Position numbers and translations under genes: made by a program
The notes under the pieces: generated by a model
Database searches by the model: none
The model's input: only the letters and a program-made list of their open reading frames with translations
What the model was told of the DNA's origin: nothing
Shown: positions 1-35,913 of the stretch, in pieces
Numbering within the stretch: the first letter of the stretch is position 1
How the letters are laid out: every line of letters starts with the position of its first letter
Assembly (NCBI GenBank): GCA_013202295.1
Contig: JABMRT010000193.1
Location: 1 to 35,913 of the forward strand
Source of the DNA: Candidatus Zhuqueibacterota bacterium
GTDB lineage: Bacteria; Zhuqueibacterota; QNDG01; JABMRT01
Direction: 5' to 3'
Length of the DNA: 35,913 bases

Positions 1-71
1 CCCCTTTGGGGGTGCACGTTTATTTTGCCATCAACCGCTAACCACTAACCTCGTTCCCCTAACCATAATTT
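1..71. other. Spacer downstream of the aminomutase gene with short heptameric repeats
   Basis: No gene is seen. CTAACC occurs at 38-43, 45-50 and 59-64, in register with a 7-base period, the unit between the second and third copies being degenerate. A short CCCC-TTT-GGGG palindrome lies at 1-11 and could be part of a terminator continuing beyond the window edge. Function unknown. Confidence 0.3.
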
Positions 72-1865
72 TTAAAAATAATACCAAATCGACTTATAAT
101 CCTCAAGCTTCTCCCCGCGCCGTTTCAACTCATTCAAATAATCTGTGATAGACACATCCACATCAATAAATGTTTTAGCGAGCGACAGATTCTTCTCCCA
201 GGGATGAAACTCATACACACGTCGGCCGTTCGGAAGAATGGACAGCAGCGAATGGTGCTGCTGGGCACGCAGATAATTTTTACCGAGACCCGGGACATTG
301 TAAACGGCCTCATCCGAACGTTCCAAGCCCGGCATGAGACGCGCTTCTTCCTTGATCTCTTGCTGAAGCCGGGCGAGCGGTACACGATACGAGCGGGTCT
401 CTTCCTTGCCTTTGGTATTAAAGGTATAATACGGATCGACACCGATTTTACGAAGAAAATGCCGAAGCGCCACCATCTCATTTCGCCGGCTGTTCTCAAC
501 AGTGAACACTGCTTGATTATAGACGGAAATCCCTTGCTTTCGGAAAGCCTGAACAGCGTACATTGCTTCTGGTGTAACTTCATAGGGATGTTCAAAATGA
601 GTGGTTACCGCGATTTCCCTCAATCCGGGTTCGTGGTATTTCGAGATAATCTGGATTAGGGAATCAGTGATTCGCATTGGCAACGCCACGGGGATACGTG
701 ATCCGATTCGTATGCGCTCCACATGCTCAATCTCTGAAAGTTGCTTCAGAATGCCGTCAATTTTATGATCCTGCATGACCAAAGGATCTCCCCCTGTCAC
801 AAGCACTTCCCGAATCGCGGGACGGTCTTTGATCCATTGAATGGCCGTATTTATTTTTTGCTTGGGGGCCATCGCACCATCAGCCAGGCAGTCTTCAATC
901 TCCCAGTTCCGCTGGCAATACACGCAAATCTGACTGCATGTATTATAGGGTTTGAGAATGACAATCATGGGATACCGCCGCGTAATCAGGTCAATGGGCG
1001 ACGTGTCATTTTCGAGCATAAAATCGGATGAGTGATCGTGATCATGACGATAAGCGGCCATTTTCTCAACATAATCTAGGGGAGGAATCACCTGAGCACG
1101 AATCGCATGATCGTGCTTGCGATGCGATTCACGATCCATGAGTGAAGCATAATAGGGAGTAATTCCGAATGGCAAATGATTCTGTTTGGCTTTATCAATT
1201 GCTTCTATCTCATGCGGCAACAATCGGACAAGTGATTTCAATGTTTCACTGTCACGAATCACATGCTTTAAATGCCAATTGTAATTTTGCCAATCTTCTT
1301 CAGAAGCATTAAAATGTTTGAGGATGTGTTTCCGGTTGGATTTGCGTAACCGGATCGTCTTTTCATCAAGCCCGGATCTGTAACGATCCGCTTGCTCAAG
1401 AGACTTCTCTGCGATAATATCCAGCTGATTGGAGCGAAGAATAGCCGCTTCTCGCCCCTCTTTTTCGACAAAATCAGGAAAAGTTTCTTCATCATAAATT
1501 CCACTGCGCCCCTGAATGCCGAGAAACACATGTATCATTTCATTAAAGAATCCATCATTGAGATCATCGGGGAGCAGGTTATGCTGTTCATGGGCCAGGT
1601 GCCAGAGCAGTTTGAGTACACTGAATTTTGCCAGACGTTCGCTGCGCACAGAGATGTTTTTCCGAAACGCTTGTAGACTACGCGTCTGAATTTCCCATTC
1701 CAGAGGTTGATGAAGCTGGCTCCTTCGGTTCAGCAACCGCTGGGTCTCATCGATATAGACGAGAATATAATTTCGGGCGGTTCTTAAATCCGGGGCCTCT
1801 TTTAGAAGTCCAAATATAGTTGGATTAATCTCAAACAGTTTTTTCACAAGATGTTTTTTATACAA
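72..1865 (-). CDS. KamA-family radical SAM/PLP 2,3-aminomutase, glutamate 2,3-aminomutase-like
   Basis: Predicted to move an amino group from C2 to C3 of an amino acid using a 4Fe-4S cluster, S-adenosylmethionine and pyridoxal phosphate. Numbered from the TTG start (597 aa), the cluster motif CSQICVYC has C310, C314 and C317; a SAM-binding GGDPL follows near 358; K529 in VPGLGKN is the expected PLP lysine. Aligned by eye to lysine 2,3-aminomutase through PYY and the downstream R-x-P, its substrate-binding Asp293 and Asp330 become K485 and N523, the pair reported for glutamate 2,3-aminomutase; the product would be beta-glutamate, a compatible solute. About 190 extra N-terminal residues of unknown role precede the conserved part. 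Start: AGGAGG at 1877-1872 lies 6 bases before the TTG, whereas the upstream in-frame ATG at 1910 has no Shine-Dalgarno sequence. Follows mutS on the same strand, probably cotranscribed. Family certain; substrate inferred. Confidence 0.9.
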   Translation of the reverse strand: MYKKHLVKKLFEINPTIFGLLKEAPDLRTARNYILVYIDETQRLLNRRSQLHQPLEWEIQTRSLQAFRKNISVRSERLAKFSVLKLLWHLAHEQHNLLPDDLNDGFFNEMIHVFLGIQGRSGIYDEETFPDFVEKEGREAAILRSNQLDIIAEKSLEQADRYRSGLDEKTIRLRKSNRKHILKHFNASEEDWQNYNWHLKHVIRDSETLKSLVRLLPHEIEAIDKAKQNHLPFGITPYYASLMDRESHRKHDHAIRAQVIPPLDYVEKMAAYRHDHDHSSDFMLENDTSPIDLITRRYPMIVILKPYNTCSQICVYCQRNWEIEDCLADGAMAPKQKINTAIQWIKDRPAIREVLVTGGDPLVMQDHKIDGILKQLSEIEHVERIRIGSRIPVALPMRITDSLIQIISKYHEPGLREIAVTTHFEHPYEVTPEAMYAVQAFRKQGISVYNQAVFTVENSRRNEMVALRHFLRKIGVDPYYTFNTKGKEETRSYRVPLARLQQEIKEEARLMPGLERSDEAVYNVPGLGKNYLRAQQHHSLLSILPNGRRVYEFHPWEKNLSLAKTFIDVDVSITDYLNELKRRGEKLEDYKSIWYYF

Positions 1866-1871
1866 GACATT

Positions 1872-1877
1872 CCTCCT
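1872..1877 (-). promoter_or_regulatory. Ribosome binding site deciding the aminomutase start
   Basis: AGGAGG on the minus strand, 6 bases before TTG at 1865. It lies inside the longer reading frame from ATG 1910, arguing that translation starts at the TTG. Confidence 0.6.
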
Positions 1878-1930
1878 GGCGGTGTATGTTCCAAATAATA
1901 TCGAATGCATGATCTGAATTCAGATGACAG

Positions 1931-4576
1931 CTAATTTTCACCAATCAGCTTGATCAGCTCATCTAGTTTTTGAAGGGCATCAAGTGGAGTCATATTCTCA
2001 ATTGCAAGCTTTTGGATAGCGTCTCTCAAACGGGTTTCCTGCGCAATAAACAGATTCATTTGTGGTTCAGCTACTTTCATGGGTACATGTTCACCCAGTG
2101 CCAGCTTGGGGATATCATTCGGTGTGAGCTCATTGGCTTCGAGATTGTGAAGAATCTCCTTGGCACGCTCGATCACCTCCTGTGGAAGTCCGGCCATACG
2201 CGCAACCTGAATACCATAGGAATGATCGCACCCACCGGGCATAATCTTGCGTAGGAAAACCACATGGTCTCCCCACTCTTTAACCACCACATTGTAGTTC
2301 TTTACACGAGGAAGGATCAATGCCAGTTCGGTCAATTCATGATAATGCGTGGCAAACAGTGGCTTGGCGCGTACCTTTTCATGGTTGTGAATGTGTTCTG
2401 CCACAGCCCAGGCGATAGAAAGTCCGTCAAACGTGGAAGTGCCACGCCCGATCTCATCGAGGAGGATCAGGCTTTGTTGCGTCGCGTTATTAAGGATATT
2501 TGCAGTTTCGTGCATTTCAACCAGGAAGGTGGATTCGCCCCCTGCCAGATTGTCCTGCGCACCGACACGTGTGAAAATCCGGTCGACCAGACCGATCCGC
2601 GCGGAAGTGGCCGGCACAAAACTGCCGATCTGCGCCATCAACACAATCAATCCTGTCTGCCGGATATACGTGGACTTACCTGCCATATTCGGCCCTGTAA
2701 TCACAAGAAGCTGATCGCCGCTTGTATTGAGGATCACATCATTGGGGATAAAGGGTTCTCCGGCTGGCAGCAGTTGTTCCACAACCGGATGACGCCCATC
2801 CTTAATCTCAATGACATTGCTGTCATCCATCTCAGGTTTGGCGTACTGATTCTCATGGGCAACCTGGGCGAGTGAAAGCAGGGCGTCGAGCTCACCGATG
2901 AGCTGGCCGTTTGTCTGAATCGGCTCTGCGTTCTTTGCCGCGAATTCACGAAGTGCATTAAAGAGGCCAAATTCCAGATCTGCCATCTTCTCTTCGGCCC
3001 GGAGAATCTTCTCCTCCATCTCCTTGAGTTCGGGCGTGATGAACCGTTCCGCATTGACAAGAGTTTGTTTACGGATGTACGTCTCCGGCACTTTCTCAAG
3101 ATGCGTTTTTGTGATCTCGATGTAATATCCGAAGACCCTGTTAAATCCAACTTTAAGGGACGGGATACCAGATTGCTCCCGCTCCGTGGTTTGCATTTTC
3201 GCGATCCAGTCTTTGCCTGAAAAAGCCAGCTCGCGCAATTCATCCAGTTCAGGATTATATCCTTCGCGGATGATGCGGCCTTCCGTGAGCACTGCGGGGG
3301 GGTCATCCGTTAGCGCATCCTCAAGTTTCTGGATCACCTTTAAGCGGGGATCAAGCTGCTTGTGAATAGCCCGGATACGGTCCACGGTAAGAGGTTTGAT
3401 CGCTTTTTTGATTGGATCAATGCGCTCAAGCGCCCGTTTTAATGCCATCAAATCACGGGGATTGGCCCGCCGCGTAACCACCTTGGCAATGAGCCTTTCG
3501 AGATCGCCCATACCCTTTAAATGTTCGTTGAGGGAATCTCGGATATCGCGTGCATCATAAAACGCATCCACGCCGTCGAGCCGGTCATGAATCGGTTGTA
3601 ATTGTTTTAAAGGACGCTGGATCCACGTCATCAATGTGCGACCACCCATGGCCGTACTCGTACGATCAAGGATGGAAAGCAGCGTGCCTTCACGACCACC
3701 CGAACTCATGGACGCCGTGATTTCCAGATTCCGTCGTGTGGATGCATCGAGCATCATAAAATCTTCATCGGAGTAAGGAGTTATTTTTCGGATATGATCC
3801 AGACTGGCCTTTTGGGTATCCTGTAAATAATTTAGGACAGCCCCTGCCGCACCCAGTCCTGGCCCCATGTTCTCGCATCCAAATCCTTTTAAAGAATTTG
3901 TGCGGAAATGTCTGAGCAGAGTTTCGTGCCCGTATTCTTTGCTGAAGAGCCAGTCTTCACGTTTGGTTATGAGGAAATTTTTTCCATTTTTCTTTAAGGA
4001 GGAGGAAAGCGCTTCAGCTTGACTTTCGGGAAAAACCAGTTCTGCGGGATGGATCGCTTCAATCTCCTCAATCAGTTTATCATAGGAACATTCCGTCACA
4101 ATAAACTCACCCGTGGACACATCCGCCGAAGCAAGTCCGGCCCGGTCGCCATCTATTGCAATGGCCATCAAATAATTATTTCGAGCTGATTCAAGCAGGC
4201 TCTCAGCCGTGACCGTGCCTGGAGTCACGACCTGAATGACCTCGCGTTTGACAATCCCCTTGGCGAGTTTTGGATCTTCCACCTGCTCGCAAATCGCCAC
4301 CCTGTATCCGGCCCGGATCATCTTGTTCAAATACCCGTCCAGTGCGTGATGGGGAAATCCGGCCAAGGGAATATCGCCAGTTTTACCATGCCCCCGGCTG
4401 GTCAGCGTAATTCCCAGAGCTTTAGCCCCGACTTTCGCATCCTCGCCGAACATCTCAAAGAAGTCACCCATTCGAAAAAAAAGGATGGCGTCCTGATGCT
4501 GGGCCTTGATCGCGTAATATTGCGTCATCAAGGGTGTTTCGGTCTGGGTATTCTTTTTTCGTGTGATTTCGGGCAT
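1931..4576 (-). CDS. mutS: DNA mismatch repair protein MutS
   Basis: Cytoplasmic ATPase that recognises base mismatches and small loops and starts repair with MutL. The 881-aa product is full length. Domain I carries the mismatch-wedging Phe-x-Glu as F39 and E41 in GDFFEMF, followed by connector, lever and clamp regions. The ATPase domain shows Walker A GPNMAGKST at 628-636 and Walker B LILLDEIGRGTSTFDG, and a helix-turn-helix dimerisation end with THYHELTEL nearby. This is MutS1 (mismatch wedge present), not MutS2 (no Smr domain). mutL is not in the window. Divergent from the aldo-keto reductase gene; a promoter is visible at 4612-4640. No strong Shine-Dalgarno precedes the ATG, but the N-terminus matches the family. 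Probably cotranscribed with the aminomutase downstream. Confidence 0.98.
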   Translation of the reverse strand: MPEITRKKNTQTETPLMTQYYAIKAQHQDAILFFRMGDFFEMFGEDAKVGAKALGITLTSRGHGKTGDIPLAGFPHHALDGYLNKMIRAGYRVAICEQVEDPKLAKGIVKREVIQVVTPGTVTAESLLESARNNYLMAIAIDGDRAGLASADVSTGEFIVTECSYDKLIEEIEAIHPAELVFPESQAEALSSSLKKNGKNFLITKREDWLFSKEYGHETLLRHFRTNSLKGFGCENMGPGLGAAGAVLNYLQDTQKASLDHIRKITPYSDEDFMMLDASTRRNLEITASMSSGGREGTLLSILDRTSTAMGGRTLMTWIQRPLKQLQPIHDRLDGVDAFYDARDIRDSLNEHLKGMGDLERLIAKVVTRRANPRDLMALKRALERIDPIKKAIKPLTVDRIRAIHKQLDPRLKVIQKLEDALTDDPPAVLTEGRIIREGYNPELDELRELAFSGKDWIAKMQTTEREQSGIPSLKVGFNRVFGYYIEITKTHLEKVPETYIRKQTLVNAERFITPELKEMEEKILRAEEKMADLEFGLFNALREFAAKNAEPIQTNGQLIGELDALLSLAQVAHENQYAKPEMDDSNVIEIKDGRHPVVEQLLPAGEPFIPNDVILNTSGDQLLVITGPNMAGKSTYIRQTGLIVLMAQIGSFVPATSARIGLVDRIFTRVGAQDNLAGGESTFLVEMHETANILNNATQQSLILLDEIGRGTSTFDGLSIAWAVAEHIHNHEKVRAKPLFATHYHELTELALILPRVKNYNVVVKEWGDHVVFLRKIMPGGCDHSYGIQVARMAGLPQEVIERAKEILHNLEANELTPNDIPKLALGEHVPMKVAEPQMNLFIAQETRLRDAIQKLAIENMTPLDALQKLDELIKLIGEN

Positions 4577-4611
4577 AAAACGATTGTTTATCTTTCAGAA
4601 TTTGGTGGTTT

Positions 4612-4640
4612 AAATTAACACGAAATCATCAGAATTGCAA
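4612..4640 (-). promoter_or_regulatory. Sigma-70-type promoter of mutS
   Basis: Minus strand: TTGCAA (4640-4635), exactly 17 bases, TAATTT (4617-4612). Predicted transcription start near 4605, about 30 bases before the mutS ATG. The same hexamers and spacer occur before the barrel gene at 18881. Confidence 0.5.
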
Positions 4641-4738
4641 ATTTTTTCCAGGAATGAATGGACAATTCTGCTTGCAATGCATCGGATTTCTTTTTAAAAT
4701 GGAACAATCATTCTTCAAACAGATTAGGATGGAAAACC

Positions 4739-5734
4739 GTGAAATATAACATGCTCGGGAATACGGGAATTAAAGTCTCTTCATTATGTTATGGCACCAT
4801 GTCTTTTGGCGGCGACGCGGACAAGGGGATGTCAAAAGCTCTGTTTAACCGATGCCGCAATGTGGGCATCAACCTCTTTGACTGCGCCAACATGTACCAA
4901 AAAGGTGAAGCGGAAAAAATTCTCGGCCGCTTGATCAAAGATTGCCGGAACGAAGTCATCATCACATCCAAGTGCTATTTCCCCATGGGGGAGGATGTGA
5001 ACGCGCGGGGATCATCACGACTTCACATCATGCAAGCTGTCGAAGCCAGCTTGAAGCGCCTGCAAACAGACCGGGTCGATCTCTATTTCATCCATCGATT
5101 TGATGATTTAACCCCACTGGACGAAACACTACGGGCATTGGATGATCTGGTCTCAGAGGGAAAAATTCTCTATCCCTCGGCAAGTAACTTCGCGGCCTGG
5201 CAGGTGGCTAAAGCGCTCGGCATTTCAAAAAAGGAGGGTTGGGCTCAATTTAAATGTATTCAGCCAATGTACAATCTCGCCAAACGTCAGGCTGAAGTGG
5301 AACTCTTGCCCATGGCTGAATCTGAGAGTCTCGGCGTGTTGCCTTACAGTCCGCTTGGAGGGGGACTGCTTTCCGGTAAATACGGAACGAAGAAGGCCCC
5401 CAAATCCGGACGTCTTGTTGAAAATAAAATCTATGAGATTCGGTATGGAGATTCTTCCGTCCGTGATACGGCGGAGCGGTTTACAGCATTTGCGAAGGAA
5501 CAAGGATTCCATCCCGCCGCATTGGCCGTTGCCTGGGTGGGAGCCCATCCAGCTGTGACCGCACCCATTATTGGAGCACGCAATCTGAAGCAGCTCAATG
5601 GCGTGTTGAAAGCAGCGGATATTGAAATGACTGATTTACTCCGGGATGAAATCTCCGCCCTCTCACCCGAACCCCCTCCAGCGACAGACAGATCGGACGA
5701 ACGCACTGAATACAATCATGGGGTAAGAACGTAG
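4739..5734 (+). CDS. Aldo-keto reductase
   Basis: NAD(P)H-dependent oxidoreductase of the aldo-keto reductase superfamily, (beta/alpha)8 barrel, cytoplasmic; substrate not predictable. The 331-aa product begins MKYNMLGNTGIKVSSL, a typical family N-terminus, and keeps the catalytic tetrad D48, Y53, K78 and H119 (in NLFDCANMY, ITSK and YFIH). The C-terminal APIIGARNLKQL matches the cofactor phosphate-binding segment of YghZ/YajO-like members. GTG 4739 was chosen because AGGATGGA at 4726-4733 sits 5 bases upstream and the family N-terminus begins here; an in-frame upstream ATG at 4658 would add 27 unrelated residues. Divergent from mutS; the next gene, greA, is separated by about 215 bases and is probably its own unit. 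Confidence 0.93.
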   Translation: MKYNMLGNTGIKVSSLCYGTMSFGGDADKGMSKALFNRCRNVGINLFDCANMYQKGEAEKILGRLIKDCRNEVIITSKCYFPMGEDVNARGSSRLHIMQAVEASLKRLQTDRVDLYFIHRFDDLTPLDETLRALDDLVSEGKILYPSASNFAAWQVAKALGISKKEGWAQFKCIQPMYNLAKRQAEVELLPMAESESLGVLPYSPLGGGLLSGKYGTKKAPKSGRLVENKIYEIRYGDSSVRDTAERFTAFAKEQGFHPAALAVAWVGAHPAVTAPIIGARNLKQLNGVLKAADIEMTDLLRDEISALSPEPPPATDRSDERTEYNHGVRT

Positions 5735-5872
5735 GCTGCTCTTCCAATAAGTGCGACGCACCTTATCACTTATACCAAATATGAAAAAATTCTATGAAAT
5801 AGCCATTTTGTTTATTACATTTATCTCAGAATAAAAATAGCAATTTGGATCTTTTAAACAGAATCCGGCATC

Positions 5873-5897
5873 AGGTGACCTTTCGGTCACCTTTTCT
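5873..5897 (+). terminator. Intrinsic terminator or attenuator in the greA leader
   Basis: GGTGACC (5874-5880), loop TTTC, GGTCACC (5885-5891), then TTTTCTGTT; the stem extends by A5873-T5892. It lies 139 bases after the aldo-keto reductase stop and about 55 bases before the greA start. It may end the reductase transcript or, if transcription starts upstream (a weak TTGTTT-N16-AATAAA is seen at 5808-5835), act as a leader attenuator. Confidence 0.6.
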
Positions 5898-5949
5898 GTT
5901 AGGAGGATTTCAAAGTAATTTCAGTCTAACGAACTGGAAGGGAGTTTAT

Positions 5950-6420
5950 GTGACCATTACCTATATGAGTCAGAAAGGCTACGACAAGCTGATAGAGGAT
6001 ATAAAATATTTACAGCGGGTACGGAGAAGGGAGATCGCACATGATCTGGAAGTGGCCCGCTCTCACGGTGATCTGAAAGAAAATGCGGAATATGACGCTG
6101 CCAAAGATGCACAAGCTATGAATGAACTCCGCATCTCCAAACTGGCTGAGAAACTGGCAGAATCCCGCGTGCTGGATGACAGGGATATCCCCAAAGACAA
6201 AGCCTATCTGGGCGCGACTGTGAAATTGAAAGATTTGAATGATGGCGAAGAAATCGCCTATATGCTCGTGGCTGAAATTGAAGCCGATTTTCTCGAAGAT
6301 AAAATTTCTGTAACCAGCCCGATCGGTAAAGGACTGCTTGGGCACGGGATCGATGAAGAAGTTGAAATTGAGGTTCCAGCCGGAATATTAAAATATAAAA
6401 TCCTCGACATTACACGTTAA
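5950..6420 (+). CDS. greA: Transcription elongation factor GreA
   Basis: Binds the RNA polymerase secondary channel and stimulates cleavage of backtracked RNA. The 156-aa product is of normal length. The N-terminal coiled coil carries GDLKENAEYDAAKDAQ with the conserved tip acids of the E. coli GDLKENAEY segment (D41 and E44 there). The C-terminal FKBP-like domain includes VTSPIGKGLLGHGIDEEVEIEVP. GTG 5950 was chosen: GGAAGGGAG (5936-5944) lies 5 bases upstream, and the protein then aligns end to end with the family. The longer frame from 5845 would run through the terminator hairpin at 5873-5897. A 38-base gap separates it from the kinase fusion gene, likely the same transcript. Confidence 0.97.
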   Translation: MTITYMSQKGYDKLIEDIKYLQRVRRREIAHDLEVARSHGDLKENAEYDAAKDAQAMNELRISKLAEKLAESRVLDDRDIPKDKAYLGATVKLKDLNDGEEIAYMLVAEIEADFLEDKISVTSPIGKGLLGHGIDEEVEIEVPAGILKYKILDITR

Positions 6421-6458
6421 TCCGTTTCATTTCAGGATAAAATCAAGGGAGTCCGCGC

Positions 6459-8390
6459 ATGAAGCTGTTTGTTCCTGGACGTATTTGTCTCTTTGGTGAA
6501 CACAGTGACTGGGCAGGTGGTTACCGCCGGATCAATGCAGACATTGAACTAGGTCGCGCCCTCATCACAGGAACCAATCAGGGCCTTTATGCTGATGTAA
6601 AGCCCCATCCGGACAAACTGATCATCAAGGCGGTTACTGAGGATGGGGAACCTCACGGCCCTTATGAATTGCCCATGGATCCTAAAGCGCTACTCGAAGA
6701 AGCCCTGAAAGGGGAATTCTTCAGTTACGCGGCTGGAGTTGCATATCAAATCGTGACCCATTATCAGGTGCAGGGTGTGGAAATAGACAATTACCGCACC
6801 GATCTTCCTGTGAAAAAAGGATTGTCCTCCAGTGCCGCCGTCTGTGTTCTCATCGCGCGGGCATTCAACCGTCTCTATAATTTGAAAATGACAATCCGTG
6901 GTGAAATGGAATACGCCTACATGGGCGAAATCACCACACCATCTCGATGCGGCAGAATGGATCAGGGCTGCGCGTATGGCAATCGGCCCATTGCCATGAC
7001 CTATGACGGTGACCGCGTAGATGTGCAGGAACTCAAGGTCGGCAAGGATCTCTACTTAGTAATTGTGGATCTCAATGCCAGCAAAGACACCATGGAAATC
7101 CTCAGAAAGCTAAATCAATCTTATCCCTTCGCGGACAACAAAATACAAAAAAGTGTGCAGAACTATCTCGGTCAAATCAATTTGGAGATGACCGGTAAGG
7201 CCATTGAGGCTCTCGAAGCTGGAGACGCGAAGCGAGTCGGCAAGTTAATGACTCAAGCCCAGGCCGAGTTTGATAAAAATATGCAGCCTGCTTGTCCGGG
7301 CCAACTCACCGCACCCGTTCTTCATAAGATCTTGGAATATGCGCCCATTCAACCTCTGGTTTTCGGAGGGAAAGGCGTGGGTTCGCAAGGCGATGGCACT
7401 GCGCAGTTTATTGTAAAGGATGAAGCAGCTCAGAAAGAAGTCATCCGGATTTTGAAAAAGGATCTGGGTGTCTCGTGTCTGGATCTCGTGATCCGCGCCG
7501 CCCGATCCATCCGCAAGGCCGTAATCCCGGCTGCCGGATTCGGAACGCGGCTATTTCCAGCCTCATGTGCAGTTAAAAAGGAACTCTTTCCGATTGTTGA
7601 CAAAGACGGACGCGCGAAACCGGCCATCATGATGATCATTGAAGATGCTGTGCAATCCGGCATTGAAGAGATCGGTTTAATCGTGCAGGAAGCGGACCGC
7701 CCCCTGTTTGAATCCTTTTTCTGTCACCCCCCTCTGGTTTCAAATTTAAACAAACTGTCGCAGAAGGATCGCGATTACGCGGATTACATCCTTGAGTTGG
7801 GCAGCCATATCTCATTCATTATCCAGAAAGAGCAGGAAGGTTTCGGCCATGCAGTTTATTGCGCGAAAGAGTGGGTGGGTGATGAGCCTTTTTTACTCAT
7901 GCTTGGTGACCACCTGTATCGGTCCAACGAGGACCGCTCCTGCGTCAGTCAAATGCTCGATGCTTACGAACAGGCGGGACAAAGTGTGCTTGGTATGATC
8001 GAAGTGCCGGAACAGAGTATTGAACGTCACGGTGCAGTGATCGGAGAATGGACGGTGAAGAATAAACTTCTTTCTGTCACAAAACTGGTTGAAAAACCCT
8101 GCCCCAATTATGCGAGAGAAAATTTAAGGATGGATGGATTGGCGGATGGACAATATCTGGCTGTATTCGGCCAATACGTGCTCACCCCTGCATTGTTTGA
8201 CATCCTTGAAGCCCGGATCGCAGAAAACAAACGCGACGGCGCTGAATTTGGATTGACCTCTGCACTCAACGCACTGCGTCAAGAGGAGGGACTGACTGGT
8301 GCCATCATTCACGGCAATCATTTTGATCTGGATGATCCGGTTTCATATCTCAAAACATTAAACACCCTCAGTCGTGCAGATCATCACTAA
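6459..8390 (+). CDS. Bifunctional GHMP sugar kinase / GalU-like sugar-1-phosphate nucleotidyltransferase
   Basis: A 643-aa fusion expected to phosphorylate a free sugar at C1 and convert the product to a nucleotide sugar. Residues 1-345 are a GHMP kinase: PGRICLFGEHSDW (6-18, close to galactokinase GEHTDY), ATP loop KKGLSSSAAV (119-128), SRCGRMDQG with likely catalytic D168, and motif 3 GGKGVGSQGDGTAQF (303-317). Residues 352-640 are a nucleotidyltransferase of the GalU group: AAGFGTRLFPAS (358-369), KKELFPIVDKDG (373-384), EGFGHAVYCAKEWVGDEPF, and FDLDDPVSYLKT at the end. The order is opposite to bacterial FKP (pyrophosphorylase first, fucokinase second). The sugar is unknown; galactose or a uronic acid are candidates, and UTP is the likeliest nucleotide. 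AAGGGAG precedes the ATG. No frameshift is seen at the junction, and the next gene, marC, begins 14 bases after its stop. Confidence 0.88.
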   Translation: MKLFVPGRICLFGEHSDWAGGYRRINADIELGRALITGTNQGLYADVKPHPDKLIIKAVTEDGEPHGPYELPMDPKALLEEALKGEFFSYAAGVAYQIVTHYQVQGVEIDNYRTDLPVKKGLSSSAAVCVLIARAFNRLYNLKMTIRGEMEYAYMGEITTPSRCGRMDQGCAYGNRPIAMTYDGDRVDVQELKVGKDLYLVIVDLNASKDTMEILRKLNQSYPFADNKIQKSVQNYLGQINLEMTGKAIEALEAGDAKRVGKLMTQAQAEFDKNMQPACPGQLTAPVLHKILEYAPIQPLVFGGKGVGSQGDGTAQFIVKDEAAQKEVIRILKKDLGVSCLDLVIRAARSIRKAVIPAAGFGTRLFPASCAVKKELFPIVDKDGRAKPAIMMIIEDAVQSGIEEIGLIVQEADRPLFESFFCHPPLVSNLNKLSQKDRDYADYILELGSHISFIIQKEQEGFGHAVYCAKEWVGDEPFLLMLGDHLYRSNEDRSCVSQMLDAYEQAGQSVLGMIEVPEQSIERHGAVIGEWTVKNKLLSVTKLVEKPCPNYARENLRMDGLADGQYLAVFGQYVLTPALFDILEARIAENKRDGAEFGLTSALNALRQEEGLTGAIIHGNHFDLDDPVSYLKTLNTLSRADHH

Positions 8391-8404
8391 CAGGAGTTGA
8401 TCTT

Positions 8405-8986
8405 ATGGCCATTCTATCTGCAGCATTTGTTCTCTTTCTTGTATTGGATCCACTGGGTAACATCCCGTTGTTTCTGGTGGCGTTGAAAGAAGTGGATCCG
8501 GCCCGGCATAAACGCATCATCATTCGCGAATCTTTATTCGGCCTGGGATTCCTCGTTCTTTTTTTGTTCCTGGGACGATACATACTTCAACTCATGCAAA
8601 TCTCTCAATCTTCGCTCAGCATTGCGGGTGGAATCATTCTGCTCATGATCGCCATTAAAATGGTGTTTCACGGATCGGAAGAGATCTTCAAAACCTCCAA
8701 TATGGGAGAGCCGTTTATTGTGCCGTTGGCCATCCCGCTCATTTCCGGCCCATCGGCCATGACCACGGTCGTGCTCTTCATGGCGCGCGAACCTGACAAA
8801 TGGCTGCAATGGCTTATCGCGGTAATTCTGGCATGGCTGGTCTCAGCAACTATTCTCTTTTTTTCAAATGGATTAAGCCGCATTCTTCGAAAACGCGGTC
8901 TCATCGCGCTCGAACGGCTGATGGGCATGCTGCTCACAACAGTGGCTGTAGAAATGTTCATCAAAGGTGTACAAAATTTATTCTGA
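8405..8986 (+). CDS. MarC family integral membrane protein
   Basis: Inner-membrane protein of the MarC/YhgN (UPF0056) family; molecular function is not established for the family despite the historical antibiotic-resistance name. The 193-aa product has about six hydrophobic segments. Family-typical stretches are FLVLDPLGNIPLFL at 11-24, GGIILLMIAIKM in the third segment, and VPLAIPLISGPSAMTTVVL, the conserved Pro/Gly-rich motif. CAGGAG lies 8 bases before the ATG. The gene begins 14 bases after the kinase-nucleotidyltransferase stop, suggesting cotranscription. Confidence 0.93.
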   Translation: MAILSAAFVLFLVLDPLGNIPLFLVALKEVDPARHKRIIIRESLFGLGFLVLFLFLGRYILQLMQISQSSLSIAGGIILLMIAIKMVFHGSEEIFKTSNMGEPFIVPLAIPLISGPSAMTTVVLFMAREPDKWLQWLIAVILAWLVSATILFFSNGLSRILRKRGLIALERLMGMLLTTVAVEMFIKGVQNLF

Positions 8987-9057
8987 TATAATAAATAATC
9001 TGAGGAACCTTGCCCCGCTTATTTCATTAAACATGGAATAACTTGAAGGGAATCCGC

Positions 9058-9939
9058 ATGTCAGATCATCACGAACATAATCACGAAGGTGTGTCTGAAC
9101 TCAGAACTGCATTTTTTCTGAATTTTGGATTCACACTTTTAGAGTTGTTTGGCGGGTTCTGGACCAACAGTGTGGCCATTCTTTCGGATGCCATACACGA
9201 TCTGGGGGACAGCGTCTCCCTGGGCATTGCATGGATACTTCAAATTGTCTCCTCAAAAGGCCGGGATAGCCGCTTTTCATACGGATATCGCCGTTTTTCT
9301 CTCCTTGGCGCATTAATAAGCACCCTGATATTAATTGCTGGTTCGGTCATTGTACTGACTCGGGCGCTGCCCAGATTACTGCATCCGGAGCCGGCCAATG
9401 CATCGGGCATGCTAATCTTCGCGATAATCGGAGTAGTTGTCAACGGCTTGGCGGCGCTCAAATTAAAGCACAGCCATTCCATGAATGCGCGAATGGCAGC
9501 ATTGCATTTATTGGAGGACATCCTTGGATGGGTCGCAGTATTAATTGTGAGTATTACCCTGCTTTTTACGCAATTTTATATTCTGGACTCCATCCTGTCT
9601 ATTCTAATCACTGGCATTATTTTGTTTAATGTCATCAGAAATTTAAAGCGGATTTTGAAAGTCTTTCTCCAGGCTGCACCGGAACAGGTACGTGTGGAAG
9701 CCATTGAAAATCAGCTGATTGCGATCCCCAAAGTACGCTCTTGTCATGACACCCATTGCTGGTCTCTCGATGGCGAGCACCATGTGCTTACAACGCACAT
9801 TGTGCTGGATTCCGAAACCTCTCAGGAGCAAATTGTCGAGATCAAAACCGTGATTAAAAACCTTGCAAAATCGATGGACTTTAGTCATATTACCGTCGAA
9901 ACCGAATTCGAAGATTTGGACTGTACCATGAAAGATTAA
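9058..9939 (+). CDS. Cation diffusion facilitator (Zn2+/Co2+/Cd2+ efflux)
   Basis: Proton-driven divalent metal exporter of the CDF (CzcD/ZitB/YiiP) family. The 293-aa protein has six predicted transmembrane helices and a cytoplasmic C-terminal domain. The transport site is visible: D44 and D48 in SDAIHDLGD of TM2, H150 and D154 in LHLLEDILGW of TM5, the Asp/Asp/His/Asp set known for zinc transport in YiiP. A short His-rich N-terminus (SDHHEHNHE) may collect metal. C-terminal HDTHCWSLDGEHHVLTTHI is typical of the regulatory domain. ATG 9058 has AAGGGA upstream; the in-frame TTG at 9043 lies within the Shine-Dalgarno region and is unlikely. The next gene starts 16 bases downstream. Confidence 0.95.
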   Translation: MSDHHEHNHEGVSELRTAFFLNFGFTLLELFGGFWTNSVAILSDAIHDLGDSVSLGIAWILQIVSSKGRDSRFSYGYRRFSLLGALISTLILIAGSVIVLTRALPRLLHPEPANASGMLIFAIIGVVVNGLAALKLKHSHSMNARMAALHLLEDILGWVAVLIVSITLLFTQFYILDSILSILITGIILFNVIRNLKRILKVFLQAAPEQVRVEAIENQLIAIPKVRSCHDTHCWSLDGEHHVLTTHIVLDSETSQEQIVEIKTVIKNLAKSMDFSHITVETEFEDLDCTMKD

Positions 9940-9955
9940 CCGGAGGAGTTTTTAA

Positions 9956-10561
9956 ATGAGGAAATGGATTCTGCTGAGTTTAAGCCTGTTTATCATTCTG
10001 ATGGCTTGCACACAAAAAGAAAAACAGCCCGCATTGGCCGAAGGTGAAATCTTTTTTAATGTGGATTCCACATTAATTCAAACACCCTTTTCTGTACCCG
10101 AATACGGATTTCAAGTCAGTCCTCCCATTACTTGGCTGGCAACTTCTCCTAATATGCTCAAACAAATCAAGGAATCTCTGGAATCTGTCGTACAGCCAAA
10201 AGGCGACTTTCAAATTAATCCGCTTCAATTCTTTTTGCATCCGGATCATCCGTCGGTCTTGGTTGTCTCATATATCACCGATCAGAATGTCGAAGCGGAT
10301 ATTCCTGCACTTCAAGAACGATACATCACCTCAATCCGAACCTCTCTCGCTTTATACAACCTTCAGGAAAATCAATATACAAAAACCGGAATCCCAATTA
10401 TTCAATATCTGCTTCAAAAAGATGGAAATATCATTTTTAAAATATTGTTCGAAGATTCTAAAAATCAACTGATACAATTGGATTATGTGGTTCCACAATC
10501 AGTTTTCCCAGAAGAATCAAAGGCCATTGAGTCTTCAATCGGGACAATCAGCATCCAATAA
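9956..10561 (+). CDS. Lipoprotein of unknown function
   Basis: A 201-aa protein with a type II signal peptide: positively charged MRKW, a hydrophobic stretch and lipobox LMAC with lipidated C18. The mature part has mixed alpha/beta character (PEYGFQVSPPITWLAT; VLVVSYITDQN), reminiscent of PsbP/TPP-like folds in lipoproteins that follow a membrane gene, but no family is recognised. GGAGGAG lies close upstream of the ATG. It sits 16 bases after the CDF exporter and 15 bases before another small lipoprotein, so a shared transcript is likely. Any link to metal export rests only on neighbourhood. Confidence 0.8.
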   Translation: MRKWILLSLSLFIILMACTQKEKQPALAEGEIFFNVDSTLIQTPFSVPEYGFQVSPPITWLATSPNMLKQIKESLESVVQPKGDFQINPLQFFLHPDHPSVLVVSYITDQNVEADIPALQERYITSIRTSLALYNLQENQYTKTGIPIIQYLLQKDGNIIFKILFEDSKNQLIQLDYVVPQSVFPEESKAIESSIGTISIQ

Positions 10562-10576
10562 AAGGAGATTGGAGAA

Positions 10577-10870
10577 ATGAAAAAATTCATTGCAATTTTT
10601 ATGACATGCATACTGCTCTTTCTGATGACTGGATGCGCTGCGCACATCCATGAAATCGGTAAGGGTGCGCAGGGAAGTAAAATGACAGAGGTTCGCCAAT
10701 GGTATGCATTATGGGGTTTGATTCCTATCAATGAAGTAGATTCAGGGGATATGGCAGGTGATGCGACCGATTATACCATCAAGACAGAAAGTGACGAACT
10801 GGACATCATCATCAACATTTTCACAGCTAATGTCAGTGTGGTTTCAAGGACGGTTACTGTTACAAAATAA
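10577..10870 (+). CDS. Small Bor-like lipoprotein
   Basis: A 97-aa protein with signal peptide and lipobox MTGC (C20), hence an envelope lipoprotein. The mature part RQWYALWGLIPINEVDSGD, then IIINIFTANVSVVSRTVTV, has the layout of small Bor-type lipoproteins: a central W-G-L-x-P segment and a C-terminal hydrophobic beta segment. The assignment is by pattern only. AAGGAG lies before the ATG. Last gene of the run starting at greA. The 81-base gap that follows contains an 8-T run (GGCC followed by eight T) without a clear stem. Confidence 0.75.
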   Translation: MKKFIAIFMTCILLFLMTGCAAHIHEIGKGAQGSKMTEVRQWYALWGLIPINEVDSGDMAGDATDYTIKTESDELDIIINIFTANVSVVSRTVTVTK

Positions 10871-10951
10871 TCAGGCGATACATTTGAAGACCAATGGCCT
10901 TTTTTTTGATTTATAAGTATTCCTAAATTTTTCAAACCGTCAGGATCGAAT

Positions 10952-11851
10952 TTGAGTCATCTCTTTTCACAAAAGCGATGGGCGCCAAAGGGCATCGTCA
11001 TTTTACTACTCATTATCGCAATTGGTTTGTCCGCCACAAAGCAGTTGGAGATCTCAACTCAGGCGGCCGGACTCAATACCCTTTCAACATCCAACCAGGA
11101 ATATTTGGACAGCGCATTGAAACGTACATTGCAAACATTTGCGCTGCTCTCCGCCGTGAAAGTAGGTCTGGCTATTATTGAGGGGACCGAGGTCGGTGTG
11201 GGATTCGGCATTGAGATTGGAGACGTGGTACAGGCAGCCTACGATTATGTGGATCTCGCCTGGCGTGTCGTCTTAACCAGCGCGGCCATTCTGATCGGTA
11301 CACGCTTTCTACTTCAGGCAGCCGGTTTAGTGGATCACTGGCTGCTCTCTGTGACATTGTTTTTCATCCTGCTCGCCCTGTTTATGCGTTGGACTAACAG
11401 CCGCCGACACACGATACACCGCATTCTACAGGATATCACACTCGTCTCGGTGATATTAACCCTGACCCTCTATCTTGTGCTGCCGTTGTCCATCATGGGA
11501 GGACGCCTCCTTTCTTCTAAAATCACACGCCCGTCCATTGAGGAAGCGGAACAAGGCGTATCGCGATTTAAAGCCGATATTTTTCCAGACGGGAATGAAA
11601 ATCAATCCGGATTCTGGTCCCGATTCGGTAATCCGCAAGCGCAAGTAAAAGCGATTGCCAAAACGATCTCGCAAAAAACAACCGAGTTGAGTTTGTGGAT
11701 TTTGAAAATCATCGCCGGATATCTATTTGACACCCTCATCTTTCCACTTCTACTTTTTTTAATCGGGATATGGCTGACCAAATCAGCCACGAAATATCTG
11801 TACTCGCTAAATCGAGAATCTTTCCTATTTCAAAATATGAATCGTGGGTAA
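10952..11851 (+). CDS. Multi-pass membrane protein of unknown family
   Basis: A 299-aa inner-membrane protein. Hydrophobic segments lie near residues 14-29, 58-76, 103-122, 129-146, 160-180 and 246-276; a polar loop of about 65 residues (182-245) lies between the last two. A Gly-rich segment (VGVGFGIEIGDVVQAAYDYVD, 81-101) is conspicuous and lacks charges typical of a soluble domain. I do not recognise the family. The TTG start has AGGA 6 bases upstream. Its stop is 11 bases before the SpoIIE-type phosphatase, so it may be that sensor's membrane partner; this is inference from spacing alone. Confidence 0.75.
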   Translation: MSHLFSQKRWAPKGIVILLLIIAIGLSATKQLEISTQAAGLNTLSTSNQEYLDSALKRTLQTFALLSAVKVGLAIIEGTEVGVGFGIEIGDVVQAAYDYVDLAWRVVLTSAAILIGTRFLLQAAGLVDHWLLSVTLFFILLALFMRWTNSRRHTIHRILQDITLVSVILTLTLYLVLPLSIMGGRLLSSKITRPSIEEAEQGVSRFKADIFPDGNENQSGFWSRFGNPQAQVKAIAKTISQKTTELSLWILKIIAGYLFDTLIFPLLLFLIGIWLTKSATKYLYSLNRESFLFQNMNRG

Positions 11852-11862
11852 TCGTATAAGCC

Positions 11863-13830
11863 ATGGGATTACGTAAGCATAAATTCAGTCTGAAATATAA
11901 AATCGCATTCACGTTTATGCTTTTAGTTTTGATTGTCATGGCGACTGTGACCTATTTCTTTACGATTCGTGAACTCGGATTGCGTGTGGATCAGATGGAA
12001 GAGCGCATGGAACGGCTCGCGAACAATATCGCCAGTATCCGATCCGTTGAAACGGATGATTGGAGCATTTATCAGACTGTGATTGACAACCAAATCAGGT
12101 TAAATCGTGAGTTGGTCTATATTGCAATTCTGGATGAAAATGAAAATATCAAAGCACATGCACTCAATGTCGATTGGGTGGATCTTGGTACGGATACCGA
12201 ATTAACCACTGCCCGTCAAGCTGCTGTGATCCGAAGGCTTATGGAGGGACAGATCGCAGAGGAAAGCCAGAGGGATTTCGCATCTAAGTCCGTGAATATT
12301 ATGATGAGCGGGCGTGATTCGGGTACTGTAAGAGTGGGCTTTTCTCTGGTGGATCTGAACAATGATATGTTGGAAAATCTGTATCGTAATTTGCGTCTGG
12401 GTCTGATCTTTCTTATCCTCGCAATACTCATGTCCTTGTTCCTCAGTGACCGTATAATCAAACCGCTTCAAAAACTGACAAAGGCAATGCTGAAGATTCC
12501 AGCTGGTGATTTGGATAGCGAGATTCACATTGAATCCAATGATGAAATTGGTGAAATGGCCGAAACATTTAATTTTGTGGTGCATGGTCTGAGAGAGAAA
12601 AAGGTCATCGAAAATTTCAGCCGGGATCTTGGCACAAACATGGATTTGAAGACTGTGTGCCGGATGATTCGCGATCAGATCACGACTGCCCTGCAAGCGG
12701 ATACCGGAATTCTTCTTCTGAGGGATCAGGACAAGGAATTCGACTTTCATCTGATCGATGTGGATCATGATGAATCCTCGACTGAGTCACCACTTGTTTG
12801 TGACGAGGAACTCTTAAAAACATTGCTTGATGATCCGATCCATGTCATCCCATTACGAAAGCTAAAAGAAGTGGAGAATTTTTATACAACACTCAAAACG
12901 CGATTTAAGTTGACAGATTCTGCTGTACTCGTACCCATGATGATGCAGGATGCCTGCCTCGGTCTTTTTATCTTGCAACGCAAGGAAGATATCACTGAGA
13001 ATGAAAAATACTTCCTACGCACTCTGATTCAGCAGGGTATGATGGCCATTGAGAATGCCCTCCTGCTTGAAGAGCAGGCTGAAAAGGAGCGTCTGAAACG
13101 TGAACTTGAGATTGCACGAACTATGCAACAGAGTCTACTGCCCATTCAAATGCCGCAAATCAAGAATGTGGATCTGCACGGCTGCTGTCTGCCGGCCGCG
13201 GAAATCGGGGGGGATTACTTTGATTTTTTCGAATTGGAGAATGGAAAGCTCGGAATCGTGATTGCGGATGTGACAGGCAAAGGCGCTTCCGCCGCCTTTT
13301 ATATGGCCGTTGTGAAAGGGCTCATGCTCTCACTTTCAAGATCACAGCATTCTCCGGCTCAGCTTCTCAGCGAACTCAATCGGCGACTCTGGAATCAAAT
13401 GGATCGAAAAATATTCATCACCATGATTTACTGTATTCTGGATCCGGAAAAGAGGCGGTTTATTTTTTCCCGAGCCGGGCACAATGGATTGATGGTGAAA
13501 ACTGCGGACAAAGAGGACGTATACTGTCTTTCTCCAAGAGGGATAGGACTTGGGCTCGAATCCGGCCCTATCTTTGACGACACCATTGAGGAAGAAGAAA
13601 TCCAACTCAACAAGGGAGATCGAATCCTTCTGTTCACGGATGGCGCATTTGAAACCCGAAATTGTGACGCGGATGAGTTTGGTGAATCACGGTTGATGGA
13701 GATTTTCACGGTATCCGAGGGAATGAATGCGGCCGGATACAATTCGCGAATTCTTGAATCCATCTCAGCCTTCTCAGAGCAATCTGAACCCCATGACGAT
13801 ATCACATTGATCACCCTGAAAATACTATAA
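11863..13830 (+). CDS. Membrane sensor serine/threonine phosphatase (HAMP-GAF-PP2C SpoIIE/RsbU type)
   Basis: Predicted receptor that dephosphorylates a phosphoserine protein, classically an anti-sigma-factor antagonist of the STAS family. Layout of the 655 residues: TM1 13-34; extracytoplasmic sensor about 35-177; TM2 178-195; HAMP 196-246 (IKPLQKLTKAM, SNDEIGEMAETFN); GAF about 255-400; coiled helix RELEIARTMQQSLLP (413-427); PP2C/SpoIIE domain 430-655. Metal-binding acids are seen: D451 in IGGDYFD, D469 in IADVTGKG, D593 in FTDGAFE, and D645-D646 in PHDDITL, so it should be active. No STAS or anti-sigma kinase gene lies nearby, so the target must be elsewhere. Flanked by a membrane protein 11 bases upstream and a TPR lipoprotein 100 bases downstream. 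Confidence 0.93.
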   Translation: MGLRKHKFSLKYKIAFTFMLLVLIVMATVTYFFTIRELGLRVDQMEERMERLANNIASIRSVETDDWSIYQTVIDNQIRLNRELVYIAILDENENIKAHALNVDWVDLGTDTELTTARQAAVIRRLMEGQIAEESQRDFASKSVNIMMSGRDSGTVRVGFSLVDLNNDMLENLYRNLRLGLIFLILAILMSLFLSDRIIKPLQKLTKAMLKIPAGDLDSEIHIESNDEIGEMAETFNFVVHGLREKKVIENFSRDLGTNMDLKTVCRMIRDQITTALQADTGILLLRDQDKEFDFHLIDVDHDESSTESPLVCDEELLKTLLDDPIHVIPLRKLKEVENFYTTLKTRFKLTDSAVLVPMMMQDACLGLFILQRKEDITENEKYFLRTLIQQGMMAIENALLLEEQAEKERLKRELEIARTMQQSLLPIQMPQIKNVDLHGCCLPAAEIGGDYFDFFELENGKLGIVIADVTGKGASAAFYMAVVKGLMLSLSRSQHSPAQLLSELNRRLWNQMDRKIFITMIYCILDPEKRRFIFSRAGHNGLMVKTADKEDVYCLSPRGIGLGLESGPIFDDTIEEEEIQLNKGDRILLFTDGAFETRNCDADEFGESRLMEIFTVSEGMNAAGYNSRILESISAFSEQSEPHDDITLITLKIL

Positions 13831-13930
13831 CCGTTGATAGCGATCTGATCCTGGATCTTATCACAATATTCTAAGTACAACAAATAAGTCTCATCATACA
13901 TATTCTATGAATTTATAAGGAATACGATTC

Positions 13931-16462
13931 ATGAAGAGTCAGATTTGGATTTTTATATGTCTCATTATTGGGACAATGCTTTTTATCCAGTGCCAGAAGA
14001 CGGATGGGCAAAGAAAGATTCGTCTTTCCGATCAACCCATGAATAGCGGATCAGATGCCCAATTATCCACGACCATCTATCTGGAAGAGCAACAGCGCCG
14101 ATCCATGGCAGTATGGTTTTTTCAAAACGAAACTGGAGATGAGAATCTTGAGTGGCTGCAAAAAGGACTGACTGAAATGTTCATCCGGGCGTTGAGCCAG
14201 TCAAGTTCTCTCTCGGTGATGGGAACAGACAGACTCTATGAGATCATCGAACGCTTGGGTGAAGATGTCTCCTCCACTCAAATGGATATGGACATGGCCG
14301 CTATTTTTGCACAGGAAGCGAATGTCGAAGCGCTTTTGACAGGCAATATTTCAAAGCATGGTGATTCACTCCAGATCAACATCAGCTTGCACGAACCGGA
14401 TGGCATCGTGTTAAGCAAAGAGAGTATTGAAGGACCCGGATTGGAAAACCTCTTTGCTATGGTTGATCAACTCACGCAAAAGTTGAAGCAGGATATGCGT
14501 CTTTCCTCGGAAAAACAGCCGGAACGTAGCCTGACGGAGCTCTCTACCAATTCCTTAGAGGCTTGGCAGCATTATACAGCAGGTATGGATTTTGAGAATC
14601 AAATGCTTATATCTGAGGCCATGAAGGAATTTCAAAAGGCCATTCAAGCTGACTCCAACTTTGTCTCTGCTCATTATAAACTGGCAATGGCTTATTTTGG
14701 TTATGGCGATGCAGAAAAAGGTATTCGTTCTTATCAAAAAGCACAATCTCTTAAAGACAAAGCCACCTTTCAAGAGAGAATGCAAATTGATCTGTTTGAG
14801 GCAATGCTTAAAAATGACGATGAAGCCTTGTTTGCCATCCATGAACAAATGATGACAGCCGATCCCAACAACATTGAGGCAAGTTATACACTTGCCAATT
14901 ATTATTTTGGCAATCAAGAATATGACAATGCAGCCAAATACTATCAGAAAATCTTAGAGATTGATCCCAAACACAAAATGTCATACAATCAAATGGGATA
15001 TTCCAGCGCCTTTCATGGCGATTTTGAGGGGGCGAAGAAGGCCTTCAGAAAATATATAGACTTCGCGCCAGATGAACCCAATCCCTACGACAGTCTTGGC
15101 GAAATCAACTGGATTCAGGGAAACTACAAAGAGGCAGAAAAATGTTTTAAAATCGCTTTGGAAAAAAATCAGGCGTTCACTGCAGGATGGAGTCACCTGG
15201 GCCAAATTTATCTTGAACAGGGCAAATATAAAAAAGCCCTCAAAGTCTATGAAACCCTGCGGGATATGGAAACCGAACGTGCACCAAAGTCAGCTGCTCA
15301 TTATTCCCTCGGTGTAACTGCCATGCGCATGAATCAGGATGATAAGGCCATCGCACATTTTTCTGAAGCCATCGAATTGATGGAATCATCAAATGGCTCC
15401 ATCGACCGTCTGATGGAAATATACAATAGACGCGACGATGAACAAACTGCGGAACAATTCCTGATCGATCTGTACAAGCGCCTTCTCAAGAATCTGGAAT
15501 CCGGTGATCAATCCATTGACCAGATCGGCACTTTGGCCAAACTTTCATTGGATTATAACATCCACCCCGAAAAAACATTGAAGATTACACAGCATGTAGC
15601 CGAAACCATGGAGATATTCAACGTTCGGCTTTTTGCGGGTCTCATCGAAACGCTGCTCAAATTTCAACTTCAGCAGCCGGCCCCGGTTGAATCATTGGCC
15701 AGCGGGATTGATCATCAGGAGTTGCCGGGTGCCATGAGAGGCTTGCGTAATTTTGGATGGGCGGGTTTCTGGCAATACTTCGACAGAATCAATACATACT
15801 ACTATAGTCATCCGAGGGGCGAGCATCTTTATAAGAATTTGATCGAATTGTGCACGGATGAGAGCACTCGATCAATACGAATCACATTTCAAATGCTGCT
15901 TTCGGATTTGTATTTAAATACAGGCCGGATCGATGAGGCTGAAGCATTATGGCAGATGACCGGAATCCCGGACGAATCATTCTGGAGAGTGATTGGGCCA
16001 TTCGAGAATCGAAATGGATTTGGTAAGAAATTTCCACCGGAAAAGAAAATCGATTTTACGAAGATTTATAAATCAAATGGACAAAAAACCGGATGGCAAC
16101 TCCATTCAGATTCATTTTATGATGGATTCATTAATCTGAAAAAAGACTTCGCAGAACCAAACTGGGCAGTCGCCTATGGTGTGCTGGATATAAAATCAGA
16201 ATTTGCACAACAGGTATGGATTCGCCTCGGTACAACGGATGGCATCAAAGTCTGGGTAAATGAAGAGGAAGTCTGGCGTTTTAACCGTATCAGACCGGCA
16301 CGTCTGGATGAAGACAAGTTCCCGATTCAACTCAAAGCGGGAACCAACCGTATCCTGGTTAAAGTGTGTAACTACGATGGTCAGTGGGGCTTTTACTTCC
16401 GCATCTCGGATGAAGCAGGAAACTCTGTTCCTTATTTACAATTTATTTCGCCGGACAGTTAA
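13931..16462 (+). CDS. TPR lipoprotein with FlgO/CsgG-like N-terminal domain and jelly-roll C-terminus
   Basis: An 843-aa envelope lipoprotein; lipobox LFIQC with C21. Residues about 55-195 resemble the FlgO/CsgG/TolB-N type domain (MAVWFFQNETGDENLEWLQKG; then LSVMGTDRLYEII). TPR repeats follow from about 205 to 510, for example AMKEFQKAIQADSNFVSAHY and AAKYYQKILEIDPKHKMSYN. A less regular helical region leads to residues 660-843, which carry WRVIGPFENRNGFGKKFPPE and VWIRLGTTDGIKVWVNEEEV, a beta-sandwich pattern seen at the C-termini of large secreted TPR proteins. Likely a scaffold for protein contacts at the outer membrane; no enzymatic motif is seen. Follows the phosphatase gene by 100 bases; possible output or input partner. 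Confidence 0.85.
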   Translation: MKSQIWIFICLIIGTMLFIQCQKTDGQRKIRLSDQPMNSGSDAQLSTTIYLEEQQRRSMAVWFFQNETGDENLEWLQKGLTEMFIRALSQSSSLSVMGTDRLYEIIERLGEDVSSTQMDMDMAAIFAQEANVEALLTGNISKHGDSLQINISLHEPDGIVLSKESIEGPGLENLFAMVDQLTQKLKQDMRLSSEKQPERSLTELSTNSLEAWQHYTAGMDFENQMLISEAMKEFQKAIQADSNFVSAHYKLAMAYFGYGDAEKGIRSYQKAQSLKDKATFQERMQIDLFEAMLKNDDEALFAIHEQMMTADPNNIEASYTLANYYFGNQEYDNAAKYYQKILEIDPKHKMSYNQMGYSSAFHGDFEGAKKAFRKYIDFAPDEPNPYDSLGEINWIQGNYKEAEKCFKIALEKNQAFTAGWSHLGQIYLEQGKYKKALKVYETLRDMETERAPKSAAHYSLGVTAMRMNQDDKAIAHFSEAIELMESSNGSIDRLMEIYNRRDDEQTAEQFLIDLYKRLLKNLESGDQSIDQIGTLAKLSLDYNIHPEKTLKITQHVAETMEIFNVRLFAGLIETLLKFQLQQPAPVESLASGIDHQELPGAMRGLRNFGWAGFWQYFDRINTYYYSHPRGEHLYKNLIELCTDESTRSIRITFQMLLSDLYLNTGRIDEAEALWQMTGIPDESFWRVIGPFENRNGFGKKFPPEKKIDFTKIYKSNGQKTGWQLHSDSFYDGFINLKKDFAEPNWAVAYGVLDIKSEFAQQVWIRLGTTDGIKVWVNEEEVWRFNRIRPARLDEDKFPIQLKAGTNRILVKVCNYDGQWGFYFRISDEAGNSVPYLQFISPDS

Positions 16463-16498
16463 GAACAGGTCGCTCTGGTTTTAAACGACGAGTAGCTT

Positions 16499-16963
16499 TT
16501 ATACGTCGTGCCCAAACACCAATGCGGTCATGCTTTCGATTTCAATCTTCACAATGGAAGTGATCTTCAATTTCTCATCGAGATAATCATAAGATTTATT
16601 GGAGTACTGCCGCATGATCGCATCCAGGCCAATGCGTTTCTCAGAGTTGGATTCAATAAAAACAGCCTGACCATATCCAACAACACTTCGGAATTTCATC
16701 GTCCATTTGCAGGCAATCTCACTTTCAACCATCTCATGATCCACATCCATTTCAAAACAGATGTTCGGATTCTTTCGAATCACATCAATCTTCCTGCCTT
16801 TTAATCCAGTATGGAAATACAAGATTCCGGATTCATATCCGAAGTTAAGGGGAATGAGATAGGGATGGTCTCCTTCCACCATGGCGAGCCGCATCACCTT
16901 CGCTTTTCTGATGATAGATTCAATCACTTGGGGATCTGTTATCAATTTATCCTTTTTTGGCAA
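16499..16963 (-). CDS. Pyridoxamine 5'-phosphate oxidase-like flavoprotein (NimA/PPOX family)
   Basis: A 154-aa split-barrel flavin-binding protein of the PPOX/NimA-related group; members reduce or bind diverse substrates, so no specific reaction is claimed. Recognisable features: VIESIIRKAKVMRLAMVEGD, then PYLIPLNFGYESGILYFHTG, GRKIDVIRKNPNICFEMDVD and the strand FRSVVGYGQAVFIE. TTG 16963 was chosen: AAAGGG at 16976-16971 lies 7 bases upstream, and the longer frame from 17008 would be read through the terminator hairpin at 16989-17019. Convergent with the TPR lipoprotein gene, with 36 bases between the stops. Confidence 0.9.
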   Translation of the reverse strand: MPKKDKLITDPQVIESIIRKAKVMRLAMVEGDHPYLIPLNFGYESGILYFHTGLKGRKIDVIRKNPNICFEMDVDHEMVESEIACKWTMKFRSVVGYGQAVFIESNSEKRIGLDAIMRQYSNKSYDYLDEKLKITSIVKIEIESMTALVFGHDV

Positions 16964-16979
16964 TGAACCACCCTTTCTG

Positions 16980-17019
16980 ATAAAATAAACCCCGCAACCA
17001 CCTGTCATGGCTGCGGGGT
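16980..17019 (-). terminator. Strong intrinsic terminator of the lipoprotein/barrel operon
   Basis: Read on the minus strand, a 12-bp stem (17019-17008 with 17000-16989, one G-U pair) encloses a 7-base loop and is followed by TTATTTTAT. It begins 27 bases after the stop at 17046. It separates that operon from the PPOX gene, so PPOX needs its own promoter or read-through. Confidence 0.85.
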
Positions 17020-17045
17020 AAGTTATAATAAATTTGGAGGACTAT

Positions 17046-18191
17046 CTAATCCGTATCAACCTCAAGCTCAGCCAGCCCATCGAATGCAACTTCATGAAAG
17101 AGTACACTGATATTGGCAGCGCTTTTGGCAATGATATCCACATACCAGGTCTTTGCTTCCTCCGGTGGAGGTTCATCGCTGGTCAGATTTGCGAAGCCAG
17201 CCTGAATCGTTGTCTCGCCATCAGCTTCAAGATAAAGCGTAGGGTATGCTGTTAAATTTAAATCCGGTCCCCCTACTGCTGCAGTCATCAGAGCGATACG
17301 CTCTTCATTGGTCGAGGGTTCATCATAGGGCACTCCGCTCGTTCCGAAAAATACTTTAATCACCACATCTTCAGCACCCAAATTCTCAATCATCCCAGAC
17401 AGTCCTGGATTTTCTAATTTATTGAGATCGTATTTAGCATAATCCTCAGGAGTGATGACTGTTTGATGTTTCGCAACCGCATCGAGATTCAAAGTCATCT
17501 CATGAATCGTCATATCCACTGAATCGCCTTCTGCTGTAAAATAAACATATAGATAGGTCGGGGGCTCACCGATACTCACAGTCTGTGCATCAGCCAAAAG
17601 CTCATCAAAAAACGCATCCAATTCATGAATGTCAGCGACTTCGTCAAAATCTGTGTCTTCATCAATATTCAAGGTTTCCTCGGGATCAAACAACAGTCCA
17701 AAGACCTTGATAATATTTGCGTCACCCTCATCGACTTCATCCTTAATATCCAGAATCCCGGAGGAATCGGCATAATACATGCCCAGTTCGACTTCATTCT
17801 TTTTATTATTGGTCGCAGACCCTGCAATCACATGCACAATAGTCAGATTGCTATCAGGGTGATCCTCATAAATAATGGGCCTGTAACGCTCAACCAATTC
17901 TATATCAACCAGACCCAAATTGACTTCCATAAAAGAGGTGTCTTCAACCATTGCCTTGCCTATCCTGGATGGCTTGGCAGTAACATGAACTTCGCCTTCG
18001 CCCTCAAGTAAATCAACTTGCTCAGTATTGCCGGTCAACGGTCCATCCAGAATGGTTTTATTGACTTCTGCGTTCAGACGAAGCTTGAGATTGTCCGCAG
18101 GATTTTTAAAGCTGCAGCCCATAAAATGAAGCAGCACACCCAGACAAACCAGGGTGCAAATCAGTAAAAACAGTTTATTCGATCGTTTCAT
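17046..18191 (-). CDS. Acidic lipoprotein of unknown function
   Basis: A 381-aa protein with a type II signal peptide and lipobox FMGC (C26). The mature part is very acidic, with stretches such as FDPEETLNIDEDTDFDEVAD and DEVDEGDANI, and is predominantly predicted beta with short Ser/Thr/Asn-rich loops. No enzymatic motif or family is recognised. A segment near the start (SFMEVNLGLVDIELVE) and the last 20 residues (SVLFHEVAFDGLAELEVD) look alike, possibly two related beta-domains. AAGGAG lies before the ATG. It begins 27 bases after the outer-membrane barrel gene and ends before a strong terminator, so the two form a two-gene operon and may work together at the outer membrane. Confidence 0.82.
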   Translation of the reverse strand: MKRSNKLFLLICTLVCLGVLLHFMGCSFKNPADNLKLRLNAEVNKTILDGPLTGNTEQVDLLEGEGEVHVTAKPSRIGKAMVEDTSFMEVNLGLVDIELVERYRPIIYEDHPDSNLTIVHVIAGSATNNKKNEVELGMYYADSSGILDIKDEVDEGDANIIKVFGLLFDPEETLNIDEDTDFDEVADIHELDAFFDELLADAQTVSIGEPPTYLYVYFTAEGDSVDMTIHEMTLNLDAVAKHQTVITPEDYAKYDLNKLENPGLSGMIENLGAEDVVIKVFFGTSGVPYDEPSTNEERIALMTAAVGGPDLNLTAYPTLYLEADGETTIQAGFANLTSDEPPPEEAKTWYVDIIAKSAANISVLFHEVAFDGLAELEVDTD

Positions 18192-18218
18192 GATTTATTC
18201 TCCTTAGAGTTGATAATA

Positions 18219-18881
18219 TTATAACTGATAACTCAGGCCAATTTCAAGCACGGGATATATTTGAATTCCTGACAAATCCTCTTCGACCTGCTTATCCTGA
18301 TCGGCAGTGGGATAAATCATCGTATCTGGATCTGCTTCAAGTTCCACTGCGGGTGAGCCTGTATATAGGATTCCAAGGTCCAAATAAAATCCGAGTTTCT
18401 TATCACTACTCACCGGATTGCCGATTCCAAATCCGATATAGGGACTAATGGGCAATCCCGGTTTCACTTTCCCATTCAGCACGCCAATATCTTCAGGTGT
18501 GTAAGTGCCCTCATCATATTCATATGTATTCACTGCTTCTGCAGAGGCCTCGAAAATGTTATTGTTAAACAAGAGTCCACCGGTCAGCCTGAACGTATTT
18601 TCAAAAGGATGATAATCCACCAGCAATCCCACCGAAAACAGATTCATATCCACGTTATACGCCACCGGATCTTCCCCCTCGCTGTCTCCAGAATATGAAT
18701 ACGTCATATAGCTTACTCCCAGCCGAGCATTCAACTTGGGATTCAGAGTTTTCACAAATCCCAGTTCAGCACCCAATGTACCCGCTTGCAGTGTCAGCGC
18801 CATGCCGCTTTGTGCAGCCAGTTGTGAAGTAAAACACATTGTCAGCAGGATACAAACGAACAGAGTATTACTTTTCTTCAT
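18219..18881 (-). CDS. Outer-membrane beta-barrel protein
   Basis: A 220-aa exported protein: signal peptide MKKSNTLFVCILLTMC with probable cleavage after LAAQ (about residue 24). The mature part alternates polar and hydrophobic residues in strand-like segments (LGAELGFVKTLNPKLNARLG; FRLTGGLLFNNNIFEAS; KLGFYLDLGILYTG; PVLEIGLSYQL), as in small OmpW/OmpX-like barrels. ATG 18881 has GGAGG 7 bases upstream (18893-18889); the frame extension to 18926 runs into the predicted promoter. The C-terminus is SYQL rather than the usual terminal Phe. First gene of an operon with the acidic lipoprotein. Confidence 0.85.
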   Translation of the reverse strand: MKKSNTLFVCILLTMCFTSQLAAQSGMALTLQAGTLGAELGFVKTLNPKLNARLGVSYMTYSYSGDSEGEDPVAYNVDMNLFSVGLLVDYHPFENTFRLTGGLLFNNNIFEASAEAVNTYEYDEGTYTPEDIGVLNGKVKPGLPISPYIGFGIGNPVSSDKKLGFYLDLGILYTGSPAVELEADPDTMIYPTADQDKQVEEDLSGIQIYPVLEIGLSYQL

Positions 18882-18930
18882 TGTCTTTCCTCCCCCATGA
18901 TTGGATTGATATTGATGGAAATACAATACT

Positions 18931-18959
18931 AAATTAATAAAGTTCCGGAATCATTGCAA
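18931..18959 (-). promoter_or_regulatory. Sigma-70-type promoter of the barrel/lipoprotein operon
   Basis: Minus strand: TTGCAA (18959-18954), exactly 17 bases, TAATTT (18936-18931). Predicted start near 18924, giving a leader of about 43 bases. Identical hexamers and spacing to the mutS promoter. Confidence 0.5.
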
Positions 18960-19233
18960 TTGTTGTATCGGGAATATACATATCTTGTTTATGGATGTCA
19001 ACATGAAAACACTTGGTCTGGATAGATTGGCGGCAACGGGAAGGGTCCCTTTTGATATGATCAGCCTTCAAGTGTGATCATCCGAATGTAGCTGTACCCA
19101 AATGGATAAGTTATTTCGCAATGAATAAATATCCAGACACCGGTCCGCCGCGTAAGCTGATGCGTGAGCAGATCAAGGGAGATAAGTGGAAAGTCGAACT
19201 TCAGTGGCCGGTTCAAAAATAATCTGAATATTT
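18960..19233. other. Gene-poor stretch with short broken reading frames
   Basis: No convincing gene. Two short ATG frames on the plus strand, 18991-19077 (28 codons, MKTLGLDRLAATGRVPFDMI inside) and 19121-19222 (33 codons, ending KVELQWPVQK), lie in different frames and have the composition of coding DNA. They may be remnants of a decayed gene or chance frames; I cannot assign a family. GATCATC-type words flank the first stop. Confidence 0.2.
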
Positions 19234-19270
19234 CGGGGATGTATTGGTTTATTGGATAAACACATCCCCG
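19234..19270. other. Strong two-part hairpin
   Basis: CGGGGATGT (19234-19242) pairs perfectly with ACATCCCCG (19262-19270). Inside, GTTTAT (19247-19252) pairs with ATAAAC (19256-19261) around a TGG loop; ATTG (19243-19246) is a one-sided bulge. The result is 15 bp in 37 bases. The flank on the plus side (TTATAGATTTAGTTTT) is T-rich but not a classic terminator tail. It precedes the small ORF at 19297 and could be a leader structure, terminator or repeat remnant. Confidence 0.45.
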
Positions 19271-19296
19271 TTATAGATTTAGTTTTGGATGAAACC

Positions 19297-19482
19297 ATGA
19301 AACCAATATCAAGAGATGAAATGGAAAAACGGCTGAAAGCATCCAAAGTCATCCATTCGGCTATGGAGCAGGACAGCCGTGAAATCCGCATTCGGCTTGA
19401 GTTGGATAGCCGGCAAACCTTCATAGTACGATACGATTTGGAAAATAGGACCAAAGACTATCTCTTTTCAGAGAATGTATGA
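19297..19482 (+). CDS. Small hypothetical protein
   Basis: A possible 61-aa cytoplasmic protein: ISRDEMEKRLKASKVIHSAM followed by strand-like IRIRLELDSRQTFIVRYDLE. No signal peptide or membrane segment and no recognised family. ATG 19297 was chosen because the longer frame from TTG 19252 would begin inside the hairpin at 19234-19270; GGATG is the only weak Shine-Dalgarno. It ends about 100 bases before a hairpin that could terminate it. Composition looks coding, but it may not be expressed. Confidence 0.45.
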   Translation: MKPISRDEMEKRLKASKVIHSAMEQDSREIRIRLELDSRQTFIVRYDLENRTKDYLFSENV

Positions 19483-19579
19483 TTGCTGAAAATCAAAGCT
19501 TGAAATCCCAGCTCACTCTGGCATGGATGGCCGGCATTGTTTATTTTTTATTGAGTATTCAGGAGACAAAGGAAATACC

Positions 19580-19616
19580 AACCTGACCGGTCTCTAAGAC
19601 CTGTCAGGTTTTCTTA
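19580..19616 (+). terminator. Hairpin between convergent genes, possible bidirectional terminator
   Basis: AACCTGAC (19580-19587) pairs with GTCAGGTT (19603-19610) and, after a C/T mismatch, GGTCT (19589-19593) pairs with AGACC (19597-19601) around CTA. The plus-strand tail is TTCTTAT. It overlaps the last codons of the RDD gene on the other strand. The outer stem resembles the hairpin at 26871-26901. Confidence 0.5.
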
Positions 19617-20139
19617 TCGGATAAACAGCTGTCTCCGCGATCCGGTCATGCAGTGTTTGCTTCTCCTGACCAATTATTAGAAACATTCCAATTGAGATGA
19701 CCGTTCCCATCAATCCACCCAATACAGCGTAGAATTGAATCCCTGTTAAAAGAGTGAGCAGAAAAAAAACAATAGAAATATGTTTTAACACAGCTCTAAG
19801 AACCAGCCGGCTCAATTCCGGTTTGGAGCCGTCACTGCTGCAAATATGGAGCTTCAACAAGTACTTACCCACTGATGCGCCTCTGAATGTCTCCAGCAAT
19901 GCGGAAATCAGACTGAAGCCCATAGCGCCAATCACTATCGCGAGTAAAAGTCCGTAAAATTCTACCATGCCGCTGCCGAGCTGGGCAACTTCTCTCCCGC
20001 CCATGTCCATTAATTTCTGTTGAAGCGCATCCCGAAACAGATGATTGAAAATAAATCCGGATAGGCCGCCGCCAACCCATGCAAAGACCGAATCCAAACT
20101 GACAGCCGTCATACGCGGGCCGATCCCCACACGATTCAT
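19594..20139 (-). CDS. RDD family membrane protein
   Basis: A 181-aa integral membrane protein of the RDD family, whose functions are largely unknown (some members are ion antiporters). Near the N-terminus GPRMTAVSLDSVFAW matches the R-x-x-A-x-x-x-D motif. About four hydrophobic segments follow, with GASVGKYLLKLHI, the usual Gly-x-x-x-Gly-Lys turn between the second and third, and LHDRIAETAVYP near the C-terminus. ATG 20139 was chosen because the longer frame to 20214 would overlap the ACT gene; this start is 10 bases after its stop. Last gene of the four-gene minus-strand operon. Confidence 0.88.
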   Translation of the reverse strand: MNRVGIGPRMTAVSLDSVFAWVGGGLSGFIFNHLFRDALQQKLMDMGGREVAQLGSGMVEFYGLLLAIVIGAMGFSLISALLETFRGASVGKYLLKLHICSSDGSKPELSRLVLRAVLKHISIVFFLLTLLTGIQFYAVLGGLMGTVISIGMFLIIGQEKQTLHDRIAETAVYPIRKPDRS

Positions 20140-20149
20140 GAGTGCCTGA

Positions 20150-20416
20150 TCAATCGTGATCAAAAACCAGTTTCTGCACATCAATACCATCGTGAGATCC
20201 GAGCTGATCCGCAAGCGCGTTGATCTGGGATTCTTCTCCGGTGGTATCGAGAAGAATTAATCCGGCTGGCGAGCAAGAACTATCACCCGCTTCATGAAGT
20301 CCCAGACGCGTCTTGATATTGCATCCGAATTGCGTAAACATCTTTTGAATATTCGGCACTTGCTTCACGCGATCCTGAATATGGATACCAAGAACAATGT
20401 GTTTTTCCTTTGCCAT
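20150..20416 (-). CDS. ACT-like protein of the TM1266 / iron-only hydrogenase regulator family
   Basis: An 88-aa ferredoxin-fold protein. IVLGIHIQDRVKQVPNIQKM, then FGCNIKTRLGLHE and GLILLDTTGEESQINALADQ, match the pattern of TM1266-like proteins often annotated as putative [FeFe]-hydrogenase system regulators, in which an ACT-like domain may sense a small ligand. No hydrogenase or HydE/F/G gene is present in the window, so that role is not supported here. AAGGAGG precedes the ATG. Eleven bases separate it from the GNAT gene upstream. Confidence 0.8.
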   Translation of the reverse strand: MAKEKHIVLGIHIQDRVKQVPNIQKMFTQFGCNIKTRLGLHEAGDSSCSPAGLILLDTTGEESQINALADQLGSHDGIDVQKLVFDHD

Positions 20417-20427
20417 ACAAAGCCTCC

Positions 20428-20889
20428 TTATGGATTGGGTCGTTTAAATAGATACATCAGATTGGATTCTGTCCAGCCCTGTCGTCCATAGAACTCAAGC
20501 ACGGTCACATTGCCCCTGTCCGTAAGAAGCTGAAACCGTTTTGCACCCTTGTTTACTCCCCAATGTTCCACAGCAAGGATCAATTGTCGGCCAATGCCAT
20601 GGCTGCGCATTGATTCTTTCACAATAAAATCCTCTACAAGAAGCACCAATCCGCCCTCTGCGGAAGAGGGAAAAAGCTGTCCCGTACACATGCCTGCAGC
20701 CTTTCCATCAACCTCTGCGATAAATACCCGTCTTACATCCGGATCGGATAACAGGAGCTGGAATCCCCGCTCCATTTGATCCGGATTTGCATCAAAGTCA
20801 GTTTCCAGGCGGATGAGTTCTGAAAGCAATTGGATGAGGATGGGAATATCTTCCGTCGTTGCAAACCGGATTTGTACTGATTCATTCAT
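20428..20889 (-). CDS. GNAT family N-acetyltransferase
   Basis: A 153-aa acetyl-CoA-dependent N-acyltransferase; substrate unknown. IRFATTEDIPILIQLLSELI starts the fold; the acetyl-CoA pyrophosphate loop is RSHGIGRQLI (R-x-x-G-x-G) after strand VLLVEDFIVKES; and FYGRQGWTES marks the C-terminal part. The ATG overlaps the stop of the methyltransferase gene by 4 bases (ATGA), indicating translational coupling. Confidence 0.92.
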   Translation of the reverse strand: MNESVQIRFATTEDIPILIQLLSELIRLETDFDANPDQMERGFQLLLSDPDVRRVFIAEVDGKAAGMCTGQLFPSSAEGGLVLLVEDFIVKESMRSHGIGRQLILAVEHWGVNKGAKRFQLLTDRGNVTVLEFYGRQGWTESNLMYLFKRPNP

Positions 20890-21596
20890 TCGGGTGTAAT
20901 CTCCATTTCATTCTGGACAGTGTCTACAGGTATTCTTTTTTGAAAAACAGCGATGCGTTTATCATCATGATCAATTAATTCAAGCCCGAGAAGTCCGGCC
21001 ATCTTTTTTAGGGTAATGGGAGTAAAGAATCCGATATGAGTCGGATCCCTTCTATACCACCAATCCTGAAACGCGCTTGTATCATTGGGATGAAACAGCG
21101 TCATGACTGCCATTATGCCATTCGGATTGAGTATCCGAACCAGCTTTTTCAATTCAACCATTGGATGAATCAGATGTTCCAGGACCTCAGTGGCCGTGAT
21201 TAAATCATAGGTTTTGGACAGGTTTTCCGGATTCTCCGCAAAATACGGATCATAAACCTCTGTACGATACCCATGTTTTTGGAGGATGGATGCCAGGACC
21301 GGTCCAGGGCCACATCCGAAATCAAGTGCGGTTTTCACATGATCGGCATGGGGAACAATCGCCCATTTGATAAAATCATTAAACATTTGCATATAGCCTT
21401 CATTATCCGGTGTGTTCTCATGTTGTAAATAGATCGTCTTTTCCTCTTCAGGGGAAACCAACACCGATTCATCCATAAATATATACTCACACAAGGTACA
21501 GTGATGATAATCTATCCTGAATTGTAAATCTGGCAGATCATGTGTGGGTAAATTGCATATTTTGCAGAGTGGCTCAGACAATGATCTCTGACTCAT
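20886..21596 (-). CDS. Zinc-finger class I SAM-dependent methyltransferase
   Basis: A 236-aa methyltransferase. The N-terminus has two Cys pairs, CKIC and CTLC, about 20 residues apart, a zinc-ribbon pattern found in many sugar or small-molecule methyltransferases of this type. The Rossmann core has motif I ALDFGCGPGPVLASIL, an acidic end of strand 2 (EVYDPYF), and LITATEVLEHLIHPMVELKK. Substrate unknown. Start: ATG 21596 puts the zinc ribbon near the N-terminus; no Shine-Dalgarno is present, but a perfect TATAAT on the minus strand (21614-21609) lies so close that the mRNA could be nearly leaderless. The frame remains open to 21728, so an earlier start is possible. First gene of a four-gene operon. 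Confidence 0.88.
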   Translation of the reverse strand: MSQRSLSEPLCKICNLPTHDLPDLQFRIDYHHCTLCEYIFMDESVLVSPEEEKTIYLQHENTPDNEGYMQMFNDFIKWAIVPHADHVKTALDFGCGPGPVLASILQKHGYRTEVYDPYFAENPENLSKTYDLITATEVLEHLIHPMVELKKLVRILNPNGIMAVMTLFHPNDTSAFQDWWYRRDPTHIGFFTPITLKKMAGLLGLELIDHDDKRIAVFQKRIPVDTVQNEMEITPE

Positions 21597-21754
21597 GTTT
21601 AATTGTAGATTATATCCGTATTGAAATTTACATAAATTATAATCGGAATCAAATCCTCTTTTCCAATCCATTGGGGATAAAAATCCGCTTGAATTCCGCA
21701 CAGCCATTATGTACCTTTTGATAAGCAAAAGGGCACAATCACATAAAAGCCGAA

Positions 21755-22252
21755 ATGAGTAAAACCGTCATGAAATCCGCAAGCATCTTTCAAATACTAT
21801 TCAGTCTCATTTTATTATTTGGATCCCTTCAGGCTGAAATCTATACATGGCTCGATAAAAAGGGAGTACGGCATTATTCGGATATCTTTCCCGGCCGTGG
21901 GGAGGATATTGTTGATCTGCAGGTTTTTGATACTGAAGAGCCGCCTCCGCCACAGGTCCAGGAAAAAACGACTTCCGCTGTGATTGATACAACCGTCAAC
22001 ACCAGCAAATCTGTAGTAATGTATATAGAACCGGATTGCAATGAATGTGCTCAAGCACGCGCATTTTTTAAACAAAACAACATCCAACTTCTCGAGATGG
22101 ATATCACTTCAAGTAAAGGGGCTGCATCGGCCTTCACCCGCGTGGGGGGATCTAAAGTGCCACTCATCATGATTGGTAACACCAAGATCGAAGGATATAA
22201 TCAGGCCGCGATTATAAAAGCGCTTTCAACGGATCAGCCCGTTCATCCTTAA
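21755..22252 (+). CDS. Exported DUF4124-glutaredoxin fusion protein
   Basis: A 165-aa protein with an N-terminal signal peptide (cleavage near LQAE), a DUF4124 segment (EIYTWLDKKGVRHYSDIFPG), a Pro-rich linker, and a glutaredoxin/thioredoxin-fold domain from about 85: SVVMYIEPDCNECAQARAFF with redox motif CNEC, then GGSKVPLIMIGNTKIEGYNQ containing the cis-proline loop. A role in periplasmic thiol redox is likely; CNEC differs from the classic CPYC. An alternative start is the ATG at 21770. It stands alone, divergent from the methyltransferase gene. Confidence 0.88.
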   Translation: MSKTVMKSASIFQILFSLILLFGSLQAEIYTWLDKKGVRHYSDIFPGRGEDIVDLQVFDTEEPPPPQVQEKTTSAVIDTTVNTSKSVVMYIEPDCNECAQARAFFKQNNIQLLEMDITSSKGAASAFTRVGGSKVPLIMIGNTKIEGYNQAAIIKALSTDQPVHP

Positions 22253-22609
22253 TTTTATGCTTCTATGTTGAATCGAGCGGATATTTTAAATACAATGTGC
22301 CACAGATAAACACGGATGAAGCACGGATAGACTGAAATGATTAAAAAATAACCACTATGATCTGATCCGTTTTTCAAGGTTATACTATAGAACTGGAAAT
22401 GGATAAATTGAGTGTAAGCATTTCGTTTTTTTAAATCGGTGTGCATCCATGAAAATCCGTGGCGAATTAATATTTATTGATTTGTACGACGCACCTACAA
22501 TAACATAAAGCATTATATATTATCGAAACCATCTGTCAATTATTTTATAAAACATTTTTAGAATAATTCAACTATCCGCACCCTTAATAATTGTTGGAAG
22601 GTATTTAAA
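22253..22609. other. 357-base intergenic region before the glucosidase gene
   Basis: No gene is seen. The region is AT-rich, contains the imperfect inverted repeat described at 22297-22464, and likely holds the promoter of the glycoside hydrolase gene in 22480-22600, though no single promoter stands out. TTGGAAGG just before the ATG at 22610 serves as ribosome binding site. Confidence 0.5.
22297..22464. repeat. Imperfect inverted repeat element of about 168 bases
   Basis: The left arm (22299-22318, GCCACAGATAAACACGGATG) matches the reverse complement of the right arm (CGCCACGGATTTTCATGGAT, 22464-22445) at most positions; GCCAC, GAT and GGATG are shared. The centre is AT-rich and non-coding. 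It resembles short non-autonomous palindromic intergenic repeats, but other copies cannot be checked here. Confidence 0.4.
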
Positions 22610-24934
22610 ATGACGACTCGAAAGACATGTCAAAATTCATGGAGGAATTCACAATTTACCGGCCGTTTTTATTTTATATGGTGGATTCTTTTTCTGGGAA
22701 TAACATTCCGGTCTTATGCTGCGGAATCCGAACGCATGTCTGTTTTTGTGGATTCTCTGATCTCTGAGATGACACTTGAAGAAAAAGTGGGACAGACGAA
22801 TCAATATTTCGGCGGGCGTAGTAAAAATCCGAATTCGAACATAAATGCCGCCCAGCTTGATGAAATACGGGCGGGACGTATCGGTTCGTACTTAAATGTA
22901 TTGGGTGCCGATTTTCTACGTGAACTCCAGCGTGTCGCGGTTGAAGAATCGCGCCTGGGCATCCCCCTCATTTTTGCGTTGGACGTGGTACATGGATTTA
23001 AAACCATCTTTCCCGTACCTCTTGCCAGCGCGGCAACCTGGGAGCCGGAAACCGTTGAACACTCCGCGCGCATCGCTGCCACCGAAGCCACTGCTGCCGG
23101 ATTGCACTGGACCTTCGCGCCCATGATTGACATCGCCCGCGATCCACGGTGGGGCCGAATTGTGGAAGGTGCCGGAGAAGATCCCTATCTCGGAGCGATG
23201 ATGGCGATGGCCCAGGTTCGCGGCTTTCAGGGAAACAATCTGGCAGACTCGACAACCTTGCTGGCCTGTCCCAAACATTTCGCAGCTTACGGTGCAGCTA
23301 TCGGCGGCCGTGACTACAACAGTGCCGATGTCTCCGATCGCACGTTGCGGGAAATCTATCTCCCTCCATTTCTTGCTGCTGTTCAGGAAGGCGCGGCAAC
23401 CATGATGATCGGATTCAATGACATCGATGGTATCCCCATGACTGTGCATAAGGCAATGATCAGGGACCTGTTGAAAGAAACCTGGGGATTTAACGGCCTG
23501 GTCATCAGCGACTGGAATGCCATCACAGAACTGCTCAATCATGGCGTAGCGCGGGATTCAGCCGATGCGGGTATCCAAACCCTTGAAGCGGGTGTGGACA
23601 TGGACATGATCAGCCGTATCTTTCTGGAAGAACTTGGACCGGCTGTTCAATCCGGAATGATATCACCTGCGCTGCTGGATGATGCAGTGCGTCGAATTCT
23701 CACGGCCAAATATAAATTGGGATTATTCGAAGATCCCTATCGATATAACAGTGTTCGTAGGGAAACCGAAGACATTCTGCATCCTGATCATATCGATCAT
23801 GCCAGGGTAACAGCGCAAAAGGCGGTTGTCCTGTTAAAAAATGAGGGAGCACTGCTTCCACTTAAAAAGGATCTGAAAAGAATCGCTGTGATCGGATCAC
23901 TCGCGGATGACCGCTTTTCACCTTTGGGATCATGGCGCGCAGCAGGAGACGCCAAAGATGTTGTGACATTGCTGGAAGGAATCCGGCGAACAGTTTCGCC
24001 AAAAACAGAAGTGCTATTCACGGAAGGCTGCGACGTAAACAGCCTCAATAAAGCGGGATTCGCCAAAGCAATTCACATGGCCGTGCAATCCGATGCAGTG
24101 ATTCTTGTGTTGGGAGAGGATTATAATATGAGCGGGGAAGCGCGCAGCCGGTCGGAACTCTGCCTGCCCGGCGTGCAGCTAGATCTTGCCCGTGAGATCA
24201 TAGATACGGGCACACCCACTGTGGTTGTGCTTAAAAATGGAAGGCCTCTCTCTATTCCCTGGCTGGCCGAGTATGCACAAACCATTCTCGAAACCTGGAT
24301 TCTTGGCGTACAGGGCGGCCCGGCTGTGGCGGATATCATTTTCGGAGATGTCAATCCCGGCGGGAAACTGCCTGTTACCCTGACTCGCCATGTGGGCCAA
24401 GTACCCAAATATTATAATGAACGAAATACAGGCCGACCGGCATCCAAAGATTTGATGCGCGACTCTGCCCGATATTTCGATTTGCCGATCACGCCTCTCT
24501 TCCCCTTCGGCCATGGATTGAGTTACACCCAATTCAATTATAGTAATCTTGGAGTGAATGTGGATACGGAAGCCGGAGCCACGCGAATCACCTGCCAACT
24601 CCGCAATACGGGTGATCGCGCTGGGAACGAAGTTGTACAGCTGTACATCCGTGATAGAGTCGCTGATGTGTCCCGCCCCGTTAAAATGCTTAAAGGATTC
24701 AATCGTGTGCATCTCGCATCAGGAGAGGTAAAATTGATTCAATTTAATCTGGATTGGAAACAACTGGCTTTTTATAACCGTCAAATGGAATACGTGGTCG
24801 AACCCGGCTTGTTTGAGATCCACATTGGAAGTTCATCTGAAGATATCCGGCTCAATGGTTCATTTGAGTTGGATGGGACGGACCAGTCTGTGAATCCCAA
24901 TCGATTCACCACGTGTCAGGTGATCATTGAATAA
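22610..24934 (+). CDS. Secreted beta-glucosidase, glycoside hydrolase family 3
   Basis: A 774-aa exoglycosidase of family GH3 (BglX-like) that should release glucose or related sugars from non-reducing ends. The N-terminal signal peptide has a Trp/Phe-rich core and likely cleavage near SYAA (about 38). TIM-barrel motifs: MTLEEKVGQ, FALDVVHGFKTIFPVPLA, WGRIVEGAGEDPYLGAMMA, CPKHFAAYGA. Catalytic nucleophile D301 lies in LVISDWNAI. The second domain has SGEARSRSELCLPGVQLDL, which includes candidate acid/base residues, and LPVTLTRHVGQ. The C-terminal FnIII-like domain starts at NEVVQLYIRD. Length is normal for BglX. TTGGAAGG precedes the ATG, the distance being slightly long. The secreted peptidase gene follows by 41 bases. 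Confidence 0.95.
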   Translation: MTTRKTCQNSWRNSQFTGRFYFIWWILFLGITFRSYAAESERMSVFVDSLISEMTLEEKVGQTNQYFGGRSKNPNSNINAAQLDEIRAGRIGSYLNVLGADFLRELQRVAVEESRLGIPLIFALDVVHGFKTIFPVPLASAATWEPETVEHSARIAATEATAAGLHWTFAPMIDIARDPRWGRIVEGAGEDPYLGAMMAMAQVRGFQGNNLADSTTLLACPKHFAAYGAAIGGRDYNSADVSDRTLREIYLPPFLAAVQEGAATMMIGFNDIDGIPMTVHKAMIRDLLKETWGFNGLVISDWNAITELLNHGVARDSADAGIQTLEAGVDMDMISRIFLEELGPAVQSGMISPALLDDAVRRILTAKYKLGLFEDPYRYNSVRRETEDILHPDHIDHARVTAQKAVVLLKNEGALLPLKKDLKRIAVIGSLADDRFSPLGSWRAAGDAKDVVTLLEGIRRTVSPKTEVLFTEGCDVNSLNKAGFAKAIHMAVQSDAVILVLGEDYNMSGEARSRSELCLPGVQLDLAREIIDTGTPTVVVLKNGRPLSIPWLAEYAQTILETWILGVQGGPAVADIIFGDVNPGGKLPVTLTRHVGQVPKYYNERNTGRPASKDLMRDSARYFDLPITPLFPFGHGLSYTQFNYSNLGVNVDTEAGATRITCQLRNTGDRAGNEVVQLYIRDRVADVSRPVKMLKGFNRVHLASGEVKLIQFNLDWKQLAFYNRQMEYVVEPGLFEIHIGSSSEDIRLNGSFELDGTDQSVNPNRFTTCQVIIE

Positions 24935-24975
24935 AACAGAATCATAAATCATAACAATTAATTTGGAGACAACAA

Positions 24976-26853
24976 ATGAAATTTAAGTCAACAGGATTAT
25001 TATCCTGGCTTTTTATTGGACTATTTCTCGTGTCTATTTCAATTGCCCAGGACCGCGAAGCCATCGCAGACAAATACAAATGGAATCTGCAGGACATATT
25101 CCCGGATTGGGACTCTTGGCAGCAAAGCATGGACGAACTGGATGGCATGATCAATGAACTCACTGTATACAATGGCTCGTTGGGTACCAGCGCGGATAGC
25201 CTGTATAAGGTTCTGGTGCTGGACGGAAAAATCGACATGCTCGCTTACCGTGTTTTTTATTACGCTCGTCTCAGCCGGGATACCGACACCCGCAATCAAA
25301 ATGCCTCTGCGAAACTTCAGCAAGTGCAGATCCTCTTCGCGAAAGCCAGCACGGCCGCCTCATGGGTTGCGCCAGAAATTCTTGAAATCCCCTGGGCGAC
25401 TTTGGAGGACTGGCTGAAAGAGGAGAAGTTCGCCCCTTACCGGTTCAGTTTGGAGAACCTGTTCCGACAGCAAAAACATGTGTTGAATGAGGACAAGGAA
25501 AAACTGCTCTCCTATTTCAATCAATTCACAGGCACCCCTTCATCAATCTATACGGATTTATCTACATCGGATATCAAGTTCCCGAAGGTTACACTCGCAT
25601 CGGGTGAGGAAGTGGAATTGACGCGTGCCAATTATGGCAAGATTCTCGCAACCAATCGAAATCAAGCCGATCGAAAGCTGGCGTTTGAGAATCATTATCA
25701 GACTTTTGATGCAAACAAGTATACCTATGCTGCTATTTATAACTCCGTATGTCAGAAAGACTGGGCAAGCACACAGGCCCGTAACTATGGCTCCACGCTT
25801 GAGGCGGCACTGGATGAGGACAACATCCCTCTTGAAGTCTATTTGAATCTTGTTAAGACAGTGCGGGCCAATACCGAACCGCTTAAACGATGGGCACGGC
25901 TCCGGAAGAAAGTTCTGGATTTGGAGGACTATCACTTATATGATGGATCCATCCCCATTGTGGAGATCGACAAAACCTATCCCTATGAGTTGGCCATGAA
26001 ATGGGTTCAGGCTTCGGTAAAACCTCTGGGTGAATCCTATTTGGAAAAGCAGAAGATAGCACTTGAGGGCGGCTGGCTGGATGTCTTTCCCAATACGGGC
26101 AAATATCCGGGCGCCTATTCTGCAGGCGTCTATGGTGTACATCCCTACATGCTGCTCAACTACAATGAAACGCTGGATTATGTGTTTACACTGGCACATG
26201 AGCTCGGCCATTCGATGCATACCCAGTTGGCAAATGAAACCCAACCCTTTGCCACAAGCGACTACACCATATTTGTGGCGGAGGTCGCTTCGACGTTCAA
26301 TGAAAGACTTTTATTGGATTACCTCCTTGAGAAAACCAAAGATCCAAAAGAACGGATCGCACTGCTGCAGCAGGCCATCAGTAACTTGACCGGCACATTT
26401 TATTTCCAGACGCTGCTCGCGGATTACGAGCTTCAGGCGCATCAACTCGTTGAAACGGGTCAACCAGTCACATCAGATGCCCTGAGTGCCATCACGGATT
26501 CACTCTTTACAACCTACTATGGAGATGCTGTGGCAATGGATGACTTATACAAAGTGATCTGGGCGCGCATTTCTCATTTCTACCACACACCCTATTATGT
26601 CTATCAGTACGCCACCTGTTACGCCTCATCCGCACTCATCTACAAACAAATCATGGATTCGCCCGAAAAGGATCGCCAAACTGCGGTGGAGCGTTATCTT
26701 GATCTACTCAAATCAGGCGGAAACGATTACCCGGTGAACCAGCTCAAAAAAGCCGGTGTGGATCTGTCCTCCCCCGAACCTGTACTTGCTGTCATTCAGC
26801 AGCTGGACGAATTGGTTTCGCTGGTCGAAAAAGAAATTGAGGCAATGGAATAA
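24976..26853 (+). CDS. Secreted oligoendopeptidase F (M3 family)
   Basis: A 625-aa zinc metallopeptidase that hydrolyses short peptides. The M3 site is HELGHS at 408-413 (HExxH) with third zinc ligand E436 in FVAEVASTFNE. Other PepF-type markers: NLQDIFPDWDSW near the N-terminus, NYGSTLEAALDEDNIP, and YYVYQYATCYASSALIY near the C-terminus, a substrate-pocket Tyr segment. Unlike classical cytoplasmic PepF, the N-terminus is a clear signal peptide (MKFKSTGLLSWLFIGLF, cleavage near IAQ). It follows the secreted glucosidase by 41 bases; TTGGAGA precedes the ATG. Likely envelope or extracellular peptide scavenging. Confidence 0.93.
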   Translation: MKFKSTGLLSWLFIGLFLVSISIAQDREAIADKYKWNLQDIFPDWDSWQQSMDELDGMINELTVYNGSLGTSADSLYKVLVLDGKIDMLAYRVFYYARLSRDTDTRNQNASAKLQQVQILFAKASTAASWVAPEILEIPWATLEDWLKEEKFAPYRFSLENLFRQQKHVLNEDKEKLLSYFNQFTGTPSSIYTDLSTSDIKFPKVTLASGEEVELTRANYGKILATNRNQADRKLAFENHYQTFDANKYTYAAIYNSVCQKDWASTQARNYGSTLEAALDEDNIPLEVYLNLVKTVRANTEPLKRWARLRKKVLDLEDYHLYDGSIPIVEIDKTYPYELAMKWVQASVKPLGESYLEKQKIALEGGWLDVFPNTGKYPGAYSAGVYGVHPYMLLNYNETLDYVFTLAHELGHSMHTQLANETQPFATSDYTIFVAEVASTFNERLLLDYLLEKTKDPKERIALLQQAISNLTGTFYFQTLLADYELQAHQLVETGQPVTSDALSAITDSLFTTYYGDAVAMDDLYKVIWARISHFYHTPYYVYQYATCYASSALIYKQIMDSPEKDRQTAVERYLDLLKSGGNDYPVNQLKKAGVDLSSPEPVLAVIQQLDELVSLVEKEIEAME

Positions 26854-26870
26854 ATCATTCAACTTTCATT

Positions 26871-26901
26871 ATCCTGACAGGATTTCACATTCTGTCAGGA
26901 T
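26871..26901 (+). terminator. Probable terminator hairpin after the peptidase gene
   Basis: ATCCTGACAG (26871-26880) pairs with CTGTCAGGAT (26892-26901), 10 bp, with an 11-base loop; it begins 18 bases after the stop. The tail is TAATATCT, not a true T run, so termination is only probable. Confidence 0.45.
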
Positions 26902-27149
26902 TAATATCTGATAATTGGACAGGATGCCAAACAGCTCAAATGCTAAATTTTACTTGTAATTGAATGTTTTTTTTATTACAATTTACCAATTACAAATATA
27001 CAGCGGGAAGGGCTGCTTTTCTTAGGGGGATAGTCGTAGCCAGAACGCAAGTTCTTATCCTCCTTTCAGGATTTCTCAATTATTATATGTTACTTCCTTG
27101 AATTGATAAAATTCATCGGAATGTTCAGAGAAAAGTCAGCCGTTGCATA
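26902..27149. other. Intergenic stretch with AT-rich repeat and structured element
   Basis: No gene is seen. Inverted pairs TTGTAATTG (26954-26962) and CAATTACAA (26987-26995) lie in an AT-rich segment. A more structured, GC-containing element lies at 27024-27064. The promoter of the next gene is proposed at 27150-27178. Confidence 0.4.
27024..27064 (+). ncRNA. Candidate structured RNA element
   Basis: AGGGGGATA (27024-27032) pairs with TATCCTCCT (27056-27064) with one G-U; directly inside, AGAAC (27042-27046) pairs with GTTCT (27051-27055) around a GCAA (GNRA) tetraloop. The unpaired GTCGTAGCC lies on one side only. No riboswitch class is recognised. It lies about 90 bases before the promoter of the barrel gene, so it may belong to an upstream transcript or be unexpressed. 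Confidence 0.25.
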
Positions 27150-27178
27150 TTCATTATGCGAAGCAATTTGGCTATAAA
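27150..27178 (+). promoter_or_regulatory. Possible promoter of the barrel/acetyltransferase pair
   Basis: TTCATT (27150-27155), 17 bases, TATAAA (27173-27178). Predicted start about 30 bases before ATG 27216. The -35 is weak. It overlaps the 5' part of the longest ORF, consistent with the later start. Confidence 0.35.
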
Positions 27179-27215
27179 ATGGATTTTTAGGTTGCTATTG
27201 AAATGGAGGTACATC

Positions 27216-28298
27216 ATGCGTAACCGTTTCATTTCGTTGATACTGGTATTTTGTGTTTTCTGTGTAATCCAGGCTGGTTTTGCAGACGGCCGAGTCATTA
27301 GATTTGCCGGCAGATACGTTCTGATCGATACAGACGTAGGCATCGGCAAAGTCGGGGACAAGGTTAAAGTCTATCGGCTCACCCCTGAAGATGGATTAGT
27401 CGAAATCGGGCAAGTAAAGCTTATAAAGTTTGCCAATGGCAAAGCCGCAGGCCGGATACTGAATACAAGACGAGGTGCGAACCTTCAACTTGAAGACATT
27501 GTGAAGCCACCTGCACTCATGAGCGGCGTCGAAACAACCCGATGCATTTCTGCGGGAATTGCCTTACCCTATACGTCTTTGGGCGGCGACTTTGATGGAA
27601 CAAAAATCGCCCGTGAATCCGATGCGCCCTCGAATGCCGCACCATTCTATGTGCCTGAAACTGAATCCCATGTGGGAATCAAGGGGTGGCTTCAAACTGG
27701 AATCGGTGACAATGCAGCCCGTATTGAGGGTTTGCGCGCATCCTATCAATATTCCAGACATGATGGCACCTGGGCCGATCCGCAGGATCTGTTCCTGCGT
27801 CGATATCTTGAAGGTGAAGATCTGGGTAGCGTACAAGGTATTCGCCTGCAATATCATAAAGCGACTTTCTCTGCACTCTTCAATATGTATCACAATGAGC
27901 GCATTCAAATCCTGCCAAATATTGGTCTCACCTGGGAGATCGTTCAACTTCAAAACGCGTTAATTGATCGTGTTGAGGACAATGAGTATGGAGAAAACAA
28001 TCCGCAGGTCACTTCTATCCTGGGTGAAGGAACTGAGTCATATTATGGCTCTTCCCCAAATCGATGGTTATCCACTTCAGTGTTGGGAATCGAGATCGGA
28101 TGTGACGCGCTTTATTTTATCAATCCGAATCTGGCAGTTGACATCGGATTGCAGTATAATATTTATAGCAATTTAATCGGGAAATCCGGACAGGTAATTC
28201 AGCAAGATGGATCCATCGGCTCATCGTTGAGTATGAATGCCTTCAATGTGTCTGTGGGGCTGGCATACTATCTGAACCTGGACAAGTTTATCCAATGA
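27216..28298 (+). CDS. Envelope protein with FlgT-C/SH3-like N-terminal domain and beta-barrel-like C-terminus
   Basis: A 360-aa exported protein with signal peptide MRNRFISLILVFCVF, cleavage near GFAD. Residues about 25-95 (RFAGRYVLIDTDVGIGKVGD, then GLVEIGQVKLIKFANGKAAG and a terminal LEDIV) match the small beta domain found at the C-terminus of FlgT and in many envelope proteins. The remainder has amphipathic strands (GIRLQYHKATFSALFNMYHN; LAVDIGLQYNIYS; NAFNVSVGLAYYLNLDKFI) like an outer-membrane barrel. Function unknown. ATG 27216 has GGAGG 6 bases upstream (27205-27209); the longer frame from 27156 is rejected. Its stop overlaps the next gene's ATG by 4 bases. Confidence 0.82.
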   Translation: MRNRFISLILVFCVFCVIQAGFADGRVIRFAGRYVLIDTDVGIGKVGDKVKVYRLTPEDGLVEIGQVKLIKFANGKAAGRILNTRRGANLQLEDIVKPPALMSGVETTRCISAGIALPYTSLGGDFDGTKIARESDAPSNAAPFYVPETESHVGIKGWLQTGIGDNAARIEGLRASYQYSRHDGTWADPQDLFLRRYLEGEDLGSVQGIRLQYHKATFSALFNMYHNERIQILPNIGLTWEIVQLQNALIDRVEDNEYGENNPQVTSILGEGTESYYGSSPNRWLSTSVLGIEIGCDALYFINPNLAVDIGLQYNIYSNLIGKSGQVIQQDGSIGSSLSMNAFNVSVGLAYYLNLDKFIQ

Positions 28299-28786
28299 GC
28301 GTTTGGATTCGTCCCCTGGAGGACGAGGACAAGTTGTTCATTCTGGACATACTAAATTATTACATCAAAACCAGTTTTGCAGCCTTTGCGGAAGATTGTA
28401 TTGGTCAAAAAGAGTGTGATAAATTGATAGCCGCTTCGAGCGGCTATCCTTTTTATGTGCTGGAAACGGACAAACAGGAAATTGTCGGCTTTGGCCGGCT
28501 TCGCCCCTATCACCCCTTTCAGACATTCCGAAAGACCGCTGTCTGCACCTATTTCATCATGCCGGAGCATACGGGGTTGGGACATGGAAAAGCCCTTCTT
28601 CTTGAATTAATCGAGGATGCGAAAAAGATGGAAATAAAGAACCTTCTGGCTGAAATTTCTTCCGGGAACGAAGCCAGTTTGCGTTTTCATGAGAAAATGG
28701 GATTTCAGGAATGCGGTCGACTGAAACGCATCGGTTGTAAATTCGGTCAGGATTTTGACATCGTCATTATGCAGCAGGTTCTTTAA
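28295..28786 (+). CDS. Phosphinothricin acetyltransferase-like GNAT enzyme
   Basis: A 163-aa N-acetyltransferase of the PAT/MddA group. IRPLEDEDKLFILDILNYYI at the start, YFIMPEHTGLGHGKALLLEL (acetyl-CoA loop T-G-L-G-H-G-K), FHEKMGFQECGRLKRIGCKF and DIVIMQQVL at the end follow the PAT pattern closely. Family members acetylate phosphinothricin, methionine sulfone or sulfoximine; the physiological substrate here is unknown. The ATG overlaps the preceding stop by 4 bases, so it is translationally coupled to an envelope protein with no obvious functional link. Confidence 0.88.
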   Translation: MSVWIRPLEDEDKLFILDILNYYIKTSFAAFAEDCIGQKECDKLIAASSGYPFYVLETDKQEIVGFGRLRPYHPFQTFRKTAVCTYFIMPEHTGLGHGKALLLELIEDAKKMEIKNLLAEISSGNEASLRFHEKMGFQECGRLKRIGCKFGQDFDIVIMQQVL

Positions 28787-28830
28787 TTTTAATTCGGAGT
28801 GGTTGAAGGATCCCTCGCCTTTAATCTCTT

Positions 28831-28852
28831 GCCATTTAAACTGGCTTTTTTT
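28831..28852 (+). terminator. Possible intrinsic terminator after the acetyltransferase
   Basis: GCCA, 7-base loop, TGGC, followed by seven T (28846-28852), 45 bases after the stop at 28786. The stem is only 4 bp, so the T run is the stronger part of the evidence. Confidence 0.4.
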
Positions 28853-28991
28853 AAGAGTTCATGGAAATTACATCCAGATACTCCGAGTATCATGTACGAA
28901 TATCATCCTTGCATTTTACAACCCTTGCCGTTATATTCTTCACAATTCATGTCGTTCGGATAAACACTAAACCGATCAGGAAGGCACCGGA

Positions 28992-30617
28992 TTGATACCC
29001 AGAAAATTTTCAATAGCATTTTTACTTGTCCTCTTGTTTTTAACTGGATGCGCCATCCAGCCGCCTCCTATTCCGATGCGCACAAGTCCGGATATCAGGG
29101 TGGGATTATTAGACAATATCGATTGGATTGAATTCACCGCAGATCGGGATTTCACAATTACCGGTCCGGATGGCAGGTCAATCACTTATGGTAAAAAAGA
29201 ATCCAAATGGCGGGCAAAGGTTGTGCAATCCATACCGGGACGTGTTATCTACAGGCTCTCAGCTCATACTTTTTCTGACAAGGGATTGGCCCGCCGCAAA
29301 GCCAAAGAAATGGAGTTGGCAGGATTTAAAACCGAAATTCGACCGGTCGGCCGCCCGCTCATGGTGGGCAACCGTGTGGTCACCCCCAATCGATTGTACC
29401 GCATATATCTTCAAGCCAGCTTCGAGAATCGATCAGAGGCAGAAACATATAGAGATCATATCTGGGATGCACAGCACACAACAATCGCACGTCAAAAAGT
29501 GAAGAACGCATTAGGAATGATTCAGCTCACAAATTTGGAAACGGGGCAGTCGGTCCAATCCATGCAATTATTAAGCATTCAAAATGCGTCTGTTACATTA
29601 ATGGATATCCCCGTTGGCGAGGGATTTCACTGGGAGCATCTGGAGAACCGGGAATATCCCGAAATCGTTCAGTTCGAGCTGGGCCTGGATGGCAAACTTG
29701 TCGTGATCAACCGCATCCCCCTCGAAATTTATGTCCAAGGCGTGGTTCCCTCAGAAATGCCGGAGGGATTTCCGGTCGAAGCATTAAAAGCACAAGCCAT
29801 TGCTGCGCGGGGAAAAGCTCTGGGAGGTTGGGGCATCATACATCAAGCCGATCCCTATGATGTATGCGCCACCGTGCACTGTCAGGTGTACAGCGGTTTG
29901 TCCCGACGGAACCCGAAAACCGATCACGCGGTAAAAGAAACCGCAGGTCAGGTCATGTGGTCAGATGGAAAAATCTGTGACAGTATTTTTGGTGCGGTTT
30001 GCGGGGGACACACAGAAGATGTGGACAAAGCCTGGGGTGGAAGCCCTTATTCATACCTTGTCGGCGCATATGACGGACCAGATGCACTGAAAAAATATGG
30101 CCCGCTTTCGGTGGAAGACAATGCGATAAAATGGATCGAAAACAGTCCTCCCGCGTATTGCAATTCAGTTCGAAGAAACGTACCGAAAGCACTGGAATAT
30201 ACAAAGAAATATTTTAGATGGGATGTGGAGCTTGCACAAAATGAAGTCCAGCAAGCACTCCTGAAGCGATCCATTGACGTGGGGCAGGTACTGAGTCTCA
30301 TTTCGGAGGAGCGGGGCGTCTCGGGCCGGATTATCCGTTTGCGAATTTCCGGGACAGAAGGAGAACATTATATCAATGGGGAGCTGAATATCCGGCGCGC
30401 CCTGTCTGAAACCACACTCTGGAGTTCCTGCTTTACAGTCAGGACTGTCACGGGTTTGGATACAATTCCAGACACCTTCATTCTGAGAGGCGCGGGATGG
30501 GGTCACGGTGTGGGCATGTGCCAAACTGGGGCGGCCATCATGGCACTATCACGAAAATCCTATCGTCATATTCTCAAACATTATTATGAAGGCATTGAAA
30601 TTAAAAGGTTGTACTAA
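28992..30617 (+). CDS. SpoIID/LytB domain lipoprotein (putative peptidoglycan lytic transglycosylase)
   Basis: A 541-aa envelope lipoprotein: lipobox LTGC with C20. Residues about 80-165 contain SPOR-like repeats (FSDKGLARRKAKEMELAGFK; RIYLQASFENRSEAETY), suggesting peptidoglycan binding. The SpoIID/LytB domain follows: NRIPLEIYVQGVVPSEMPEG with E255, the position of the essential Glu in SpoIID transglycosylases, then ALKAQAIAARGKAL, DSIFGAVCGGHTEDV and the C-terminal GAGWGHGVGMCQTGAAIMA. SpoIID enzymes cut denuded glycan strands; in Gram-negatives such proteins act in septal peptidoglycan remodelling. The TTG start has AGGAAGG upstream. Its stop shares one base with the era ATG, so it leads a tightly packed operon. 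Confidence 0.92.
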   Translation: MIPRKFSIAFLLVLLFLTGCAIQPPPIPMRTSPDIRVGLLDNIDWIEFTADRDFTITGPDGRSITYGKKESKWRAKVVQSIPGRVIYRLSAHTFSDKGLARRKAKEMELAGFKTEIRPVGRPLMVGNRVVTPNRLYRIYLQASFENRSEAETYRDHIWDAQHTTIARQKVKNALGMIQLTNLETGQSVQSMQLLSIQNASVTLMDIPVGEGFHWEHLENREYPEIVQFELGLDGKLVVINRIPLEIYVQGVVPSEMPEGFPVEALKAQAIAARGKALGGWGIIHQADPYDVCATVHCQVYSGLSRRNPKTDHAVKETAGQVMWSDGKICDSIFGAVCGGHTEDVDKAWGGSPYSYLVGAYDGPDALKKYGPLSVEDNAIKWIENSPPAYCNSVRRNVPKALEYTKKYFRWDVELAQNEVQQALLKRSIDVGQVLSLISEERGVSGRIIRLRISGTEGEHYINGELNIRRALSETTLWSSCFTVRTVTGLDTIPDTFILRGAGWGHGVGMCQTGAAIMALSRKSYRHILKHYYEGIEIKRLY

Positions 30618-31522
30618 TGACTACCGAATCAAACAAAGAAGCCCCCTTCCATTCCGGATATGCGGTTTTGGTCGGCAGGCCCAATGTCGGCAAATCCACA
30701 CTTATGAATGCCCTGTTGGAGGAGAAGCTGGCCATTGTCACCCCCCGGCCGCAAACCACACGTCAGCAGATTTTGGGCATCCTTAACGGAGAGAATTTCC
30801 AGGCAGTCCTTCTGGATACACCGGGTATTCTGACTCCCAAATACCTGCTTCAGGAAAAGATGGTCCATTCTGTAAAAAAGGCAATTAGCAGCGCAGATAT
30901 AATCATCATGCTGACCGAAGTCGAAAAGAAAGTTGAGGATGAGCAGCTTGTCCTCGATTTGATTGAAAGCTATTCTGTTCCCAAAGTACTTGTCATCAAC
31001 AAAATTGATACGACCCGAAAAGAAAAGCTGTTGCCAGCCATTGCAGCATATCAGGGCCTCGATCGGTTTCAAACCATCATTCCCATTTCTGCGCTTCAAA
31101 AGGATGGCATTGAGCGGCTCGTTTCAGAATTGCATGACACCCTGCCTGTGGGCCAACCATTCTACCCCCCGGATATGCTGAGCAATGAACCCGAACGCTT
31201 CTTCGTCGCGGAACTGATTCGTGAGAAGATTTTCTTTCAATTTCGGGATGAAGTGCCCTACTCAACCGCAGTTCATGTGGAATCTTTCAAAGAGGAATCC
31301 GGTAAAAAAACAGCCATCGAAGCAGTTATCACAGTGGAACGTGAATCTCAGAAAGGGATTCTGATCGGAAAAGGCGGACTGGCTTTAAAAAAAGTCGGCA
31401 CTTCTGCCAGATATGCAATTGAGTTGTTTCTGGATTGTCCCGTGTACCTTAAACTCACGGTGCGGGTGCGCAGCAATTGGCGTAAAAATGCCCAAATTCT
31501 CAGACAACTAGGATATGAATGA
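30617..31522 (+). CDS. era: GTPase Era
   Basis: A 301-aa GTPase that binds the 3' end of 16S rRNA and assists 30S subunit assembly. G1 GRPNVGKST (20-28), G2 region TTRQQILGI, G3 DTPG, G4 NKID and G5 SALQK are all present. The C-terminal KH domain contains ERESQKGILIGKGG and RVRSNWRKNAQILRQLGYE. Full length. The ATG overlaps the SpoIID stop by 1 base, and its own stop overlaps the next ATG by 4 bases. Neither RNase III nor RecO, common neighbours in other genomes, is seen here. Confidence 0.98.
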   Translation: MTTESNKEAPFHSGYAVLVGRPNVGKSTLMNALLEEKLAIVTPRPQTTRQQILGILNGENFQAVLLDTPGILTPKYLLQEKMVHSVKKAISSADIIIMLTEVEKKVEDEQLVLDLIESYSVPKVLVINKIDTTRKEKLLPAIAAYQGLDRFQTIIPISALQKDGIERLVSELHDTLPVGQPFYPPDMLSNEPERFFVAELIREKIFFQFRDEVPYSTAVHVESFKEESGKKTAIEAVITVERESQKGILIGKGGLALKKVGTSARYAIELFLDCPVYLKLTVRVRSNWRKNAQILRQLGYE

Positions 31523-32424
31523 AAATTATTCTGGTATTTGTGGATGGATTGGGCCTTGGTACATCAAATCCGGATATAAATCCCTGTGTTCAGAACGATC
31601 TGCTCCATCTGGCCTGCTATCTGGATAACAACGCTTTTATCAAATCAGACACTGAATCGGAACTGATCGCGGTCGACGCAACACTGGGCATTCCCGGCTT
31701 GCCACAAAGCGCCACCGGTCAGGTGGCAGTGCTGACAGGCCAAAACGCATCCAGGATTTTAGGACGGCATTTGTTTGGATTTCCAAATCAGCCACTTCGG
31801 GATATTCTCAAAACACACTCGATTCTAAAAACTGTAAAGGAAAATGGAGGGACTTGCGATTTTCTGAATGCTTTCCGCGATCCCTTTTTTGACCTGCCGG
31901 AAACGACCAAATGGCGGCTATCCGCAACCACGTGCGCAACCTTGGCCGCCGGCCTGGATTTTCATCGACCTGAGGATATCGCACAATCCAAATCAATCTA
32001 TCATGATATCACCGGTGATTTTTTGAGGGAAAAGGGATTCGACATTCCCATCCTGTCTTTAGAGGAAGCGGGAAAAATCGTCGCCCGCCAATCCTGCTCA
32101 TTCGATTTGCTCTTGTTCGAATACTTCATGACAGATCGGGTGGGGCACAAACAGGATCTGAATCAAGCCAAACAAGAAATTCAAAAGCTGGATACCTTTA
32201 TAAATAGCATTCTGTCTGAAGTGAATCTCTTAGACACATTGGTTATTGTAACAAGTGACCATGGCAACATCGAGGATCTTTCCACAAAAAGCCACACCCG
32301 AAATCCGGCCATGACACTTGCCTGGGGGCTGAAGAAAATGGACCTTGCGCAACAAATTAGCGATCTGACCCATGTGACTCCCGCACTACTGAACCTTTTG
32401 GAAATTCATGACCAGACTCCATAG
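31519..32424 (+). CDS. Alkaline-phosphatase-superfamily metalloenzyme, phosphomutase-like
   Basis: A 301-aa enzyme with the metal site of cofactor-independent phosphoglycerate mutase/phosphopentomutase relatives: D9 (VFVDGLG), nucleophile S64 (QSATGQ, aligning with SxVGH of iPGM), D206 and H210 (TDRVGHKQD), D247 and H248 (VTSDHGNIED), H259 (KSHTRNP). All expected ligands are present, so it should be active. It is much shorter than iPGM (over 500 aa) and lacks its large transferase insertion; residues 70-200 form a different, smaller cap. Substrate unknown; phosphatase, phosphodiesterase or mutase all possible. The ATG overlaps the era stop by 4 bases, and its end overlaps the TtcA-like gene by 17 bases. 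Confidence 0.85.
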   Translation: MKIILVFVDGLGLGTSNPDINPCVQNDLLHLACYLDNNAFIKSDTESELIAVDATLGIPGLPQSATGQVAVLTGQNASRILGRHLFGFPNQPLRDILKTHSILKTVKENGGTCDFLNAFRDPFFDLPETTKWRLSATTCATLAAGLDFHRPEDIAQSKSIYHDITGDFLREKGFDIPILSLEEAGKIVARQSCSFDLLLFEYFMTDRVGHKQDLNQAKQEIQKLDTFINSILSEVNLLDTLVIVTSDHGNIEDLSTKSHTRNPAMTLAWGLKKMDLAQQISDLTHVTPALLNLLEIHDQTP

Positions 32425-33229
32425 AAAAATCAGAACGCTGACTGAAAAGGCCATCCTGGATTATGGAATGATCAATCCGGGTGATCGCGTACTCATCGGC
32501 ATCTCCGGGGGCGCGGACAGTATGAGCCTGCTCAAAATTCTACAAGATGGATTGGTTCAGTTCAAACACCCATTCACCTTGATCGCAGCACATATCGATC
32601 TTGGATTTGATGAGTCTTCACCCCGCAATTCTGAACGGTTAGCTGAATATTTTAAAGAGTTGGGGATCGATTACGAAATCGAACATACACAAATCAGTAA
32701 ACTGGCATTTGATCCCGATACACGGAAGAATCCATGTTTTATTTGCTCTCATCATCGCCGGAAAAATATATATGAAATCGCGCATCGGAACCGATGCACT
32801 ACAATTGCTTACGGGCATCATAAAGATGACATCATTGAAACCTTGCTGATGAATATCCTGTATGGCCGGACGATCGGTTCAATGAATCCCGTTCAGGAGG
32901 TATTTGAAGGATCAAAACACATCATTCGACCGTTCGCATATGTCGATGAAGGATTGCTTAAATCATTCAGCAGGGAATCTGGTTTCCCGTCTCTGACGAA
33001 GCTCTGCCCGGCAGAGGGAAATACAAGTAGACAACAGATTAAAGATCTGATACGACAATTACAGAAAAATGAAAAACATGCGAACATCCGTGAGAATATA
33101 TTTAAATCACACTATTGCGTAAACATTGACTTTAAACCGAAACAATCCCGGCAGGAGAAAATAAAACTTGATTTTATCCGGCAATATCTCTTATCTTGGT
33201 TGAAGGGTAAAAAAGAGATAAATAGATGA
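32408..33229 (+). CDS. TtcA-like tRNA sulfur transferase (PP-loop, Fe-S)
   Basis: A 273-aa PP-loop ATP pyrophosphatase of the TtcA/TtuA branch, predicted to thiolate tRNA, by family precedent cytidine 32 in TtcA. ATP loop GISGGADS (31-38); CxxC C110-C113 in NPCFICSHHRRKN; GHHKDDIIETLLMN (136-149); third cysteine C200 in LCPAEG, the likely third ligand of an Fe-S cluster as in TtcA. Shorter than E. coli TtcA (311 aa) but complete in motifs. It overlaps the upstream gene by 17 bases and has only a weak Shine-Dalgarno, so coupled translation is likely. The C-terminus is very basic (LSWLKGKKEINR), fitting RNA contact. Confidence 0.9.
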   Translation: MTRLHRKIRTLTEKAILDYGMINPGDRVLIGISGGADSMSLLKILQDGLVQFKHPFTLIAAHIDLGFDESSPRNSERLAEYFKELGIDYEIEHTQISKLAFDPDTRKNPCFICSHHRRKNIYEIAHRNRCTTIAYGHHKDDIIETLLMNILYGRTIGSMNPVQEVFEGSKHIIRPFAYVDEGLLKSFSRESGFPSLTKLCPAEGNTSRQQIKDLIRQLQKNEKHANIRENIFKSHYCVNIDFKPKQSRQEKIKLDFIRQYLLSWLKGKKEINR

Positions 33230-33245
33230 GCGATTTGGAGACTTA

Positions 33246-33809
33246 ATGGATATTGCAGTACATGTTGAGCGAGTCACATTAGACACATCCAGCAACCGCT
33301 TTGTCGTCATCCTTCGGGATGAAAAAAACAACCGTTGGCTCCCTATAGTTGTGGGGCCGGCAGAAGCCCAGGCCATTGCACTTCAAATGGAACAAGTCAC
33401 ACCGCCGCGCCCCATGACGCACGATTTAATTAAGAATGTTCTGGAGGCGTTAAAGGTTAAGATCGCCAAGGTGGTCGTGAATGATTTAAAGGACAACACT
33501 TATTTCGCAACGATTGATTTCAAAGACAATGGTTCAAATCAGGAAATTGACGCAAGACCCAGTGATGCGATCGCCATTGCGTTGAGAACGGACGCTCCCA
33601 TATTTGTTGATGAAAAAGTCATGAAAAAAGCGGCTATTTCAGAGGAAATGGAAAGTGTAGAACCGGAAATGAATGAGGAAGAACTGAAGACACTTCGGGT
33701 GGAGCTGCAACGCGCTGTGAAAGAAGAGCGCTATGAAGACGCAGCGAATTTCCGCGATAAAATTAACGATCTCCTTAAAAAATTGAAAAAGAAGAACCCT
33801 TCCAACTAA
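33246..33809 (+). CDS. Bifunctional nuclease (BFN/DUF151) domain protein with UVR motif
   Basis: A 187-aa protein. Residues 1-135 are a DUF151/BFN domain (VERVTLDTSSNRFVVILRDE, LPIVVGPAEAQAIALQM, RPSDAIAIALRTDAPIFV); plant members show DNase and RNase activity, the bacterial role being unclear. Residues 145-178 form a UvrB/UvrC (UVR) motif, ELKTLRVELQRAVKEERYED followed by AANFRDKINDL, a protein-interaction helical hairpin. GGAG lies 5 bases before the ATG, 16 bases after the TtcA-like gene. Last gene of the operon starting at 28992. Confidence 0.93.
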   Translation: MDIAVHVERVTLDTSSNRFVVILRDEKNNRWLPIVVGPAEAQAIALQMEQVTPPRPMTHDLIKNVLEALKVKIAKVVVNDLKDNTYFATIDFKDNGSNQEIDARPSDAIAIALRTDAPIFVDEKVMKKAAISEEMESVEPEMNEEELKTLRVELQRAVKEERYEDAANFRDKINDLLKKLKKKNPSN

Positions 33810-33861
33810 TTCGTTAAAACATACCCTCCTTTTTTATAAATTAGATATGGACATAAATCCC

Positions 33862-33890
33862 TTGACATTTCTTTTGTATTTATTTAATTT
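33862..33890 (+). promoter_or_regulatory. Sigma-70-type promoter of the rrf2-metY-cysK operon
   Basis: Perfect TTGACA (33862-33867), 17 bases, TAATTT (33885-33890). Expected start near 33897, inside the palindrome at 33891-33907. The leader before TTG 33927 would be about 30 bases. Confidence 0.7.
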
Positions 33891-33907
33891 ATGACTAAGT
33901 TAATCAT
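33891..33907 (+). promoter_or_regulatory. 17-bp palindromic operator, probably bound by the Rrf2 regulator
   Basis: ATGACTAAGTTAATCAT, symmetric at 7 of 8 pairs around a central G, sits directly after the -10 hexamer across the predicted transcription start. Rrf2 dimers bind such AT-rich palindromes. No second copy is seen in the window. The factor is inferred from adjacency. Confidence 0.55.
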
Positions 33908-33926
33908 ATTTATAAAGGTTTTAATT

Positions 33927-34382
33927 TTGAAAATAACTTTTAAAGGCGATTACGCGCTTAAAGCCATTCTGGATCTGTCTATGAATTCACAAAATGACGA
34001 AATCGTACCGCTTTCGATTATCTCGCGAAGGCAAGACATTCCCTTGCCTTTTCTCGAGCAGATCATGTTGAGTCTGAAGAAGGCCGGTTATGTCCATAGC
34101 CGGGCTGGCAAGGGCGGCGGCTTTTTTTTGGCGAAACGACCCGAGAACATCACATTAGGCGAAATAATCCGATTAATCGAAGGTCCCATTGAACCGATTT
34201 CCTGCGGCGTTAAGAATCAGCCATCCGGGTGCGCCGAGGAGGGACGCTGTGCATTTAGGGAGGTTTGGGTGCAAGTGACCGAAGTAATTTCCGATATCGT
34301 AGATACGGTCACTTTCGACCAAATCATGGTTCGTACACGCGAATTACAGGAACAACGAACAGAATACTCCTATCACATATAG
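33927..34382 (+). CDS. Rrf2 family transcriptional regulator (IscR/CymR-like)
   Basis: A 151-aa winged helix-turn-helix regulator. MKITFKGDYALKAILDLS is the classic N-terminus; the recognition helix region is LPFLEQIMLSLKKAGYVHSR, followed by wing GKGGGFFLAKRPENITLGEI. Three cysteines, C93, C102 and C108 (C-x8-C-x5-C), lie where IscR and NsrR hold their Fe-S cluster, so cluster sensing is plausible; B. subtilis CymR lacks these. TTG 33927 was chosen: AAAGG lies 8 bases upstream, the family N-terminus starts exactly here, and the longer ORF from 33891 would translate the operator. It lies 21 bases before a metY-like gene, pointing to control of cysteine/methionine supply, as CymR does. Confidence 0.93.
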   Translation: MKITFKGDYALKAILDLSMNSQNDEIVPLSIISRRQDIPLPFLEQIMLSLKKAGYVHSRAGKGGGFFLAKRPENITLGEIIRLIEGPIEPISCGVKNQPSGCAEEGRCAFREVWVQVTEVISDIVDTVTFDQIMVRTRELQEQRTEYSYHI

Positions 34383-34403
34383 TGCATAAACAAGGAGAAC
34401 ACC

Positions 34404-35693
34404 ATGTCCAAGACATACTCATTCGAAACCTTGGCCCTTCACGGTGGGCAGACAGTCGATTCAGAAACCCTCTCAAGAGGTGTGCCGGTTCACAGAACAA
34501 GCTCATATCTTTTTAAAGACACAGAACATGCAGCCAATCTTTTCGCATTAAAGGAATTGGGTAATATCTATACACGACTCATGAATCCCACTCATGATGT
34601 ACTTGAAAAAAGAGTTTCACTTCTGGAAGGCGGAGCAGCTTCTGTGGCCTTGGCATCCGGAACAGCAGCAATTTTCAATACGATCATCAACCTGGCATCA
34701 GCGGGAGATGAAATCGTTTCGGCCAACAATCTGTACGGCGGCTCCTACACCATGTTCGATGCCATTCTTCCCCAATTTGGCATCACTGTGAAATTTGTCA
34801 ATCCTGGTGATCCGAAATATTTTGAGAAAGCAATTACGGAAAAAACCCGCGCCGTTTATATTGAAACCATTGGAAATCCGGTGTTGGATTTTACTGATGT
34901 CGAAGCAGTGGCAAAAATTGCGCACAACCACGGATTACCACTGGTCGTGGATTCAACATTTACCACGCCCTATCTTATGCGTCCGATTGATCATGGAGCG
35001 GATATTGTGATCAACTCTTTGACAAAATGGCTCGGAGGTCATGGAACGGCCATCGGCGGTATCGTGACGGATTCAGGAAAATTTAACTGGAAAGATAGTA
35101 AATTCGACCTTTATAACGAACCAGATCCAAATTACCATGGATTAAGGTGGGCCCATGATCTGCCTGAGGCACTCGCCTCCATCGCGTTTGCACTGCGACT
35201 GCGTACGGTTCCATTGAGGAATCTGGGTGCCTGTATGTCTCCGGATAATGCGTGGATATTTCTTCAGGGGATCGAGACCTTGCCGCTGCGCATGGAGAGG
35301 CACTGCAGCAATGCCCTGGCTGTTGTAGAACATCTGGCGAAACATCCAAAAGTAGATTGGGTACGGTATCCAGGTCTAAAGGGCGATCCCGCCTATCCCG
35401 TGGCCAGTAAATATTTAACCAAAGGTTTTGGAGGCATGGTCGTCTTTGGTATCAAGGGAGGAAAGGCAGCCGGGGAAAAGTTCATTAACAACCTGACACT
35501 GATCTCGCATCTGGCCAATGTCGGTGATGCGAAAAGTCTTGCTCTCCACCCGGCAAGCACATCCCACTCCCAGCTCTCGGAAGAACAGCAACGCGAAAGT
35601 GGACTCACACCCGAACTCATCCGGCTTTCGATTGGTTTGGAACATGTAAATGACATTCTCGCAGACATCGATCAAGCGCTGTCCAAGGCATAA
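34404..35693 (+). CDS. O-acetylhomoserine/O-acetylserine sulfhydrylase (MetY-like, PLP)
   Basis: A 429-aa PLP enzyme of the Cys/Met metabolism fold-I family, predicted to add sulfide to O-acetylhomoserine giving homocysteine, possibly also to O-acetylserine. Cofactor lysine K208 lies in NSLTKWLGGHGTAIGG. Other markers: FETLALHGGQ at the N-terminus, YTRLMNPTHDVLEKRVSLLE, SGTAAIFNTIINLASAGDEI, VVDSTFTTPYLMRPIDHGAD and HPASTSHSQL near the C-terminus. Length matches MetY (about 430) rather than MetB (about 380). AAGGAG precedes the ATG. A cysK-like gene follows after 24 bases, both under the Rrf2 regulator. Confidence 0.95.
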   Translation: MSKTYSFETLALHGGQTVDSETLSRGVPVHRTSSYLFKDTEHAANLFALKELGNIYTRLMNPTHDVLEKRVSLLEGGAASVALASGTAAIFNTIINLASAGDEIVSANNLYGGSYTMFDAILPQFGITVKFVNPGDPKYFEKAITEKTRAVYIETIGNPVLDFTDVEAVAKIAHNHGLPLVVDSTFTTPYLMRPIDHGADIVINSLTKWLGGHGTAIGGIVTDSGKFNWKDSKFDLYNEPDPNYHGLRWAHDLPEALASIAFALRLRTVPLRNLGACMSPDNAWIFLQGIETLPLRMERHCSNALAVVEHLAKHPKVDWVRYPGLKGDPAYPVASKYLTKGFGGMVVFGIKGGKAAGEKFINNLTLISHLANVGDAKSLALHPASTSHSQLSEEQQRESGLTPELIRLSIGLEHVNDILADIDQALSKA

Positions 35694-35717
35694 CATTTTT
35701 GAATAAGGAGAAGGAAC

Positions 35718-35913
35718 ATGAGCCGACTCTTTAATAATATGGTAGAAACCATCGGGCACACACCCATGGTACGCATTAATAAAATAAATGAAGGATTGCC
35801 GGGCCAGGTGCTGGCGAAATTGGAATCTTTCAATCCGCTGGGTAGCGTTAAAGAGCGCATTGCGGCCGCCATGATTGAGGCTGGTGAAAAATCGGGACAG
35901 ATCAATTCAGATA
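35718..35913 (+). CDS. cysK: Cysteine synthase, N-terminal part (cut by window end)
   Basis: The first 65 codons of a fold-II PLP enzyme forming cysteine from O-acetylserine and sulfide. ETIGHTPMVRINKIN and LAKLESFNPLGSVKERIAAA are the conserved start of CysK/CysM; K45 is the Schiff-base lysine (K42 in E. coli CysK). The reading frame is open to the last base. AAGGAGAAGGA lies before the ATG. CysK and CysM/CBS cannot be separated without the C-terminal part. Confidence 0.93.
   Translation, partial: MSRLFNNMVETIGHTPMVRINKINEGLPGQVLAKLESFNPLGSVKERIAAAMIEAGEKSGQINSD

Follow-up and report, generated by a model that had tools for sequence, protein, structure and literature searches.

A Tyr-x-Ile-tailed Rrf2 regulator behind a conserved putative operator upstream of metY and cysK: a probable CymR-like autorepressor

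The window, by which we mean the whole stretch of 35,913 nucleotides analysed here, is a complete contig (C178). Near its end it carries, on one strand, a gene for a predicted Rrf2-superfamily repressor with its promoter region, followed by metY and by the beginning of cysK. The features are the following.

33862..33867, + strand: -35 box TTGACA, read from the sequence; a -35-like box lies 28-29 nt from the operator in seven of eight genomes, the window included
33885..33890, + strand: -10 box TAATTT, read from the sequence and abutting the operator; a -10-like hexamer is at the same place in all eight genomes
33891..33907, + strand: putative operator ATGACTAAGTTAATCAT, over the expected transcription start; based on seven relatives and a de novo motif with the same core
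33915..33919, + strand: AAAGG, likely ribosome-binding site, read from the sequence and placed to within 1-2 bases
33927..34382, + strand: predicted Rrf2-superfamily repressor, 151 aa, TTG start (PF02082, TIGR00738; Asp8, Cys93, Cys102, Cys108; C-terminus EYSYHI)
34404..35693, + strand: metY, O-acetylhomoserine/O-acetylserine sulfhydrylase (TIGR01326 over cut-off)
35718..35913, + strand: cysK, 5' part, broken by the contig end; the rest is on contig C10, - strand

The regulator and metY are separated by 21 bp, and metY and cysK by 24 bp. Apart from one mismatch, the last 45 bases of the window (35869-35913) are those of the reversed start of C10; in other words, cysK is split by an assembly break inside the operon. 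Assuming this join, and with all names except cysK and cysE assigned by reading the sequences, the genes that come next on this strand are metX, metW, a receptor gene, iscS (cysteine desulfurase), nadA, mnmA, a thioredoxin-like gene, a rhodanese gene and cysE. Relatives repeat the order rrf2-metY-cysK-metX-metW. The operon is as much one of homocysteine and methionine (metY, metX, metW) as of cysteine; its cysK is the sole cysteine synthase found in the genome, and the genome's own CysE has no C-terminal Ile. The sulfhydrylase and cysteine synthase genes that a sequence-only reading of this DNA had named downstream of the regulator are confirmed as metY, by TIGR01326, and as the start of cysK. 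On the other side, a bifunctional nuclease domain (PF02577) fused to a UVR motif (33246-33809) lies directly 5' of the promoter region, and a PP-loop (TtcA-like) tRNA sulfur-transfer gene (32408-33229) lies just 5' of the operon region; with mnmA and iscS downstream, sulfur-relay genes are found around the operon.

In the window sequence, the -35 and -10 boxes are 17 bases apart, seven of the eight arm pairs of ATGACTAAGTTAATCAT match, and the TTG start at 33927 lies 19 bases past the palindrome, with AAAGG just 5' of it. On inspection of the sequence, promoter, palindrome and TTG are exactly where the sequence-only reading had put them, and its choice of start codon is borne out by the relatives, where the corresponding codon is ATG or TTG and opens a conserved N-terminus (MKITFKGDYALK-like). 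An in-frame ATG at 33891 was rejected as the start of the regulator, being inside the operator, with the relatives starting at the TTG codon. The TTGACA/TAATTT promoter was absent from the output of a simple promoter scanner, and Rfam returned no match, neither a riboswitch nor another known RNA. The intergenic stretch (117 bases) is 79% AT, and a 17-bp palindrome with at most one mismatch occurs in 19% of its dinucleotide shuffles (P about 0.19), so that the palindrome alone proves nothing.

A closely similar site lies directly 3' of a -10-like hexamer in seven relatives (L058, L059, L060, L061, L063, L064 and L066; regulator identity 51-72%), and in six of these a -35-like box stands 28-29 bases away from it. 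Over the eight genomes, the columns of the site carry 1.45 bits of information on average, as against 0.63-0.74 in the flanks. The palindrome is thus kept in related genomes, at the same place against the -10. A matrix built from these eight sites scored the upstream regions of distant clade members no better than those of unlinked Rrf2 genes; the ATGAC...GTCAT matrix, being equal to these controls, was rejected as a cross-phylum motif, and a de novo motif took its place. Namely, a de novo palindrome search over 20 distant clade upstream regions gave CTCTACTAAGTTAATAGAG-like sites, many of which abut a TATAAT-like hexamer, with a score of 277 as against 176-201 in 12 resampled sets. To judge from these sites, the core ACTAAGTTAAT and its position are kept across the clade, while the outer arms vary. 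The site is very probably a real operator, because the seven relatives and the cross-phylum set keep both core and position. Its GACT-N5-AGTC-like layout resembles that of IscR type 1 sites.

As for its reach, the genome holds no other match to TATGACTAAGTTAATCATA (at most three mismatches) or to the degenerate pattern ATKACHANNNNRRTCATRWW, and a wider regulon was rejected, since degenerate patterns returned, in this genome and eight relatives, the rrf2 upstream site plus scattered looser matches, mostly within long reading frames. A genome-wide search for the palindrome recovers the site upstream of rrf2 and no second intergenic copy, so that control looks local, by an autoregulatory operator.

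The regulator passes the Rrf2 superfamily cut-offs (PF02082, 123.5 bits vs 30; TIGR00738, 116.5 vs 73.3) and stays below the equivalog cut-offs of both CymR (NF047409, 90.8 bits vs 195) and IscR (TIGR02010, 100.6 vs 207.55). In the tree it falls outside Firmicute CymR, in a clade of its own that comprises 33 rows with support 99/93, and is therefore a member of neither CymR nor IscR. It does have a C-terminal Ile tail of the CymR type, and iscS lies several genes downstream, past metX, metW, the receptor gene and the contig join, with no isc or suf gene adjacent. The AlphaFold2 model has a pLDDT of 87, with the Cys loop and the exposed tail at low confidence, as might be expected of a cluster-ordered loop and a free tail; the best matches of this model among solved structures are B. 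subtilis CymR (2y75, the best) and T. potens IscR, and they confirm the family only. Our best model is that the regulator would work like CymR, yet the Rrf2 clade that it is part of is a separate one without a name. The genomes in which this clade is found are assigned to about ten phyla, and most are draft MAGs, whose phylum names and gene neighbours may carry binning errors. A description of it was not found in the open-access literature, and an earlier report elsewhere is possible.

Some related genes may be mentioned in passing. The genome has just one further Rrf2 protein that exceeds the PF02082 cut-off (L057; genome G000, C10:86094-86486, - strand), which is without the Tyr-x-Ile tail and lies near genes resembling an NrfH-type cytochrome and a Crp/Fnr regulator; it is perhaps a nitrite or NO regulator. 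On one WOR-1 contig (L039) and one Omnitrophota contig (L045), the same regulator type as in the window precedes hemA/hemC-like genes, perhaps a link to siroheme and sulfite reduction. Finally, a tail-less sister group with four cysteines (L070-L074) lies by ABC-transporter-like genes, perhaps for sulfate or thiosulfate, with an operator-like CCTATCAAATTGATAGAC upstream, and may be a further sulfur regulator whose sensor is of another kind.

The regulator ends in EYSYHI, that is, in Tyr-x-Ile. Across the aligned clade members, a variable linker precedes this end, in which Tyr149 and Ile151 show conservation of 90% or more. We compared 77 sampled Rrf2 proteins with their gene neighbourhoods, scoring the tail as [YFW]-x-I. 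It is present in 30 of the 31 proteins linked to cysK, metY or metX as against 2 of the 46 others (Fisher p 7e-18, in a test that ignores the relatedness of the proteins), and in none of the five iscS-linked proteins sampled. Both unlinked tailed proteins fall in the window clade, and the contig of one of them (L034) stops soon after the gene; the sulfur-linked protein without the tail is L048. Across this sample, the trait that tracks cysK/metY linkage is the C-terminal tail and not the three cysteines, which are common to most sampled Rrf2 proteins and, being so general, no marker of the window clade. The association is confounded by common descent, because most tailed proteins make up one clade and only L075 and a Firmicute group are separate. 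When the tree is built with the last eight residues left out, the tail needs four changes and occurs in three separated lineages, namely the window clade, Firmicute CymR together with T. potens IscR, and the protein L075, which adjoins cysK and is 35% identical.

Tails of this kind have a known partner. A C-terminal Ile drives docking into CysK, as established for CysE and CdiA (PMC12895370, PMC4961446), and CymR is listed among the proteins with a CysK-docking C-terminal motif (PMC12895370). The hold of B. subtilis CymR on DNA is stabilised by CysK, an effect that O-acetylserine relieves (PMC3828012, PMC2940859). The PDB sequences of S. aureus CymR (3t8r) and its Listeria homologue (3lwf) end in YMFYI, and that of T. 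potens IscR (4cic) in YMYYI; our B. subtilis CymR query matches 2y75 exactly over residues 2-128, a span outside which the tail lies. T. potens IscR is tailed, yet its role in the literature is Fe-S sensing, so that the tail alone is no proof of a cysteine-only role. Order-level relatives have CysE without the Ile. In three clade-bearing genomes (G019, G047, G058) CysE also ends in Ile, so that CysK would have two partners there; since these CysE proteins keep the Ile, the idea that it strictly moved from CysE to the regulator was rejected. In G001, CysE is without the Ile although the genome has no window-type regulator.

Four sulfur-linked members of the clade (L064, L066, L068 and L130) have no cysteine in the cluster region and keep both tail and operon. 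Asp stands at position 8 in all 29 three-cysteine members, and the residues there in the four others are D, E, E and Y. The [4Fe-4S] cluster of NsrR takes its fourth ligand, Asp8, from the other subunit (PMC5411485), and the [4Fe-4S] repressor RisR has C92/C102/C108 (PMC9973013). The window protein has the NsrR-type ligand set (Asp8, C93, C102, C108) and likely carries an Fe-S cluster; a second input of this kind is plausible, since none of the 29 three-cysteine members of the clade is without Asp8. To judge from the four cysteine-less proteins, the cluster is not a constant part of the system across the clade. The sequence-only reading had proposed an autoregulatory operator tying cysteine genes to Fe-S status through the three cysteines. 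Its operator and the control of cysteine genes are well supported by conservation, and its cluster is made plausible by Asp8; as an account of sensing it is incomplete, since it is the tail that tracks the sulfur genes and four relatives lack the cysteines.

With the CymR-CysK system of B. subtilis and S. aureus, the locus shares the Rrf2 fold, a Y-x-I-like tail, the predicted control of cysteine genes and the inclusion of CysK in the regulated set; its own CysE is without the terminal Ile, as is reported of B. subtilis CysE, which is also reported not to enter the canonical complex (PMC12895370). Unlike CymR, to which it is about 30% identical, the regulator belongs to a separate clade, appears to serve a local operon instead of a global regulon, has a different operator, and has three cysteines and Asp8, which are absent from CymR. 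IscR (T. potens, E. coli) resembles it in the Rrf2 fold and the three cysteines, and in T. potens also in the YMYYI end; the regulator differs in having no close isc/suf linkage and in residue 8, which is Asp, not Arg/His. Finally, three cysteines and Asp8 are as in ScNsrR, and the cysteine numbering is near that of RisR, whereas the lack of adjoining NO-detoxification or suf genes, the Cys-x8-Cys-x5-Cys spacing and the CymR-like tail set it apart from both.

Taking the operator conservation, the operon, the association of tail and sulfur genes and the conserved ligand set as our basis, we infer DNA binding, CysK binding, the effector, the cluster and the direction of the response along the following lines. 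The regulator is probably an autorepressor of the CymR kind, for which CysK would serve as both corepressor and sensor, in the manner of B. subtilis CymR, with a probable Fe-S input besides. Namely, an Rrf2 dimer on ATGACTAAGTTAATCAT, over the -10/+1 region, would block rrf2-metY-cysK and, past the contig join, metX-metW. With cysteine plentiful and O-acetylserine low, the C-terminal Ile (YHI) would occupy the active site of CysK, and repressor and enzyme together would hold the DNA; with cysteine falling, O-acetylserine would displace the tail and the operon would open. CysK being a product of the same operon, this would close a feedback loop. An NsrR-like [4Fe-4S] cluster, held by Cys93, Cys102 and Cys108 together with the partner's Asp8, would probably modulate DNA binding as a second, dispensable input.

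Could the regulator instead be an Fe-S sensor only, of the IscR/RisR kind, with the holo-[4Fe-4S] form repressing the operon, cysteine supply tracking Fe-S status and the tail used otherwise? The three cysteines with Asp8 in 29 of the 33 clade members, the precedent of RisR (C92/C102/C108; PMC9973013), the presence of iscS and mnmA further along the same strand, and the fact that neither of the genome's two PF02082 matches over the cut-off is an iscS-linked Rrf2 would all fit. However, four sulfur-linked members without cluster-region cysteines keep tail and operon, all five iscS-linked proteins sampled are tail-less, and a near-invariant Tyr-x-Ile end after a variable linker is left unexplained, so that we consider this reading unlikely.

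A thiol or persulfide switch in the apo-protein, in which the cysteines would sense sulfide or oxidants and hold no cluster, seems to us more doubtful still: sulfide is used by both metY and cysK, and oxidation-sensing S. aureus CymR loses DNA binding on thiol oxidation (PMC9338935), but that protein has no cysteine at these positions, and the joint conservation of three cysteines and Asp8 fits cluster ligation better. Finally, the promoter might be constitutive or activator-controlled and the palindrome an AT-rich coincidence, as the shuffles that yield an equally good one would allow; since eight genomes conserve its sequence and position, and a further 20 upstream regions yield a significant motif, this is highly improbable. 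The CymR-like autorepressor is therefore the reading that we prefer.

A more specific version of it, which we offer tentatively, is that the clade's repressor joins two sensors, a CysK-docking tail for cysteine and O-acetylserine and an NsrR-like [4Fe-4S] site for Fe-S, iron or oxidant, such that synthesis of cysteine and homocysteine would be repressed only if both signals agree, some lineages having lost the cluster and kept the CysK arm. The CymR-CysK system is already known in Bacillus, and our reading would extend it to a separate protein group in many poorly studied bacteria. If that reading is true, control of the CymR-CysK type, in which a repressor senses a substrate by way of the enzyme that uses it, would be no Firmicute speciality, but would also be found in a separate Rrf2 lineage across many uncultured groups. 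A Tyr-x-Ile end beside cysK or metY would then be a simple sequence mark by which to name genes now called generically 'Rrf2 family', and the members with and without cluster ligands would form a natural series for probing the coupling of cysteine supply and Fe-S demand in one protein.
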